64,000 nt of DNA from assembly GCF_000172155.1 (NCBI RefSeq), contig NZ_ABIZ01000001.1, positions 7,473,105 to 7,537,104 on the forward strand, given 5' to 3'. The stretch's first letter is position 1; the number at the start of each line of letters is the position of its first letter. The position numbers were made by a program, and so were the translations under genes. The notes under the pieces were generated by a model. It worked only from the letters and a program-made list of their open reading frames with translations, had not been told where the DNA came from and ran no database searches. The stretch comes from Verrucomicrobium spinosum DSM 4136 = JCM 18804. GTDB taxonomy: Bacteria; Verrucomicrobiota; Verrucomicrobiia; Verrucomicrobiales; Verrucomicrobiaceae. Positions 1 to 64,000 of this stretch are shown here, piece after piece.

Positions 1-3000
1 TCTGGATTCAGTGGATCCGTGGTCATGATCGTTTCCACGGCGTTCATTAGGCCATCATGGTCCAGATCGTCGCTGATCTTGAGAGTGAATGTGTAGCTTC
101 CTCCCTGAGGCTCGGCGTTAAAGCCAATCAGCTCATAGGGAATGCTGTTGAGGAAATCCAGGTCGAGCGCAAAGGAGCTACCATCGTCGTTGCCATCCAG
201 GATGAGTTGGAAGGTGAAGGTGCCAGTGAGACCTACGGGAAGATAAAGAATGTCACTGTATTCGAACTCGCTCTCCGAGCCGTTGGCGTAGTTTCGACCA
301 ATGTAGATGCCGTTGATGTAGGCTCTCCACGAGTCATCGTTGGCAAGGCCGGGATCGCGAATTCCCAGACGAAGCATCAAGTCCAGACCACCCGAAGGGT
401 CGAAAATGTTGCCCAGGACCGGTGGGTTTCCATTGTAATAATCCCACGGATCACTGCCCGCCAGGAACTCCTGCACATTGGTACGACCATCACCGTCATG
501 GTCCGCTTGTGGATTGGTCACATGATTGGCGGTCTCCCACGCGTCGGCCATACCGTCCTTGTCGAGGTCCGTCAGGTCCTTGAGACGAGGTTGCCACAGG
601 GCGAGAGTGGAAGCTTCATCCGCAGAAAGCGCCCGCTGGTAAAGCCGGACCTCATCGAGGAATCCGCGGAAACGCTGAAAGGGCTCGTAGTCGCCAGTCA
701 GGGAGTCGGCCTCATGTCCAAGGACCGCAAGATCAATGTCTGAGGTCACGAATGTCGCCGTGCGTTCGCCTTGGAACTGTCCATCCACATAAAGCCGGGC
801 CTTGCCGGCGGAGCCCTCTCGCACCACCACAACATGGTGCCAGTTGCCATCAGTCAACCCAGGTTCCCACTCCACATAGGTGTTGGAATAGACGCCTGTG
901 TAAAGACGAAGGAACTGATCCTTCAATAAGACGAGGTATGCGTTGTGGTTGGTGGCCGAGGGGGCGCTGACCACCCCCATCTCACCCTGAGTAGATGAAC
1001 GCATCCAGAAGGACAGTGTGGTATCTGCCTGCATTTCCAGCAAATCCGGAGGCAACATCACTCTGGAAAGGTTGTTGAGACCCATTCTGAGTGCGGCAGT
1101 CTCGGCGATACCAGCTTCGTTCTCCAATCCGGCTTGCATCAGTGCGGTTCCATGGGCATGCGAATTGGTCTCATCTTGAATTTCTTGTCCGAGGTCCCCT
1201 GTGATGTCCATCTTCCAATAAGCTGCCAGACCGAATGCAGAAAGCTTGTCCCGCAACGAGTCTTCGTCGGTATCGGGCGTATCTGGGTTGGTGCCCGTGA
1301 CATATTCTTGATAGTTTGTCAGACCATCCTGATCGGGGTCGGCGTTGGCGTCACCGGCATAGTTGGGATTCAAGGAATTGGCGATTTCCCACGCATCGGG
1401 CATGCCGTCGGAATCAGCGTCCTCTTGCTCGAAAATCTTGATATCCTTGAATTGAGTCGAGGCCAACGGTGACAAGCGATCATCGTCATTGGCCAAGACC
1501 AGATAGCGCATCAATCCAGCCGGATAGGTTCGACCCACAGGCAAATGATACTGCCGCCAAGACCCTTGATCACGATAACGTTGCGATGGCGGAGTGGTGA
1601 TCGTGTAGCTGGAGGCCTGAGTACCGTGAATACGGAAGACACGGGCTGCGTCGGCCAGCTCTGTATTCTCGTCCAGCCCCAGTCCGTGGGTCTCGCCTTC
1701 TGCGTCGGCGCGGTAGCTGAACTCTACCACCGTGCGAGGCGTCACCGGATAGTCCACCAAGACCTGAAGCCAGCGATTCCCGGCGATGGAAAGTTCACGA
1801 CCATTGTTAGCCGGAGTGACGGAGCCCGACTTGGGCACATCGCCATCGTTCGTCGGCAACCCGTAGCCGCTCCAATAGCGGAGATCCACATAACCCTGCG
1901 CGTCGTTGATCGGGGCTTCATAGAAGCGCACCTTGCGGATCGTCATGGACGCATCGTGGGGAGCGTTGTCATCGTCGTTCACCACGAAGAAATGATGCAT
2001 GGCCCCGGTGGTGAGGCGACCCACGCGTATCCGGTAGGTTTTCCAATCAGGGGCATGATGCGAGTAGCCATCGTAGTCTCCTGGCTGGAAAGCATTGGAC
2101 CACACGTCTGTTCCCCAGAGCTGGCACAGTTGTTTGCCGTTGGCATCCAACGTATCAACATCCAGGCCCACCGCATGGATCTCCCCTTGTTGGTGGCCCT
2201 GCAACTCGAATTCCATGACCGTGTTGGGCGTTACGTTGTAGTCGTACGGTACACGCACCCAACGATTGCCCACCACCGTCATGCTCTCTCCCTTGTTCTC
2301 GACAGTGATCGTTCCGGCTGAAGGAACATCCTGACCCGTATGTGAATTGTACGGGCGCAGGTCCAAATAGCCGGCGAGAGTAAGGGGACCCTCTGGATCC
2401 AACGGATCGCTGTTGTTCTGATACTCTTGATAGTTGCTCAGGCCGTCATTATCTGAGTCAAGTCCAGCATCCTTAAATGCGACGTCTGTTCCCCACTGGT
2501 TCTCCCACCAATCTGGAATCCCATCTTTGTCGTAATCTTCCGCGTTATAGAGCTTGATGTTTTTGATGCTGGCCGTCGCGTTGGGCGTGGTGACATCATG
2601 GTCATTGCCCACGACCAGGTAACGCATGAGGCCAGTGTAGGACTTGCCCACCTCGATCCGGTAGTCCTTCCAGGTGCCAGAGGGACCCGCGTACCAATCT
2701 GAAGCTCCGAGCCGGCGGGCCTTGTCCCAATACTGGGTGCCATGGAATTGAAAGACGCGAGGGGCGTTGTTCAACTGGGTGTCCTCATCCAGGCCAAGGC
2801 CATGGATCTCCCCCTGGACGTCATTTCTGTATGAGAACTCCACGACCGTCAGCGGGGTAACGGTGTAGTTCACCAGCCACTGGAGCCAGCGATTGCCGGT
2901 GATCTCGATCTCTTTCCCATCGGTGGTGGCTATGGCCGAGCCCTGCTTGGGCTTGTCTCCGTCATAGGCCAGTGCGTAGCCACCAAAGGGACGAAGGTTC

Positions 3001-5189
3001 ACAAAACCCTGACCATCCATGATGGGCGCTTCATAGACGCGAATCTTCCTCACCTCACTGCTGCCATTTTGGGGGGCTCCATCATGATCATTGGCAATGA
3101 TCAATTGGTGTATGGCACCTGTATAAGACTGGCCGATGCGTACCCGATGAGTGGCCCAATCGTTGGCGTGGTGTTTGTAGGCATCAAAGTCACCGGGCTG
3201 GAGGGCGGAACCCCAAATATCCTTACCCCAAACTTGGACAAGGCGCTTGGCGTTGCCCTCGATCACATCTTCATCCAATCCCACCCCGTGAATCTCACCC
3301 TGCACAGTACCGCGAAACTCAAACTCCAGTACGGTATCGGGAGTAACGGTGTAGTCGAAAGGCACCCGCACCCAGCGATTGCCGGTGAAGGCGAGCCCCT
3401 GACCACCATCCATGACCGTGATGGTGCCTTCTGCTGGTTTGTCTTGGGAGACAAGGGATGCATAAGGGCGAAGATCGATGTAGCCCCCCATCAAGAGGGG
3501 GCCCTCGGGATCCATGGGATCTGTGTTGCCGGTATATTCCTGGAGATTGGTCAGCCCATCTCCATCGGGATCTTGTCCCGCATCGTTCACCAGAGGATTC
3601 AACCCGTGACTCGTCTCCCAGGCATCCGCCATCTTGTCGTGATCGGCATCTGCCACGGCCCCGGTCACTTCCACCTGGAACAGCCGGCTGACGGGCGCGT
3701 TTTCACCGTCGGTCACCGTGAGTTCGAGGGGATAAACCCCGTCGAGCAGGGTTGCGAGGCTGCTTTTTGCGCGGAGTTCGCCAGTGGAGCCAATCTCAAA
3801 GTGGGTGCCGTACGGGTTGTTGCTGGTCGGGATGTTCAACGTCAGGGTCTCATCCTCGGCATCCGCTGCCACCAGATCACCCACCCGGCGAGGCGTCTCC
3901 ACGCTGCCCACCACGGCACCTGGCTGCGCCTGGATGGCTTCCAGCGCATAGTAATGAACCGGAGCATTGTTGACGCGCTGCCCCGTCCGAATGCCAAAGT
4001 CCACGTTGCCGGCGGCTGATTCGACATGCTCACCAAAGCGAGCGCCAGCAGGGAGCTCCGCATGGGAAAATGAGGTGCGAACAAAAGCCTCATCCGGGGA
4101 CATTTCACCATTCCAGTGCATGACCATGACGAGCCCTGAATCCCAGCCCGTCATGTTGTCCATGGAGGTCCAGGAAGAGTCCGGCATGCTCACCGCCACG
4201 CGCATATGGTCATCCACAGCAACAGACCAGCCAAAATGGGAGCCCGTGAGGCCAGACATCGTCGCCTGCACAGGTGCATAGGTGGAGAACAAATTCTTGT
4301 AAGCCAGCAGGCCAGCAGGCGCATCCCAACGGCCCAAATAGACCGCGCCCGCATCGCTCAACACGGTGGGCGTACTGCCCACGACATACTCGCCATCCTC
4401 ATAGGGAGCCCCGACGGCGAACCGCCGGCCCGAAAGACCGACGGAGAATCCAAACTGGGCGCCGGCCTGGGGCTGGCTGCTCCACGCGGTGCGAACCAAG
4501 CTCCAGGTGCCACTCAACTCATGGAAATAGACCGCGCCGGCATCGGCAACCGTGCTGCCCCCGTCCACCTTGTCACGCCCGGGAGCCCCGACCAGCAAAC
4601 GCCCGCCTTCCACAGCCAGGGCGGCACCGAAGCGGTCACCGGCCACCCCATCTGCCAGTTCAAGGGTCTGCACGGAGGTGAGGGTGGTGCCATCAAACTC
4701 GTACACATAGACCACACCACCCGCCACAGAGGAGCTGTTCACCGCACCAGGGGCACCAATGAAGAGGCGGTTGCCCGAGGCGACCACAGACGCCCCGAAT
4801 TCAGACGTCCCACCAGCGGCCAAAGGAGCCTGCAGCGTGGTTTCATAGATCCACTGGCCGGCGGAATCGCGCCGATGCAAATCGACTTCATCCAACGGGC
4901 CAGGGGCGGGAATTGATGAAGACGTGGGGGTGTGCCGAAGAGCCCAGAGCACCTGACCCGTGGCTGCCGTGACGAACTCACCGTCGGGAGCAGCATCCAG
5001 AAGGTTCGCACCCGCAACCGTGATGGCCACGCTGTTGGCCGGACCGTAATGGACCCCCACTTCATCGGGAAGAATGCCGAAACCATCCGGTGGCGTATTG
5101 ACCTGGCCCCACCCGGAAGAAAGCGGCATCGAAAGAGCCGCGCCGAGGATGGCGATACAGAGGGAAATTCGGGAAGACAAATGATTCAT
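1..5189 (-). CDS. Giant secreted multidomain protein (FG-GAP-like, cadherin-like, four jelly-roll-like repeats, LamG), 3' end outside window
   Basis: About 1,729 codons stay open from an ATG at 5189 to the left edge, so the C-terminus is missing. A signal peptide is visible (MNHLSSRISLCIAILGAALS...). FG-GAP/integrin-like propeller blades follow at about 4960-3990, with repeated GAPY/GAPG and 'RFG.A' elements. A cadherin-like stretch lies at about 3950-3670, and calcium-binding thrombospondin-3-like DxDxDGxxD segments lie near 3670-3510, 2544-2405, 1430-1280 and 600-440. Four copies of a module of about 155 residues lie at about 3490-3025, 3024-2545, 2376-1912 and 1911-1432. They share GNRW, VTP, GEIHGxGLDED and NDHD motifs. 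A LamG/concanavalin-like domain covers about 1230-600. The family knowledge is that such proteins are extracellular adhesins or polysaccharide-binding proteins. Export by the adjacent T2SS is only inference. I found no catalytic motif. Plus-strand frames opposite it are antisense shadows. Confidence 0.88.
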   Translation of the reverse strand, partial: MNHLSSRISLCIAILGAALSMPLSSGWGQVNTPPDGFGILPDEVGVHYGPANSVAITVAGANLLDAAPDGEFVTAATGQVLWALRHTPTSSSIPAPGPLDEVDLHRRDSAGQWIYETTLQAPLAAGGTSEFGASVVASGNRLFIGAPGAVNSSSVAGGVVYVYEFDGTTLTSVQTLELADGVAGDRFGAALAVEGGRLLVGAPGRDKVDGGSTVADAGAVYFHELSGTWSLVRTAWSSQPQAGAQFGFSVGLSGRRFAVGAPYEDGEYVVGSTPTVLSDAGAVYLGRWDAPAGLLAYKNLFSTYAPVQATMSGLTGSHFGWSVAVDDHMRVAVSMPDSSWTSMDNMTGWDSGLVMVMHWNGEMSPDEAFVRTSFSHAELPAGARFGEHVESAAGNVDFGIRTGQRVNNAPVHYYALEAIQAQPGAVVGSVETPRRVGDLVAADAEDETLTLNIPTSNNPYGTHFEIGSTGELRAKSSLATLLDGVYPLELTVTDGENAPVSRLFQVEVTGAVADADHDKMADAWETSHGLNPLVNDAGQDPDGDGLTNLQEYTGNTDPMDPEGPLLMGGYIDLRPYASLVSQDKPAEGTITVMDGGQGLAFTGNRWVRVPFDYTVTPDTVLEFEFRGTVQGEIHGVGLDEDVIEGNAKRLVQVWGKDIWGSALQPGDFDAYKHHANDWATHRVRIGQSYTGAIHQLIIANDHDGAPQNGSSEVRKIRVYEAPIMDGQGFVNLRPFGGYALAYDGDKPKQGSAIATTDGKEIEITGNRWLQWLVNYTVTPLTVVEFSYRNDVQGEIHGLGLDEDTQLNNAPRVFQFHGTQYWDKARRLGASDWYAGPSGTWKDYRIEVGKSYTGLMRYLVVGNDHDVTTPNATASIKNIKLYNAEDYDKDGIPDWWENQWGTDVAFKDAGLDSDNDGLSNYQEYQNNSDPLDPEGPLTLAGYLDLRPYNSHTGQDVPSAGTITVENKGESMTVVGNRWVRVPYDYNVTPNTVMEFELQGHQQGEIHAVGLDVDTLDANGKQLCQLWGTDVWSNAFQPGDYDGYSHHAPDWKTYRIRVGRLTTGAMHHFFVVNDDDNAPHDASMTIRKVRFYEAPINDAQGYVDLRYWSGYGLPTNDGDVPKSGSVTPANNGRELSIAGNRWLQVLVDYPVTPRTVVEFSYRADAEGETHGLGLDENTELADAARVFRIHGTQASSYTITTPPSQRYRDQGSWRQYHLPVGRTYPAGLMRYLVLANDDDRLSPLASTQFKDIKIFEQEDADSDGMPDAWEIANSLNPNYAGDANADPDQDGLTNYQEYVTGTNPDTPDTDEDSLRDKLSAFGLAAYWKMDITGDLGQEIQDETNSHAHGTALMQAGLENEAGIAETAALRMGLNNLSRVMLPPDLLEMQADTTLSFWMRSSTQGEMGVVSAPSATNHNAYLVLLKDQFLRLYTGVYSNTYVEWEPGLTDGNWHHVVVVREGSAGKARLYVDGQFQGERTATFVTSDIDLAVLGHEADSLTGDYEPFQRFRGFLDEVRLYQRALSADEASTLALWQPRLKDLTDLDKDGMADAWETANHVTNPQADHDGDGRTNVQEFLAGSDPWDYYNGNPPVLGNIFDPSGGLDLMLRLGIRDPGLANDDSWRAYINGIYIGRNYANGSESEFEYSDILYLPVGLTGTFTFQLILDGNDDGSSFALDLDFLNSIPYELIGFNAEPQGGSYTFTLKISDDLDHDGLMNAVETIMTTDPLNP

Positions 5190-5274
5190 GATCAACAACA
5201 TCGAAAAGTAAGAAAACAACACCGTCCGCGATCCGCGCCGCAGTGTGGGGAAGCAATCCTCGTCTGGCGGCCAG

Positions 5275-5667
5275 TTAAGGGTCCGCCCCAGGGGCAGGCA
5301 TCGCGGCAACAGTTCCCGCTCGCAATGGAGCGGTTTGAAGCACATGGGCCTCCTGGAGCACGCCTGCATTTAGAATGGCAGGCAATTCTTCCATTTGTCT
5401 GGAAGGCTCCTGTTTGGTCCGGATCCTTTCCACCGAGGATTCCTTCATCCCATGATCCCGCTTATCCGTGACGATCAGGGAAGATGGAACGGGCACAGAG
5501 GGGTTCTCTGTCACCAAGGTCTTATGGTCAGATGATGGTGCCACGACAGCTGGTGACTCGGCTGCGGGCTTGCGCGAGCAAGCTCCAAGCAGGCACGAAG
5601 TCCAAACAACGGCTCCGAGGCACGAAACATTAAGGATGGCGTTCCGCCACCTCAGGATTTCTCTCAT
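5275..5667 (-). CDS. Small putative lipoprotein
   Basis: This 130-residue product has a basic N-terminus (MREILRWRN), a hydrophobic stretch and a lipobox-like LLGAC ending at about Cys30, which suggests signal peptidase II processing and membrane anchoring. The rest is polar and proline- and serine-rich, with no domain I recognise. It is co-directional with the giant secreted protein and lies 85 bp upstream of it, so the two may be co-transcribed. No strong ribosome binding site is visible before the ATG. Length and composition are only modest support; a spurious ORF remains possible, though the lipobox argues for a real gene. Confidence 0.55.
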   Translation of the reverse strand: MREILRWRNAILNVSCLGAVVWTSCLLGACSRKPAAESPAVVAPSSDHKTLVTENPSVPVPSSLIVTDKRDHGMKESSVERIRTKQEPSRQMEELPAILNAGVLQEAHVLQTAPLRAGTVAAMPAPGADP

Positions 5668-5804
5668 CGTTTATAGGGGGTGTTCACACCATACCTACAT
5701 GCCGCCCTTATGGTTGCAACTCAAAAAAATGGATCCATTGCAAATACTACGAAACATTCGTAGCTACCATGCGGGGCCTGGCCTGAGCCAAAGAGGATCA
5801 CCCA

Positions 5805-7580
5805 TCACTCCGCCCCGTGATCCTCACTCGTCACGCGCACCACTTCCTCGAGCGTCGTCACGCCATCGAGCACCTTTTGCCAGCCGTACTCGCGCATGGA
5901 GATGAACCCATCGCGGCGGGCTTGCCTGAGGAGGGTGTTGGCGTTGGCCTTCTGGGCAATGAGGTCCTGGATGGCCGGGGTGACCATGACCAGTTCGTAG
6001 ATGGCGGTACGGCCGTAGTAGCCGGTGCTGCGGCAGGCGGGGCAGCCGCTCTGGGCGGCTGAATAGATGATGTGCCCCACAGGAATGGCAAAGCCTGCGG
6101 CGGAGAGCTGCTCCGGGCTGTAACTCGCCGGCTTGCGACACTGCGGGCACAGGGAACGCACGAGGCGCTGCGCGATGAAGGCGCGGACAGAGGAACTAAC
6201 CAGGAAAGGCTCCACCCCCATCTCCACCAGACGGGTGATGCCACCGACGGCGTCATTCGTGTGCAGGGTGGAAAACACCAAGTGACCGGTGAGGGATGCA
6301 CGCACGGCAATTTCCGCGGTCTCCAGGTCACGAATTTCTCCCACCATCACCACGTTCGGATCGCCGCGCAGGATGCTGCGCAGACCACTGGCGAAGGTGA
6401 GACTGATCTCCGGCTTCACCGCGATCTGCACCACGCCAGGGAGCTTGTGCTCCACGGGATCCTCAATCGTGACAATACGGCGGGAGATGCTGTTGAGCTG
6501 GGAAAGGAAGGTGTAGAGCGTGGTGCTCTTGCCACTGCCGGTGGGGCCGGTGACGAGCACGATGCCGTTGGGCCGCGCCAGCAGCGTGTCCACCTTGCTC
6601 CGATACTCTGCATTGAGCCCCAGCTTGGCCAGGGTGAAGCGCTCCTGACCCAGAAGACGAAGGCTGATGCTCTCCCCCTCCACACTGGGGATGCAGGCCA
6701 CGCGCACGTCGATGCTCTGATTGTCCAGCTTGAGGTTGATGCGGCCGTCCTGCGGCAGGCGCTTCTCGGCAATATCCAGCCGGGCCATGACCTTGATACG
6801 GGCCAGCACCGAGGCCTGAAGCGACTTGATGTTCTCCGGAACGGGCACTTCATGGAGCACACCGTCAATGCGATAGCGGATGCGCAAGTTATCCTGCACG
6901 GGCTCCACGTGAATATCCGTGGCGCGCTGGAGCAGGGCCTCGCGGATGACCTGGTTCACGAACTTCACCACTGAGGCTTCAGCGTCATCGGCGTCAATGA
7001 CATTGGCCTCATCGCGCAGGTGGCTGTCGTCCGCGTCCATGTCGCGGGACTTCATGATGTCATCAAAAGTGTCCGCCCCCACGCCGTAAAAGGCCTGGAT
7101 GGAACGCAACACCTCCCCCCGGGGAGCAAGGCACCAGCGCACTGGCAGCGACACGGTGCGGGCCACCGCCTGACGGGCCATGAAATCAAAGGGATCATAA
7201 CAAGCCAGCAGCAGCACGCGACCGGGAGCAGCTGGTTCAGCGGTCCCTTCCCCGGACGCCAGGGCGGAAGCAGCCGTTTCCTCTACCCCCAGCGGCAGCA
7301 ACCGATGGCGCAGGGCCAACCGGGCCGGACAGAGACGCTTGAGTTCCGAGGCTTCTTCCAGCTTCGGTTGCAGCATGGGCTCCCAGGGCCAGCCCAGCTC
7401 CTCCGCCAGCGGTTGAAGCATCGCCTCCTCAACGAGACCCCGCTCCAGAAAGACGTCCACCAATGAGAGACCCGCAGCATTGGCCTCCTGTGCGGCGACT
7501 TTCAGATCCTCAGGATCAGCCACGGTCGGGAAGGCAGCACTGAGGGCGAGCGCAGGCATGGGACGGGGAGTGAGAGGCAA
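5805..7580 (-). CDS. gspE: Type II secretion / type IV pilus-type assembly ATPase GspE
   Basis: The 591-residue product is the cytoplasmic hexameric ATPase that powers pseudopilus assembly in the T2SS. An N-terminal MshEN/GspE-N-like domain (about 1-160) includes the segment LAEELGWPWEP. The GspE/PilB ATPase core shows the Walker A motif GPTGSGKST at about residue 345, the Asp box IEDPVEH, the Walker B-type GEIRDLETAEIA and the His box STLHTNDA. A tetracysteine zinc motif is present, with CPQC near 477 and CPAC near 510 followed by GYYGR, as in classical GspE. Length fits the family. It is transcribed away from the gspKLMDFGHIJ operon and separated from it by one small secreted-protein gene. 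PilB is the alternative, but the neighbouring T2SS genes favour GspE. Confidence 0.95.
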   Translation of the reverse strand: MPLTPRPMPALALSAAFPTVADPEDLKVAAQEANAAGLSLVDVFLERGLVEEAMLQPLAEELGWPWEPMLQPKLEEASELKRLCPARLALRHRLLPLGVEETAASALASGEGTAEPAAPGRVLLLACYDPFDFMARQAVARTVSLPVRWCLAPRGEVLRSIQAFYGVGADTFDDIMKSRDMDADDSHLRDEANVIDADDAEASVVKFVNQVIREALLQRATDIHVEPVQDNLRIRYRIDGVLHEVPVPENIKSLQASVLARIKVMARLDIAEKRLPQDGRINLKLDNQSIDVRVACIPSVEGESISLRLLGQERFTLAKLGLNAEYRSKVDTLLARPNGIVLVTGPTGSGKSTTLYTFLSQLNSISRRIVTIEDPVEHKLPGVVQIAVKPEISLTFASGLRSILRGDPNVVMVGEIRDLETAEIAVRASLTGHLVFSTLHTNDAVGGITRLVEMGVEPFLVSSSVRAFIAQRLVRSLCPQCRKPASYSPEQLSAAGFAIPVGHIIYSAAQSGCPACRSTGYYGRTAIYELVMVTPAIQDLIAQKANANTLLRQARRDGFISMREYGWQKVLDGVTTLEEVVRVTSEDHGAE

Positions 7581-7632
7581 GTCTGCCGGAGCAGGTCAAT
7601 GGCGGATCGATTCAGCAACGGAAGGCAAATCC

Positions 7633-8295
7633 CTACTCCGTGACCGTGGCATCTTCCTCCCCGCCATCATCATCATCGTCGTCATCTCCATCCGCATTAT
7701 GAAAGCCCTGGCGCTCCAGCAGGAGGCGGATGGCCTCTGAGGCCTGGCTCAGGCTCTGGCCCTTGCCGTTTGCGCGGTTGGTCTCCTCCTCATCCAGGCT
7801 GGCTTTGATTTCCGAGAACCCGGCGGCTCCGATGCTGCCGTTCAGGGCGGGGCCTTCCGCTTCGCTCTCGTCATCCGCGCTCACAGACATGCCGGTGAGG
7901 GACTTGGCCACCCGTGCATCCAGAGTGTAGGTCGGTCCGCGCACCTGCACGGTGTGATTGATGTCCCCCATGGCCACCAGGGCACCCATGGCAGTGCCAG
8001 CCCCCAGGCTCGCAGAGATGACCGACTTCTTGTCCCCACCGCCACTGATGGCGGTGAAGAGCCGGCCGCCCTCGGCAGCCTCCACGTACACCCGTTCATC
8101 ATCCGTGCTGGTCAGGAAAAACGTGCCACTGCCTCCCAGCAGGGGGGCTACAAAGTACCCTCCGGTGAAGGGATGGTAGTTGATGCCCTTGTCCTTGCGG
8201 AAGTCGAGCTTGTAGATGAGCACCTGCGCTTGCACGGAGGAAACCGCAGTCAGGGTGAGAAGCAGGGCCAGAAAAAATGAAAGGGGGCGGATCAT
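7633..8295 (-). CDS. Exported protein with acidic C-terminal tail, function unknown
   Basis: The 220-residue product starts with a clear signal peptide (MIRPLSFFLALLLTLTAVSSVQA, likely cleavage after VQA). The mature part has no domain I recognise. It ends in an Asp/Glu cluster (residues about 203-216, DGDDDDDDDGGEEDA), which may bind divalent cations. It lies between gspE and gspK, 52 bp upstream of gspE on the same strand, so the two are probably co-transcribed. That placement suggests a periplasmic or exported role linked to the secretion system, which is inference. The 145-bp gap to the divergent gspK gene probably carries both promoters. Confidence 0.75.
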   Translation of the reverse strand: MIRPLSFFLALLLTLTAVSSVQAQVLIYKLDFRKDKGINYHPFTGGYFVAPLLGGSGTFFLTSTDDERVYVEAAEGGRLFTAISGGGDKKSVISASLGAGTAMGALVAMGDINHTVQVRGPTYTLDARVAKSLTGMSVSADDESEAEGPALNGSIGAAGFSEIKASLDEEETNRANGKGQSLSQASEAIRLLLERQGFHNADGDDDDDDDGGEEDATVTE

Positions 8296-8440
8296 TTGTC
8301 AAAACGCTACCGGGCGGGTTTCCCCATGTCAAACCTTGTTCCGTAGCAGTTGTGGTAAAAACAGGACATCGATTCCTGCTTGGCATTCGCAGCACTGCCG
8401 TGGAGAATGCCCTGTTGCGCAAGCCCCGCTTCTGACGCCG

Positions 8441-9409
8441 ATGTTCCGGCCCCTTTCCTCCTTCCCCACCCCACGGCGCGCCACTGGCTCGGCGTTGCTG
8501 GTGGTGTTATGGGTCATCGCCCTGCTCTCCTTTCTCGTGGTCACGACCATGATGATCATGATGCAGGACGTGGAGACCGGCATCTCCCGCAAGATGGTCT
8601 TCCGCGCCCGGTTACTGGCCGAGATGGGCGTGGCCGTGGCGAGCCATCCGATGATCAAGGCCCAGGATCCGCTCCTGCGCCGCAAGGTGAGCGACGCGGA
8701 GGGCTACCAGGTCAGGCTCACCACTGAGGAGGCCCGGATCAATCTCAACTCCCTGCTCACCGAGGAGAAGCGCCCCACCTTGCAGCGCGTCTTCACCCGC
8801 TGGGGCCTGCGCCCTGCCGATGCCAGCGAGCTGGTGGAGAGCCTGATGGACTGGAAGGATGCCGATGACCTGCGCCGGCTACAAGGCGCAGAGCGTCAGG
8901 AGTATGAGCGCGCGGGTTTTGCCGACCGGCCGTATAACCGCCCCTTTCACACTCTGGATGAGGTGCTGCTCGTGAAGGGCATGGCTGCCTATGCGGAGAC
9001 CCATCCTGAGTGGCGGGAGATATTCACCCTCTGGGGCGATGGCAGGGTGGATGTGAATGAGGCGTCCGCCGCTGTCATCGCCGCCACAGCAGATGTATCC
9101 CTCTCCGTGGCGGAAACGGTCGTGGCCGTGCGGGATGGTCGCGATGGCGAGCACCAGACGGAAGATGATCAGCTCTTTGAGAATGTGGAGGATGCACTCA
9201 CACTGCTGGGTCTGGGGGGGGAGCAACGCACGGCCGCTGCGGCGTTGTTCAGCCTGCGGGGCAGCACCCTGCGCATCGAAAGTGTCGGTCACGTCAATGA
9301 TCTCTCCCGCGGCATCGCCGTCATCCTGAAGAAGGATCCCGTGCGGCCAAAGGTGTTGGAGTGGCGTGAGTTCACCGTGGAGCCCGATCACCGCAGACAA
9401 CTGGACTGA
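8441..9409 (+). CDS. gspK: Type II secretion minor pseudopilin GspK
   Basis: The 322-residue product has a prepilin-like N-terminus: a basic leader (MFRPLSSFPTPRRATG) followed by SALLVVLWVIALLSFLVV. The usual Glu at +5 is replaced by a hydrophobic residue, which is characteristic of GspK, the tip pseudopilin. The globular part contains the family-typical EEARINLNSLL element and helix-hairpin-helix-like segments (VDVNEASAAVIAA). GspK forms the tip complex with GspI and GspJ, both encoded downstream. I chose the ATG at 8441 because the frame also stays open upstream to 8216, but that longer version would overlap the divergent secreted-protein gene and would bury the leader. It is the first gene of the plus-strand T2SS operon. 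Confidence 0.9.
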   Translation: MFRPLSSFPTPRRATGSALLVVLWVIALLSFLVVTTMMIMMQDVETGISRKMVFRARLLAEMGVAVASHPMIKAQDPLLRRKVSDAEGYQVRLTTEEARINLNSLLTEEKRPTLQRVFTRWGLRPADASELVESLMDWKDADDLRRLQGAERQEYERAGFADRPYNRPFHTLDEVLLVKGMAAYAETHPEWREIFTLWGDGRVDVNEASAAVIAATADVSLSVAETVVAVRDGRDGEHQTEDDQLFENVEDALTLLGLGGEQRTAAAALFSLRGSTLRIESVGHVNDLSRGIAVILKKDPVRPKVLEWREFTVEPDHRRQLD

Positions 9410-9488
9410 AGCGCGAAATACGTCAAAAAAACCACGAAAATTAGACTCGCTCCTCATAAGAGTATCCCCTAGCTTTCGGACTACTGCA

Positions 9489-10706
9489 ATGGGAACCCCC
9501 TCACCATCTCAGAGCTTGCGACTGCCCGGCGAAGAAGGCTGGGAGTGCTGGCTGCTCGACGCCCGGGGAGCCTGGCAGAAGTCCCCCAAACCCGAAGCTG
9601 CGGCTGGCGGCATTTTCGTCATCCCCTTGCGATGCCTCGACAGCAGCCCCTTCTGGGTGCCGCAGGCGAGCGAAGGCCGGCTGGCAGAGACCACGGACCT
9701 GCGGTGGGAGGCACTGGGCATGGAGCCCGGAGCCGGCGGCCAACACTGGGCGCAATGGCCCGTCGCCACCGTGGGAGACAAGCTGCTCGTCGGCAGCGTG
9801 GCACTGGCGGACGATGCGTGCGAGGAGCTGTGGCACCGCAGCCTGCCGGATTCGTTTGAGATCAGCGCCCGCCTTTATCCCATCTCGCATGATGAGGCCG
9901 CCATCTGGCGGGAACTGGGGCGGCTGGTCATGGCCGTGCAGCGCAATGGTCAACTTCTGCACACGACTCTTCTATCAGCCCGGCTGCTCGATGCCGCAGC
10001 AGCGAAAGAGATTCGAGACTTGCTGATGGCCCTGGAAATGCAGGGTCTCCTGTCCCCTCTCCAAGCCGTGCACGTCTGGACGGAGAGCGCGCCGGGATTT
10101 GCGGATGCCCTGCAGGCCGCGCTCGGAGTGCGGATCCACACGGGGCCCCGCCCGGCCCCACATCCGCCGCATGCCCGCAGCCACCTGCTTCCGGCCGCGG
10201 CAGCAGCGATACGTCGTGACCGTGAAAAGGCGCGACGGCAGGCGATGATGCTCACCGCCACCACGCTGGTGGTCCTCTTGTGTTTCGCCGCATGGGCAGG
10301 CTGGCTGACCTGGCGGCAGCACAAGCTTGATGCCGCCCTGGCGATCCTGAGGGTGGATGAACCGCGCGTGGCGCAGGTGCAGGAGGCCCAGCTCCGGTGG
10401 CGCGCGCTGGAGCCCGCGATCGACCCCGCGACTTATCCAGTGGAGATCTTCGATCAGATCGTCAACCTGCTGCCGGAGGAAGGCATTCGTTTCCTCGACT
10501 TTTCCATGGACCTTGAGACGCTCGTCATCAGCGGCGAAGCCACCTCGCCCATCCATGCCTCCAAGTTCCAGGCGGACCTGAAGGCCAGCCCCGCCCTGGA
10601 GCGCTACGCCTTCAGCACGCCCGTGCCCACCATCCGTCCGGACAATCGCGCGATCTTCCGTGTGGAAGGCAACATCAACGGCGGAGGTGAAGATGAAGCC
10701 CAGTGA
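9489..10706 (+). CDS. gspL: Type II secretion inner-membrane platform protein, GspL-like
   Basis: The 405-residue product has a soluble N-terminal half of about 250 residues, one transmembrane helix at about 252-275 (MMLTATTLVVLLCFAAW) and a periplasmic part of about 125 residues. This is the GspL plan, in which an actin-like cytoplasmic domain recruits the GspE ATPase and the periplasmic ferredoxin-like domain binds GspM. Sequence motifs are weak, so the call rests on topology and on its place between gspK and the gspM-like gene. A PilM-PilN type fusion would look similar. The ATG at 9489 was preferred to an upstream in-frame start at 9366, which would overlap gspK. Its 3' end overlaps the next gene by 14 bp. 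Confidence 0.75.
   Translation: MGTPSPSQSLRLPGEEGWECWLLDARGAWQKSPKPEAAAGGIFVIPLRCLDSSPFWVPQASEGRLAETTDLRWEALGMEPGAGGQHWAQWPVATVGDKLLVGSVALADDACEELWHRSLPDSFEISARLYPISHDEAAIWRELGRLVMAVQRNGQLLHTTLLSARLLDAAAAKEIRDLLMALEMQGLLSPLQAVHVWTESAPGFADALQAALGVRIHTGPRPAPHPPHARSHLLPAAAAAIRRDREKARRQAMMLTATTLVVLLCFAAWAGWLTWRQHKLDAALAILRVDEPRVAQVQEAQLRWRALEPAIDPATYPVEIFDQIVNLLPEEGIRFLDFSMDLETLVISGEATSPIHASKFQADLKASPALERYAFSTPVPTIRPDNRAIFRVEGNINGGGEDEAQ
10682..10691 (+). promoter_or_regulatory. Strong Shine-Dalgarno inside the 3' end of gspL, for the gspM-like gene
   Basis: GGAGGTGAAG lies just before the ATG at 10693 while still coding for the last residues of the GspL-like protein. It fixes the start of the GspM-like gene within an overlapping pair and suggests translational coupling. 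Confidence 0.7.
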
Positions 10707-11259
10707 GCGCCGCCTGCTGCTGTTGTTCTTCGTGTTGCTGGCCGTCATCTCCGGCCTGCTGGGCACCCGGGAGCTGCTCTCCTGGCAGAAGCGCCTGGGC
10801 AAAGCTGAGGACCGCCTGACGCTGACCCAGATGGAGTCCCGCCTGCTCCTGGAGGAGGCGGACGTGTGGAACGCCCGCAATGAATGGATCTACCAGAGCC
10901 AGCCGGCGATGAAAGACGCACTGGAGGCCAACCAGGAGCTGACCCGTGCCGAGGAGATGGCCCGCGACCGGGGCCTGGAGACGCTCAACCGGCAACTCCT
11001 CGAACCCGAGTCCACCGGGCTCTACCAGCAGCTCGGCTTCACCATGACGGTGAAGGGCCCGCTGCAGGAGGTCTTCCGCTGGTTGCACCGGCTGCAGGCA
11101 CCGGCTGATTTTCGCGTGATCCCCTCCCTGAAAGTGGCCCCTGACAAGCAGGACCCCAATCTCGTGGTGGCCACCGTGCAGGTGTGGCGCTGGTACCGGA
11201 CTGCCGGCCAGCCAGCCTCCGCATCCGGCCCGCTCACGGCCGGCACCACCCGCCCGTGA
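10693..11259 (+). CDS. gspM: Type II secretion inner-membrane protein, GspM/PilO-like
   Basis: The 188-residue product has a short basic cytoplasmic N-terminus, one transmembrane helix (LLLLFFVLLAVISGLL, about 8-25), a coiled-coil-prone stretch (about 30-100) and a C-terminal alpha/beta region. This matches GspM or PilO, which pair with GspL or PilN in the inner-membrane platform. Primary sequence conservation in this family is low, so the assignment depends on topology and gene order. The start was chosen at 10693 because a GGAGGTGAAG ribosome binding site precedes it; a longer reading from 10660 adds 11 unlikely residues. It overlaps gspL by 14 bp, and 36 bp separate it from gspD. Confidence 0.75.
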   Translation: MKPSERRLLLLFFVLLAVISGLLGTRELLSWQKRLGKAEDRLTLTQMESRLLLEEADVWNARNEWIYQSQPAMKDALEANQELTRAEEMARDRGLETLNRQLLEPESTGLYQQLGFTMTVKGPLQEVFRWLHRLQAPADFRVIPSLKVAPDKQDPNLVVATVQVWRWYRTAGQPASASGPLTAGTTRP

Positions 11260-11295
11260 CCGGCCCCCCTTCCCAAATCGCCCGCTTATTATTTC

Positions 11296-13986
11296 ATGAA
11301 TCTCCGCCTGCCCCTCCCCCGGCTGCTGCGTGGCTGCATCGTCATCGCCAGTGTGGCGACGCTGACGGCCAGCGCCCAGACTCCCGGCCCCACGCCGCCC
11401 GTGCCACCGCCCACGGGCCCGGGCTCTGGACCCAGCCCCGCGCAGGGCCCCGTGCCCGGCGGTGCCCCGCCCTCCATCCGTCCGCAGCCCGCCCCGGTGC
11501 AGCCCCCCGGCACCGTCACCAGCACTCAACGCCCAGGCCCCCGCTCCGGTCGCGGCCATCGCATCCAGTTCACCGCCGCCCCGCTGGGGGAGGTGCTGGA
11601 GTTCTACCAGCAGCTCACGGGCAAGCGCATCATCCGCGATCCCAAGCTGGAAAACGCCACGGTCACCATTGAGACCTCCGGAGAGGTGCCCACCCCGGAG
11701 GCGATTGAGTTCATCGAAAAATCCCTGCTGCTGGCTGGCTATGCCATCGTCCCCAGCGGGAACAACATGCTCAAGGTGCTCGGTTACGAAGGGGGCCGCA
11801 TCCCCGCCAGCGAAGGCGTGCCCATGATCCTCTCCGATGAGGGGCTGCCCCAGTCCGACCAGGTGGTGAGTTATCTCCTGAAACTGGCCTATCTGAATTC
11901 CGAGGAGGCCGCCCAGGCCTTTGCCCAGATCATCCCGCCCCACCCGTACGGCAAGATCACCCCCGTGCCCAACGCGAAGGCACTGATCATCACAGAGAAC
12001 TCCAACACCATCCGCGCGTACATCGACCTGACCCGCCAGGTGGACGTGCCCCCAGGTGAGGTGAAGCACAAATCCATTCATCTGGAGCGCGCAGATGCGG
12101 AGGATGTCGCCAGCGCCATCAGCGAGCTGCTCGGCCTGGGCAGCCAGGGAGGTTCAGGCGGCTCCAGTTCCGGAAAGGCTCCACGGCCTGCACCCGTGGC
12201 TCCCCAGGCAGTGCGACCGACCAACCCGCAAGCCGCCGCTGCCATGGCCGCAGCCCAGGTGAACGTCACCTCGCCCGTCGGAGGGACCGAAGCCGAGGCT
12301 ACGCCTGCCAAGATCCAGGCCATCGCCCGTACCAATACCCTGCTGGTGGTAGCCCGGCCGCTGGACATCCAGTACATCGAGAGCCTCGTGGCAGAGTATG
12401 ATGCGGCGTCTCCGCACAAGACGTTTGTTTCCCGGAAGCTCCGCTACCTGAAGGTGATGGACTTCCTCGAAGTCGCGCGCAATGCGCTGTTGCGCGGTGC
12501 CAAAGATGATGGTGGCGGCGGTTCCAGCCCCTCCTCCAGCAGCGGCAACCAGACCACCACGAGCACCACCTCTTCCCGCAGTTCCCGCAGTGGGTTCGAT
12601 GGGATGGGCGGCAGTGGGAGCGACAGCGGGTCAGGCGGCTTTGGTGGCGGTGGCGGCTTTGGCGGTGGCGCTGGATTTGGCGGGGGTGGCGGTGGCAGCA
12701 GCCAGCCAGCTGACGTGCAGCCCCGCAGCGTATTGATCGGCAAGACCCTGGTCATTGCTGACCCCTCTGCGAGCCAGTTCTACGCCAGCGGACCGCCAGA
12801 GCAGCTGCGCATGCTGACCGAGCTGGCCGATGAGCTGGACAAACGCCCCCGCCAGATCCTGCTCACCGCGGTGATAGGGGAATTCACCCTGGGCAATGAC
12901 TTCTCCTTTGGCGTGGACTGGCTGCACACCCTGGAAAGCGTCGGCAAAGACGGCCTCATTGCCGGGGCATTGAACACCTCCGGTGTGGAGCCGGTGGACT
13001 TCACCAAGTTCGGCGGCATTGAAGACTTCGCCGCACCGCAGGGTCTTGCCGTCTATGGCCACATCGGCAAGCACTTGAACGTCTTTCTGCGTACGCTTGA
13101 GCAGAACAAGCGCTTCCATGTGCTGCAAAAACCCACTGTGACCGCTCTGAATCATGAAGAGGCCAACATCTTCATCGGCCAGGATCTCGCCATCGCCGGG
13201 CAGACACTGACCACCGGTGGCACCACCGTGAACGGTGCCTCCGTGGCCAGCACGACGGACTACGTCAAAGTCAGGCTCGAACTGCGCATCACGCCCCACA
13301 TCTTTGCCAATGACGAGGTTCGGCTCGACTTCGAACAGACCAACAACGACGTGTCTGGCTTCACCGAGATCAGCGGCAACCGTGTCCCCAATCTCAGCGT
13401 TCAGGGCATGCGCAACACCATCATTGTGCCCAACCGCAGCACCGTGCTGCTGGGCGGCCTCATCACCGAGCGCGACAGCAAGAACAAGAATGGCCTGCCC
13501 TTCCTCGTCCGTGTACCGGTGCTCAAGCACCTCTTCGGCAACACGTCGAACAGCAAGGAACGACGCGAGCTGATGATTTTTGTGCAACCGCAGATTCTGA
13601 CCGACGGCGTGGACCACCTCAATTCGCAGTCCAAGTGGGTGGAGCAGACCCAGTCCTATCCGGTGAACAAGCAGTTCGCGGATGACACCATCCATGTGCC
13701 TCTGGAGGCAACTCCGCCATCACCCGGGCAGGGTGTGACCTCCCCCTTCCTGCCGCTTCCTGGCTGGACGCCGGAGAACGGTGGAGCGCCTGGCATGTCC
13801 AATGACCTGCCTCCGGAAGGCTCCACGACCACCGTCACCACCAGCGTCCAGCAAGCTCCGCCTGCCCGGCTGACCAGCGCCCCCCTCCAGGCGGCCCCCG
13901 CGCCGGTCCCGGTGGATGGAGACATCCCCACGGCCCGCACTGCCAAGCAGAAGGCCAATGAGCGGACCAAGATGCTGAAAAAGTAG
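11296..13986 (+). CDS. gspD: Type II secretion outer-membrane secretin GspD
   Basis: The 896-residue product forms the outer-membrane channel. A signal peptide (about 1-28, ending TLTASAQ) is followed by a Pro-rich segment to about 75. N0/N1-type ring domains follow (RIQFTAAPLGEVLEFYQQL; VVSYLLKLAYLNSEEAAQAF). A region resembling N2/N3 comes next, interrupted by an Ala/Pro-rich insert (about 285-335) and by a Gly/Ser-rich insert at about 415-475. The C-terminal secretin core includes VPNLSVQGMRNTIIVPNRS and STVLLGGLITERD, then VPVLKHLFG and ELMIFVQPQIL, near residues 695-775. A further tail of about 120 residues is Pro-rich. No pilotin gene is recognised nearby. The glycine-rich insert is unusually long. 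Confidence 0.95.
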   Translation: MNLRLPLPRLLRGCIVIASVATLTASAQTPGPTPPVPPPTGPGSGPSPAQGPVPGGAPPSIRPQPAPVQPPGTVTSTQRPGPRSGRGHRIQFTAAPLGEVLEFYQQLTGKRIIRDPKLENATVTIETSGEVPTPEAIEFIEKSLLLAGYAIVPSGNNMLKVLGYEGGRIPASEGVPMILSDEGLPQSDQVVSYLLKLAYLNSEEAAQAFAQIIPPHPYGKITPVPNAKALIITENSNTIRAYIDLTRQVDVPPGEVKHKSIHLERADAEDVASAISELLGLGSQGGSGGSSSGKAPRPAPVAPQAVRPTNPQAAAAMAAAQVNVTSPVGGTEAEATPAKIQAIARTNTLLVVARPLDIQYIESLVAEYDAASPHKTFVSRKLRYLKVMDFLEVARNALLRGAKDDGGGGSSPSSSSGNQTTTSTTSSRSSRSGFDGMGGSGSDSGSGGFGGGGGFGGGAGFGGGGGGSSQPADVQPRSVLIGKTLVIADPSASQFYASGPPEQLRMLTELADELDKRPRQILLTAVIGEFTLGNDFSFGVDWLHTLESVGKDGLIAGALNTSGVEPVDFTKFGGIEDFAAPQGLAVYGHIGKHLNVFLRTLEQNKRFHVLQKPTVTALNHEEANIFIGQDLAIAGQTLTTGGTTVNGASVASTTDYVKVRLELRITPHIFANDEVRLDFEQTNNDVSGFTEISGNRVPNLSVQGMRNTIIVPNRSTVLLGGLITERDSKNKNGLPFLVRVPVLKHLFGNTSNSKERRELMIFVQPQILTDGVDHLNSQSKWVEQTQSYPVNKQFADDTIHVPLEATPPSPGQGVTSPFLPLPGWTPENGGAPGMSNDLPPEGSTTTVTTSVQQAPPARLTSAPLQAAPAPVPVDGDIPTARTAKQKANERTKMLKK

Positions 13987-14035
13987 CCGCGGCACCCGCC
14001 TCGCCACGCGAGCAGTTCAAGGAACTCACCCCCTC

Positions 14036-15340
14036 ATGCCCGTCTTCCATTTTGAAGCTGTGAATCTGGCCGGCCAGGCGAGCTCCGGCACTCTGGAGGC
14101 GATGGATCGCGGGGACGCGCTGCGCAAGCTCACCCGCCGCGGCCTGCAGCCCTCCAGCGTGCGTGCCGGCGAATCGGGAGCAAAAACACCCGCAACATCC
14201 GGCAACGTCAAGGCGGGGAAACCCGGCAAAGACACGGATGCGCGGCCCGCCGTGAAGGCCGGAGGTCGGTCCGCCGGCAGCCCAGTCCCCGGCACCGGCC
14301 CCATCAAACTCAAAAAAGCGCAGGTCATCCAGTTCACTGAGGAGCTGTGCGATTTGCTGGCCGCCGGACTCCAGCTGGAGCAGGCGCTGCACGCCATGGA
14401 GAACCGCAGTACACTGGTGGTCCGTGAGCTGGCCGTCCGGCTCCGTGAGAAGGTGCGGGACGGCATCCCCTTCTCAGTCTCCCTCCAGCATGTATCCCCC
14501 TCATTTGGTGAGCTTTATTGCAATCTGGTGGGCGCAGGGGAGGCCAGCGGGTCTCTCCCCTCCATCCTCAATCGTCAGGCCATCTACCTCACGCAGATGC
14601 AGACGCTGCAGGCACGGGTGACCACCGCGCTAATCTACCCCATATTCATCATCACCTCCGGCCTGGGGCTGGCAGTGATGTTTCTCACCTACCTCCTGCC
14701 AAAGCTGGCCGTGCTGATCAAGAGCACGCATGGGGATCTGCCCGGCATTGCCGTCGTCCTCATGGCCGCGAGCGATTTCTTCATCGCCTGGTGGTGGGCG
14801 TTGCTGGCAGGCGTGGTACTCACCGTTCTCACCATCGTGGTGCTTTTTCAGGACAAAGGCCGCCAGGCCTGGTGGGACCGCGTCCAGCTAAACCTGCCCA
14901 TCTACGGTGGCGTGCTCCGCACACGGTTCGAGGTCCAATTCCTTGAAACCCTGGGCAACCTGCTGCACAATGGTCTGCCGCTGCACCGCGCATTGGAATT
15001 GGTTCGCAAGGCCACCGTCAACCAGTTCCTCCGCACCCGCCTGGGTGACGTGGAGGCCGCAGTGGCCGACGGCGGCTCCCTGAGCCGTGCGCTGGAGAAA
15101 GCCAATGTGGTGCGCCCGCTGGTCATCGACATGGTGCGGGTGGGTGAACAGACGGGTGAACTTTCGACCGCCCTGCAGAAGGCAGGGACGCGATTTGAGA
15201 GCCATTTGAGCAAGGCCATGGACCGCGCCACCGCGCTGCTTCAGCCGGTCATCATTCTGGTGATGGCCAGCATGGTTGGCACCATGGCGTGGATGATGAT
15301 CAACGTCGTCTGGGCCACGCTCAACAATCTGCAACGCTGA
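14036..15340 (+). CDS. gspF: Type II secretion inner-membrane platform protein GspF
   Basis: The 434-residue product is the polytopic platform protein thought to convert GspE ATPase motion into pseudopilin extrusion. The N-terminus MPVFHFEAVNLAGQASSGTLE is typical of the family. Two T2SSF domains are present: the first has EELCDLLAAGLQLEQAL, then GEASGSLPSIL; the second has FLETLGNLLHNGLPLHRAL, then GEQTGELSTALQKAG. Transmembrane helices are visible at about 200-225, 250-275 and 405-425. A low-complexity Ala/Gly/Lys-rich linker at about 43-92 makes it longer than the usual 400 residues. It follows gspD by 49 bp. Confidence 0.95.
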   Translation: MPVFHFEAVNLAGQASSGTLEAMDRGDALRKLTRRGLQPSSVRAGESGAKTPATSGNVKAGKPGKDTDARPAVKAGGRSAGSPVPGTGPIKLKKAQVIQFTEELCDLLAAGLQLEQALHAMENRSTLVVRELAVRLREKVRDGIPFSVSLQHVSPSFGELYCNLVGAGEASGSLPSILNRQAIYLTQMQTLQARVTTALIYPIFIITSGLGLAVMFLTYLLPKLAVLIKSTHGDLPGIAVVLMAASDFFIAWWWALLAGVVLTVLTIVVLFQDKGRQAWWDRVQLNLPIYGGVLRTRFEVQFLETLGNLLHNGLPLHRALELVRKATVNQFLRTRLGDVEAAVADGGSLSRALEKANVVRPLVIDMVRVGEQTGELSTALQKAGTRFESHLSKAMDRATALLQPVIILVMASMVGTMAWMMINVVWATLNNLQR

Positions 15341-15409
15341 TCACCCTGATTGATTGCTGATTTTCAGCCTGCCATTTAGATTTTATTCCCCCACACGCTC
15401 GTACCTACG

Positions 15410-15835
15410 ATGAAAACGCAACCCAGAATCCCCCGCCGCCAGTCTGGCTTCACCCTCATGGAGATCATGCTCGTCATGTTCATCATTGCCCTGATCATCG
15501 GCAGTGGCGTGTTCATGATGCGAAACGTCAGTGAGGGAGCCCAAATTTCTCGTGCGGAATCCGACATAAAGACATGGGAGACCATCCTTCTGCGCTACCG
15601 CACCACCCACCTTTCCCTGCCCACACAGGCCCAGGGATTGGAAGCCACGGTGAGACGGCCGGATGGCGTCAAAAAATGGATGCAGCTGGCCACGGAGAAT
15701 GCGCTGAATGATCCCTGGCAGCATAAATACCAATACCGCAATCCGGGTAAGAAGAATGTCGGCAAATACGACATTTTCTCCCTCGGACCTGACGGTGTAG
15801 AGGGTACGGACGACGACATTGGCAACTGGGAGTAA
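15410..15835 (+). CDS. gspG: Major pseudopilin GspG
   Basis: The 141-residue product has a basic leader, then a prepilin peptidase site in SG/FTLMEIMLVMFIIAL with Glu at +5. The globular domain ends with the calcium-binding GspG signature: DPWQHKYQYRNPG, then YDIFSLGPDGVEGTDDDIGNW. It is the main subunit of the pseudopilus. Length is normal. It lies 69 bp after gspF and heads the run of pseudopilin genes G-H-I-J. The peptidase (GspO/PilD) needed to process it is not in the window. Confidence 0.96.
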   Translation: MKTQPRIPRRQSGFTLMEIMLVMFIIALIIGSGVFMMRNVSEGAQISRAESDIKTWETILLRYRTTHLSLPTQAQGLEATVRRPDGVKKWMQLATENALNDPWQHKYQYRNPGKKNVGKYDIFSLGPDGVEGTDDDIGNWE

Positions 15836-15868
15836 GGCTCCCCGGGTTTCCGACCACCGCTGCGCCCG

Positions 15869-16399
15869 ATGCGCCTGCTCATCTCACCACCAGTGCGTCG
15901 TGGCCCCCAGGGCTTCACGCTCCTGGAGATCAGTATCGTGCTGTTTATCATGGCGCTGCTGGTGGGCCTGTGCATTTACAGCTTCGGCGGTCTGACTGCG
16001 GAAAGGGAGCTGCGCAAGCCGGTCATGGAACTACAGCGCATGACCATGGAGGCGGTCCGACGCGCCGCGCTACAGGAGAAACCCCAGGTCATCCTGTTTG
16101 AGCCCACCGGTTTTGCCATCCGTTACCGGCAGGATCCAGACGGCATCCGCCGGAAAGATGAGGATGAATTCTACATCCGCCGCGTGAAACTGCCCCCGGC
16201 CATGAAGCTCACGCTGCGCCGGTGGGGCGCAGAGAAATTCGCCCCCGCCCCCGGGCAGCGCCTGGTGGTGGCGGCCAGCGGATTGTGCGAGCCTCTCACC
16301 GCCCGGTTTGAGCTCGGAGCGTCCTGGCTGGAGGTGACGGTGGATCCGCTGAGCGGTCGTGTGATGGATGAGGGCATGCACATTCCTGGAGATTCATGA
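15869..16399 (+). CDS. gspH: Minor pseudopilin GspH
   Basis: The 176-residue product has a short leader ending QG and the methylation/cleavage segment FTLLEISIVLFIMALLVGL with Glu at +5. The rest matches a GspH-like beta-rich pseudopilin, and the position between gspG and gspI supports the name. Its last four bases (ATGA) overlap the start of gspI, which implies translational coupling. Confidence 0.85.
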   Translation: MRLLISPPVRRGPQGFTLLEISIVLFIMALLVGLCIYSFGGLTAERELRKPVMELQRMTMEAVRRAALQEKPQVILFEPTGFAIRYRQDPDGIRRKDEDEFYIRRVKLPPAMKLTLRRWGAEKFAPAPGQRLVVAASGLCEPLTARFELGASWLEVTVDPLSGRVMDEGMHIPGDS

Positions 16400-16842
16400 A
16401 ATCACGTCCACCCCTCCTCCTGCGAGGCGCCCCGGCCTTCACCCTGCTGGAGGCTCTCATGGCCTTGATGGTGTTCAGCACCGCCGTGATTTCCCTGGTG
16501 GCGGCCATCAACGGGATTGGCACCGCCTGGAACGACATCCGCGAGGATCTGTCAGTGCAATCCCGGCTGGAAAGCCTGCTGGTAGAGGCCACTCGGAAGC
16601 CCGATCCCAACCAACCCTCGGGGCATGTCGCCCCCGGGGAACGAAAGATGGAGGAGAATGGCGTGTCCTACCTGGTGAAAATCGAGCCCCTGGAGCTTGC
16701 CAACAGGGAGGGGCATGAACTGCCACAGCTCATGCGGGTGCGAGCCATCGCGAGATGGAATGATGGCGGTCGGGACCGTGAAGAGACGGCGGAGACCTGG
16801 ATGTGGCCACCTCTGTACGCTCCCAATTTGAACCAGCCATGA
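16396..16842 (+). CDS. gspI: Minor pseudopilin GspI
   Basis: The 148-residue product has the leader MKSRPPLLLRGAPA followed by FTLLEALMALMVFSTAVIS, with Glu at +5. The residue before the cleavage point is Ala rather than the usual Gly, which prepilin peptidases tolerate less well in studied systems. GspI nucleates the pseudopilus tip complex with GspJ and GspK. The start overlaps the gspH stop (ATGA) and its own stop overlaps the gspJ start (ATGA). Confidence 0.85.
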   Translation: MKSRPPLLLRGAPAFTLLEALMALMVFSTAVISLVAAINGIGTAWNDIREDLSVQSRLESLLVEATRKPDPNQPSGHVAPGERKMEENGVSYLVKIEPLELANREGHELPQLMRVRAIARWNDGGRDREETAETWMWPPLYAPNLNQP

Positions 16843-17696
16843 AATGGGGGCCGCCGCATCGACGACGCCCCGCCGGCTTCAGCCTGCTGGAGGTGATGAT
16901 GGTCATGTTCATCCTGGCCATCCTGCTTGGGGCGGTGTTCGGGGTGGTGCGGGCCACCATCCAGCTGAGCAACGACATGACCGACGCCCAACTCGCTGAA
17001 AGCCGCGTCAATGGCTTCGCCCAGTTCTGCGAACGGACCTTGCGCAACCTGCCGGCCAATGCCGTGGTGCGACATCGCGTGAAGCAGAAGGGCAACCACT
17101 ACCTGTCCCAGCTCACGTTCAAGGGATCGCCAGGTGCCTTCTCCACCCAAGGAGCCGGCGGCAGTGAGGTGATGGTGATCGAGACAGATGAACAGGTGGA
17201 CGGCTACCTGACGGTCACCCTCCGGTCCATGACCGCCACACAGGCCCTGGCTTGGGAAAAAGGCGACCATCGTGTGGGCCGACGCCTGAAGCTCCTGGAG
17301 GAAGTGTCCAACCTGGAGTGGCGTTTCTACCGCGTGCAAAGCGGCGAGTGGGAACCCGTGTGGAATGAGCGGCTGGAACTCTACCCACTGGGCGTTATCA
17401 CCGCGAACCCGGCGCAGGATGACCCTTCCGCAGGCGGACAGCCCCCTGTTCCCGGGCAGCCGGGAGCGGGTCTGAACACGTCACCCACCATTCCACGCAA
17501 ACAACGTCCACAACTAATGGAACTGCGGCTGACCATGGCTGCCAGCCCGCCACAACGCTGGACCTTCTGGGTTCCCCCCGCGGAAACACCCTCCGGCAGC
17601 AGCAGCCCCACGCCCCCGGCGACGCCGCCGCCGGGCACCCCGGTGACGCCCTCCCCGGATCCTGTGCCTGCTCCTGCCCCCGAGCCTCCTCCTTGA
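16839..17696 (+). CDS. gspJ: Minor pseudopilin GspJ
   Basis: The 285-residue product carries the leader MKWGPPHRRRPAG and FSLLEVMMVMFILAILLGAV with Glu at +5. The long globular domain contains the GspJ-type segment ERTLRNLPANAVV near the start and ends in a proline-rich tail (about 245-285) not needed in classical GspJ. The ATG at 16839 was chosen because it overlaps the gspI stop as ATGA and places the leader correctly; an upstream in-frame start at 16803 would add 12 residues ahead of the leader. Confidence 0.85.
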   Translation: MKWGPPHRRRPAGFSLLEVMMVMFILAILLGAVFGVVRATIQLSNDMTDAQLAESRVNGFAQFCERTLRNLPANAVVRHRVKQKGNHYLSQLTFKGSPGAFSTQGAGGSEVMVIETDEQVDGYLTVTLRSMTATQALAWEKGDHRVGRRLKLLEEVSNLEWRFYRVQSGEWEPVWNERLELYPLGVITANPAQDDPSAGGQPPVPGQPGAGLNTSPTIPRKQRPQLMELRLTMAASPPQRWTFWVPPAETPSGSSSPTPPATPPPGTPVTPSPDPVPAPAPEPPP

Positions 17697-17780
17697 TCCA
17701 AATTTGCCCCTGTATTTTCCACAAAATCACTGGAACAATTGGCGGTAGCAACGGAAAGTTGGACCCCGACATCCCAAGGC

Positions 17781-18572
17781 ATGATGATCCCCCGCAACGC
17801 TTCTCACACCGGCACCGCGATCCCGCTGGTGACCAGGGGGCGCGTCATGCAGGCCGCAGCCTGGGTCTTGATACATACAGGCTTTTTGACCGGGCTTTCA
17901 GCGGCAGAGCCCTGGGCTCCGCCCACCCCCTTTCCAGAGCAGCGGTACGAAAACGGTTGGAGGAAGAATCCGTTCACGCTGAAGACCGCCCCCGTGGCGA
18001 TCCAGCGCGAGTCTTTTGCCAAAAATCTCGCTCTGGGCAGCATGTACGACGACGTCGATGGCGTCACCTCGGTGGTCATCGTCAACACCAAGACCCGTGA
18101 GCGCTCCCGCCTGCGTGGTCAGGAACCCGCAGCCAACGGCATGCGTGTTGAAGAGTCTGTCATCGCCGACACCCGGCGTGACTCCTATGCTGTGGTGATG
18201 ATGGGTGGTGAAAAAGCCACCCTCCGATATGACGAGGCCTTTCTCAAACAAATGGCAGCAGGCGGCGGGGCCAGCCCGACCGGAGCCGGAACAGCCCAGC
18301 GTCACCCTGCCGCCAACGGAGGCGAGCCTGCTGGCGAAGGCCAACCCGCCCCAATGACCGCCCTGAACGGAGCGCCTCCCATGGGTGGCGGAGCCGCTCC
18401 GAATGCGCCCATGTCCAACGTCGCCGGAGGCGGTCCAGCGCCCACTCCAACGGGAGTGCGCACCCCATATCCCAACGGACGGCCCACCATTGCCAACCGT
18501 CGTCGCCTGACAGCACCGCAAGGCGCACCCCAACCGCCACCGCCACCGCTCGCACCCACGGACAATCCATAG
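17781..18572 (+). CDS. Exported protein at the end of the T2SS operon, GspC-like candidate
   Basis: The product is about 263 residues with an N-terminal signal or anchor segment (RVMQAAAWVLIHTGFLTGL, ending SAAEPW). The central region (about 55-160: WRKNPFTLKTAP, GVTSVVIVNTKTRERSRLRG) has the small beta-strand look of a GspC homology region or PilP domain. These bind the secretin N0 domain and couple it to the inner-membrane platform. No other GspC candidate exists in this locus, which supports the idea but does not prove it. The C-terminal 100 residues are Pro/Gly/Ala-rich. The start is uncertain: ATG 17781 and 17784, a TTG at 17739 and an ATG at 17847 are all in frame. It follows gspJ by 84 bp. 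Confidence 0.6.
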   Translation: MMIPRNASHTGTAIPLVTRGRVMQAAAWVLIHTGFLTGLSAAEPWAPPTPFPEQRYENGWRKNPFTLKTAPVAIQRESFAKNLALGSMYDDVDGVTSVVIVNTKTRERSRLRGQEPAANGMRVEESVIADTRRDSYAVVMMGGEKATLRYDEAFLKQMAAGGGASPTGAGTAQRHPAANGGEPAGEGQPAPMTALNGAPPMGGGAAPNAPMSNVAGGGPAPTPTGVRTPYPNGRPTIANRRRLTAPQGAPQPPPPPLAPTDNP

Positions 18573-18660
18573 CCAGGATGCTGCAGCAGGTTTGGACTTG
18601 ATGGAGCAGCCGGGCAACTCGGATGCAGCCTCCCCCGCAGCCCAGCAGCCCGCTCATTGG

Positions 18661-18820
18661 CAATTATTTCCTAGAATTAATTAATAATTCACCGGGTGCC
18701 CCGCTCCGTATCTGCGGACTCCCCCTCTGCCCTCTCCCCAAACGATTGGAGGCGCGGCACCGGCTTTCACCAGCTTCCGCGCCTCCAGCAATTGTTTCCT
18801 AGAATTAATTATTATATCAC
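18661..18820. repeat. Pair of AT-rich 32-bp direct repeats flanking a hairpin
   Basis: Copies at 18661-18692 and 18789-18820 match at 28 of 32 positions and share the core TTTCCTAGAATTAATTA. They stand out as nearly all A/T in GC-rich surroundings. The second copy includes the stop codon of the TIGR02597-like gene, so the first may be the leftover 3' tail of a lost tandem paralogue. That origin is inference. Confidence 0.75.
18748..18786 (-). terminator. Hairpin downstream of the TIGR02597-like gene
   Basis: A perfect 10-bp stem GGAGGCGCGG / CCGCGCCTCC (18748-18757 and 18777-18786) encloses a 19-nt loop. It lies about 30 bp past the stop codon of the minus-strand gene. No clear T-run follows, so it may be a weak terminator or an mRNA-stabilising structure. 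Confidence 0.4.
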
Positions 18821-19821
18821 AAGCCGTTGTAGAGGGTGTTGGGCACCATCTTGACGTTGGCAGTGGCACCGCGGCGCTCAAAGCTGAAGGCGGAGGGGAA
18901 GGGCGTGCTGCCCTTGTCCACATCCCCCTGGCCCACCTGCTTCCAACCAGCGGTCACCGATGGTGGGGAGGCGGTGGCATAGTAGAACTGATCCCAGCCA
19001 CCGGTGGCATTGGGGATCCACACAATGTCGGCCGTGGTTTCCGTCCCTTGAAGCACCTGGGTGCTCAAACCGCTGTTGGCCAGGGTCGAACCCGTGGGAT
19101 ACACGGTGTTGAGAGGGAGGTTGGTTCCGTTGGCGACCGGGAAGAACGTGGGCGTGGTCCGCAGCGATCCGGTGAAAGTGATGGTCAGGTTCGTGAAGTC
19201 ATTCCGGGTGATCCAGAGACCATCCACGTGATAGACCGGTGTCCCGGCAGCATCCGCCGCACCACTGTTTACCTCACGCCAACCAGCCGCCGCCGTGGAG
19301 TAGAACACATACTTGTACCCGCCTGCACCGTCCGGCACATAGACCAGGTCTGCACTGCCATTCCACGTGGCCGTGGGACACGGCTTCAGGCCGGCGGAGT
19401 TGGTGGCTCCAAACAGCGTGGTGATCGTGTGCGCAGCTCGAACCTCATAGGTGTCCCCAGGAGCCGAAAAGCTGGAAAGATCATCCTCCGTCGTGAGCAC
19501 CCGCTGGGCGATGGTCGTGACCGGGCTGGCGATGCCCTTGTTCGTTCCACTGGTGATCTCCACCCAGAGATTGCTCTGCCCCGCCAGTGCCACGTTGAAA
19601 TCAACGTTGTTGTCGGTCAGGCTGTTTGCCGCCTCCGCATCGAGTTTGCCAGAGGCCAGCACCGGTCGGACAAAGTTGACCCCCACCAGTGTGGTGGACC
19701 AGGCGCGCGCAGTAACTTTGTGAAATCCCGCCAGTTTTGACGGAACGGTGGACGGGGCTTGCCCCATGAGGTTGGTGACAGCGGCAACCACGGTGCCGAC
19801 GAGGAAGAGCGATTTATTCAT
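18817..19821 (-). CDS. Secreted protein, TIGR02597-like (Verrucomicrobia family)
   Basis: The 334-residue product has a signal peptide (MNKSLFLVGTVVAAVTNLMG, cleavage near QA). The body is rich in beta-strand, Thr, Ala and Gly. It includes the repeated pattern of a number-like element and 'WR/WKQV' segments (VFYSTAAAGWREV, FYYATASPPSVTAGWKQV), plus RAAHTITTLFG. I recognise this as resembling the TIGR02597 family of exported Verrucomicrobial proteins, whose function is unknown. It is divergent from the DUF1800 gene, with which it shares a 165-bp AT-rich promoter region. It is not part of the T2SS operon, which runs on the other strand. Confidence 0.75.
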   Translation of the reverse strand: MNKSLFLVGTVVAAVTNLMGQAPSTVPSKLAGFHKVTARAWSTTLVGVNFVRPVLASGKLDAEAANSLTDNNVDFNVALAGQSNLWVEITSGTNKGIASPVTTIAQRVLTTEDDLSSFSAPGDTYEVRAAHTITTLFGATNSAGLKPCPTATWNGSADLVYVPDGAGGYKYVFYSTAAAGWREVNSGAADAAGTPVYHVDGLWITRNDFTNLTITFTGSLRTTPTFFPVANGTNLPLNTVYPTGSTLANSGLSTQVLQGTETTADIVWIPNATGGWDQFYYATASPPSVTAGWKQVGQGDVDKGSTPFPSAFSFERRGATANVKMVPNTLYNGL

Positions 19822-19858
19822 GATTTTTGTTAATAAATCACGCTGAAAATAAGGGGAA

Positions 19859-19898
19859 TTGACCCCGTCTGTCTATACTAAATATAAAACGTATAGAT
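19859..19898 (+). promoter_or_regulatory. Candidate promoter with overlapping inverted repeat, upstream of DUF1800 gene
   Basis: TTGACC (19859-19864) and TATAAA (19883-19888) are spaced by 18 bp and face the DUF1800 gene. An inverted repeat GTCTATAC / GTATAGAT (19871-19878, 19891-19898) overlaps the -10 box and could be an operator. A further related TCATAGACC lies at 19933-19941. All of this is pattern only. Confidence 0.4.
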
Positions 19899-19986
19899 CT
19901 GCGCAAAATGTATTGACCGTTCTAAGCAAAATTCATAGACCTAAGCGCAGGATTATTTTTCATTAATCCCACTAACGCGTCAACAC

Positions 19987-22900
19987 ATGGTTATGACACG
20001 CTTCCATACGTCTGTGAAAATTGGGTTCGCTGTGGCCTTGGGAATGGCCGCTTCTGACGGGTACGCTGCCACTGACTACAACAATGATGGTTACGACGAC
20101 GTCTGGCAGCAACGCCACGGCATCACAGTTTCCTCATACCCGCTCACCAGCGACTACGATGGTGACGGCGTCACTAATCTGGCGGAAAGCGTCGCTGGCA
20201 CGGACCCAAAAAACTCGCTGGATGTCCTGGCCGTGACCAACATTGTGGTTTCAGGTGCCAACATTCAGGTATCGACCAAGACCCAGTCGGGCAAGCGTTA
20301 CAAGCTGCAAAGCAGTGCCGCCCCGAACGGCCCCACCTGGGCGGATGAAGGCAGCCCGCTGACCGGCAACGGCACCGTGCAAACCTTCACAGTCGCGATG
20401 GGCAGTGGCACGGCACCCAAGTTCTACCGGGTGCAGGCCGAAGACCAGGATACAGACGGCGATGGCATCTCTGACTGGGCCGAGGGGCTCATGGGAACCA
20501 ACGCCACGCTGGCCAACTCGCCCAACAACGCGTCTGGCGGAGTCGCCTCTGACAGCGAAACCCTGCGCAGCCTGATGTCGATCACCACCAGCGTGGTCAC
20601 GGCCAGTGCTTATGAAAAGGAAGCCACCACCGCCCGCCTGCGGCTGACCCGCTCCTACGGCACGATGCCACTAACAGTCTCCTACACCACGGCTGGCAAC
20701 ACAGACACCATCAAAGGATCCGCCGCCGCGGGTGACTACACGTTGAAAGACGCCGCCAATGTCGCCATTGGCAGCTCCTTCACCATTCCCTCCGCAGCGA
20801 CTCAGTACGATGTGCAGATCGCCCCGGTGCTGGACACCGCCAACGAAGTGCCGGAGATGCTGCGCCTCACCTTCCGCAGGGTGACAGGCAGCGTGACCAC
20901 CCAGCTGGGGAACACCCAGGCGGTACACATCCGGGATGCCACGAACACCACGGCCAACCGCAAGCTCTTTGTGGCCTATCTGGGGCGTGAAGGCGGCGCA
21001 GTGACCACCGCCACTGGCGTAGCCACGCTACTTCTCAACGGGGACAACACTTCCGCGGAAGTGAACTCCACCTTCAACAACCTGACCTCCCTCCAGAGTG
21101 CCTCCCACCTGCATGCGGCTCCCGCGGGCACCCCGCAGGCAAGCGGCCCGATCATTGAGAGCCTTGAGCTTGGCCAGGTAACAGCCCACGTGTACCCCAT
21201 CACTGCGGAGTCGGTGGCTCTATGGAATACCGATCAGGCCACGTTGGACAATCTCTACAACGGGTACATCTACATCAACGTTCATACCGCGAACTACGGA
21301 AGCGGTGAAATCCGTGGCAACTACGCTCTGGCCAACGGATCCGTCGCGCCGCCTCCGGCACCTGCGGCTCCCCCCACCTATGGCAGCACGGAGTTCCCGA
21401 ACCTCGCGGCCAGTGGAGTGAACAACAATCCGGCATTGGATCGGGACATCGCCCGCTTCCTCACCCAGGCCAGCTATGGTCCCACGCCGGAAAGCATCCA
21501 GGAGGTGAAAAACCTCATCGCCGCCAATGGCAACAACGCCATCAACGGCTACACGGCCTGGATCAACAAGCAGGTCGATCTGGCCCAGACGCCCTCACCA
21601 TCCCTGACCACCCTGGTGCAGGCCGCCGATGTGGAAGAGTTCATCATCCGCAACAACAAGCCGGTCACCTACGGCAACGATCCGCAGTTTGGTGGCAACT
21701 CCACCCAGTGGAACGGCACCACCCGGGCCTGGGATGCCAGCAGCATCTGGAACAACAACTACCCCTTCCAGAACAACCGCCGCCGTGAGTGGTGGACATT
21801 GGTGCTGCAAAGCAAGGACCAGCTCCGTCAGCGTCTGGCCCTCGCCCTGAGTGAGATCGTGGTGATCTCTGAAAATGACGGCACGGTCTCCACCTACCAC
21901 TACGGTGCCTCAAACTACTGGGACATGCTGGCGCAAAACGCGTTTGGCAAATACCGCACCATCCTGGAGAACGTGACCTACAGCCCAATGATGGGCATCT
22001 ACCTGAGCCACCTGAAAAACCAGAAGGCAAACGGCCAGATCAGCCCGGATGAGAACTACGCGCGTGAAATCATGCAGCTCTTCTCCATCGGTCTGGTCCT
22101 GCGCCACCAGGACGGCAGCCTCCAGCTCAGCACGAGCGGCCTGCCTGTCTCCACCTATGACCAGACGGACATCACAGAACTGGCGCGCGTCATGACGGGA
22201 CTCAGCTTTGGCAAACGCAACGCCACCGTGGTGGGCGCCCCCACTTACCCGACTGCCACAAACCAGGCAATCGGTGCCGTGGAAGACAACACGAACTTCT
22301 TCCAGGGCGGTGGCCACCGCTTCTGGCAGGCCTCCTGGGTGAACCCCATGAAGATGTTCGACGCCTACCATGACTTTGCCGCGAAGACCCTCTTCGCAGG
22401 CAAAGCGGGCGCCACCACGATCCCGGCCCGGACCAACAACACCACGCCTGAATCGGAAGGCAATGCGGATGTGATCGATGCGCTCAACGCGCTGGCTGGC
22501 AACCCCGCCAGCAGCACCTACAATGGCCACCCGAACACCCCGGTGTTCATCAGCCGTCTGCTCATCCAGCGGTTTACCACCTCGAACCCCAGCGCCGGCT
22601 ACCTGTACCGCGTCACACAGAAGTACAAGGACACCAACGGCAATCTGGGTGAGGTGATCAAGGCCATCCTGCTGGACTACGAAGCCCGCAACCTGAACAC
22701 CGCAGATTCCGTGGTGGCATCTGGCAAGGTGAAGGAACCGCTCCTGCACTTCACCGCCATGATTCGCGCTGTGAAGAGCTACACCGGCTCTCCGCTGGCT
22801 GCGCTGAACACGATGCCCGTGGCCTTCACCGCCACCGAGTCCCCGGTGACCACAGCCTATCCGGCCACAGAGCTCGCCAAGTTCCCGGCTGGGGCCGTGC

Positions 22901-23661
22901 GCTTCCGATTCTTCGACACCACAGGCTCCGTCACCCAGTCTCCACAACGCGCGCCCAGCGTGTTCAACTGGTTTCTTCCGGACTATGTGATGCCCGGGCC
23001 GCTGGCCACTGCTGGCCTCTTTGCCCCCGAGCTGCAGGTGGCTACTGAGTCCAACGTGGTGAACGTGGTCAACTCGCACTACAACATCCTCTTCACCTCG
23101 GTGCCACCAACGGTGAAGGCGGGTCGCGGGCTCGACGACTACTTGAACCTCGCCTCCTATCGCAGTGCGGCCGGGGTGCAACTCACCGTGCCAACCTACG
23201 CCGTCTCTGCCGGATACTTCAGCGCGAACACCTTCGATCCCGCAGGTGCCACCACGCAGCCCGGAGACATCAACAACCAGGTGGACAACTTGATTCCCAA
23301 GTTCGACGACCTGATCACGCTGTACACCAACACCTACACCACCACGCTCGCCGCCCAGTATGCGCCTGCTGCGGTCCCGGCCACTCCGGGCACCACGCAG
23401 AAGCAGGCAGCCCATGCCGAAGCGGTGAAGGTGGTGCTGGACCAGTGCGACCTGCTCTTCACCTCCGGTTATCTGAAGGCGAAGTTCGGCAGCGCCGCCG
23501 CTCCGAACCCCCGCCAGTCCATCATTGACGGCGTCAACCTCATCGCGGCCAACAACCGGCACACGACGGATCCGACGAACTTCACCAATGATGCCCGCAC
23601 CCGGGTGCGCAACCTCCTCTACCTGGCGGTCAGCGCCCCTCAGGCCATCGTTCTCAAATGA
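19987..23661 (+). CDS. Secreted DUF1800 protein with calcium-binding, Calx-beta and CHRD-like domains (module 1)
   Basis: The 1,224-residue product begins with a signal peptide (FAVALGMAASDGYA) and a thrombospondin-3/dockerin-like calcium site (DYNNDGYDDVW, DYDGDGVTNLAE). A second DxDxDG site follows near 150 (DQDTDGDGISDWAEG). A Calx-beta-like domain lies at about 200-315, and a CHRD-like domain at about 325-455 (SASHLHAAPAG, YINVHTANYGSGEIRGNY). The DUF1800 domain fills about 480-1224, with RDIARFLTQASYGPTPESI, REWWTLVLQSKDQLRQRLA and SPDENYAREIMQLFSIGL. DUF1800 proteins are exported and nearly always paired with a DUF1501 gene, as here; their biochemical role is not established. A close paralogue lies at 32457-36107 on the other strand. 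Confidence 0.9.
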   Translation: MVMTRFHTSVKIGFAVALGMAASDGYAATDYNNDGYDDVWQQRHGITVSSYPLTSDYDGDGVTNLAESVAGTDPKNSLDVLAVTNIVVSGANIQVSTKTQSGKRYKLQSSAAPNGPTWADEGSPLTGNGTVQTFTVAMGSGTAPKFYRVQAEDQDTDGDGISDWAEGLMGTNATLANSPNNASGGVASDSETLRSLMSITTSVVTASAYEKEATTARLRLTRSYGTMPLTVSYTTAGNTDTIKGSAAAGDYTLKDAANVAIGSSFTIPSAATQYDVQIAPVLDTANEVPEMLRLTFRRVTGSVTTQLGNTQAVHIRDATNTTANRKLFVAYLGREGGAVTTATGVATLLLNGDNTSAEVNSTFNNLTSLQSASHLHAAPAGTPQASGPIIESLELGQVTAHVYPITAESVALWNTDQATLDNLYNGYIYINVHTANYGSGEIRGNYALANGSVAPPPAPAAPPTYGSTEFPNLAASGVNNNPALDRDIARFLTQASYGPTPESIQEVKNLIAANGNNAINGYTAWINKQVDLAQTPSPSLTTLVQAADVEEFIIRNNKPVTYGNDPQFGGNSTQWNGTTRAWDASSIWNNNYPFQNNRRREWWTLVLQSKDQLRQRLALALSEIVVISENDGTVSTYHYGASNYWDMLAQNAFGKYRTILENVTYSPMMGIYLSHLKNQKANGQISPDENYAREIMQLFSIGLVLRHQDGSLQLSTSGLPVSTYDQTDITELARVMTGLSFGKRNATVVGAPTYPTATNQAIGAVEDNTNFFQGGGHRFWQASWVNPMKMFDAYHDFAAKTLFAGKAGATTIPARTNNTTPESEGNADVIDALNALAGNPASSTYNGHPNTPVFISRLLIQRFTTSNPSAGYLYRVTQKYKDTNGNLGEVIKAILLDYEARNLNTADSVVASGKVKEPLLHFTAMIRAVKSYTGSPLAALNTMPVAFTATESPVTTAYPATELAKFPAGAVRFRFFDTTGSVTQSPQRAPSVFNWFLPDYVMPGPLATAGLFAPELQVATESNVVNVVNSHYNILFTSVPPTVKAGRGLDDYLNLASYRSAAGVQLTVPTYAVSAGYFSANTFDPAGATTQPGDINNQVDNLIPKFDDLITLYTNTYTTTLAAQYAPAAVPATPGTTQKQAAHAEAVKVVLDQCDLLFTSGYLKAKFGSAAAPNPRQSIIDGVNLIAANNRHTTDPTNFTNDARTRVRNLLYLAVSAPQAIVLK

Positions 23662-23718
23662 CCGTGTTCCGCGTGATGTTGTTTCAAGTATCCACCAACC
23701 TTTTCCAGGCTTCCAAAC

Positions 23719-25335
23719 ATGAATCTACTGTTTCGTCGCAAAAATGAGCCCAGCCGCCGCCAGTTCCTCGTTCAGACGGGGTGCTCCGCCATGGGCATCA
23801 CCAGTGTGGTGAACACGCTGGCCCACCTCAAGCTCATGCAGGGTGCGCTCAATGCGCAGTCCGGCGGCAGTGGCTACAAGGCCCTGGTCTGTGTCTTCCT
23901 CAACGGGGGCAACGACTCCAACAACATGCTGCTGCCCTTCACTGGCACCGCCCGTACCGACTATGAAGCGGGTCGCGGGGTGCTCACCATCCCCACAGCC
24001 AACGCCAATGCCGCGCTTAATGCCCTCCAGATCAATGCCACCAACGTTGCTGAAAGCGATCCGTTGGGCGGCTATCTGGGCACCTTTGGCGTACATCCAA
24101 AGTTCAACCACGTCAAAACCATGTTTGACACCGGGGAGCTGGCCTTCGTCGCGAATGTTGGCACCCTCACCCAGCCCGGTGTAACTCGCGCCAACTACGC
24201 CACGGCCTCCAAGCCTCCGCAGTTGTTTTCGCACTCGGACCAGCAGGTGCAGTGGCAGAGCTCCATCCCAGACAAGCCCTTCACCAGCGGCTGGGGCGGT
24301 CGTGTCGCGGACCTGCTCGACCCGGTGTACAACCCCACCACGGGGAATGCTTCCATGTCGGTCTCCATCTCCGGCGTGAACAGCTTCCAGGTCAGCCCCA
24401 CCGGTGTGGTGGCTCCCTACGTGATGACTAGCAGCGGGGTGGTGAGCTTTGGCGGTTATGGCACGAACTACGCGAGTGCGGTGAACAACCCCAGTCTGCT
24501 CTTCCAGGCCGCCAACTACAAGACGGGTGAGCAGGGCCGACGTCTTCAGGCGTTTGAGAACATCCTGCAGATGACCCATGCCAGCCTGCTGGAGAACGCC
24601 TATAATGGTGTGGTCATGAACGCCCGTGTCACAGAAGGCATGGTGGGCACCGCCCTTCAGGGCACGGCGGGGGCCACCGCCGGCACCAGCACGCTGGACA
24701 CGGTCTTCAATGACGCATTCGTGGGTTCAGGGTTTAATGCCAACAACGACTTCACCAACCAGATGAAGCTCGTGGCCCGCCTCATCGCCGGCCGCTCATC
24801 CCTCGCCAACACGCGCCAGATCTTCTTCGTCCAGCAGGGTGGCTTTGACACCCACACCACGCAGATCCCGGCTGGCAGCAACACGGGCGGCCACACCGGC
24901 CTGATGAACAACCTCAATTGCACGCTCAAAGGCTTCCGCGACGCGCTCACCTCCCTGGGGGTGTTCGACAATGTGGTCACCTTCACCGCTTCCGACTTCA
25001 CCCGTACCTTCACGGCGAACAAGGGCGACTCCTCTGCGGGCAGCGACCATGCCTGGGGTGGACACGCCATCGTCATGGGCGGTGCGGTCAAGGGCCAGCG
25101 GGTGTACGGGAAGTTCCCCGTGCTCAAGCTCGGTGCTGCCACTAACAGCATCGACTCCACCGGAGCCAGCGGTCGCTGGATCCCGAGCTCCAGCGTGGAC
25201 CAGTACGCCTCTGTGCTGGCCAAGTGGCTGGGCGTGGGCGATGCGCAGCTCGCCAACATCTTCCCAAACCTGAGCCGCTTCAACAGCCCCTCCAGCGCGG
25301 CGGCCAACCTGGATTTCCTGGACTTCGCCGTCTGA
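23719..25335 (+). CDS. DUF1501 protein, predicted Tat substrate (module 1)
   Basis: The 538-residue product has a twin-arginine signal (SRRQFLVQTG at about 12-21), followed by a hydrophobic stretch and Ala-x-Ala-like site (GALNAQ). The DUF1501 domain includes VFLNGGNDSNNMLLPF, QVQWQSSIPDKPF, FFVQQGGFDTHTTQ and SDFTRTFTANKG, then SDHAWGGHAIVMGGAVKG. The family belongs to the alkaline phosphatase/sulfatase-like superfamily. Folded export through Tat would fit a metalloprotein. It lies 57 bp after the DUF1800 gene and is probably in one operon with it. A strong terminator follows at 25354-25397. The paralogue is at 30755-32374. Confidence 0.92.
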   Translation: MNLLFRRKNEPSRRQFLVQTGCSAMGITSVVNTLAHLKLMQGALNAQSGGSGYKALVCVFLNGGNDSNNMLLPFTGTARTDYEAGRGVLTIPTANANAALNALQINATNVAESDPLGGYLGTFGVHPKFNHVKTMFDTGELAFVANVGTLTQPGVTRANYATASKPPQLFSHSDQQVQWQSSIPDKPFTSGWGGRVADLLDPVYNPTTGNASMSVSISGVNSFQVSPTGVVAPYVMTSSGVVSFGGYGTNYASAVNNPSLLFQAANYKTGEQGRRLQAFENILQMTHASLLENAYNGVVMNARVTEGMVGTALQGTAGATAGTSTLDTVFNDAFVGSGFNANNDFTNQMKLVARLIAGRSSLANTRQIFFVQQGGFDTHTTQIPAGSNTGGHTGLMNNLNCTLKGFRDALTSLGVFDNVVTFTASDFTRTFTANKGDSSAGSDHAWGGHAIVMGGAVKGQRVYGKFPVLKLGAATNSIDSTGASGRWIPSSSVDQYASVLAKWLGVGDAQLANIFPNLSRFNSPSSAAANLDFLDFAV

Positions 25336-25353
25336 GATTTCTGAAACCTCCAA

Positions 25354-25397
25354 GGCTCCGGCAAACAATGGTTGCCGGGGCCTTTTCTTTTCTTTCT
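25354..25397 (+). terminator. Rho-independent terminator after DUF1501 gene (module 1)
   Basis: An 11-bp stem (GGCTCCGGCAA / TTGCCGGGGCC, one G-U pair) is followed directly by a pyrimidine tract rich in T (TTTTCTTTTCTTT). It lies 18 bp past the DUF1501 stop codon, so the following GspG-like gene probably has its own promoter or is reached by read-through. Confidence 0.85.
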
Positions 25398-25407
25398 ACT
25401 AGCTGCC

Positions 25408-25935
25408 ATGCCCTCCTCTCAAAAGTCGCGGAGCACGTTATTGTTGATCATTGCCGGCATCGCTGTTGCTGCAGTGGTGGCGGTATTTATAATCCGATCC
25501 TCCCCGGACTCGGCCTCGCCTGCCATGCCCGGCAAACCCATCGCAGAAGCTCCCAAACCTGCCCAGCCAGTGGTGGACCTGGGGCCCATAGCCGTCCACC
25601 CATCAGCGCCTGAACTGGCCGCCCAGCTCACCCGAAATGACCTGGACACCATGGCGCGAATTGAGGCGGTGAACCAGATCCTGTATGTGTACCGCCAGGG
25701 TTTTGGCGGCAATCCCTCCGGCCAGAACGAGGACATCGTGGCCGCGATCTTGGGCGGGAACGAAAAGCGCACCGCCCTGCTGCCCAGGGATTGCCCCGCC
25801 ATCCAGGACGGAAAGCTGGTGGACGAATGGGGCACCCCTTACTGGTTCCATTCCGTGACCGCCAAGGTGATGGAGATTCGCTCTGCCGGGCCTGATCGCG
25901 AACTTTTCACCAATGATGATGTCTTCGTCCAATAA
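25408..25935 (+). CDS. Membrane-anchored protein with GspG-like C-terminal domain (module 1)
   Basis: The 175-residue product has a short polar N-terminus and one transmembrane helix (LLLIIAGIAVAAVVAVFII), then a Pro-rich linker. Its C-terminal domain ends in VDEWGTPYWFHSVTAKVMEI and SAGPDRELFTNDD, which mirrors the end of GspG pseudopilins (DPWG.PY ... GPDG..GTDDD). There is no FTLxE prepilin site, so it should stay anchored by its helix rather than polymerise. The ATG at 25408 was chosen over a TTG at 25372 that lies inside the terminator hairpin. The paralogue is at 30122-30658, also beside a DUF1501 gene. Function unknown. Confidence 0.8.
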   Translation: MPSSQKSRSTLLLIIAGIAVAAVVAVFIIRSSPDSASPAMPGKPIAEAPKPAQPVVDLGPIAVHPSAPELAAQLTRNDLDTMARIEAVNQILYVYRQGFGGNPSGQNEDIVAAILGGNEKRTALLPRDCPAIQDGKLVDEWGTPYWFHSVTAKVMEIRSAGPDRELFTNDDVFVQ

Positions 25936-25939
25936 CTCC

Positions 25940-28072
25940 ATGTCGTTACTGATCCGGAAGCTCCGGCGGCTACCTCTCGCCCTCTGCTGGGGAGCCGGTG
26001 CGCTGGCGGCAACTGCCGCCGAGCCGCCGCCCGCCTGGCGTTGTCTTTCCGCCATGGCCTGGCAGCGGGAGCAAGAGTTTCAAAAACCTGCCAACGAGGA
26101 ACAGGCCTTTCGGAATGGACCGTTCGACCTGCCCGTGATTCCTGATCCCGGCCCGCGGGCCGCCTTCCTGCCTTGGGCAATGACAGGCGTCTCCGCAGAG
26201 GTGAAGGCGCGGCTCGTGGAGGGCGTGCGACACCTGCATGCGCTGGACGACACAGCGGCCGAACGTTGTTTCCGCGATGCCGCGCGGCTGGATGCAAAAT
26301 GCGCCGCCGCTTGGCTGGGGCTGGCCATTGCCAATGAGAAGCTGCCCTCCCGGGCCCTCTATTTTCTGGATCAAGGAACTGCCGCCGCAGAAGGCAGGCC
26401 CGAGGCAGCATGGTACGATCTGTATCGCGCCCTTTTCCAAACCGTACAATCCCGCGATCTATCAGACCGGCTCATCACCCTGGCCGATGGCATTGAAGCC
26501 ACACAGAAGTCAGGCAAGCCCCTGCCAGGAGCCCTGGCCATGGCGCTGCGCTACCGCATGCTCGCCTCACATGTGTCCGGACTCCCTGTGAAGAACGTCG
26601 AGTTAGCCGATGCCCAACTGCTGGCCTGGACGAAGCAACCGGGCGGCGACATCCTGCTGCCCTACACGGTGCTCTTGTGGACGAAGACGGATCCGGCCCG
26701 CGCCTCCTCACGGGTGGAGACACTGGTGCAGAAGTGGCCTCAGCCAGCCATGCAACGGCTCGCGGCCGACCCTCTGCTCGCCGCCGGGAATCTCCGCGGG
26801 GCCATGGGCCACCTTGAGGTCGCCTACCAGGCAAAGGCACCGTACGAAGCTGTTGCGTTGGAAACCACCGGTCAGACCCAGCAGAGATGGGACCGGGGCG
26901 CCTCGCTGGCCTGGACGCTCTATCACTCCGGCGCGGCAGCTTCGGCATTGGATACGGCCAGCAGCCTGCTTGGTCAGGCCCGCAAGCCCGGCTTCACTGG
27001 CCTGGAGGCGGTGGATGATGACCCGTCCGGCATCTACCTGGAAGGCCTTAAACTACGGGCCCAGCTCATGATGGCCACTGGCGACTGGGCGGGGCTGGCA
27101 ACATGGATGCAGGAAATCACCACGAACTCTGACGGGCTGGTGCAGAAGCTGCACAGCCAGTACTTCGGCATGCTCGCCGCCGCTGGTTCAGGACGGCGCG
27201 CGGAACTGGTCAAACTGCGTCCTTCTTTGAAGCAGACTGCGGACCTGGTGCAGGCCACCCCCTATCTCAACCGCCATGGGCCGCTCGCGATTCGCATGGT
27301 GCGTGGCGCCGATGCTTTTGCAGATCTGTGCCAGGGCCGGGTGTCTCCCTTTTTGAAAGATGTGGTGGACGTGCCTGCCTTGGTGCTGGCACCAAAGGTG
27401 GCGGCCGCCGGGGCCAAAGACGGAGCCATCGCCATGCTGGAGGAGGCACTGGGAAAACAACCCGGCTCCAAGCCTCTGCTGGCGGCGCTGGAGAACATCA
27501 AGAACCCAGGCGCGGTACAGACAGCCTCCCCGGGGGCCGATGCGGCAACAGCAGCCGAAGAAGCCAAGTATGGTTGGCTGGCACCGATGGCTCCGCCCCT
27601 CGCACTGCCGGACAAGAATGGCTCCGTCGTGGATCTGGCTGCCTATCGTGGCCGACCCGTGCTGGTCATCTTCTTCCTGGGCGGCGGATGCCCCCATTGC
27701 GTGGAGCAGCTGCAGAAGTTCCGGCCTCATGTGCCATCCTATCATCTCGCAGGCATTTCGTTGCTCACAGTCAGCACGGATCCTGTTTCAGACCTGGCGT
27801 TGACGCTAGGAGGCAAATCAGAGCTGGATCCCGACCTCCCCTTTCAGATCCTTTCTGACTCGAGCCTGAGCACTTTCAAAGCCTGGAAGTGCCATGATGA
27901 TTTCTTGAACAAGCCCATGCACGGAACCTTCCTGCTGGATGGCGAAGGACGGGTGCTGTGGAGCGACATCAGCCATGATCCGTATGTGCAGGCGGGTTAT
28001 CTGCTGGGCGAGTGCAGGCGGTTGTTGAAGGTGGGCAGTAGTGAGGTGCCTGGGGGCAAGGGTAAAGGGTAG
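25940..28072 (+). CDS. Exported TPR protein with C-terminal thioredoxin-like (AhpC/TSA-type) domain
   Basis: The 710-residue product has a signal peptide (LPLALCWGAGALAATAAEP). The N-terminal half has TPR-like helices (FRDAARLDAKCAAAWLGLAIA). The C-terminal 155 residues are a redoxin fold: APPLALPDKNGSVVDLAAYR, then RPVLVIFFLGGGCPHCVEQL. The CPHC active site, at about 583-586, is the DsbA-type motif, so a periplasmic thiol-disulfide role is plausible. The ATG at 25940 follows the previous stop by 4 bp; an in-frame start at 25913 overlaps it by 23 bp. It probably forms a unit with the GspG-like gene. The second module (30122-36107) has no equivalent of this gene in the window. Confidence 0.85.
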   Translation: MSLLIRKLRRLPLALCWGAGALAATAAEPPPAWRCLSAMAWQREQEFQKPANEEQAFRNGPFDLPVIPDPGPRAAFLPWAMTGVSAEVKARLVEGVRHLHALDDTAAERCFRDAARLDAKCAAAWLGLAIANEKLPSRALYFLDQGTAAAEGRPEAAWYDLYRALFQTVQSRDLSDRLITLADGIEATQKSGKPLPGALAMALRYRMLASHVSGLPVKNVELADAQLLAWTKQPGGDILLPYTVLLWTKTDPARASSRVETLVQKWPQPAMQRLAADPLLAAGNLRGAMGHLEVAYQAKAPYEAVALETTGQTQQRWDRGASLAWTLYHSGAAASALDTASSLLGQARKPGFTGLEAVDDDPSGIYLEGLKLRAQLMMATGDWAGLATWMQEITTNSDGLVQKLHSQYFGMLAAAGSGRRAELVKLRPSLKQTADLVQATPYLNRHGPLAIRMVRGADAFADLCQGRVSPFLKDVVDVPALVLAPKVAAAGAKDGAIAMLEEALGKQPGSKPLLAALENIKNPGAVQTASPGADAATAAEEAKYGWLAPMAPPLALPDKNGSVVDLAAYRGRPVLVIFFLGGGCPHCVEQLQKFRPHVPSYHLAGISLLTVSTDPVSDLALTLGGKSELDPDLPFQILSDSSLSTFKAWKCHDDFLNKPMHGTFLLDGEGRVLWSDISHDPYVQAGYLLGECRRLLKVGSSEVPGGKGKG

Positions 28073-28135
28073 CAGCCCCCCAAGGTTCCTGGTCCGCAAA
28101 GAGGTCCGCTATCAGGGTTGGAGTACTTCCTTTAG

Positions 28136-29939
28136 CCCGCATTTCTCATACCCCCTGACTTGACAACCCAAGATCAGCGGGTTTTGGGGTGTGCGCCTTC
28201 TGTGGGGGGTGAGACTTGGTGGGCGAAATGGGTCGGGCCAGGGAACTGAAGGCTCTCAGGGCGTGTTCAAGAGGCCTGGATGCTCTTTGCCCAGGGTTCG
28301 AAGGCATAAGCATCCCTCTGCATGGGCTGCAGATGTCCCTTTGAGTGAAAAGGCCCCGGTCTCAGGGGCTGCATCCAGCCAGTCTTTGCTGGGCCAGACC
28401 ATAGACTTCTTTGAGAGTGCAGGCACTTGGCAGCTGCACATAAATGCGCCTCACGCTCACGGTGATCAGGGCCGCGATTTTGAGCAACTTCAGCCGGATC
28501 GTGCCCACCGTGGCTGTAGCCAGAGGCGTGCCGTGCAAGGCCACCGCACGCATCTGGCTCAACAGCAAATAGGCAAAAGTCGAAAACCACAGACGCAACT
28601 GGTTGCTGCTCTTCCAGGCAGTGGAAGTGCGGTCGGCAAACAGGTCCAGCTGCTGTTCCTTGATGCGGTTCTCCATGTTGCCCCGGGCGCAATAGAAGCG
28701 TTCATACAACCCGCTGCCCGTGGCAAACTGCTCCTCCCCCTGCGCCCATGGCTCCCTGGAACTGATGTTGGTGACAATGAAGCGGGGGTTGGTCTTGCCC
28801 TGGGTTATTTCGGCCTTGCCGATGACACGCCGTTCCCGGCTCCAGGTCTTGAGCGTGCGGTAGCTCAACTCCTCAAACTCCCGTGCGGTTCCTTCCAGTT
28901 CGGGCGGAGCCTTGGCTCCGGCAGCTTTTGCAAGGCGCACCGCCTCGGCATCGAGCTTCGCGGCCGTCCGCCAGAAGGTGGGGACGAGCATCTCCTGCAA
29001 GCGGATGTTGCGGGCCAGTCCAAAAACATAGTACAGCTGCGGCTGGGTCTCGATCCAGCTCATGAGCTCATCGCGGCAGAACCCGCTGTCGGCACGCACA
29101 ATGATGACCACCTGCCTGCCAAACCGGCCGCGGATGGCCTTCACGATCTTCTGGAGGGCCTCCAGGGTGCCGCCTGCCGCATCCCCGTCGGCGGTGCGCA
29201 ACTGTGACCACAGAGGCACATCCCCACAAAAGCAATAAAGGGGCAGGTAACAGTAGCCTTTGTAGTAACCGTGATAGAAGCGGCCTTCCTGGTGGCCGTG
29301 AAGCAGGTCGTCGGTGGCATCAAAGTCCAGGACAATGACCCCGCTTTTGCGTGGGATGGCCGCCACCGCCATCTGCAAAAGCAGGTCTTGGATCCTGTCG
29401 GCATCAGCGTGGATCTTTTTGGTGAGCGCGTGTTCCTGGGCACCCAGCTCCATGCGGTTGAGGGTGCTCTTGCCCGCCAGGGGGCAGCCTGCATCCTGCG
29501 CATGATGCCGCTCCTGCCCCAAGACATCGGCCCGCCCGCAAGCGGCAGCCAGGAGGGGATCTCGGCGCAGACAGTCGTGGTCATTGAGGTCTTCGTAGCC
29601 CAGGGCCAGACCAAAAAATACGCTGACGCAGCATGCCCGCCAGATCGTGTTCGACGAAGCGCTGGTCGCGTCGGTCCGTGAAACAACCCGCCAGCTTCTC
29701 ACACAGGCCCAGCTTCTGGTCGATCTGGCGCAACAGGAGGCTGCCCCCTTCACTGGAGAGGTAACCTCCCGAGAAATCCGCCTCCACACGCCTGCCACCC
29801 AGCGCTTGAAACTCCAACTTGGCCTGTGTACACTGTGTCGCTGCTTGAGTCTGGTGCATGCCTTGGTTTTTGCCTTGGTAATCAAAGACTAATGCGCCGC
29901 TGCACCCGGCTCAAGCTTCTCGCGTATGAGAAATGCGGG
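28136..29939 (-). mobile_element. IS1380-family insertion sequence, degenerate copy
   Basis: The element is about 1.8 kb. Its ends are perfect 16-bp inverted repeats CCCGCATTTCTCATAC at 28136-28151 and its complement at 29924-29939. Flanks read TTAG on the left and CTAG on the right, close to but not an exact 4-bp target duplication. It encodes one transposase with a frameshift. The left flank is half of a palindromic repeat (GGTTGGAGTACTTCCTTTAG), whose second half is not found on the right, so the site was probably rearranged after insertion. Confidence 0.85.
28362..29859 (-). pseudogene. IS1380-family transposase with single-base frameshift
   Basis: The N-terminal part is in one frame from an ATG at 29859 (MHQTQAATQCTQAKLEFQAL). 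The remainder is in another frame starting around GLALGYEDLNDHDCLRRDP. The switch falls at a run of six T on the coding strand (29613-29618). Removing one T restores RQRIFGLALGYEDLND, the normal family sequence. The catalytic features are otherwise intact: VIVLDFDATDD and VIIVRADSGF each carry an Asp, and YCARGNMENRIKE is the Y-R-E-K-type box. It may be inactivated, or expressed by slippage at the homopolymer, or reflect a sequencing error. Confidence 0.88.
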
Positions 29940-29942
29940 CTA

Positions 29943-30118
29943 GACGATGCGTTTTCCCTGATGGCATTGGCCTTTAGGCGGCGTATTTTGGCGATTGGCC
30001 TCCCTATCTTGTGTTGGATGACAGGAGACGTGCGACTGATTCCGCCTAAAGGCGGTACTCCAACAATGCCGCCTCCATCGACGTCAATTGCTTCCTTGAA
30101 CCCCAACTGACGCACCGC
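29943..30118. repeat. REPIN-like pair of palindromic repeats
   Basis: Arms GGCATTG (29963-29969) and CAATGCC (30064-30070) enclose CCTTTAGGCGG (29971-29981) and its complement within the palindrome CCGCCTAAAGGCGG (30042-30055), followed by TACTCCAACAATGCC. A 27-bp stretch at 29945-29971 recurs on the other strand at 48400-48426. The 3' tail CCCCAACTGACGCA (30099-30112) matches the start of the 8-bp tandem array at 37735. Confidence 0.8.
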
Positions 30119-30121
30119 CCC

Positions 30122-30658
30122 CTACTCCTTCACATCCGGCACGACGTCATCATCCGTAAAAAGCTCCCTGTCCGGCCCCGCAGACCTGACCTCCATGTCC
30201 TTGCTCGTGACGGAGTGAAACCAATAGGGCGTGCCCCATTCGTCCACGAGTTCTCCTTTGACGATGGCGGGGCAGTCTTTGGGCAGGAGGGCGGCACCTT
30301 TTTCGTTCTCCCCGAGCAGGGCGTTGACCACCAGCTCGTTGTGGCCAGTGGGAATGCCGCCCATCACCTGGCGGTACATGTAGATGGCTTTCTCCACATA
30401 CTGGATTCGCTCCTCGGCAGGTTGGCCAGGCTTGCAAATCAGGCCAGAGAGTTCCGCGGCGGACTCATGCAGCACGACGGGAGGTGGCTGCGGCAGCACG
30501 GGGGACTTTACCGAAGGGCTCGAAGGTGCAGGCTCCGGTTTGGGCGGCCCGGACCCGTCCTGTCTGGTGATGTACCAGAGGACGACAGCCGATGCGACCA
30601 CCACCAGCACGGCGATGACCGGCAACGCGCGCCCACGCGGAGGAGGAGAAGATGACAT
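30122..30658 (-). CDS. Membrane-anchored protein with GspG-like C-terminal domain (module 2)
   Basis: The 178-residue product is a paralogue of the 25408-25935 product: one N-terminal transmembrane helix (LPVIAVLVVVASAVVLWYI), a Pro-rich linker and a C-terminal domain ending VDEWGTPYWFHSVTSKDMEV and SAGPDRELFTDDD. The shared EWGTPYWFHSVT and SAGPDRELFT segments are nearly identical. No prepilin cleavage site is present. It follows the DUF1501 gene by 96 bp on the same strand, so the three genes of module 2 are probably one transcription unit. Function unknown. Confidence 0.8.
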   Translation of the reverse strand: MSSSPPPRGRALPVIAVLVVVASAVVLWYITRQDGSGPPKPEPAPSSPSVKSPVLPQPPPVVLHESAAELSGLICKPGQPAEERIQYVEKAIYMYRQVMGGIPTGHNELVVNALLGENEKGAALLPKDCPAIVKGELVDEWGTPYWFHSVTSKDMEVRSAGPDRELFTDDDVVPDVKE

Positions 30659-30754
30659 GAGATTCAGGAAATGACAGCACCCACCAGCCGGCCGCCGTCA
30701 CCCCTCGTAGGCGGACGGCAGCCGGAGTCTTCAGCACAATCGCACAGGCCCGGG

Positions 30755-32374
30755 TCAGGCTTCAAGGAAGTCCATGTTGCCTGAGGTGATATTTGGCAGC
30801 GTCACGAAGCGGCTCAGGTTCGGGAAGATGTCGCCAAGAGTGCTGGCGTCCACCCCAAGCCAGCGCGCCATGATGGCGGCGTACTGGTCCACCGGTGTGC
30901 TCGGGATCCACAGGCCGCGGGTGCCCGTGGCATCGATGGAGTCCGTCACATTGCCCAGCTTGAGCACGGGGTACTTGCCATAGACCCGCTGTCCTTTGAC
31001 AGCACCGCCCATGACGATGGCATGGCCGCCCCAGGCGTGGTCGCTTCCTGCGGTGTTGTCCGTCTTGTTGGGCGTGAAGGTGCGGGTGAAGTCGGAGGCG
31101 GTGAAGGTGACCACATTGTCCCAGACATTCCCCACTTCCGCGCCTTTGAGCGCGTCGGCAAATCCCTTGAGCGTGCAGTTCAGATTGTTCATCAACCCCG
31201 TGTGGCCTGCGGTGTTGCTGCCTGCGGGAATCTGGGAGATATGGGTATCGTACCCTCCATGCTGGACGAAGAAGATCTGGCGCGTGTTGCCCAGTGCCGA
31301 GCGCCCCGCGATGAGGCGGGCCACGAGCTTCATCTGATTGGCAAAGTCGTTGTTCGCGCTGAGGCCGGAACCGCTGAAGGCATTGGTGAAATAACTGTCC
31401 AGCGTCGTCGTGCCTGAGGCACCCACCGTGGACTGCAGCGCAGTGCCCACCATGCCCTCCGTGAGCCGTGCATTGAGGGCCACGCCGTTGTAGGCGTTTT
31501 CCATGAGGCTGGCATGCGTCATCTGCAGCACGTTCTCAAACGCCTTCAACCGGTGCCCCTGCTCGGTGTTCTTGTAGTTGCTGGCCTGGAAGAGCAGGCT
31601 CGGGTTGGTCACAGCGCTGGCGTAGTTCGTGCCATAGCCGGTGAAGTTCACCAGACCGCCGCTGGTCATGATGTATGGGGCCACCTGTCCCGCCGGGCTG
31701 ACCTGGAAGCTGTTCACCCCGGAGATCGAGATGTTCATCGAGGCGTTGCCCGAAGAGGGGTTGTACGCCGGGTCGAGGAGCTCGGCCACACGTCCACCCC
31801 AGCCGCTGGTGAAGGGCTTGTCGGGAATGGAGCTCTGCCACTGCACCTGCTGGTCCGAGTGCGAGTAGAGTTGCGGGGGCTTGGGGGCGGAGGAGTAGTT
31901 GGCCCGCGTCACTCCGGGAAAGGTGAGCGTGCCCACGTTGGCGATGAAGGCGAGGTCGCCCGCATCGAACATGGACTTCACGTGCGTGAACTTCGGGTGC
32001 ACCCCCAGCGTGCCCAGATAGCCGCCCAACGGATCGCACTCGGCGATGTTGGTGGCATTGAGCTGGAGCGCATTGAGCGACGTGGTGGCATGGGTCGTGG
32101 GAATGGTCAGCATGCCGCGGCCGGCTTCGTAGTCCGTACGGGCCGTGCCACTGAAGGGCAGCAGCATGTTGTTGGAGTCGTTGCCCCCGTTGAGGAAGAC
32201 GCAGATCAGGGCCTTGTACCCGCCTCCGGAAGACTGCGCATTGAGCGCACCCTGCATGAGGTTCAGGTGGGCCAGGGTATTCACCATGCTGGTGATGCCC
32301 ATGGCAGAGCAGCCGGTCTTGACGAGGAACTGACGGCGGTTGGGCTCGTTCTTTTTGGGAAAATTGAGGTGCAT
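30755..32374 (-). CDS. DUF1501 protein, predicted Tat substrate (module 2)
   Basis: The 539-residue product is a close paralogue of the module 1 protein and shares the Tat signal (NRRQFLVKTG), GCSAMGITSMVNTLAHL, VFLNGGNDSNNMLLPF, QWQSSIPDKPFTSGWGGRV and SDHAWGGHAIVMGG. The ATG at 32374 (MHLNFPKKNEPNRRQF) was chosen because it aligns with the module 1 start; an upstream in-frame start at 32413 would add 13 residues and overlap the intergenic gap. It lies 82 bp after the DUF1800 gene. Confidence 0.92.
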   Translation of the reverse strand: MHLNFPKKNEPNRRQFLVKTGCSAMGITSMVNTLAHLNLMQGALNAQSSGGGYKALICVFLNGGNDSNNMLLPFSGTARTDYEAGRGMLTIPTTHATTSLNALQLNATNIAECDPLGGYLGTLGVHPKFTHVKSMFDAGDLAFIANVGTLTFPGVTRANYSSAPKPPQLYSHSDQQVQWQSSIPDKPFTSGWGGRVAELLDPAYNPSSGNASMNISISGVNSFQVSPAGQVAPYIMTSGGLVNFTGYGTNYASAVTNPSLLFQASNYKNTEQGHRLKAFENVLQMTHASLMENAYNGVALNARLTEGMVGTALQSTVGASGTTTLDSYFTNAFSGSGLSANNDFANQMKLVARLIAGRSALGNTRQIFFVQHGGYDTHISQIPAGSNTAGHTGLMNNLNCTLKGFADALKGAEVGNVWDNVVTFTASDFTRTFTPNKTDNTAGSDHAWGGHAIVMGGAVKGQRVYGKYPVLKLGNVTDSIDATGTRGLWIPSTPVDQYAAIMARWLGVDASTLGDIFPNLSRFVTLPNITSGNMDFLEA

Positions 32375-32456
32375 GGAAGAAACAGGTTGGAATTGAAGTC
32401 TGGACGGTGACATCGGGACCCGCCGTCCGGCACATCCGGGCGGCAGATCATTCCGG

Positions 32457-35400
32457 TTATTTCAACACCACGGCCTGGGGCAGCGTGGCCAGGAGGTAGA
32501 AGGTGTTCCTCACGCGGGTGCGCGCATCGTTGGCGAAATTCGTCGCATCTGTCGTGTGCCGGTTGTTGGCCGCGATCAAGTTCACACCATCAATGATGGA
32601 CTTGCGCGGGTTGGACGTCGAGGAGCTCCCGTAAGCCGACTTCAGATAGCCAGCGGAGAGGAGGCTGTCGCCGAAGTCCACAATCACCTTCACCGCCTCC
32701 GCGTGGGCTGCCTGCTTCTGCGTGGTGCCCGGGGTGGCCGGCACCGCCGCAGGTGCATACTGGGCCGCGAGCGCCGTGGTGTAGGTGGTCGTGTACAGGG
32801 AGATCAGCTCATCAAACTTCGGAATCAGATTGTCCACCTGCTTGTAGAGACTGCCCGGGGAGTTGGTTCCAGGAGTGAACTGGGTGGCCGTGAAGTAGCC
32901 CTTGTCCACCGCCCACTGGGGAATGGAGAGCTGCACTCCTGTGCCTGTCTGATAGCCGGCAATGTTGGGCAGGTCATCCAGGTTCCGTCCGGCATTGGCC
33001 GTGGGAGGCACGGAGGCGAAGATGGTGTTGTAGTGGCCGTTGACCACGTTCACCACATTGGACTCTGTCGCCACCTGGAGCTCAGGTGCCACCAGGCCTG
33101 CGGAAGCCAGCGGTCCAGGCATCACGTAGTCCGGAAGGAACCAGTTGAACACGCTGGGGGCGCGCTGCGGAGACTGGGTGATGGACGACTGCGTGTCGAA
33201 GAACCGGAAGCGCAGGGCCCCCGCCGGGAACTTGTTGTATTCCGATACCGGATACGCCGTGGTGACCGGGGACTCCAGCGAGGTGAAGGCGATCGGCACC
33301 GTGGTGAGGTTCACCAGAGGAAGGCCGGTGTAGCACTTCAAGGAGCGCAGCATGGAGGTGAAGTGGAGCAGAGGCTCCTTCACCTTTCCAGATGCCACCG
33401 TCCCATCCGCGATGGAGAGGCTGCGGGCCTCATAGTCCAGCAGGATGGCCTTGATCACCTCACCCAGATCTCCGCAGGTGTTCTTGTACACGTTGGAAAC
33501 GCGATACAGGTAGCCGGAGCTGGGGTTCGAGGTGGTAAACCGCTGGATGAGCAGACGGCTGATGAAGACCGGGGTGTTCGGATGGCCGTTGTAAGTGCCG
33601 CCGGAGAGGGGGCCTGCCAGGGCGTTGAGGGCATCCGTGATGTCCGCCAGGCCTTCCGACTCCGGCGTGGTGTTGTTCGTCCGGGCGGGGATGGCCACCT
33701 GACCGGCCTTGCCGTTGAAGAGCGTTTTGGCGCCAAAGTCATGATAGGCATCAAACATCTTCAGCGGGTTCATCCACGCGGCCTGCCAGTAGCGTGTGGA
33801 GGTGCTGGACTGGAAGAAGTTTGTGTTGTCCTGAAGCGCACCCACCGTCTGGCTGGAGGGGTTGGGATAGGTGGGTGCCGTCACGCTGGCGTAACGCTTG
33901 CCAAAGGCAAAGCCGGTGAAGACGCGGGCCAGCTCCGTGATGTCGGGCTGGTCATACGTGGCGATCGGCAGGCCGTTGTTGTCCAGTTTCAAGCTGCCAT
34001 CCAGATGGCGTTGCACCAGACCAATGGAGAACAGCTGCATCACCTCACGGGCGTAGTTTTCATCCGGCCGGATGTTGCCCGTTGCTTTCTGATTGCGCAG
34101 GAAGCTCAGGTAATAAGCCATCACCGGGCTCTGGCTCACGTTGGAGAGGATCTGGCGATACCGGCCAAAAGCACCCTGCGACAGCATGTCCCAATAGTGG
34201 GCCATCCCGTAGTGGTTGGTCTGCAAGGTGGAGTCGTTTTCCGACACCACCACGATTTCACTCAAGGCCAGGGCCATGCGCTGACGGAGCTGGTCCTTGC
34301 TCTGTAGCACCAGCGTCCACCACTCCCTCCGGCGGTTGGCATAGTTGGGGTAGTTGTTCTGGTGGATGGTGCTGGCCACCCAGGCGGTGCCATTCCATGA
34401 AAAGGAACCGGCTCCGAACTGCGGGTCACGGTTGTAGTTGATCGGCTTGTTGCCCCGCAGATAAAAGTCCTCCATGTCTGCGGCCTGCACCAGGGTGGTG
34501 AAGGAAGGCGAAGGGGTCTGCCCCAGGTCCATCTGCTTGTTGATCCAGGCGGTGTAGCCAGCGAGCGCGTCGTTGCCGTTGGCAGCAATGAGGTCCTTCA
34601 CCTCCTGGATGCTCTCCGGCGTAGGGCCATAGGTGGCCTGAAGCAGGAAACGGACGATGTCGCGGTCCAGGTTGGATCCCGTGAGGATCGGCCAGCCTGT
34701 GCTGCCATAGACCGGCGGGGCGGGTGGGGCCGGAGGCTCGGCCACGGAACCGTTGGCAGGGGCAAAGTTTCCTCGAATCTCACCGCTTCCGTAGTTGGCC
34801 GTGTGCACGTTGATGTACACGTACCCGTTGAAGAGGGCGTTGAGCGTGGCTTGCGCGGTGTTCCAGCCACCGACGGGTTCCGGCACGATGGTGTACACGT
34901 GGTCGGTCACCTGGCCGAGCTCCAGGCTTTCCACGATCGGTCCACTCGCCTGAGCATCCGCCGCAGGCGCCGCATGCAGGTGGGAGGCACTCTGGAGGGA
35001 GGTCAGGTTGCCAAAGGATGAGTTGACCACGGCCAGGGTGTTGTCCCCGTTCAGCATGAGGGTGGCCACCCCGGTGGCCGTGGTGATTGCCCCGCCCTCC
35101 CGGCCCAGGTAGGCCACAAAGAGCCGGCGGTTGGCCTCGGTGTTGGTGGCATCACGAATATCCACCTGCGCCGTGCCCAGGGGAGTGGTCACGCCACCGG
35201 ACACCGACTGGAAGGTAAAGCGAAGCACTTCAGGAACTTCATTGCTGGAATCAGTGGTGGGTGTCACCCGAACATCGTACTGCGCCGCCCCAGCCGGGAT
35301 GGTGAAGCTTGTCCCGGAGATGGCGCCACCCGCACCATCTTTCAGGACATAATCCGAAGCAGAGGCGGAGCCGAGTGCGGCGTCAGAATTGCCAGCAAGG

Positions 35401-36107
35401 ACAAATGATACCAGAAGCGGCATGCTGCTGTCGCTGCGGGTCAACCGCACTACCGCTGCCGTACCTTCTTTTTCATAGGCGCTGGGTGTGACCACACTGG
35501 CAGAAATGGAAAGCAGACTGTTCAGCGTGGCACCGTCTGTCCCCACGCCGCCAGAGGCGTTGTTGGGTGAGTTGGCCAACGTTGGAGACGTGGTCATTTG
35601 CCCCTCCGCCCAGTCAGACACGCCATCTCCATCTGTATCCTGGTCACCCGCAATGACGCGGAAGAATTTGGGGGCTGTGCCAGACCCGAGTGGCACAGTG
35701 AAGCTCTGCGACACTCCGGTACCCGTAAGCGGGGATCCCTCCGCCGTCCAGGTGGGTCCATTGGGAGCAGTGCTGCTTTCCAGCACATAGCGCTTGCCCG
35801 TCTGGGTCTTCACCGAAACCTGAAAGTTGCCTCCCGAAGCGCTCACCTCCCCGACCTTCAGCACGTCCAGTGGATCGCTGGGGTTTGTCCCCGCAACACT
35901 CTCTGCCAAATTGGTGGCACCATCACCGTCCGCATCTTCCGCGAGTGGGTACGTCGCCACAGTAATGCCGTAGCGGTTCTGCCACACATCATCGTACCCG
36001 TCGTTATTGCTGTCGGCGGCTCCATGAACCAACAACACTGACGTGGCGGCCAGTCCCAATGCCGCAGTCATTCCTTTTATTTTGCACAGTGAGGAGGGGC
36101 GCATCAT
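32457..36107 (-). CDS. Secreted DUF1800 protein with calcium-binding, Calx-beta and CHRD-like domains (module 2)
   Basis: The 1,216-residue product has the same order as module 1: a signal peptide (LGLAATSVLLVHGA), DSNNDGYDDVW and DADGDGATNLAE calcium sites, a Calx-beta-like region, a CHRD-like region (SASHLHAAPA, YINVHTANYGSGEIRGNF) and the DUF1800 domain (RDIVRFLLQATYGPTPESI, REWWTLVLQSKDQLRQRMA, RPDENYAREVMQLFSIGL). Similarity covers the full length, so it arose by gene duplication. Its promoter lies in the AT-rich region 36108-36235. Confidence 0.9.
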   Translation of the reverse strand: MMRPSSLCKIKGMTAALGLAATSVLLVHGAADSNNDGYDDVWQNRYGITVATYPLAEDADGDGATNLAESVAGTNPSDPLDVLKVGEVSASGGNFQVSVKTQTGKRYVLESSTAPNGPTWTAEGSPLTGTGVSQSFTVPLGSGTAPKFFRVIAGDQDTDGDGVSDWAEGQMTTSPTLANSPNNASGGVGTDGATLNSLLSISASVVTPSAYEKEGTAAVVRLTRSDSSMPLLVSFVLAGNSDAALGSASASDYVLKDGAGGAISGTSFTIPAGAAQYDVRVTPTTDSSNEVPEVLRFTFQSVSGGVTTPLGTAQVDIRDATNTEANRRLFVAYLGREGGAITTATGVATLMLNGDNTLAVVNSSFGNLTSLQSASHLHAAPAADAQASGPIVESLELGQVTDHVYTIVPEPVGGWNTAQATLNALFNGYVYINVHTANYGSGEIRGNFAPANGSVAEPPAPPAPPVYGSTGWPILTGSNLDRDIVRFLLQATYGPTPESIQEVKDLIAANGNDALAGYTAWINKQMDLGQTPSPSFTTLVQAADMEDFYLRGNKPINYNRDPQFGAGSFSWNGTAWVASTIHQNNYPNYANRRREWWTLVLQSKDQLRQRMALALSEIVVVSENDSTLQTNHYGMAHYWDMLSQGAFGRYRQILSNVSQSPVMAYYLSFLRNQKATGNIRPDENYAREVMQLFSIGLVQRHLDGSLKLDNNGLPIATYDQPDITELARVFTGFAFGKRYASVTAPTYPNPSSQTVGALQDNTNFFQSSTSTRYWQAAWMNPLKMFDAYHDFGAKTLFNGKAGQVAIPARTNNTTPESEGLADITDALNALAGPLSGGTYNGHPNTPVFISRLLIQRFTTSNPSSGYLYRVSNVYKNTCGDLGEVIKAILLDYEARSLSIADGTVASGKVKEPLLHFTSMLRSLKCYTGLPLVNLTTVPIAFTSLESPVTTAYPVSEYNKFPAGALRFRFFDTQSSITQSPQRAPSVFNWFLPDYVMPGPLASAGLVAPELQVATESNVVNVVNGHYNTIFASVPPTANAGRNLDDLPNIAGYQTGTGVQLSIPQWAVDKGYFTATQFTPGTNSPGSLYKQVDNLIPKFDELISLYTTTYTTALAAQYAPAAVPATPGTTQKQAAHAEAVKVIVDFGDSLLSAGYLKSAYGSSSTSNPRKSIIDGVNLIAANNRHTTDATNFANDARTRVRNTFYLLATLPQAVVLK

Positions 36108-36582
36108 GGCGGATTAAGCGTTGAGAATTAGTCCCTTGGCTGAAGTCGGAGTCCCCGCGAGGCTGCCAATTTGCGAAAAAACAATCAACGCAAAATTGCA
36201 GAAATTATAATTTATATATTTTCATTACGGCATTATGCAGAACAGCAGCTTATCTCAAAAAAATAATTTAATTGCATGGCTTACTGTAACCCAAGCGGTT
36301 TCCCCGCTCATTCTACGGGCCGGACACCGCAAGTCCCAGCCGTCCGGCCGGGCTGCGGACGGTCCTGTTCGCAGGCATGGAAAGGCCCCCGCAGCGCGCC
36401 GCGTCGCACTGGATCGGACGCAGGCAAGTCATGGTGGCACCCTTGCAGTTCTACCGACCCTCTCAAAAAATTCGGGCTGCATCCTGCTCATCCAACCAAT
36501 TGACCGCCGCCCCTTCACACATCCGGGAGCACTTCATTGGGGAGTCGCGATTTTGTCATGGCCAAGGCGCGGCCAGCGAAGG
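36108..36582. promoter_or_regulatory. AT-rich intergenic region between module 2 and thioesterase gene
   Basis: Divergent promoters must lie here. 36163-36275 is strongly AT-rich (AATTATAATTTATATATTTT-like) in GC-rich surroundings, with an ATTATA at 36204-36209 giving a TATAAT on the minus strand. An imperfect inverted repeat CAATTTGCG / CGCAAAATTG flanks 36166-36198. From 36290 to 36582 I see no convincing gene; a reading frame continuous with the thioesterase is open but looks non-coding. Confidence 0.5.
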
Positions 36583-36966
36583 ATGATGCCCCTCATGACG
36601 GCCGGACGAATCTTCACCAAACACTTTGTGGTGCGACCTCAGGACCTGAACCACGCCGGCACCGCCTTTGGCGGCACCATGATGGCCCATGCCGACGAAC
36701 TCGCTTTCATCGCCGCGACCTTGACCTACCCCGGCTGCACCTTTGTGACCAAGGTGTTCCGCGAATTCAACTTCATCCACGGGGCAGTGGAGGGTGACAT
36801 CGTCCAGATCGAGGCCGAGGTGCTGCAGAAGGGCCGCAGCTCTGTCAGGGTCGGCGTAAAGGCCAGCCATGCCATCACCCACCGGGAGTTGTTTCAAACC
36901 GAGGCGGTGCTGGTGAATGCGCGTGGCGGAAAGAGCATGTCGATTCCGGAGAGGGAGGGCAGCTGA
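36583..36966 (+). CDS. Hot-dog fold acyl-CoA thioesterase
   Basis: The product is about 127 residues. It has the acyl-CoA thioesterase pattern RIFTKHFVVRPQDLNHAGTA, then FGGTMMAHADELAFIAATLT, with the Asp of the HADE segment in the position of the catalytic acid of YciA-like enzymes. FNFIHGAVEGDIVQIEAEV follows. It should hydrolyse fatty acyl-CoA thioesters in the cytoplasm. The start is uncertain between ATGs at 36583, 36586 and 36595; AAGGA just upstream favours these over the much longer open frame that begins at 36235. No operon partner is evident. Confidence 0.82.
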   Translation: MMPLMTAGRIFTKHFVVRPQDLNHAGTAFGGTMMAHADELAFIAATLTYPGCTFVTKVFREFNFIHGAVEGDIVQIEAEVLQKGRSSVRVGVKASHAITHRELFQTEAVLVNARGGKSMSIPEREGS

Positions 36967-37738
36967 AACTCAAAGTAGTGGCGGGCTTCAGCCTGCCTTT
37001 GTATGACGTAGATGGCGCGACGGAACAGGCTGAAGCCTGTGACTACTTTGCTTGGCGAGGGTATGCTTCCAACGCTTGACCAAGGAGCCGCGGTTTGTGC
37101 TTGCACAACCGCCGATGGTTAACGGAGCGATTGATGAATTACTTCGATGCCGCAACTCACGACCCAGCGCCATCATCGGGAAGTTGGCTTGTCAACTTTG
37201 ATGATCTGATGGTGTCCCAGCCCGGATTGCCCGATGCCGGAGGCATCAAGGCCATTAGACGGTTGAAGGAGCCTAGCGACTGATACCTCCGGAAGTTCAG
37301 ATTCCGTATTGCATCCCGGAGCGGATGCCCGCGACGTCGCCTCCGGCATCTCAACTTCCCTGGAAGACTGTTCCGATTTTAATCGGCTATTGACGCTGTA
37401 GGGCAAGCGCTCCGCTTGCCGCGAATGACTCCTGACGCGACACTCGAAACAGATGGCCTGTTGAGGGAGCAGGCGGACATCAGGGGGTAATTCGACTGAC
37501 GAGCTGAAGCTCTGCACTACCTTGCAGGCAGCGATGCTCAAAGTAGTGATAGGCTTTAGCCTGTCGTTGTGTGACGTCGATAACACGACTGAGCGAGGCT
37601 GGGAACCCACGCCTCCTTTATTGCGAGAAGGGCGTGCGAAGGGAGGCCTGGAAACGTGTCACTTTGGCAACCAGGCCGACTGAAGTCGGTACTCCAACAA
37701 TGCCCGCTCCGCCGATACGACAGATACCTCGAACCCCA
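36967..37738. repeat. Cluster of REP-like palindromic repeats
   Basis: No gene is evident in this stretch. A head CAAAGTAGT followed by a stem with a TTCA or TTTA centre occurs at 36971-36997, inverted at 37024-37050, and at 37539-37565; a related copy is inverted at 37501-37520. Other hairpins are GATGCC-GGA-GGCATC near 37230 and GCAAGCG-CTC-CGCTTGC near 37410. A second-family copy CCGACTGAAGTCGG (37676-37689) is followed by TACTCCAACAATGCC. Confidence 0.8.
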
Positions 37739-37842
37739 ACTGACGCACTGACGCACTGACGCACTGACGCACTGACGCACTGACGCACTGACGCACTGAC
37801 GCACTGACGCACTGACGCACTGACGCACTGACGCACTGACGC
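37739..37842. repeat. Perfect tandem repeat, 13 copies of an 8-bp unit
   Basis: The unit ACTGACGC is repeated 13 times without error (104 bp). Left context CCCCAACTGACGCA and right context GCGCCGCCCCC resemble 30099-30118, where the unit occurs once. The array lies 10 bp beyond the ATL gene stop. It has no spacers, so it is not CRISPR. Confidence 0.97.
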
Positions 37843-37851
37843 GCCGCCCCC

Positions 37852-38295
37852 CTAATCCCGAACCTCGCTCCAGCGAATGTTCCGCCTCACTCCCACGACA
37901 TGAAAGTGATCGTCCGAGTTCTGAATGTAACCCTGGGCATCGATGGTCATGCCTTCGCCCTCCAGGCGGCTGCGCTGCACATTGGACAATTCCGTCTCCA
38001 TGTTCTGACTGATCCGAGCGTCGGCACTGACCACCCGATGCCAGGGCAACACAGCAGACTCTTCTTCCGTCAGATGGCTCATCACTGTGGCCACGTGTCT
38101 CGCCACCACATTCATGTGCACCGCGATGCTGCCATAGGTGGTGAACTTCCCCGCCGGGATCAACGCCACCAACCGGATGACCTCCGCCCGAATCCGGGCA
38201 AACGCTGCGGACCGCGCCTTGGGCTTGGCTTTCTTCTTCGGGGGTTGGGCTTCGGTACTGGGCCTGTCTTGACGTTTTGGCATGAGCGTTGGCAA
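37852..38295 (-). CDS. Alkyltransferase-like (ATL) DNA repair protein
   Basis: The 147-residue product matches the DNA-binding domain of O6-methylguanine-DNA methyltransferase: IPAGKFTTYGSIAVHMNVVA (about 46-65), then ARHVATVMSHL. In the active-site motif the alkyl-accepting Cys is replaced by Trp (LPWHRVV, Trp85), the hallmark of ATL proteins. These bind O6-alkylguanine without repairing it and hand lesions to nucleotide excision repair. The N-terminal 30 residues are Lys/Pro-rich. Either ATG (38295 or 38283) may be used. The function follows from ATL family knowledge and the visible substitution. Confidence 0.85.
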   Translation of the reverse strand: MPTLMPKRQDRPSTEAQPPKKKAKPKARSAAFARIRAEVIRLVALIPAGKFTTYGSIAVHMNVVARHVATVMSHLTEEESAVLPWHRVVSADARISQNMETELSNVQRSRLEGEGMTIDAQGYIQNSDDHFHVVGVRRNIRWSEVRD

Positions 38296-38343
38296 GAGTC
38301 TGCCGCAATCCCATGCGCTCTGACAAGCCCTTATCCCTCTCCC

Positions 38344-38763
38344 CTACGGTACCGTCGCCGGCCCAAGCTTTTCCTTCCGGCCGGAGAGTTCCTTCCAGCG
38401 CCGATAGGTGTCCTGCTTGATCTTGTCGAACTCTGCGTTCTGCTCTGGGGTGAGGTGCTTGGCGATGTCGCTGTGCGTCACCTCGAGTTCGAGAAGAATG
38501 CTTTCAACCGCATCGGCCACGATGCCATGAAAACGCTCACCCGTTTTATCGAGAATGGGGCGGATCTCCTGCCGCTGCTCCGGAGTAAGTTTGAGCCGAC
38601 GCTGAAATTCCGCCATACGGGCGTCCCCCCATCGCTTCAGGGCAGAGCGCTCGGTCAGTGCCTTTTTCACCCCCTGGAGGGTGACTACAACACCGGAGAG
38701 CGCACCAGCTCCAAAGATGGCGGTCATGCCGAGCACGAGTTTCCAGTGGCGGAGAATCTTCAT
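38344..38763 (-). CDS. Membrane-anchored Spy/CpxP-like protein
   Basis: The 139-residue product has an N-terminal transmembrane helix (LVLGMTAIFGAGALSGVVV) and a helical periplasmic domain with two LTPEQ motifs (LKLTPEQRQEIRPIL and HLTPEQNAEFDKI), typical of Spy/CpxP/ZraP-like chaperone or metal-sensing proteins. It is the third gene of a sigma factor operon and is 15 bp after the small membrane protein gene. It may sense or protect against envelope stress, which is inference from family and context. Confidence 0.75.
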   Translation of the reverse strand: MKILRHWKLVLGMTAIFGAGALSGVVVTLQGVKKALTERSALKRWGDARMAEFQRRLKLTPEQRQEIRPILDKTGERFHGIVADAVESILLELEVTHSDIAKHLTPEQNAEFDKIKQDTYRRWKELSGRKEKLGPATVP

Positions 38764-38778
38764 GAAGGGAAGGACGTA

Positions 38779-39087
38779 TTAAGGAGCGGCAAACGTGTTC
38801 ATGAAAGTACCCGCCAAGGCCGTGTCGCCGCTCCAAAGACCGAGAAGGAGGTCATAGTTCAAGGCCACGGCAGCGAAGGTAATGGCCATGGCGATGGCGG
38901 CCCCACGCCAGGCAAAGGTTTCCCGAGTGCGCCAGATGCCTGCCTCAATTTCCGCCATGCCAGCCTGCCAGCCCGCCACCACGCGGGTGGTGAAGCCATA
39001 CGGCAGGGTCTCGTCCTCTGCCGGGGCCTGGGCCGCATGGCGGGCCAGGCGTGACCAGGGCGATGAGTTGCGAGGGGATTCGTTCAT
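38779..39087 (-). CDS. Small membrane protein in ECF sigma operon, possible anti-sigma factor
   Basis: The 102-residue product has a polar N-terminal half of about 60 residues and one transmembrane helix (AAIAMAITFAAVALNYDLLL), a plan shared by minimal anti-sigma factors. It lacks an obvious zinc-binding anti-sigma motif. It lies 59 bp after the sigma factor gene and 15 bp before the Spy-like gene, so gene order supports regulation of the sigma factor. Sequence alone does not prove it. Confidence 0.6.
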   Translation of the reverse strand: MNESPRNSSPWSRLARHAAQAPAEDETLPYGFTTRVVAGWQAGMAEIEAGIWRTRETFAWRGAAIAMAITFAAVALNYDLLLGLWSGDTALAGTFMNTFAAP

Positions 39088-39146
39088 AAGGTCTCTGTGT
39101 CTCTATTCTATATGGCGAAAATCAAACCGAAGTTCCGCAGGAGTCG

Positions 39147-39791
39147 TCAGATCCCCGCCTTCTGTTGCCGATTTGGGGGGGTGGCTTCAAGTGCTTCCAT
39201 GGCTTTGCGCAGCTTCCGGCGGGCGCGAAAGGCCCGGACCTTCACCAGCGTGGCGCTCCATCCTGTGGCTGCCTGCACCTCCGCGACCGACCTCCCTTCC
39301 ATGTCCATCATGGTGAGCACCAGCCGGTCCGCCGGCTTCAGAGTTTCCAGGAGTTTGTGTGCCAGCTCCCGGGCGCTGACCGCATCGCCAGAGCTGGTCT
39401 GGGAGTGGTCCTGCAGCACCTGGTCCAGCACCTCCACCTCCCGCTCGCTGAGATCTGCCCAACGCAGTTCGGGCCTGCGCTTCTGATGGCGCAACGCATC
39501 CAGGCATGTGGTGACCGCCACGCGGGAGACCCAGTGCTCAAAAGGCATGGGGCCCCGCCACTGATCGATACGGGCAAAAACTTTCATGAACACCTCCTGT
39601 GTGAGATCCTCCTCAGCGACGCGACGCGGCAGATGCCCACGCACAATACGAACCACTGCGGGATAAAGCAGCTCCACCATGGTGCGGGCCGCTGCCTCGT
39701 CTCGATCATCCCGCACCCGTGCCACCAATGGGGCAAAATCGGGTGGAGTGTCACGAGCGGCAGGCATGGATGAACATGGGGCACGACCCAT
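39147..39791 (-). CDS. ECF-type sigma-70 family RNA polymerase sigma factor
   Basis: The 214-residue product shows region 2 (DLTQEVFMKVFARIDQWRGP, then FEHWVSRVAVTTCLDALRHQ) and region 4 (LKPADRLVLTMMDMEGRSVA, then LVKVRAFRARRKLRKAM). There is no region 1.1 or 3 of length, as expected of extracytoplasmic-function sigma factors. It directs RNA polymerase to its own regulon, probably including this operon. An alternative start at the second Met is at 39767. It is transcribed with the membrane protein and the Spy-like gene. Confidence 0.9.
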   Translation of the reverse strand: MGRAPCSSMPAARDTPPDFAPLVARVRDDRDEAAARTMVELLYPAVVRIVRGHLPRRVAEEDLTQEVFMKVFARIDQWRGPMPFEHWVSRVAVTTCLDALRHQKRRPELRWADLSEREVEVLDQVLQDHSQTSSGDAVSARELAHKLLETLKPADRLVLTMMDMEGRSVAEVQAATGWSATLVKVRAFRARRKLRKAMEALEATPPNRQQKAGI

Positions 39792-39953
39792 GAGACGCCA
39801 CCGTCAGGTCGCCGGTTACGTTTCTTTGCGCGAACTCGCAGGACCCTGCCATCAAGAATCTCGCCACCCCAGCCAGGGCGATTGCCTCACCCCAGCCTTT
39901 CTTCGCTGCCACCCACCTTCCCACACCCAAAAAAAGATTGGGCTGGGGAGAGC

Positions 39954-40196
39954 CTACTCCATTTCACGGGCGACCTGCAGCGTGCGCTGCAAGGCATCCA
40001 GAAACTCCTCGGCGTTCTCCATGGGCAGCATGATGGTGTCGCGACGCCCTCGGACGTCCTCGGTGATCTTGATGAACCGACCCCGGTCGTTCTCCTTCAG
40101 GTCCAGGAAAAAGATTTTCCTTTCGCCGACGATTTTTTCACTGTGCAGCGGCGGAGCTCCGCGCTGCGGTTCTTCACCATAACCATACATGCTCAT
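39954..40196 (-). CDS. DUF3276 / PUR-alpha-like nucleic acid-binding protein
   Basis: The 80-residue product contains the PUR-repeat-like core RKIFFLDLKENDRGRFIKIT, then RGRRDTIMLPMENAEEFLDAL. This matches the small DUF3276/PUR family of single-stranded nucleic-acid-binding proteins found in Bacteroidetes and related phyla. Length is normal. It is a single gene between the trpS gene and the sigma operon. Function in bacteria is not well known. Confidence 0.85.
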   Translation of the reverse strand: MSMYGYGEEPQRGAPPLHSEKIVGERKIFFLDLKENDRGRFIKITEDVRGRRDTIMLPMENAEEFLDALQRTLQVAREME

Positions 40197-40313
40197 GCCT
40201 GTCCTCCATAACTGCGAAATTCTTTCGTAATCAAAGAATTCGCTTATTTCGGCGAGTCTAGTGGCGTGCTCCCCAGTTTGTCCAATAAATTCGCAGAGGC
40301 GCGTCGCAAGGTC

Positions 40314-41279
40314 TCAGCCCAGTCCTACGGCATGGCGTACGCGGTCCAGAGTACGGCGGGCAACGACGCGCGCCTTCGCGGCACCGGCCTGCAACACATC
40401 ATCCACATAGCCCGCCTGGGCCACGATCTGCGCCCGACGATCACGAGCCTCGGCAAAGAAGTCCCAGATCTTCTGGAATAACTGCTTTTTGTAGTCGCCA
40501 TAGCCACGGCCGCCTTTCTTGAAGTCCGCCACCAGTGCATCGTATTCCTCACTCGTGGCGACCAGCTTGTAGAGCTTGAGGATGGAGCTGTCGTCCGTGG
40601 GCTTGGGGGCCTCCACCGGCGTGGCATCAGTGATGATGCGCTTCACCTTCGTCAAGAGCGCCTTCTCCTCTTCGAAAAGGCCGATGGTGTTGTTGTAGCT
40701 CTTGCTCATCTTCCGCCCATCCAGACCAGCCACCACCGCGGTGTCTTCCCGGATCAACGCCTCGGGCACTTTCAGCGTCCCTTCACCGTAGGCGAGATTG
40801 ATCTTGGTGGCGATGTCGCGGGTCACCTCCAGATGTTGCTTTTGATCCTTGCCCACGGGCACACGATCACTGTCATAGATGAGGATGTCCGCTGCCATCA
40901 GCACCGGGTAGGCAAAAAGGCCGTGATTCGGCGTAAACCCATTTGCCACCTTGTCTTTGTAGCTGTGACAGTTCTCCAGCATGGGCATGGGCGTCACGGT
41001 GCTGAGGATCCACGCCAGTTCGGTGTGCTCTGGCATGTCACTCTGGCGGAAGAAGACCGCTTTTTCAGGATCCAAACCACAGGCCAGGAAGTCGACGGCG
41101 AGGTTGCGCACGTTCTCTCGCAGCACCTTCGCGTCCTGAATGCTGGTGAGGGAATGATAGTTGGCGATGAAGTAATAGGCCTCCCCTTCGTGCTGCAGTT
41201 GCAACGAGGGCTGCATCATGCCGAAGTAGTTGCCGAGGTGGAGCCGCCCGGTGGGCTGGAGGCCGGAGAGGATACGCAT
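40314..41279 (-). CDS. trpS: Tryptophanyl-tRNA synthetase
   Basis: The 321-residue product charges tRNA-Trp with tryptophan. The class I signature is visible: HLGN at 14-17 within GLQPTGRLHLGNYFG, and KMSKS near 190 within LDGRKMSKSYNN. Other family segments are SDMPEHTELAWILSTVTPM and FAYPVLMAADILIYDSDRVP, then VGKDQKQHLEVTRDIA. Length fits the bacterial enzyme. The 273 bp upstream separates it from the divergent lipoprotein gene. Confidence 0.96.
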   Translation of the reverse strand: MRILSGLQPTGRLHLGNYFGMMQPSLQLQHEGEAYYFIANYHSLTSIQDAKVLRENVRNLAVDFLACGLDPEKAVFFRQSDMPEHTELAWILSTVTPMPMLENCHSYKDKVANGFTPNHGLFAYPVLMAADILIYDSDRVPVGKDQKQHLEVTRDIATKINLAYGEGTLKVPEALIREDTAVVAGLDGRKMSKSYNNTIGLFEEEKALLTKVKRIITDATPVEAPKPTDDSSILKLYKLVATSEEYDALVADFKKGGRGYGDYKKQLFQKIWDFFAEARDRRAQIVAQAGYVDDVLQAGAAKARVVARRTLDRVRHAVGLG

Positions 41280-41552
41280 GGGATGGCGAAAGTGCTTGCG
41301 GACGGGGCAAAGTCAACCTACGGAAAACCCTGTAATGATGATCGCCCGCCAGTTCTGTGGCCGCACCATTTCTCCGGGGTCTTGCACTCCCCCGTGATAC
41401 GGTGACATTGCCCATTCTGCTTGCAGCCCCGACTACGATCAGGCGCTGCCGTGGGTCTGTCTGCTGGTCATACGACCTTTTTACCACGCTGAGCGCTCTC
41501 GACGCCGATTCCCAGGCGAGACCGCCCCCAATACATTGCCCCTCTTTTTAAA

Positions 41553-43760
41553 GTGCTTTTTATCCCCCGCTCTCTCCCACTCCGCCGCCATGTCCTCGCG
41601 GCCTGCGCCCTGCCCGTCATCCTGCTCGCTTCCTGCAAAGACGAGGACAAAGGCAGCAAAGACAAACCGGGCCAGATCAAGCTCAAGGTGCTAGATGGCC
41701 CTAAAGATGACCTGTCCAAGCAGGTGGAGGCCTTCACCGGCAATCACACCCGCGTCGTCTGGACCCAGGCCCGAAAGAAAGGGGCCTCAGACACCTTCGC
41801 CGTCTCTGAGGATCTCGTCCTCGTAGGCATTGACACTCGCAACGGTCTGGGCATCCGGGAGATTCTGGAGAAGCCGGGAAACTACTCCCGCCCACTCATC
41901 AGTACGGATGGGAACACCATTCTCTTCACAGACAAAAATACCGTGCGCAAGGGCGGGAAGAAGCACTACAAGCCCTACATCTACAAGACGGACTGGCGTG
42001 GCACCAAGCCCGTGCGAGTGCTGGATGGCTATGCCACCCAATGCTGGCGGGATCCTAAAACAGGGACCGAATGGGTGTATGCAGTGCGGAATCTCCGCGC
42101 CACCAAAGGCCTGTCTCTAGAGGCCCAACGACTGGTGCGCTTCCAGCTTGAGGATCCCACCAAGGAAGAGCTCATCTACGACGACAGCTACATCACACCA
42201 GACAACATTCAGTTCTCCCGCGATGGCACCCGGGCCAGCGCCCTCTTCCCCTGGCCAAACGCCGGCATCCTGGTGCAGAAGAACGGTCAGTGGCAGGCCA
42301 AGAAGCTCCTCAATGGGTGCTGGACGGCTTATGCTCCGGACAACAGCGGCCTGAGCTGGGTCTTCGATGGCGAGCACAAGAGCGTGACCATGTACGCCGA
42401 TGACGGTGCCAAGGCATGGTCTCTGAAGTTCAACGACGCTCCAGGGGTGAAAGGTCGGGAAATGTACCACCCGCGCTGGACGAACCATGCCCGCTTCATC
42501 ACGCTCACTGGCCCTTATTCTAAAGAGAAAAACTCCTCGGGGAACGTCATCAACAAAGGTGGCGGCACCGCAGAGATCTATCTGGGGAAACTTTCCCCGG
42601 GGGCGGACAAAGTGGAGTCGTGGCTCCGCGTGACTCAAGACAAGCAGGGAGATGCGTACCCTGATGTATGGATCGCCGGCGCACGAGAAGCCACCCTGGC
42701 GGGACACCATATCGGCAGCAGTACCCGCTCCGCTGCTGCTGTCGGCAACTGGCCGGCGGACAACAGCGGATTGCTCCTGGTCTGGAGGGACCGCGAAGCA
42801 CTCAACACCTTCCGCGACCGTTCGGGCCAGAAGCTGGAGGCCCGGCTCGACAGCCAGGGAGCCGCCCGTTTCGGCCGCTGCAATGAGATGCTGTTGGATG
42901 GTGGCAGTTTTATCATGGAGGAGGAGTCCGCAGCACCGGTCATCACGCACTTCCGAGATCGCGTCCCGGCCAGTTTCGAAGCAATCGTTTTACCATCTGC
43001 TTTTGAGGCGACTACCGATACCAGTACGAGTGAGCGCTCCGCAGACCAAGGCGCTCAGATATTCCGCGCGCCCGGGATGAATCTCCATTTGCGCAATGGA
43101 CAGCTCACGGTGTCCAAGGGCGCTGGTGAGGCGTGGACATCCGCCCAACCCCTGCCCACCAAGCCCTTTCACCTGATGGTGGCACGCTCCGAGGCTGGCT
43201 TCACGCTGTATGTCGATGGCCAAACCGTCGAGCTCCAGTCATCTCCCGCCGAGGCCGCTCCCGTGCCTGGTGATTCCATCACTTTTGGCGGCGGATGGCA
43301 GGGCGGTCTTTTGCAAGTGGCCCTGCACGACCATGCTCTGCCCGCAGATCAGGCCGCCGCGCATGCGGCCAGTGCCCAAGTCCGCATCAACAGCCTGCCC
43401 CCCACCCCGCCGCGCTTGCGAGTGAAAGCCCGCTTGGTGGAGACCTCCGCCATGCCCACCGCGGAGGGCATTGAGCCCTACACCAGCGCCCTCGTCGCCT
43501 ACGTGTATGAAGTGCAGGAGGTACTCGCAGGCGACTTCCCTGCCACGGAGAAACGGCTGCTCGTGAAACACTGGGGCATGCTGGGTCGTGAACCGGTGCA
43601 GGGCTTCCCTCGCACCGAAGGCCAGACCTATGAACTCGTGGTGGAGCGGCAGTCCGCCCACAGTCACCTGAATGGTGAGCGAGTGATGGACGACACGACC
43701 GCTTTCGACCTTGAGTCGTGGTTCGACGTGTCCTCACCCCGAGTCACTGCTGCCAAATAG
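41553..43760 (+). CDS. Lipoprotein with beta-propeller-like and LamG-like domains
   Basis: The 735-residue product starts with GTG at 41553 in a frame that gives a good lipoprotein signal: LPLRRHVLAACALPVILLASC, with lipobox LLASC ending at about Cys28, and polar residues after it. The middle (about 70-430) has TolB-like propeller elements (PLISTDGNTILFTDKN, NIQFSRDGTRASALFPW, TAYAPDNSGLSWVFDGEHKS). The region at about 470-610 resembles a LamG/concanavalin fold (FHLMVARSEAGFTLYVDGQT). It ends in a domain with tyrosine-rich beta-strands. It precedes the AlgX-like gene by 88 bp, so the two may be co-transcribed. Export to the membrane is supported, but the exact role is unknown. Confidence 0.8.
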   Translation: MLFIPRSLPLRRHVLAACALPVILLASCKDEDKGSKDKPGQIKLKVLDGPKDDLSKQVEAFTGNHTRVVWTQARKKGASDTFAVSEDLVLVGIDTRNGLGIREILEKPGNYSRPLISTDGNTILFTDKNTVRKGGKKHYKPYIYKTDWRGTKPVRVLDGYATQCWRDPKTGTEWVYAVRNLRATKGLSLEAQRLVRFQLEDPTKEELIYDDSYITPDNIQFSRDGTRASALFPWPNAGILVQKNGQWQAKKLLNGCWTAYAPDNSGLSWVFDGEHKSVTMYADDGAKAWSLKFNDAPGVKGREMYHPRWTNHARFITLTGPYSKEKNSSGNVINKGGGTAEIYLGKLSPGADKVESWLRVTQDKQGDAYPDVWIAGAREATLAGHHIGSSTRSAAAVGNWPADNSGLLLVWRDREALNTFRDRSGQKLEARLDSQGAARFGRCNEMLLDGGSFIMEEESAAPVITHFRDRVPASFEAIVLPSAFEATTDTSTSERSADQGAQIFRAPGMNLHLRNGQLTVSKGAGEAWTSAQPLPTKPFHLMVARSEAGFTLYVDGQTVELQSSPAEAAPVPGDSITFGGGWQGGLLQVALHDHALPADQAAAHAASAQVRINSLPPTPPRLRVKARLVETSAMPTAEGIEPYTSALVAYVYEVQEVLAGDFPATEKRLLVKHWGMLGREPVQGFPRTEGQTYELVVERQSAHSHLNGERVMDDTTAFDLESWFDVSSPRVTAAK

Positions 43761-43848
43761 GGGCACCCCCGCTTATCTTCACTCGAAAGATGAAGACACG
43801 TTCATTTTTCCCGTTAATTCATCTCCTGCTCTTTTGTGTAATCGCTGC

Positions 43849-44892
43849 ATGAAACTCCGCCTCCCCTCCTCCACGCTTGCCCTCCTCTGCGCCGCCATGC
43901 TCGCTCCCGGCGGCACCCAGGCTGACGATTTCACCTCCGTCGTGAAAGGCGCACTCGCCGCCTCAGCCGCCACTGATCTCTCCGTTCCTGGCAAGGGAGA
44001 TAGCAATTGGTTCTTCCTGCGCCGTGAACTGGAGCACTTGCAGAACGGCGACCTGGCTGCTGCCGACCTCTCCAAAGCCAACAAGGAAGGCACGGACCCG
44101 GTGCCCGTCATTGCCAAGTACGCCAAGGAACTGAAGGCTCTCGGCGTGGAACTTCTGGTGGTACCAGTGCCCGCCAAGGCCTCGATCTATCCTGAGAAGC
44201 TCGACGCAAAGGTGGAGGCATCCAGCGTACCCGCCCTGGCCCCTTTCCTTGCCAAGCTGAAGGCAGAAGGAGTGGAGGCCCTCGATCTGGAAGCGGAGTT
44301 CAAGAAAGTCCGGACCGCAGAGCCTGCCAACCAGCTCTATTGCGCCACGGATTCGCACTGGTCTCCTGCGGCCTGCCGGTTGGTGGCCCACCTCGTGGCA
44401 GCCAAATATAAAACCCTCCCGGAAGTGACCGCCGCGAGGCTGGCTGGCCTCACCACCCTGCCTGCTGAAACCCGAGAGTATCACGGCGATCTCCTGACAG
44501 ATGCCCAGAAGGGATCCGTCGCGAAAGAAAAACTGCCCATCTCCCGCGCTGGCCTGGGCGCAGGTAGCAGCGTGACCACCGTGGAAAGCAGCCCCGCCAG
44601 CCCCATCGTGGTGCTGGGCGACAGCCATCTCCAGGTCTTCCGTAAAGGCGGCAACATGCTGGACTCCCAGGGCGGTTTCGTGGATCACCTCCAAGTCGCC
44701 CTTGGCACTCCCGTGCAGGAATTCACCATGCAGGCCGGAGGTGCCGATGGCCCGCGCGTGGAAATCGCCCGCACCTCCGCCAAGAACCCTGACTTCTGGT
44801 CCAAGAAGAAAGTCGCCATCTGGGTCTTCACCGCCCGTGAGTTCACCCAGGGCAAGTGGCGTGAGATCCCGGCACAGGTGAAGAAGAAGTGA
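43849..44892 (+). CDS. AlgX/AlgJ-like SGNH-type polysaccharide O-acetyltransferase
   Basis: The 347-residue product has a signal peptide (LALLCAAMLAPGGTQAD). The SGNH-like motifs of AlgX/AlgJ are visible: CATDSHWSPAA, whose Asp and His are the expected catalytic pair, and VVLGDSHLQVF, which carries the catalytic Ser. FFLRRELEHL near the N-terminus also matches the family. Such enzymes move acetyl groups onto exported polysaccharide in the periplasm. They usually work with an MBOAT acyl carrier (AlgI-like), and none is encoded in this window. The start at 43849 was chosen because it opens the signal peptide; an in-frame extension to 43711 overlaps the previous gene. Confidence 0.82.
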   Translation: MKLRLPSSTLALLCAAMLAPGGTQADDFTSVVKGALAASAATDLSVPGKGDSNWFFLRRELEHLQNGDLAAADLSKANKEGTDPVPVIAKYAKELKALGVELLVVPVPAKASIYPEKLDAKVEASSVPALAPFLAKLKAEGVEALDLEAEFKKVRTAEPANQLYCATDSHWSPAACRLVAHLVAAKYKTLPEVTAARLAGLTTLPAETREYHGDLLTDAQKGSVAKEKLPISRAGLGAGSSVTTVESSPASPIVVLGDSHLQVFRKGGNMLDSQGGFVDHLQVALGTPVQEFTMQAGGADGPRVEIARTSAKNPDFWSKKKVAIWVFTAREFTQGKWREIPAQVKKK

Positions 44893-44910
44893 GCAGAGGG
44901 AAAAGTTCTA

Positions 44911-44952
44911 AAAGCGGTGAGAGTGGCCTGTGAGGCTGCTTCACCGCTTTTT
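44911..44952. terminator. Bidirectional terminator between AlgX-like gene and small membrane protein gene
   Basis: A 10-bp perfect stem AAAGCGGTGA / TCACCGCTTT (44911-44920, 44941-44950) has T-runs on both sides when read in either direction. It lies between convergent genes. Confidence 0.85.
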
Positions 44953-44970
44953 CTTTGCCCCCACGAGGAA

Positions 44971-45288
44971 TTACCCTGGGGAAGACAGCGCAGCCAGGAC
45001 TTCGTTGGTGATGTTCTTCCCACCGCTGAAGTTGGTGATGAGGCTGCCGATGGAATAGATGGGCCCCCAAGGGATGCCCCACCAGCCAAAGAGAAATGTC
45101 AGCCCGGAGAAGGCGAGCCCTTTGACCACGGCACTCTCCCCTCCTTTGAGGAAATAGATGTCACTGGACCTTTTGAAGGTCATGATCAGCACGGAGAAGG
45201 TGTATTCGTAGATGACAAACCGACCGCCACGGTCGAGTTCATGTCCCAGCTCCTGGCCTGTCATGGAATCAATTCCGATGATTTTCAT
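44971..45288 (-). CDS. Small membrane protein, conserved hypothetical
   Basis: The 105-residue product has a polar N-terminus (GQELGHELDRGGRFVIYEYT), a likely helical TM stretch at about 55-75 (GLAFSGLTFLFGWWGIPWG) and a C-terminal hydrophobic section. The pattern recalls a widespread small membrane family, but I cannot name it. It is convergent with the AlgX-like gene. No function can be assigned. Confidence 0.7.
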   Translation of the reverse strand: MKIIGIDSMTGQELGHELDRGGRFVIYEYTFSVLIMTFKRSSDIYFLKGGESAVVKGLAFSGLTFLFGWWGIPWGPIYSIGSLITNFSGGKNITNEVLAALSSPG

Positions 45289-45494
45289 GCCGGTTATTTA
45301 CGGGAAAACAATCACCCAAAACAAGTGGATTTACGATCGCCTGCAAAAACTACGGGCGAGCAATCAAATTCCCAGCTTAGGAATGTAAAATGCTTGGCCA
45401 GAAATTTCCCGCCCGCAGCAAACTGCGTTGCAGGCGGCACTTGCCCCTCTGTCCGCCTTTGCTAAGTTTTTATTCTCTTTAACCTCAGATTGCC

Positions 45495-48209
45495 ATGTCT
45501 CTCGACGCGCTCCGCACCTTCAAGACCGGGTCCAATACGGACGGAAAGTTCTACTCATTGCCTGAACTGGAGAAGCAAGGAGTGGGGCCGGTGTCGAAAC
45601 TGCCGGTGAGCATTCGGGTGGTGCTGGAGTCCCTGGTTCGCAATCTGGACGGGAAAAAGGTGACGCTGAAGGACGTGCAGAACCTCGCCAATTGGAACGC
45701 CAAGGCTCCCGGCGACTACGAAATCCCCTTCACGGTCGCCCGCATCGTGCTGCAGGACTTCACCGGGGTACCCCTCCTAGTGGACTTGGCCGCCATGCGC
45801 TCTGCCGTGCACGCCATGGGCAAGAACCCAAAGATGATCGAGCCGCTGGTGCCCGTGGATCTGGTGGTGGATCACTCCGTGCAGGTGGACTTCGCTGGCA
45901 CGCAAGACTCCCTCAACCGCAACCTCGACCTCGAATTCCATCGCAACCGCGAGCGCTACAAGTTCCTCAAGTGGGGTGAGCAGGCATTCGACACCTTCAA
46001 AGTGGTGCCTCCCGGCATCGGTATCGTGCACCAGGTGAACTTGGAGTACCTCGCCAAGGGCGTGCTGGAGAAAGAGAATGTGTTCTATCCAGACTCCCTC
46101 GTGGGCACGGACTCGCACACAACCATGATCAACGGCTTGGGCGTCGTGGGCTGGGGTGTGGGCGGCATCGAAGCTGAGGCTGGCATGCTGGGCCAGCCGG
46201 TGACCTTCCTGGTGCCTGAAGTGGTGGGCATGCGCCTCACCGGTGCCCTTCAGCCCGGCGTGACCGCGACTGACCTCGTACTGCGCGTGACCGAAGTGCT
46301 CCGCAAGACGAAGGTGGTGGGCAAGTTTGTCGAATTCTTCGGACCCGGTGCCCGTGCGCTCAGCGTGCCGGACCGTGCGACCATCGCCAATATGGCCCCG
46401 GAATACGGCGCGACCATGGGCTTCTTCGGCATCGACGAAGCAACGATCACCTACCTTGCCGGCACCGGCCGCTCCGCCGAACTCTGCGGGACGGTGGAAA
46501 ACTACTACAAGGCCCAAGGCCTGTGGGGCATCCAGGAAGGTGACGAGATCGAGTACACCCAGGTGGTGGAGCTCGACATGTCCACCGTGAAGCCCGGTGT
46601 GGCCGGTCCCAAGCGCCCGCAGGACCGCATCGACGTGTCCGCCCTCAAGGAGAAATTTGAGTCCCTTCTTGTGGCCCCCACCCCAGATGGCTTCGGCAAG
46701 GCTTCTCTGAACGGCCAGTATGAAGTGACCGTGGACAGCAAGGACGGTGTGAAGGACAGCATCACCCATGGCTCCGTGCTCATCGCCGCCATCACGAGCT
46801 GTACCAACACCAGCAACCCGAGCGTGATGCTGGCCGCCGGTCTCCTGGCCAAGAAGGCCAACGCCAAAGGCCTGACGGTGAAGCCTTCCGTTAAGACCTC
46901 CCTGGGACCTGGCTCCCGCGTGGTGACGGACTACCTTGAGAAAACCGGCCTCCAGACGGAACTGGACCAGCTCGGCTTCCAGACCGTGGGCTACGGCTGT
47001 ACCACCTGCATCGGCAACTCCGGCCCGCTCGACCCCGGTATTGAGAACGTGGTCCGCAGCGAAGACGTGGTGGCCGCCAGCGTGCTCTCTGGCAACCGCA
47101 ACTTCGAAGCCCGCGTGCACCAGAGCATCAAGGCGAACTTCCTCATGTCCCCCCCGCTCGTGGTGGCCTACGCCATCGCCGGTACGGTGGACGTCGATCT
47201 CTCCAAGGAGCCTCTCGGCACTGGTAGCGATGGCCAGCCCGTCCTGCTGGCCGACATCTGGCCCAGCAGCGAGGAAATCGGTGCCGCCATGGCCAGCGCC
47301 CTGGCTCCCGATGTGTTCCAGAAGCTCTACACGGGCTTTGCTGAGCAGAACCCCAAGTGGAATGAGATTCCCTCCAGCGTGGGCCTCGTGTACGACTGGG
47401 ACCGTGACTCCACCTACATCCAGGAGCCTCCGTTCTTCGAGAAGTTCAGCATGGATCCCAGCGACATCAACGAGATCCACGGCGCTCGTCCGCTCGGGAT
47501 CTTCAGCGACAGCGTCACGACCGACCACATCTCCCCTGCGGGCAACATCAAGAAGGACAGCCCGGCTGGGAAGTACCTCCTGGAGAACCAAGTCACCCAG
47601 GCAGACTTCAACAGCTACGGCTCCCGCCGCGGCAACGACCGCGTCATGACCCGTGGCACCTTCGCCAACGTGCGCATCAAGAACCTCATGGTTCCCGGCA
47701 CTGAGGGTGGCATCACCAAGTACTTCAGCGGCCCTGGCGTCTCCGCCGAAGCGGCAGAAGTGCTGCCGATCTATGACGCTGCCGAGCAGTACAAGGCCGC
47801 AGGCGTGCCACTCGTCATCCTCGGTGGCGAAGACTACGGCATGGGCTCCAGCCGCGACTGGGCCGCCAAGGGCACGAACCTTCTGGGCGTGAAAGCTGTG
47901 ATCACGAAGTCCTTCGAGCGTATTCACCGCTCGAACCTCGTGGGCATGGGCGTGCTGCCATGCAACTTCGTGAACAAGGAAGACTACGACAAGGTGAAGG
48001 GCCTGACCGACGCCACCTTCAGCCTCCTGGGAGTGTCCAACGACATCAAGCCCATGAGTGAAGCGACGCTGAAAGTCACCCAGGCTGATGGCGAGACCTT
48101 CAATGTGCCCGTCATCGTCCGCCTCGATACGCCGGTGGAAATCGACTACTACCGCGCTGGCGGCATCCTGCCGTACGTGCTCGCGCAGATCCTGCGCGCG
48201 AACGCGTAA
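45495..48209 (+). CDS. acnA: Aconitate hydratase A
   Basis: The 904-residue product interconverts citrate and isocitrate in the TCA cycle through a 4Fe-4S cluster. The three ligand Cys are visible: [13 protein letters not shown] at about 436, and [13 protein letters not shown] at about 502 and 505. Other family segments include [39 protein letters not shown] and, in the C-terminal swivel domain, [17 protein letters not shown]. Length is typical of AcnA. It has its own terminator at 48233-48266 and no operon partner. Its long antisense frame (45777-47927) is a GC-rich shadow. Confidence 0.97.
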
Positions 48210-48232
48210 GGGCGAGGTTTAGTTAATTCGCG

Positions 48233-48266
48233 AAAAGGCCGCCAGGAGACTGGCGGCCTTTTTTTG
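48233..48266 (+). terminator. Rho-independent terminator of acnA
   Basis: AAAAGGCCGCCAG-GAGA-CTGGCGGCC forms a 9-bp GC-rich stem with a 4-nt loop, followed by TTTTTTT. It starts 24 bp after the acnA stop. Confidence 0.93.
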
Positions 48267-48379
48267 CCTGTCGGCGGAAGTTGGAGCGTAGTCCGGCTGT
48301 CCTCTGCCGGTTTGGGAGCGGAGGGTGAGACTTGCAACGGCGGGTCGATGTCGTCCCCGCTCGTCACCTCAGCGAACAT

Positions 48380-48803
48380 TCGTCCTGAGCCGCATAAATG
48401 CCAATGCCATCAGGGAAAACGCATCGTCTTGCTGTTTTGCCTTGGCGCGCCTCGGAGCCGCGTTGGTGCAACCGCCACGACTGTAACTGGTGAGCCCCTT
48501 TCAGAAGGGCCGAAGGTCCGGGTTCATACCAGCCTGGGGCAACGCCCCAGGGATAGATGGCCAAACTACCCTTGAGGGCTGTAGGCCCGGTGTCATCAAG
48601 TCTGCCTATGACGAGCATCCCTGAATGACGTCGGGCCTGCAGCCCTCATGATCTAAAACGAGCGCCTGCCTTGGGCGTTGCCCAAGGCTGCAATGATGCC
48701 GGACCTTCGGCCCTCAATACTTTCACAAAAGGGAGATGCTCGACCTCTCCACTTTTCCCTGATGGCATTGGTCCCGCATGCGGGACGGGACTCCAACCCT
48801 GCC
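48380..48803. repeat. Nested inverted array of REP-like palindromes
   Basis: There is no gene here. Going inwards, three elements appear on the left and again, inverted, on the right: GAAGGGCCGAAGGTCCGG (48504-48521) with CCGGACCTTCGGCCCTC (about 48699-48715), CCTGGGGCAACGCCCCAGG (48533-48551) with CCTTGGGCGTTGCCCAAGG (48669-48687), and GAGGGCTGTAGGCCC (about 48573-48587) with GGGCCTGCAGCCCTC (48634-48648). A 27-bp match to 29945-29971 lies at 48400-48426, and a third partial copy at 48753-48771 adjoins the stem TCCCGCATGCGGGA (48772-48785). Confidence 0.85.
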
Positions 48804-48937
48804 GTCCACATCATGGGAGAACTTCGAATATTCGGGACCGATGCGGGCTATCGTCCAATGGACGCCCACCTCACCCCTGACCTCAAGTCTTGCGTCTTCT
48901 GTCTTGAAGTCTTGTGTCTCCCGCGAAGCGGGAAGGG

Positions 48938-49370
48938 CCTGGGCCGGCCGGTGTAAGCCGGATTCTGTGCCTCCCGCGTTGCCGCAAAAGGTGGCGGTCA
49001 TTTCTCTAGCCCGGGGCTTGCGCCCCGTGCTCCCCGCTTTGCGCGAGGTGCGACTAATACCCGGGGTTATCCCAACTCCTTGCGGAGTCAGTGCGGCCAG
49101 GGCGGGCCGTTTCCCCTGTTCTGTCTTGCACCGTGTGGGGTTTGTCCTGCCTCCTTCCTTTCAGTCGGAGCGGTGAGCTCTTACCTCGCCTTTTCACCCT
49201 TACCGCAGTTGCCCGCGGCGGTATGTTTTCTGTGACACTTTCCGTGACCGGAAGCTTACGCCGCCAGCCCCCGCGTTTTCACACGGCACACTGCCCTGAG
49301 GTGTCCGGACTTTCCTCTCTCAATTGCCTTGCGACATCTGACAGCGACAGCCTCCGACCGACCCAGCTCG
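48938..49370 (-). ncRNA. rnpB: RNase P RNA, bacterial type A
   Basis: The RNA runs on the minus strand from about 49370 to 48938. The conserved core GAGGAAAGTCCGGACAC is at 49317-49301 and the 3' signature ACAGAATCCGGCTTAC at 48968-48953. GCAAGACAGAACAG is also present. The P1 helix pairs CTGGGTCGGTCGG near the 5' end with CCGGCCGGCCCAG near the 3' end, so the two ends fix the length at about 430 nt. It is the catalytic RNA that matures tRNA 5' ends. A short hairpin (CCCGC-GAA-GCGGG, 48920-48932) follows the 3' end. Confidence 0.95.
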
Positions 49371-49565
49371 TAAAATAAGGCCGTTTTGAGCGAAGGAAAG
49401 GGAATCTTGGTCTTCGTTTACGGGCCCAGTGGCCAGGAGGCAGTGCGTCAGTGGTCAAGGTGTTGGATCTTTTCTGGCGATTCGGCCCCACTGCTTACCA
49501 TAGACCTCTCACCATTTACCGAAATGCCGGTTTCCCGGGCTGCTGAACGTGCTACCCTAGTCACC

Positions 49566-50633
49566 ATGTCCACCCAGACCTATCCCTGGTCGAACAACCG
49601 CCGCACGGCGTTCAAGATTGAACGCTGGTCGTGGAGCCTGCGGTTGTGGCTGCTGTTTGCCTTCGCGCTGGCGGTCCTCTTTCATTGGTGGTTGTACTAC
49701 TTTTTTAGCACGGTGGATTTCGGAAAGAGCATGCTGCCGGTCACCCAGACCAAGGCCAAGGCGGATCGTATCGCCATCAATCCAGAGGCGCTCAAGGAAC
49801 AGCAGGCCATCCAGCACATCCCGGACCTGATCGCCCCCTCAGACAAAGCGGAGCCGCAGCTTAAGGCTGATCTACAGGACATTGCGGAGATGATTCCCGA
49901 GGACAGGCCGCTGAATCTCACGCCGGACGTGGACAAGGTGACCAACTTCCTGGCCCCCAAATCCAACCCCAACGCGACGAGCCCGGCCCACGCGCCCTCT
50001 ATGGCCGCGATTGCGGACATGGCCCCCGGTCCCGATCTGGCCAGTTCCATGGACGCCATCAAGAGCTCCGCCCTGCGGCAAGCCGTGTCAGACCAACAGC
50101 TCGTGCTCCCCGCCAAACCCCTGGACAAGGAGCTGGAAGGAATGGACGGCAAACTGCTGGATCGCCTGAACAACCAGAGCAAAGCTGGTGACGGATCTCC
50201 CCGCGCCATGGCCGGGTACAGCAATCTCGAAGATCTGCTGGCCAGGGGCGGTGCAGTAAATGCCAGCACTGCGCCCATCATGCTGCCAACTGACCTCCTG
50301 TTTGAATACGGGAGCGACCAGCTCGCCGAGAACGCCCGCCTGAGCCTCATGAAGCTGGGGTACCTGATCACCAAGAACCCAAACAGCCGCTTTATCATCG
50401 AGGGGCACACGGACACGATCGGGTCAGCGGAGTTCAACCTTGATCTCAGCCAGCGCCGTGCCAACGCCGTGGTGGGCTGGCTCATACGCTCCCTGAGACT
50501 GAGCAATGACCGCATCGATGCCGTGGGCATGGGCGAATCCCGTCCCCTGGCCCGAGTGAACCCGAACGGCACGAAGGAAGAGCAAGCCCTGAACCGCCGT
50601 GTCGAGATCAAGGTGCGCCCGATCAGCCAGTAG
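49566..50633 (+). CDS. OmpA-family membrane protein
   Basis: The 355-residue product has one transmembrane helix near the N-terminus (RLWLLFAFALAVLFHWWLYYF, about 29-49), a long Pro/Ala-rich periplasmic linker, and a C-terminal OmpA/MotB peptidoglycan-binding domain (about 245-355): FEYGSDQLAENARLSL, FIIEGHTDTIGSAEFNL, and DLSQRRANAVVGWLI. It should tie the inner membrane to peptidoglycan. The ATG at 49566 gives the correct N-terminus; in-frame starts at 49386 and 49524 lie in the rnpB promoter region. Confidence 0.88.
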   Translation: MSTQTYPWSNNRRTAFKIERWSWSLRLWLLFAFALAVLFHWWLYYFFSTVDFGKSMLPVTQTKAKADRIAINPEALKEQQAIQHIPDLIAPSDKAEPQLKADLQDIAEMIPEDRPLNLTPDVDKVTNFLAPKSNPNATSPAHAPSMAAIADMAPGPDLASSMDAIKSSALRQAVSDQQLVLPAKPLDKELEGMDGKLLDRLNNQSKAGDGSPRAMAGYSNLEDLLARGGAVNASTAPIMLPTDLLFEYGSDQLAENARLSLMKLGYLITKNPNSRFIIEGHTDTIGSAEFNLDLSQRRANAVVGWLIRSLRLSNDRIDAVGMGESRPLARVNPNGTKEEQALNRRVEIKVRPISQ

Positions 50634-50742
50634 CCATCAGAGCATTTCCCCCAAGGAACGAAGAAACCGGCCTGTACATCCGTTCAGCCGGTGTCATTAA
50701 CGACCCACACACAAAAGAACAGGACTCACTCACTCACACGGC

Positions 50743-52314
50743 ATGGGGGACAAGGAAGCGGCGGCACCGCGCAAAAAAGACGGCAGTTCAAGCCTTTTTC
50801 GATGGCTGAGCTTTATCCTGCTGACCATCCTCTTTGTGGTCGCGTACGTGAAGATGGGGGGCCTGCTCATCTCGCAGACCAACCACACTGCCCAGCAGAT
50901 CCTGGGAGGTGACCAGAAGCACAACATCCGCCTGGCGCTGGAGACCAGGGAGGATCTGAGCCCGGACTTCAACAAGGGTTTCACCAAAGCCCTGGCAGAT
51001 TTTTTCCCACATCGCACGGACGGCGTGGTGAACCCCCTCTGGCCCTGGGTGGCGGCTTGGCTGGCCACGCCGGATCATCCCACCCCGACAGAGGCGGATG
51101 CCGCCACGGTGACGGAGAAGGATGAGGATTACTTCAATCGAGGGCGCTGGTTCCATGTGTTCATGACCTGCACCTTCCTGGTCATGCTGGGCCTTTCAGC
51201 GTGCCGCATCTTTTCCCTGCCTGCCTCGCTGAACCTCATGCTGCTGGGCGGCTTCGGGGCGCTCCTGCCACGCTCCGCATACTTTCAACCGGAGCCGCTC
51301 TACTTCGTCTTCTTCTTCCTCACTTGGGTGGCGTGCATCTCTGCATTGTCTCATAATACCCTCTGGATCTACGGGCTCATCGGAGCGCTCTCCGGCATCG
51401 CGTACATGGCAAAGGGCTCTGTTTCCCCTTTGATCATGGTCTTCGTGGGAGTCAGCACGTTGCGTTGCCTCTGGGAACTCGTCAGCGCCCGCCGCCGGGG
51501 CTTTGTCCTGGCGAACGGGAATCTGTGGCACTGGCGGAATCATCTGATGGGGCTGCTCATCCTGGGCATGGTTCACCTGCTGACCATTGGTCCCCGCCTG
51601 ACTGATGCGAAGGAGAAGTTCGGTGACTCCTTCCACTCCTACCCCGCCTACTGGATGTGGATGGACAAGTTCAACCCCGATTGCTACGAGTGGATGGGCC
51701 AGCACAACACGAAGGAGCGTCTCCAGGCACTGCGACCTGAGGACAAGCCCTCGCTCAAGAAGTACATCGACACGCACGGCACGGAGGCCTTTGCCCAGCG
51801 ACTCCAGGACGGCACGTGGAATCGCGTGAGTGAGTTCCTCTGGCCCAAGCAGACCAAGCGCAGCCAGAAGGTCGAGAATCAGAAACCCTGGAAATCGCTG
51901 CTGGAATGGCGTGGAGTGTACCTCATCTGGCTGGGGGTGGTGCTGATGGCTCTGGTGGTGGTGCTATGCAGTGCCGCGCCCAAGGCAGAACACGCCGGCC
52001 ACGTCGTCTTCCGCCATGGCACGGTCACGATTGTGTTGTTCGTGCTCGGCTCAGTGGCGATCTATTGTGCGGCCTATGGATTCTATGCGCCCATCGCCCG
52101 CGGCAGCGGGGATCGATTCATGCTTTCCTTGTACCTGCCGCTGGCATTCTGCCTGATCTGGGGCGCAGAGTCCATTGTGCGCCGTCTGCGCCGTCGTCAG
52201 GGGTGTAGCCCGTGGATCACCCGCAGTTATCTGGCGGCCCAGTGGCTGCTCTTTGCCGCCATTTCCTGGCGACTGGTTGAGATCTTCCGGTTCCCCTTCT
52301 TCGACAACCGTTAA
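50743..52314 (+). CDS. Polytopic integral membrane protein, GT-C-like
   Basis: The 523-residue product has multiple hydrophobic helices (LSFILLTILFVVAYV, FHVFMTCTFLVMLGLSA, LNLMLLGGFGALL, LYFVFFFLTWVACI, and helices near the C-terminus) separated by charged loops. It resembles dolichyl-phosphate-type GT-C glycosyltransferases in plan, including a first large periplasmic loop, but I see no DxD-type motif I would trust. Function is unknown. It lies between the OmpA gene and the HAD gene, which starts only 31 bp later and may be co-transcribed. Confidence 0.7.
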   Translation: MGDKEAAAPRKKDGSSSLFRWLSFILLTILFVVAYVKMGGLLISQTNHTAQQILGGDQKHNIRLALETREDLSPDFNKGFTKALADFFPHRTDGVVNPLWPWVAAWLATPDHPTPTEADAATVTEKDEDYFNRGRWFHVFMTCTFLVMLGLSACRIFSLPASLNLMLLGGFGALLPRSAYFQPEPLYFVFFFLTWVACISALSHNTLWIYGLIGALSGIAYMAKGSVSPLIMVFVGVSTLRCLWELVSARRRGFVLANGNLWHWRNHLMGLLILGMVHLLTIGPRLTDAKEKFGDSFHSYPAYWMWMDKFNPDCYEWMGQHNTKERLQALRPEDKPSLKKYIDTHGTEAFAQRLQDGTWNRVSEFLWPKQTKRSQKVENQKPWKSLLEWRGVYLIWLGVVLMALVVVLCSAAPKAEHAGHVVFRHGTVTIVLFVLGSVAIYCAAYGFYAPIARGSGDRFMLSLYLPLAFCLIWGAESIVRRLRRRQGCSPWITRSYLAAQWLLFAAISWRLVEIFRFPFFDNR

Positions 52315-52345
52315 GCCCGCGCTTGCCCGCCTCACTGAAGCCCTC

Positions 52346-53137
52346 ATGGCCAAACCCGCGCCCACGCTCCTGCTCTGTTTCGACTTCGACGGAACCCTCA
52401 TCAATCATGAGGGAGAGCCGGCCTTTCATCCGGCTATGGGGGACATGCTGCGCCATTTCAAAAGCCAGGGGGCAGCCTGGGTGGTGAACACCGGCCGCAG
52501 CCTGAGCCAGACGCTGGAGGGCATCGCGCAGCACCATCTCTTCATGCTGCCGGATTACATCATCGCCCAGGAGTGCGAGATCTACCGGCCCGGCTTCTTC
52601 AAGCCATGGAAGGACTTTGGCTCCTGGAACTCCCGCGCCCGCCGCGCCCACGACCACTTCGTGGACAAGCATCGCCTCTTCCTCGCGGAGATGCGCCAGC
52701 ATGTGGAGCAGAACACCCGTGCAGAGTTCCTCATGGGTGACTTGGGCCAGGTGGGTATTGTGGCTCTGGATGAGCTGGAGCTCGACGATATCTGCGAGGT
52801 GATCAACGTCCGCACCGCCCGTGATCCGGACATCGGTTACCACCGCAATGGCCGGTACCTGCGCTTCACCCACTCCTCCTACAGCAAAGGGACCGCCCTC
52901 CAGGAACTCGCCCGCATGATCGGCGTGCCCCGGGAGCGCATCTTCGCCGCGGGGGACAATCACAATGATTTGCCCATGCTGGACTCAGGCGTGGCAGGCA
53001 ACATTGCCTGCCCGAGCAACGCACTCGATCCGGTGAAAGCTCACGTGCAGGCGCACGGCGGCTACCTGGCAGGCAGGCCGGCCAGTGAAGGGATGATGGA
53101 GGCACTGGAGCACTTCTTCCTGCGGAACCCCAGGTGA
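52346..53137 (+). CDS. HAD-superfamily phosphatase (Cof/IIB type)
   Basis: The 263-residue product has the HAD motif I CFDFDGTLI with Asp13 and Asp15, motif II VNTGRSLSQ, a Lys in the SSYSKGTALQEL segment, and motif IV GDNHNDLPML. This is the Cof-like class that dephosphorylates sugar phosphates or similar small molecules. The ATG at 52346 was chosen because the upstream open frame overlaps the preceding membrane protein gene. It is probably translated from a joint transcript with that gene. Confidence 0.88.
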   Translation: MAKPAPTLLLCFDFDGTLINHEGEPAFHPAMGDMLRHFKSQGAAWVVNTGRSLSQTLEGIAQHHLFMLPDYIIAQECEIYRPGFFKPWKDFGSWNSRARRAHDHFVDKHRLFLAEMRQHVEQNTRAEFLMGDLGQVGIVALDELELDDICEVINVRTARDPDIGYHRNGRYLRFTHSSYSKGTALQELARMIGVPRERIFAAGDNHNDLPMLDSGVAGNIACPSNALDPVKAHVQAHGGYLAGRPASEGMMEALEHFFLRNPR

Positions 53138-53568
53138 AGCTGGAGCAAGATGCTCCAAGCAGGCCCGTTTGCATTTGGTCAAGACCGATGGGCAATTCCA
53201 CCCCGGGTGGAAATGCCAACCCTCGACTCGCAACCAAGGCGGCGAGGCTCTGTTCGTAGTACAAACTTTAGTTTGCTCAGTCGATCTACCGTGACGCGTA
53301 CTGAGCAAACTAAAGTTTGTACTACGAACAGCTTCCCCGGAAACGGATATTGCAGGGACGCCAGGCCTCACAAGCTCATGCCCCCACAGCGGAGACTTCA
53401 TAGCATGCACGAGGCGGGGGTTCCCAGCCCCGCTCAGTTGCGGGATGACTGAGGTGACACGCGGTTAGATGAACCAACAACAAAGGTGGGCCCACCGCTT
53501 CGCTCACCAGCGGGACCGGAGATCCCGCCTCCTTTACCGGCTGGAGGTGTCTTTAGGATTTGCTGACT
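53138..53568. repeat. Intergenic repeat region with perfect 30-bp inverted repeat
   Basis: No gene is evident. Arms at 53251-53280 and 53301-53330 are perfect complements around a 20-nt centre. Each arm carries a smaller palindrome CAAACT-TT-AGTTTG preceded by GTAGTA. Further on, 53404-53460 matches the complement of 37596-37662 (GGGTTCCCAGCC, GAGGTGACACG) as a diverged repeat copy. Confidence 0.85.
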
Positions 53569-55656
53569 TAGCCCGACTTGGCGGATTGCCGGGGTTGATG
53601 ATCCTCCAGCCCTTGATTTTGCGACATTGGGTTCAAAAAGTCTTCACTACATCTTCCGCCATTTCGCGACCTTCCGGGGTCTGCTTCAACCAGTGATTTT
53701 GGGCGGGGCCTGTTCAGGCAGCGTGATCTTGAGCTGGTCCAGCAGCAGTTGCAGATCCTTTGAAGGCTGCGTGTGGCGGCTCATCACCACCTCCCTTCCA
53801 TCAGTTGTGGGCAGATGCACATCGAGCATCTGCACCGTCGCGAACTTCTCCAGCACACTTCGCGGTGTCAGCCCGCTGGCCGTCAGCCTCAAGCGCGCCT
53901 TGAGCGTCACCTGCAGGCAGTACGCCAGGAACGACACGAAGAGGTGCGCTTCAATGCGATGGTCCAACTGGTGGTGCACCGGCCGGATCCCCAGATCGTG
54001 TTTGAGCTCCTTGAACGCCTGCTCCACCTCCACCAGTTGCAGGTAATACTCCCAGAGCTTCGCGGGATCGGTCTCCGTCAAATTGGTGCGCAGCAGGTAA
54101 CGCCCCTCCCGCCGCCATCCTTCACGCAACAGCTTGCGGTCCAGCTCCCAGCTCAGAGTCGCCCGCTGCCGGCCCTTGCCCTTGCTCTTGCTCTTGCTCT
54201 GGTCTTTGCCTGTTGCTGGCTGCAACTGCACGCTGACCTTGACAAAGCGCGCATCCCGCCCCGCCTCCTTTTTGGCGGCACCCAACGCTTCGTACATCGC
54301 ATCACGGTGCAGGGGGCGCTTGCGCTTGCGCAACCCTTCCAGGGCATCCAGATACTTGCGCAGCCGGCGCCGACGCATCGAGCGTTCCTTGGCCACACGG
54401 TCCTGGCTTTGGGCCAGTACATAAGTCTCCCCTTCATGCGGCAGCAGTTTGACGCGCACCTGGGGGCGGGCCTGCTGCCAGGGTTGCCGGGCCAGTGACT
54501 CCTCCAGCTTGCTCAAGCGTCCTTTGGGCGTGCCCACCAGATAGCTCACCGGCGGAGTGCTCTGCCGCATCTGTTCAAGGGTCTCTTCAGTCGGGATGCC
54601 CCGGTCCATGACCCAGATGCGTTGGGCCTTGCCGTACTGGTCTTCGATCCTGGCCAGGAAGCTCTTGAGGGTGCTCTTGTCGGTGGTGTTGCCCGGCAGC
54701 ACCTCATAGGCCAGCGGGAAGCCTTCGGGGGTGACGATGAGGGCAATGACCACCTGCACGCAGTCGCTGCGCTTGTCGCGGCTGTAACCAAAGCGGCGCA
54801 GACCGGTGGGGTTGTCCGGCGGGTTGCTTTCAAAGTAGGTGCTGGTCAGATCATACAGCAGCACCTCATAACGGGCTCCAAACAGGTCGCGCCAGCGCTC
54901 GGTGAGATGATCAAACAAGGCACGCTTGTGGGCCAGGATCTTGTCATGGCATTCGTAGAGACGGTGGATCTCGGCCAGGGCGAAGTCCGCGCCCAGCAGG
55001 TCGGCAATGGCCGTCTGGTCAAACCAGTGGCGGTGCAGCCGCCATTCGCTGCCCGGTTCGATGAGCCGGTAGAGCACCAGGGTCTGGAGCACCAGATCCC
55101 AGCGGGTGCCCTCACGACTGGGCGGCAGACGTGGTCGCCAGAAGTCAGCCAGGAGCAACTGCTCCCAGAGCAGGCAGGCCAGCCAGCAGGCCCCCCATTG
55201 CCGGGGCCGTTCCAGCCGCATGGCCGCAAGGCGCAGACGCACAATGGGCAACTCATCAACACCGACCTGCTCGGGAGCATGATCTTCGGCAAAGAGGGCC
55301 ACCTGTTGAGGAGCGCTCTGGTCTTTGCCGAAGAGTTCAACCGTCTTGCGCCAGGAGGCTTCCTGACGACCATTGAGTTCACCCAGATAAAGGACGTGCC
55401 GCTGGACCACCTGCCGGGAACTGATCCGCCGGTTTTCGACGATGCTCCAGTAGAGGTGCTCTTTGCCATCCTTGAGCCGTTTGGTGGAACGCAGGAACAT
55501 GATGGCCCAAGAAGTTAGCCAGCAAAACGCGCGTGCAACCACCAAGGTCTGCACTACAAGCCGTTTTTGAAACGGACCCTCGCAAAATCAAGGGTTGCAG
55601 CTCGATGGCAGGCCCAAAAATGCCAAAATCGGCCGCGAATCCGCCAAGTTGGGTTA
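53569..55656 (-). mobile_element. IS1634-type insertion sequence, apparently intact
   Basis: The element is about 2.1 kb with terminal inverted repeats TAGCCCGACTTGGCGGATT (53569-53587) and the complement of TAACCCAACTTGGCGGATT (55638-55656), 17 of 19 matching. A second, subterminal pair CCCTTGATTTTGCGA lies at 53611-53625 and at 55580-55594. No clear target duplication is seen. It carries one full transposase gene. The right end stops 10 bp before the stop codon of the GH5 fusion gene. Confidence 0.85.
53686..55500 (-). CDS. IS1634-family transposase
   Basis: The 604-residue product is an IS4-superfamily DDE transposase. Catalytic segments are LLYDLTSTYFESNPP and RIWVMDRGIPTEETL (Asp), and VEVEQAFKELKHDLGIRPVH (Glu). 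Full length without interruption, with start at 55500 (MFLRSTKRLKDGKEHLYWS); an upstream in-frame start at 55554 would lie closer to the IS end. It is the only ORF of the element, which suggests the element is mobile. Confidence 0.9.
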   Translation of the reverse strand: MFLRSTKRLKDGKEHLYWSIVENRRISSRQVVQRHVLYLGELNGRQEASWRKTVELFGKDQSAPQQVALFAEDHAPEQVGVDELPIVRLRLAAMRLERPRQWGACWLACLLWEQLLLADFWRPRLPPSREGTRWDLVLQTLVLYRLIEPGSEWRLHRHWFDQTAIADLLGADFALAEIHRLYECHDKILAHKRALFDHLTERWRDLFGARYEVLLYDLTSTYFESNPPDNPTGLRRFGYSRDKRSDCVQVVIALIVTPEGFPLAYEVLPGNTTDKSTLKSFLARIEDQYGKAQRIWVMDRGIPTEETLEQMRQSTPPVSYLVGTPKGRLSKLEESLARQPWQQARPQVRVKLLPHEGETYVLAQSQDRVAKERSMRRRRLRKYLDALEGLRKRKRPLHRDAMYEALGAAKKEAGRDARFVKVSVQLQPATGKDQSKSKSKGKGRQRATLSWELDRKLLREGWRREGRYLLRTNLTETDPAKLWEYYLQLVEVEQAFKELKHDLGIRPVHHQLDHRIEAHLFVSFLAYCLQVTLKARLRLTASGLTPRSVLEKFATVQMLDVHLPTTDGREVVMSRHTQPSKDLQLLLDQLKITLPEQAPPKITG

Positions 55657-55666
55657 GGCCCCTTCG

Positions 55667-58600
55667 TCAACGCAGCTTCCCGTGCAGCTCAAACCTCTTG
55701 CCCGCCAGCGCCTCTTTGGCGGGCTGGCCCCAAACGGGCGTGGGGGTGTAGTTCCAGTCCACCAGCATGCGGGGGCTCGCGCTGGGATGGAAACACCAGC
55801 CGGTCCAGTTCAAGCGATGCTTCTGGATCAATCCCAGAATGTCGGGCACCCAGGTTTCAGCGTCTTCCTGAACCTCGTGGGGCATGAAGTCCATCTTCTT
55901 GGCATCGGCACCCACTTCCCCCAGCAGGATGGGATACTTCTCGGCAGCATCGAGCAGGTACTTCTGCCAGCCTCGCTTCCAGGGGTAGATGTGGCAGGCA
56001 TAGATGATACCCTGGCCGCCTTCGTCCTTGAGGCCGAATCCATTGAGGATGCCATCCAACTGATAGGCATAGTCCAGACCACCCACCAGCACCATGTTCT
56101 TCGCACCAGTCGAGCGCACGGCGTCCAGCATGGCCTGCATGCCGGGTGACTGAAAACCATGCTTGTTGTGCAACTTCTCCTCGGGTGTAAGGAAAGCATC
56201 CTCATCGCCGTCTTTGCGTTTTTCTTCCACGAACCCGCCATCGCGCCAGACCTCCCAGGAGACGCCGTGGGGTTCGTTCATCAAGTCAAAGATCAAGGCA
56301 GGATGGTTCTTGTAGCGCTCGGCCGCATCCTTCCAGAAATCCAGAAACTCCTTCCGCGGTGCCCGGTAGCGGTGCAGGTCCAGCACCACATACGCGCCGC
56401 GATTTGAAGCCAGGGTGATGATCTGGTCCACCACCGCTCGATAGGCTTTCCCACCGTCTTCGAGGTCTTTGCCAAACCAGTAGTCGTCTTTGATGGGCAG
56501 GCGGATCACGTTGCCCTTCCATTCTTCGATCGCCACCACCACGGACTTGAACACCTGTTCCCCACGCAGGCTCCACTCCAGGCTGGGCACGTTCAGACCC
56601 TGGAGCCAGACTTCCTTGCCCCCGTCCACCGTCACAATGCGATTGCCCTCAGCCCGGATCGCCGGCGGCCACTTGGCCTGGTTGGGTTCCTCAAGCGGGA
56701 CCCGCGATTTCTCGGCCTGGATCTCGCGCTCCTTCTGTCTGGCGAGGAGCAAATTGGCATCGGCAGGCTTGAGCAGGATGTTGTCGAGCTCAAAGCTGCC
56801 GCTCTTCACTTCAAACAATGCCGGCATGACCACTACGGACACTGCCTCTGCGGGCACCAGGAACTCGGTCCGCTTCTCCACCCAGCCATCTGTGTCTTTT
56901 TGAGAATACGGCGGGGCGGGCTTGCCCGGCAGCGTCTTGCCGTCAGCACCTTTGAACTCCAGCATGATGCGCGCATCAAACCAGGGCTTGGGGCCTTTCT
57001 TCAACCCGGTGATGCGCTGTTTCCAGGTCATCTCAAGGGCCGCCGCGCCTTCAGGGACGGGGCATTCGCGATACAGAAGCACGGTCTTGCCAGGCGTGAG
57101 ACTGGTAAGGCGGATGAATCGGTTCCCATCGCTCTCGTCCTTCTCCCAGGAGATGCCACCACCCTTGCCCCAACCTTCGGGCGCATCCTTCTTTTTGCTT
57201 TCGGTTTCAAAGTTGCCGTTGCTCAGCAGGGTGCCTTCCCTGGCCAGCAGAGCTGCCGCCTGCTCGCGACGTTTTGCCGCGACCTTGGCATCCATCTCCG
57301 CCTTCTTGGCGGCCCGCTCTGCGTCGGCCTTCTTCAGCGCCTCGATCTGTTCCGGGTTCAAGGGAGTAACACGAATCTCCGCAAAGTCGAGACGACCCGA
57401 CTCCGCCTGGAAGAGACTGGGCATCATCTGGAGGGCTGCGGCCCCCTCCGGCACCATGTAGTTGCGGGTGATCTCCGTCCACCCGGCCGCCTTCATGGAG
57501 AAGACGATCGGCGATGGCGTGGGTTTCACCTGCTCCCGCGCCTGGTTCAGGAAATGAAACATGGCCCGTGCATCGTTCCAGCTCTGCTTGCCCTTCTTGA
57601 CGTCTGCGGTGCGATACTTGAAGGCCACCTCGATGCCCATCACGCCGGCTGGAATGGGGACTTCACGATAGGCAGAGAGCATCTTGCCGGACTCGACCGC
57701 GGTGATGCGGAAGAACGGCTTGCCTGCCTCATCCTTCTCCCACGAAAGGCCCGTGCCCTTGCCCCAGCCGTCCGGCCAGGAGTCGCCATCCGCATCCTGG
57801 CTGAAGTCGCCATTGCTCACGAGGTTTGTCTTTTGAGCCGGCGCCTGGGCGTTCACGCTCGTGACGCCCACACACAAAAAGGCGAACAGCACGGCACACC
57901 AGGCAGGCTGCCAGGAAGAGCCCGCCCTCCCTGGCCGGCCCCGGCGAAAGGCGGCAGCAATCAAGGCCGCAAACGCCATCAGAGCCCGCGATGGCTCGGG
58001 AGCCGCAGCGATGGAAATCGCACCCTCTGAGTGAAGCTGGGAAGTATCCCAAGCCAGGCCCAAACCTGCCAGAAGGCCATCCACACTGGAGCTGAAAGCA
58101 AAGCTCCCGGAGGTGGCGGAAACCTGCGACCAGTCGATCAGCTTCCAGGTATCCCCCACCGCCCAGGCGGTCATGGCATCGGCCGCGTCCACATGCAGTG
58201 TCGCACCCGCAGCTATATCCACCAGGCCCTGGCCGGCACCGAAGAGCAGCAGGTCTGCATCCACCCCCGTGATGTTATTTCCAAATCCATCCCCGCTGCC
58301 GCCAAAAAGGTCAAACTCCAGGCGGGAGGTGGAACTGAAGGTGACGGTGTCTCCTCGCAGTTCAAACTCTGCTGCCGCAGGCGTGGTCAGGGTGAAGTCA
58401 CCCACATCCAGCAGACCGTGGAAAGTCAGGCTGTTGCCAGCCGCAGCCACCACCAGGCCGGTGCCGCCGAGAGTGGCACCCGCGTTGACCGTGAGATTGC
58501 CCAGCCCGGTGCCGGAGCCAGCGGTGTTGTTCACCAGCAGACGGCCTTGGGTCACCGTTGTGGGTCCGGTGTAGGTATTGTCTCCCGCCAATGCGAGAGT

Positions 58601-60907
58601 GCCAGCCCCCGTCTTGTTCAGTCCGCCGGCAGCGGTGGCATCCGTGAGGGCAGTCTCCACCGTGAGGTCTGCCGCCGCTGCGCCATCGCCGATGTTAAAG
58701 GTGCGGGTGCCATCGAGGCGCACGCCCCCCTGATTGACCTCCGCAGCATTTGAAGAAGCGATCTTCACCGTCTCCTGGTTGCTGGCGTTGCCGGTGAAGG
58801 TGACGTCTCCGCCCAGCGTCAACTGGGCCCCTTTGTTGGTGGCATGGCTGTTCACGATGATGGCGGTGTAGGCTCCTGAAGCAACGTTGCTGATGACCAG
58901 TTCCTTCAGCGAGGTAAAGGCGTTGAAGGCACTGGAGCTGGAGGACTCCTTGGCGCGCAGCACCCCGCCGGACAAGGTGGTCGTGCCCAGCACAGTGATG
59001 TCCCCGCCTGCATTCATCCCCAGCTCACTGCTGTTGAGGGTGGCGTTGCCGTTGATGTTGAAGGTGGCATTGCTGCCGTGATTGCCAAAGTTGCCGCCGT
59101 TCATGGTGAAGTTGTTGATCGTTTCGGTATGGCCGTTGTTGCCGCTGCTTGCGGTGCTGTCCATCCAGAAAGTGCCGGCGTTGATGGTAACACTGGCAGT
59201 GTCTGCGATGGCGTTGCTGTTTTTGAGCAGGGTACCGCCGTTCATCACCAAATCAGTGGTCAGACCGATGTTGGCCACGGATTTGTTCAGACGAAGGATG
59301 CCGCTGTTCAGCGTGGTGACGCCCGTGTAGGTGTTGACCTCCGAGCCACCCAGCACAGTCTGCCCGGTGCCGCCAAAGGTGACCCCCTTCCCCCCATCGT
59401 TGGTGATGACACTGTTGATCTGCAGGGGGGCGGGCGTATTGCCCTGGTTGACCCCGTTGGTGAAGGAGAGAACCACACCCTCCTGGCCGTTGAGATCCAG
59501 AGTTGCCACACTAAGGAGCATGACATCCGTTGCCGCGGCAGTGGTGACAGCTTGACTGGCGAAGATCATGCCGCTGTGAACCCGGAGGGTGGCGCCAGCA
59601 CCTGAGATCGCGACTCCAGTATTGGTCCCTGTACCGGTAAGACTGAACGAAAGCGAATTGATCGAGGTCACACCGGCTCCGAGGGCGGTGTCCTGCGAGG
59701 CGCTTCCAGATGTCCTCGCGTACAATACGTTGTCCAGCTGGGTCTGGCCGCTGACGATGGCGGCGGTGTATTCTGTGCTCGTGTTCAACAGCCGGATTCC
59801 CTTGCTGGCATCATAAGTCACCAGCCCAGTCCCGGAACCTCCCGTAGTGGTGGCACCATACACCCCTTTCACAATGCCGACGGTGGATGATCCTGCCACT
59901 CCACTGCCCGTCAGAACGGGCGATTCATCCAGCATCAGGTTCGAGGAGTCTGCCACCAGATCTGCCGCCGCATTCACCCCGAGGTTCTGCCCCCGGACCA
60001 GCAGGGTGCTGCCTGTCTCCCTCACCAGGCTGCCGGCTGTGAGCCGCGTAGTCCTGGCCGCGTTCGGGGTGAGGGTGACAATGGCGTAGCCCTCCTCCGC
60101 GGTGAGGGCATGGGCAATGGTGTCGTTAGAGTTCGCTCCGGCATTTCCTGTGACTGTCAGGAGGACCCCATCACTGCGCCCCGTTCCATTCAAAGTCACA
60201 CTCTTCACCCGGGTGATGCCGGTGTTTCCACTGGTGCCGCTGTTGAACCGGAGATGAGACTGGCTGCCCCCGTTGAATTTTACGATGAAGTCGGAACTGG
60301 CGGAGCTGCCCGTGGCCCCGTTCAGAGAGAAGGTGCCGGACAGGACGGCAGTGGAGCCCTCATAGGTATTGGCTCCCGAGAAGTTCAGTGTGCCCCCGCT
60401 GGCAATGATGCCTCCGTTGGATATCGCATTAATGAACCCCAGCGTGCGGCTGCTGCCCACTGTGAAATTGCGGACCTCACCGCCGAGATCGATGTCAAGA
60501 GCTTCATTTGTACCAGTCGATCCAAAGAGGATGGTCGCACTGGCCCCCGCGGTGTGCACAATGTCCCCGCCGAGCGTGAAGGTACGATTCCCCCCCGTGC
60601 CCCGCAGCGTGATCCCCGAGTTGCCTGTGTAGTTGAAGGACAATCCGTAACCCGGTGAGAGATCCGAGTTCACAGTAATCGTCTGCCCCCCTGCCAGCGC
60701 AAGCGAACTGTGCCACACTCCATTGATGGTGCTGTCCGCCCAGTTGTTCGTGTCAGAGTATGAGTACGTGCCCCCTGCCGTCGGGCTCCAGCCGGTCGTG
60801 GCCTGCCCCCGGGCCACCATGGCCCATGCTGACACCACCAGGGTCAGCGGTATCCCCAGGGACCGGATCATCGTCCGGCGACGCATATCATTGGTCTTGC
60901 TGTTCAT
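55667..60907 (-). CDS. Beta-strand-repeat PEP-CTERM protein fused in frame to a GH5 glycosidase protein
   Basis: One frame of 1,746 residues. Residues 1-35 are a signal peptide (LVVSAWAMVARGQA). Up to about 960 it is beta-helical with autotransporter-type strand repeats (GGLNKTGAGTLALAGDNTYT). At about 969 there is a PEP-CTERM sorting signal: PEPSRAL, a hydrophobic segment, then RRGRPGRAG. Directly after it comes a second hydrophobic stretch resembling a signal peptide (VLFAFLCVGVTSVNAQ, about 1005-1025). Two lectin-like modules (NLVSNGDFSQ near 1029; LLSNGNFETES near 1229) flank a charged helix. The C-terminal domain (about 1400-1746) is a GH5-type TIM barrel with LMNEPHG (acid/base Glu near 1543) and LLGEVGA (nucleophile Glu near 1663). 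A sorting signal in mid-protein suggests two genes joined by loss of a stop. Confidence 0.85.
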   Translation of the reverse strand: MNSKTNDMRRRTMIRSLGIPLTLVVSAWAMVARGQATTGWSPTAGGTYSYSDTNNWADSTINGVWHSSLALAGGQTITVNSDLSPGYGLSFNYTGNSGITLRGTGGNRTFTLGGDIVHTAGASATILFGSTGTNEALDIDLGGEVRNFTVGSSRTLGFINAISNGGIIASGGTLNFSGANTYEGSTAVLSGTFSLNGATGSSASSDFIVKFNGGSQSHLRFNSGTSGNTGITRVKSVTLNGTGRSDGVLLTVTGNAGANSNDTIAHALTAEEGYAIVTLTPNAARTTRLTAGSLVRETGSTLLVRGQNLGVNAAADLVADSSNLMLDESPVLTGSGVAGSSTVGIVKGVYGATTTGGSGTGLVTYDASKGIRLLNTSTEYTAAIVSGQTQLDNVLYARTSGSASQDTALGAGVTSINSLSFSLTGTGTNTGVAISGAGATLRVHSGMIFASQAVTTAAATDVMLLSVATLDLNGQEGVVLSFTNGVNQGNTPAPLQINSVITNDGGKGVTFGGTGQTVLGGSEVNTYTGVTTLNSGILRLNKSVANIGLTTDLVMNGGTLLKNSNAIADTASVTINAGTFWMDSTASSGNNGHTETINNFTMNGGNFGNHGSNATFNINGNATLNSSELGMNAGGDITVLGTTTLSGGVLRAKESSSSSAFNAFTSLKELVISNVASGAYTAIIVNSHATNKGAQLTLGGDVTFTGNASNQETVKIASSNAAEVNQGGVRLDGTRTFNIGDGAAAADLTVETALTDATAAGGLNKTGAGTLALAGDNTYTGPTTVTQGRLLVNNTAGSGTGLGNLTVNAGATLGGTGLVVAAAGNSLTFHGLLDVGDFTLTTPAAAEFELRGDTVTFSSTSRLEFDLFGGSGDGFGNNITGVDADLLLFGAGQGLVDIAAGATLHVDAADAMTAWAVGDTWKLIDWSQVSATSGSFAFSSSVDGLLAGLGLAWDTSQLHSEGAISIAAAPEPSRALMAFAALIAAAFRRGRPGRAGSSWQPAWCAVLFAFLCVGVTSVNAQAPAQKTNLVSNGDFSQDADGDSWPDGWGKGTGLSWEKDEAGKPFFRITAVESGKMLSAYREVPIPAGVMGIEVAFKYRTADVKKGKQSWNDARAMFHFLNQAREQVKPTPSPIVFSMKAAGWTEITRNYMVPEGAAALQMMPSLFQAESGRLDFAEIRVTPLNPEQIEALKKADAERAAKKAEMDAKVAAKRREQAAALLAREGTLLSNGNFETESKKKDAPEGWGKGGGISWEKDESDGNRFIRLTSLTPGKTVLLYRECPVPEGAAALEMTWKQRITGLKKGPKPWFDARIMLEFKGADGKTLPGKPAPPYSQKDTDGWVEKRTEFLVPAEAVSVVVMPALFEVKSGSFELDNILLKPADANLLLARQKEREIQAEKSRVPLEEPNQAKWPPAIRAEGNRIVTVDGGKEVWLQGLNVPSLEWSLRGEQVFKSVVVAIEEWKGNVIRLPIKDDYWFGKDLEDGGKAYRAVVDQIITLASNRGAYVVLDLHRYRAPRKEFLDFWKDAAERYKNHPALIFDLMNEPHGVSWEVWRDGGFVEEKRKDGDEDAFLTPEEKLHNKHGFQSPGMQAMLDAVRSTGAKNMVLVGGLDYAYQLDGILNGFGLKDEGGQGIIYACHIYPWKRGWQKYLLDAAEKYPILLGEVGADAKKMDFMPHEVQEDAETWVPDILGLIQKHRLNWTGWCFHPSASPRMLVDWNYTPTPVWGQPAKEALAGKRFELHGKLR

Positions 60908-61038
60908 GGATGACTTGAGGAGGTGCGAAAGAAGGAGCGATTGCCTCCACCCATGGGGATCAGGCAGAGACGGTTTGAAATTACCTTCCGGCAGGCAAAC
61001 TGACTACCTAGCCAATCGGCTAAACCTTGATGACATGC

Positions 61039-61701
61039 TCACGGACGGAACACACGGGCGCGACCGGTGACAGGGTCCACCTGCACGGTGCCAAAGTTAT
61101 AAGGGATGCCGGTTTCAGGATTTAACGGATCGTGCTGTGAATAGAAGGTCATGAACCAGTTACCCTCCGGCGGGTCGATCGGTCCGAGGTTGGTGCCTCC
61201 ATTGGGGCGGAAGACAAATCCCAGACCGTCTGTTTCAGTCGTCTGGCCCGGCAGCGTCTCCCTGGTGACAAAAAGCCCGGACCGGTTGGGATTGCCATAG
61301 TCAAACAAGGTGGAACTCTCCGCATCCGCGGCGATGATGATGGACTCCGGCAGATACCGCACACCCCCCTGGGGGCGTCCCTGCCCGGCGGCCCCCGGCT
61401 CCATGACAAACGTGCGAAAGGCACGGAACTGCAGGTCCTGGGTCGAGGCATCCGTTGCGATCTTGTAGAACCGCACCTCCACCTCGCAGTTGCGGGTCAT
61501 GGCCAGTTGCCGGGCAGCGCTCAGCTCGTCCATGATCATGGTGCTGGCGCGGTTCAGGCTGGATGCGCGCAACACCGACACGCCCATTGGAGTCGCCACG
61601 GCCAGGAGGACGGCCGCGATCACACAGACGAAGAGCAACTCCAAGAGAGTGAAAGCAGCCCAATGCCGGCGGGATTCAAGTTGATGATGGCCGCGATTCA
61701 T
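61039..61701 (-). CDS. Verru_Chthon cassette protein D-like pseudopilin
   Basis: The 220-residue product has the N-terminal prepilin segment WAAFTLLELLFVCVIAAVLL with Glu at +5 after a basic leader. The rest (MIMDELSAARQLAMTRNCEV, RFYKIATD, later EGNWFMTFYSQHD) matches the Verru_Chthon cassette D type of Verrucomicrobial pseudopilin-like proteins. It overlaps the stop of the cassette A gene by 4 bp (ATGA) and is translated after it. It is separate from the T2SS pseudopilins at 15410-17696. Role unknown beyond likely membrane-linked filament or export function. Confidence 0.82.
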   Translation of the reverse strand: MNRGHHQLESRRHWAAFTLLELLFVCVIAAVLLAVATPMGVSVLRASSLNRASTMIMDELSAARQLAMTRNCEVEVRFYKIATDASTQDLQFRAFRTFVMEPGAAGQGRPQGGVRYLPESIIIAADAESSTLFDYGNPNRSGLFVTRETLPGQTTETDGLGFVFRPNGGTNLGPIDPPEGNWFMTFYSQHDPLNPETGIPYNFGTVQVDPVTGRARVFRP

Positions 61702-64000
61702 GGGGCAAATCGGGTGACGCTGCGTACGCGGAACTTGTAGGGGCCGACCATGCCTTCAGGATCCAGCTCATCCGTTGGTGTCCTGCCGTCCGCCTTCACC
61801 AGGGAGTCGGTGTTGGGCTCCAAGTAGCGCTCGACCATGAAGCTCCCCCGGAACTCACTGGTCACGAGGTCCCGGCCATCCACAAACTCCCCGGCGGGAG
61901 TCGCTCGCAAGGTCTTCAGGGCCTGCGCTTTCACATGCACCGTGAAGACATTCGACTTGGTGGTGAGCCGCGGATAAATGTGACCATAGGGCTGCTCACG
62001 CACGTTGTCCCCGGTGAGCTGATAGTCCCTCCACCAGTCCGCCATGTTCGCATGCTTCGGGCTCGCACCAGGCTGGGCCGGGTTTACACTCTTGCCCGGC
62101 ACCAGATAGATGTCGCAGATCTCCGAGGCGGAACGGAAGATGTCTCCTGCGGCAAAGCGCCTCTCGAATCCCGCCAGGGTTCCCTCTCTTTCATCAAGGT
62201 TCAGCGCATAACGATAATCCGGCGTGGGAGCGGCCGCAGTGTTGTATTTGTATTTACCAGCATCACTGGCAGGAATGGCCGTGATGCAGGTGGACTTCAG
62301 CACAGCCCGTACTGCCGTGGCCCGGGTGATGTACGCAAAGGGCACCATCTGGTAGTTCATGTTTACCTTGCCTGCTGTGGAGAAGGGATCGCTGATGGCA
62401 TAGGGCTCCACGATGGGCATGGTGAAGAGATCAAGGAAGGCGTGATCTGGCGGGGTGTCATACGGCGGGCCTGCAGGAGGACCGGATGCACTATATTGTT
62501 TCCCAAACCCCGGATGGGCGTCGCCCCCCAGCGGATTGCGGCAGAAAAGCAGGGTCTGCCAGGGCTTGACGTCTGCGGGACGGGCCGGATCAATGCCCGT
62601 GGGCAGGGAACCGAAGGCCACTGCGGAGGAGATCTGACGGTTGGGCGAGAAGGACGCCCCACTCTCCACCACTCCTGCCCCATTCACATAGCCTCCCTTG
62701 GCATAATAGAGTCCGGAGGAGGACTGGGATTTGTTGGCACTCGCCTGATCGGCGATGTTGATGTAGGGACCGTCTGCCGTGGTGCCGATGCCCGTGTCCC
62801 AGTCCCCCAGAGTCACCCCATCGGCCATGTACGCGCCATTGAGACCCCGAGGGGCCACAGGTGCTGTGCTGTTGCGCTTGTTGTCCCCGCGGTTCGGATC
62901 CAGATAGGGCGCATTGGGGAGCAACTTGCCACGCACATCCCCTGAGCCCCCGCTGCCGGCGTAAAATCCATTCTGATTGCTCGTGTCGCCCGGGCCGGTC
63001 TGGGCGTCGATGCGCAGGCTGTGCACCAGATTGGCCTCCGCCGTGACCCCAGGAGCGTCATACGGCTTGCCACCCAGCGCGACATCGCGCTCGCCATGAC
63101 CTTCGAAGTACTCCTCGGGCACTTCCCTCAAGGAGGCATAAACGCGCAGGTCGCCTTTTGCCGGACCACCATAGCGGACCTCCACACTGCGGACAGTGTC
63201 GGTGGAGCTGATCAAGGGGAGTGGATTGTGTTTGCTGTCTTCCAGGATGCCGAAGCGACCGTTCTTCACAGCGGGGTTCGCGTAGCGCGCAATGCGATTG
63301 TCAAAGTTGACGTAGGCCGCCGTGCTCATGGTCGGACGGGGAAGGCCGGTCACCGCAGGAAACTTCAGCTTGAGCGTCTGCGCCGGAACATTGGGCGAAG
63401 AGGCTGCGGCAATCTCAATGGTGATGGTGCCGCCGTTGAAGTCGAACTTGGTGGCGTTCACCTTGAAGTCCGCAGAGCAGAACGTGTAGTTTGTTTCCTC
63501 ATCCCCCTGGCCCAGGACCTTGGCGTTGGTGAAGACACCGGAGGGGCTGTAGTACTGGGTGGCCTGCTCCAGTCCGGTCAGCGCGGTGGCATTGGACTGA
63601 CCGTCGAGGCCAGTTACCAGATTCCCCACCAGGCCGGGGAATGCCATGGGCGTGGTGCCAGCCATGAAGGCGTCCATCCCCTTCACGGAGTAGCGCACAT
63701 GGGACGACCACACGGGCGGGCCAGGTGCAGGGTTGAAGGGTTCCAGGATCAAGACCGCCCGCACCTGGGTGGGATCCGTCTCACTCGATGCATAGAACAC
63801 GAGCGCGGCCTCCGTGACGGTGGGGAATCGTCCAAAACCCCGGGTGCCGTTGGGCAGAGCCAGCGGGACAATCTGCGACTGCGCCGGGATGAGGCGATTG
63901 GGATTAAAAGGGGCATAGTAGTACGCCGGGTTGCCCGCCGTGCTGAAGGTGTTCACATGGCTGCGTACGAAGTCGAACATCTCTGTCAGGATCTGGTCCC
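61698..64000 (-). CDS. Verru_Chthon cassette protein A-like protein, 5' end outside window
   Basis: The frame is open across the right edge; the codons before an internal Met at 63980 read DQILTE, so the true start is upstream. At least 767 residues are encoded. It is beta-rich and contains motifs of the cassette A family (TEMFDFVRSHVNTFS, FSPNRQISSAVAFGSLPTGI, WQTLLFCRNPLGGDAHPG, YAISDPFSTAGKVNMNYQMV). Such proteins occur in gene cassettes with three pseudopilin-like partners (B, C, D) in Verrucomicrobia. It ends by overlapping gene D, so no B or C gene lies between A and D here. Confidence 0.85.
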   Translation of the reverse strand, partial: DQILTEMFDFVRSHVNTFSTAGNPAYYYAPFNPNRLIPAQSQIVPLALPNGTRGFGRFPTVTEAALVFYASSETDPTQVRAVLILEPFNPAPGPPVWSSHVRYSVKGMDAFMAGTTPMAFPGLVGNLVTGLDGQSNATALTGLEQATQYYSPSGVFTNAKVLGQGDEETNYTFCSADFKVNATKFDFNGGTITIEIAAASSPNVPAQTLKLKFPAVTGLPRPTMSTAAYVNFDNRIARYANPAVKNGRFGILEDSKHNPLPLISSTDTVRSVEVRYGGPAKGDLRVYASLREVPEEYFEGHGERDVALGGKPYDAPGVTAEANLVHSLRIDAQTGPGDTSNQNGFYAGSGGSGDVRGKLLPNAPYLDPNRGDNKRNSTAPVAPRGLNGAYMADGVTLGDWDTGIGTTADGPYINIADQASANKSQSSSGLYYAKGGYVNGAGVVESGASFSPNRQISSAVAFGSLPTGIDPARPADVKPWQTLLFCRNPLGGDAHPGFGKQYSASGPPAGPPYDTPPDHAFLDLFTMPIVEPYAISDPFSTAGKVNMNYQMVPFAYITRATAVRAVLKSTCITAIPASDAGKYKYNTAAAPTPDYRYALNLDEREGTLAGFERRFAAGDIFRSASEICDIYLVPGKSVNPAQPGASPKHANMADWWRDYQLTGDNVREQPYGHIYPRLTTKSNVFTVHVKAQALKTLRATPAGEFVDGRDLVTSEFRGSFMVERYLEPNTDSLVKADGRTPTDELDPEGMVGPYKFRVRSVTRFAP

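Follow-up and report, generated by a model that had tools for sequence, protein, structure and literature searches.

Layout of the fused gene

The DNA considered here is a window of 64,000 nucleotides (the whole stretch that was analysed) from Verrucomicrobium spinosum DSM 4136. It contains a single reading frame of 1746 aa on the minus strand, which runs from an ATG at 60907 to a stop ending at 55667 and has no internal stops. The features of this frame, and of a leader element upstream of it, are listed below; the three species are V. spinosum and the two relatives introduced in the next section.

61000..61023, minus strand: hairpin-like leader element TTAGCCnnnTGGCTAGnTAGkCAG, conserved, upstream of the fused gene
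60803..60907, minus strand: N-terminal signal peptide, residues 1-35 (from the sequence; cut site approximate, placed by eye)
58001..60802, minus strand: autotransporter-like beta-strand-repeat half, residues 36-969 (PATR / TIGR02601 repeats)
57932..58000, minus strand: stranded PEP-CTERM tail, residues 970-992 (matrix score 30.0 bits; pN well below pS in the three species)
57902..57946, minus strand: basic loop common to both signals, residues 988-1002 (four to five Arg and no acidic residues in the three species)
57848..57901, minus strand: internal signal-peptide-like segment, residues 1003-1020 (a hydrophobic stretch, then (A/V)xA)
57329..57826, minus strand: first CBM-like module, about residues 1028-1193 (aligns with the second at 36% identity over 167 aa)
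56723..57232, minus strand: second CBM-like module, about residues 1226-1395 (a repeat of the first; beta-strand model)
55784..56620, minus strand: GH5 catalytic domain, residues 1430-1708, the Pfam stretch (PF00150, E 1.3e-30)

The initial annotation had described a PEP-CTERM tail in mid-frame with about 775 residues behind it, a second segment resembling an export signal and ending VNAQ, and then two modules and a GH5 enzyme, and this description is borne out in all three respects. The PEP motif begins at residue 970, and residues 970-992 read PEPSRALMAFAALIAAAFRRGRP. After the short loop behind this tail the protein continues as WCAVLFAFLCVGVTSVNAQ, with a second hydrophobic segment, WCAVLFAFLCVGVT, followed by SVNA/QA (the slash marks the putative cut). 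This segment aligns in position with the N-terminal signal peptide of free GH5 proteins in two other genomes (G008 and G094, see below). Its -3/-1 residues are V/A in the window's gene, and A/A and V/A in the two relatives.

The two modules are mutual repeats of a CBM-like kind; a Foldseek search with them returned tandem CBM22 among the matches, in structures that superpose poorly (TM-score up to about 0.3, rmsd near 20). The GH5 motifs NEP and LGE, which we take to be the catalytic Glu motifs, are identical in all three species. By sequence and by Foldseek, the nearest solved chains to the GH5 domain are GH5 cellulases and the beta-glucanase SdGluc5_26A. An AlphaFold model of the GH5 half, built from four sequences and of moderate confidence (mean pLDDT 61.8, pTM 0.44), gives weak support to an arrangement of beta-rich modules and a GH5 barrel nearest to SdGluc5_26A and Cel5A (PDB 5a8m and 4hty). 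The fused protein resembles these beta-glucanases in the family of its catalytic domain, and differs from them in the duplicated modules that precede GH5 and in the fusion to a PEP-CTERM protein.

Conservation within the genus

The best contig matches to the fused protein come from Verrucomicrobium sp. BvORR106 (G003) and BvORR034 (G001), and in both they cover residues 1-1746. The frame is 5241 nt long in all three Verrucomicrobium genomes, and the proteins align without a gap at 90-91% identity to the two relatives. Among the three species the Jukes-Cantor synonymous divergence ranges from 0.56 to 0.67 over the first half and from 0.51 to 0.61 over the GH5 half. In a fourth genome of the genus (G002, 76% complete), neither half was found.

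Because the same frame, intact and of equal length, is present in two relatives, it is evidently neither an assembly error nor a single-strain accident, the two origins that the initial annotation had entertained. A sequencing or assembly artefact that joined two genes could draw on the fact that the other PEP tails examined in this genome are all terminal (45 of 45), but the frame recurs without indels in two further assemblies whose proteins differ by 9-10%, and only one error common to all three assemblies would explain this; we give such an artefact practically no weight. As for a stop or frameshift at the junction in related genomes, which was to undo the idea of a fusion, there is none within the genus, and there is a stop in more distant relatives, a pattern that shows the direction of the change.

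Nature of the internal tail

Is the stranded tail a PEP-CTERM signal at all? Its geometry (PEP, 15 residues, RR) is that of tails elsewhere in this genome, and the PEP motif, a hydrophobic stretch of about 14 residues and the basic cluster are present in the three species. A position matrix built from 45 other tails of the genome gives it the 30.0 bits listed above, with the runner-up in the six-frame translation of the 64-kb window at 1.8 bits. Among genuine tails it ranks near the bottom, since only 3 of the 45 score lower when each is left out in turn. Moreover, a PF07589 search of the window's genome (G000) at E up to 10 did not include the stranded tail among its 44 matches, and the orthologous tails score 12.5 bits (BvORR034) and 16.1 bits (BvORR106), both below the cut-off of 20.7. 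The stranded tail is thus, as judged from sequence, genuine in kind but weak.

The position of the tail sets it apart. For the window's genome we collected three further ends of repeat proteins and 43 of the 44 PF07589 matches, all but one in a 52-aa frame; 45 of these 46 ends are PEP tails, and all 45 end 0-28 residues past the end of the match (a Pfam match for 42 and a protein match for 3). For BvORR106, 55 of 57 matches were fetched, leaving out two weak ones (one of these in a 52-aa frame); one of the 55 is no PEP tail, and 53 of the remaining 54 end within 21 residues, the exception being the counterpart of the fused gene. Among the tails examined in these two genomes, then, the only internal one is that of the fused gene, which has 754 residues after residue 992, versus 98 others (45 and 53) that are terminal. 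The window's genome also has four exosortase-family matches over the cut-off (PF09721).

Unfused relatives and the origin of the fusion

The two halves of the fused protein correspond to two separate genes in genome G094, which belongs to another order. There, a PEP-CTERM gene is followed by TGA, 18 nt, and a GH5 gene in the same frame. The PEP-CTERM protein is about 61% identical to the first half over 793 aa and ends RRRKRAA-stop, and the GH5 protein carries its own signal peptide. The arrangement in a second genome, G717, agrees in gene order and frame; here TAA separates the genes, and the first ATG lies 90 nt further on. The pairs in G094 and G717 thus resemble the fused gene in the two kinds of protein, their order and their frame, and differ from it in being separate genes with a stop, a spacer, and a start and n-region belonging to the second protein. 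A looser adjacent pair occurs in G659, where a related protein (40.7% identity over 637 aa) is encoded upstream of GH5 in another frame, and in G083 the two kinds of gene are divergent neighbours. The suggestion that two exported proteins had been fused is therefore supported most directly by G094 and in like manner by G717, with G659 as a looser case.

Since relatives keep the stop-separated state, the fusion is likely to be the derived one. Loss of a stop codon or an indel had been proposed as its cause. The stretch that begins with PEP and extends to the AQ at the signal site counts 61 codons in G094 versus 52 in Verrucomicrobium, which on balance lacks 9 codons, the first stop and the second start among them. 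This net loss is easier to reconcile with an in-frame deletion or replacement than with a mere change of the stop codon, though the steps cannot be retraced exactly.

How widely are the two genes distributed? The GH5 half has a match in 9 of 57 relatives and in 29 of 384 genomes of the class (E up to 1e-30). Outside Verrucomicrobium the relatives of the GH5 half are free-standing. Among the GH5-half matches an open frame of 1778 aa occurs only in Verrucomicrobium, the other frames there being 237-1012 aa long. The first half is rarer, with matches in 3 of 57 relatives, all within the genus, and in 5 of 384 class genomes (E up to 1e-20). Every one of these five first-half genomes also belongs to the 29 that have the GH5 half; the hypergeometric p for this overlap is 1.8e-6, and 3.2e-4 when the genus is left aside (the two sets of 384 are taken as identical genomes, and few candidates were scored per genome). 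Within the order to which G094 belongs, the fused protein has a match in 14 of 372 genomes (E up to 1e-30), and no uninterrupted fusion is found among the places listed. Two long frames were considered as second fusions and rejected: the 1012-aa frame of G180 runs back into an overlapping gene and has no PEP tail, and the match to the 1517-aa frame of G717 reads through the TAA between the two genes.

Pairing of PEP-CTERM genes with this type of GH5 gene may extend beyond relatives of the first half. When the three longest upstream frames of at least 100 codons are considered at each locus, a PEP-tailed frame lies immediately before GH5 in at least 5 of 21 GH5 loci, those of G094, G215, G334, G244 and a Puniceicoccaceae MAG. 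Only that of G094 is a clear relative of the first half; G215 gives a weak match of 73 aa. Apart from G094, the PEP-CTERM genes in these genomes lie 82-138 nt upstream of a free GH5 gene, and a further PEP tail is seen upstream of GH5 in G159 (in all, loci L179, L180, L182, L018 and L095).

G008, which is more closely related, possesses the GH5 gene but lacks the first half; the GH5 gene there follows the same prepilin gene and leader element that precede the fused gene in the window. Either G008 lost the first gene, or Verrucomicrobium gained the first gene at that spot.

Evolution of the junction

In the stranded tail, amino-acid changes are much less frequent than synonymous ones (Fisher p 1e-6, 0.007 and 7e-7 for the three species pairs, which are mutually dependent here and below). 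The same is true of the loop together with the second signal (p 0.006, 0.010 and 0.0002), and the second signal alone gives p 0.03, 0.015 and 0.053. Residues 994-1020 are the fastest-changing stretch at the amino-acid level. The absence of stops from the junction was considered as proof of selection and discarded, because the 28 stop-free codons after the tail have a simulated probability of 0.14 without selection.

The lowest synonymous divergence of the frame lies elsewhere, in the middle of the repeat half (residues 678-706, 58790-58876, minus strand; 0.106 over 25 codons, three pairs pooled).

A proposed polyprotein and its alternatives

We consider it on balance probable that a fusion spread across the genus turned two functionally linked exported proteins into one polyprotein, with the processing proposed here. 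We infer a single polypeptide. Its hairpin topology and its cleavage by signal peptidase would follow from two established rules, the positive-inside rule on membrane topology and the -3/-1 rule on signal-peptidase sites. The N-terminal signal peptide would start export of the PEP-CTERM beta-strand-repeat surface half, and the PEP helix would stop transfer in an outside-to-inside orientation. The basic stretch, RR(G/S)RP..., would remain in the cytoplasm and double as the n-region of the second signal, whose hydrophobic segment would re-insert from inside to outside. Signal peptidase I would then cut after the A/V-x-A site, an assignment made by motif and constraint, and release the GH5 half into the periplasm. 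The second protein of Verrucomicrobium appears to have lost its start and its basic n-region. Because the basic cluster of the PEP tail now sits where that n-region was, one loop could both anchor the PEP helix and serve the second signal. The two membrane signals, the basic loop and the signal-peptidase-type site are all kept in the three species.

Exosortase may also process the PEP tail and so yield two mature proteins at 1:1; its action on an internal tail is the most speculative part of the scheme. The full version, in which an internal exosortase sorting signal overlaps the next signal peptide and two membrane proteases cut the chain into equal amounts of surface protein and enzyme, is a possibility to which we give somewhat less than an even chance.

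Perhaps the GH5 half instead has an internal translation start of its own, close to the tail or within it (such as ATG 977 or TTG 982), with the long frame as a by-product. These two codons are conserved in the three species, and reading from TTG 982 would give a plausible signal peptide of 39 residues. A start near 57900, for which the initial annotation had proposed a test, does exist as GTG 1006, with an anti-Shine-Dalgarno pairing of -5.3 kcal/mol, but this codon lies within the hydrophobic segment and is not kept in either relative. Scored against the same anti-Shine-Dalgarno sequence, ATG 977 pairs at -2.6 in all three species and codon 949 at -5.5 to -6.7, while three real starts pair at -0.2, 0.3 and 1.0, weaker than several of the internal candidates. 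Ribosome-binding sites therefore do not exclude an internal start, and a missing Shine-Dalgarno sequence was dropped as proof against one. No promoter or terminator was found in a scan of 57600-58300, a result of little weight because shuffled sequence also yields next to none (0.0 and 0.4 expected). The synonymous divergence of the junction, on the other hand, lies at the 67th-97th percentile of 25-codon windows, versus the 4.5th at the true start, the one start that serves as yardstick. This high divergence argues against a hidden start or another nucleotide signal at the junction. Moreover, with no stop in the way, ribosomes on the first half would continue into GH5, and the fused product would still be made. 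An internal start as the main source of the GH5 half thus seems improbable.

A closer competitor, though still rather unlikely in our judgement, accepts the fused protein and takes its PEP tail to be vestigial. Exosortase would then no longer act on the tail, the two helices would form a hairpin anchor, and the GH5 half would be freed by signal peptidase alone or stay tethered as part of a bifunctional protein. The low matrix score of the tail is in keeping with this, and the -3/-1 residues would still permit the signal-peptidase cut. Haft et al. (2006, PMC1569441) likewise suggest that PEP-CTERM regions whose tails are dramatically longer, of which there are very few, may be non-functional. 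A dead signal would drift, however, and PEP, the spacing and RR are kept in the three species with low pN relative to pS. We rank the polyprotein reading, in which exosortase may process the tail, above this one.

Relation to known systems

Bacterial polyproteins with an internal signal peptide are known, an example being FbcH of Bradyrhizobium, which is the precursor of cytochromes b and c1. There, as proposed here, two proteins are made as one chain, and export of the second depends on an internal signal that signal peptidase cleaves. FbcH combines two respiratory subunits, whereas the fused gene joins a PEP-CTERM surface protein to a secreted enzyme, and in the fused gene the two signals have one common basic loop. 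With the PEP-CTERM / exosortase (EpsH) system, as described by Haft et al. (2006, PMC1569441), the locus has in common the PEP motif, the hydrophobic stretch and the basic cluster; the first half also starts with a signal peptide, and the genome has exosortase genes. It differs from that description in its internal tail and in the second export signal, which starts within the same loop.

Our search of the open-licence literature found no precedent for a conserved internal PEP tail in one loop with a second export signal, and the papers it listed on polyproteins were viral or unrelated. PEP-CTERM proteins, like polyproteins with internal signals, are already known. The fused locus is a natural experiment on whether exosortase requires the C-terminus of its substrate to be free, and it is fixed in the genus while the unfused arrangement persists in relatives. 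Gene deletions have been reported in V. spinosum DSM 4136, the laboratory type strain (PMC12283558). In addition, the gene pair, the co-occurrence and the fusion together link a large beta-repeat surface protein to one particular glycan-cutting enzyme as its partner; for most of the PEP-CTERM class to which this surface protein belongs, no function is known. If processed as proposed, the product would be an unusual bacterial polyprotein with two membrane cuts.

Neighbourhood of the locus

A 622-aa frame that looks like a transposase (named by eye; 53686-55554, minus strand) lies directly behind the GH5 stop, and at the thresholds used no counterpart was found at the loci of the two relatives. 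On the other side of the fused gene, Rfam gave no match to the leader element in 55000-62000 of the window, and in loci L017 and L019 it matched RNase P only. In G008 the leader element lies between the prepilin gene and the free GH5 gene, and in the loci L019 and L017 its copies are at 4054 and 10437 and at 1514 and 7885, respectively. It sits before a pseudopilin operon, and again between the last gene of that operon and the GH5 or fused gene. The 8.2-Mb genome of the window's species has two mismatch-free copies about 6.4 kb apart around the operon, the second at C1:7540475, and a third match with 3 mismatches. The prepilin-like gene and its large partner gene (61039-63980, minus strand) form an operon of a multi-copy kind; prepilin matches number 16 in BvORR034, 13 in BvORR106 and 8 in G008.
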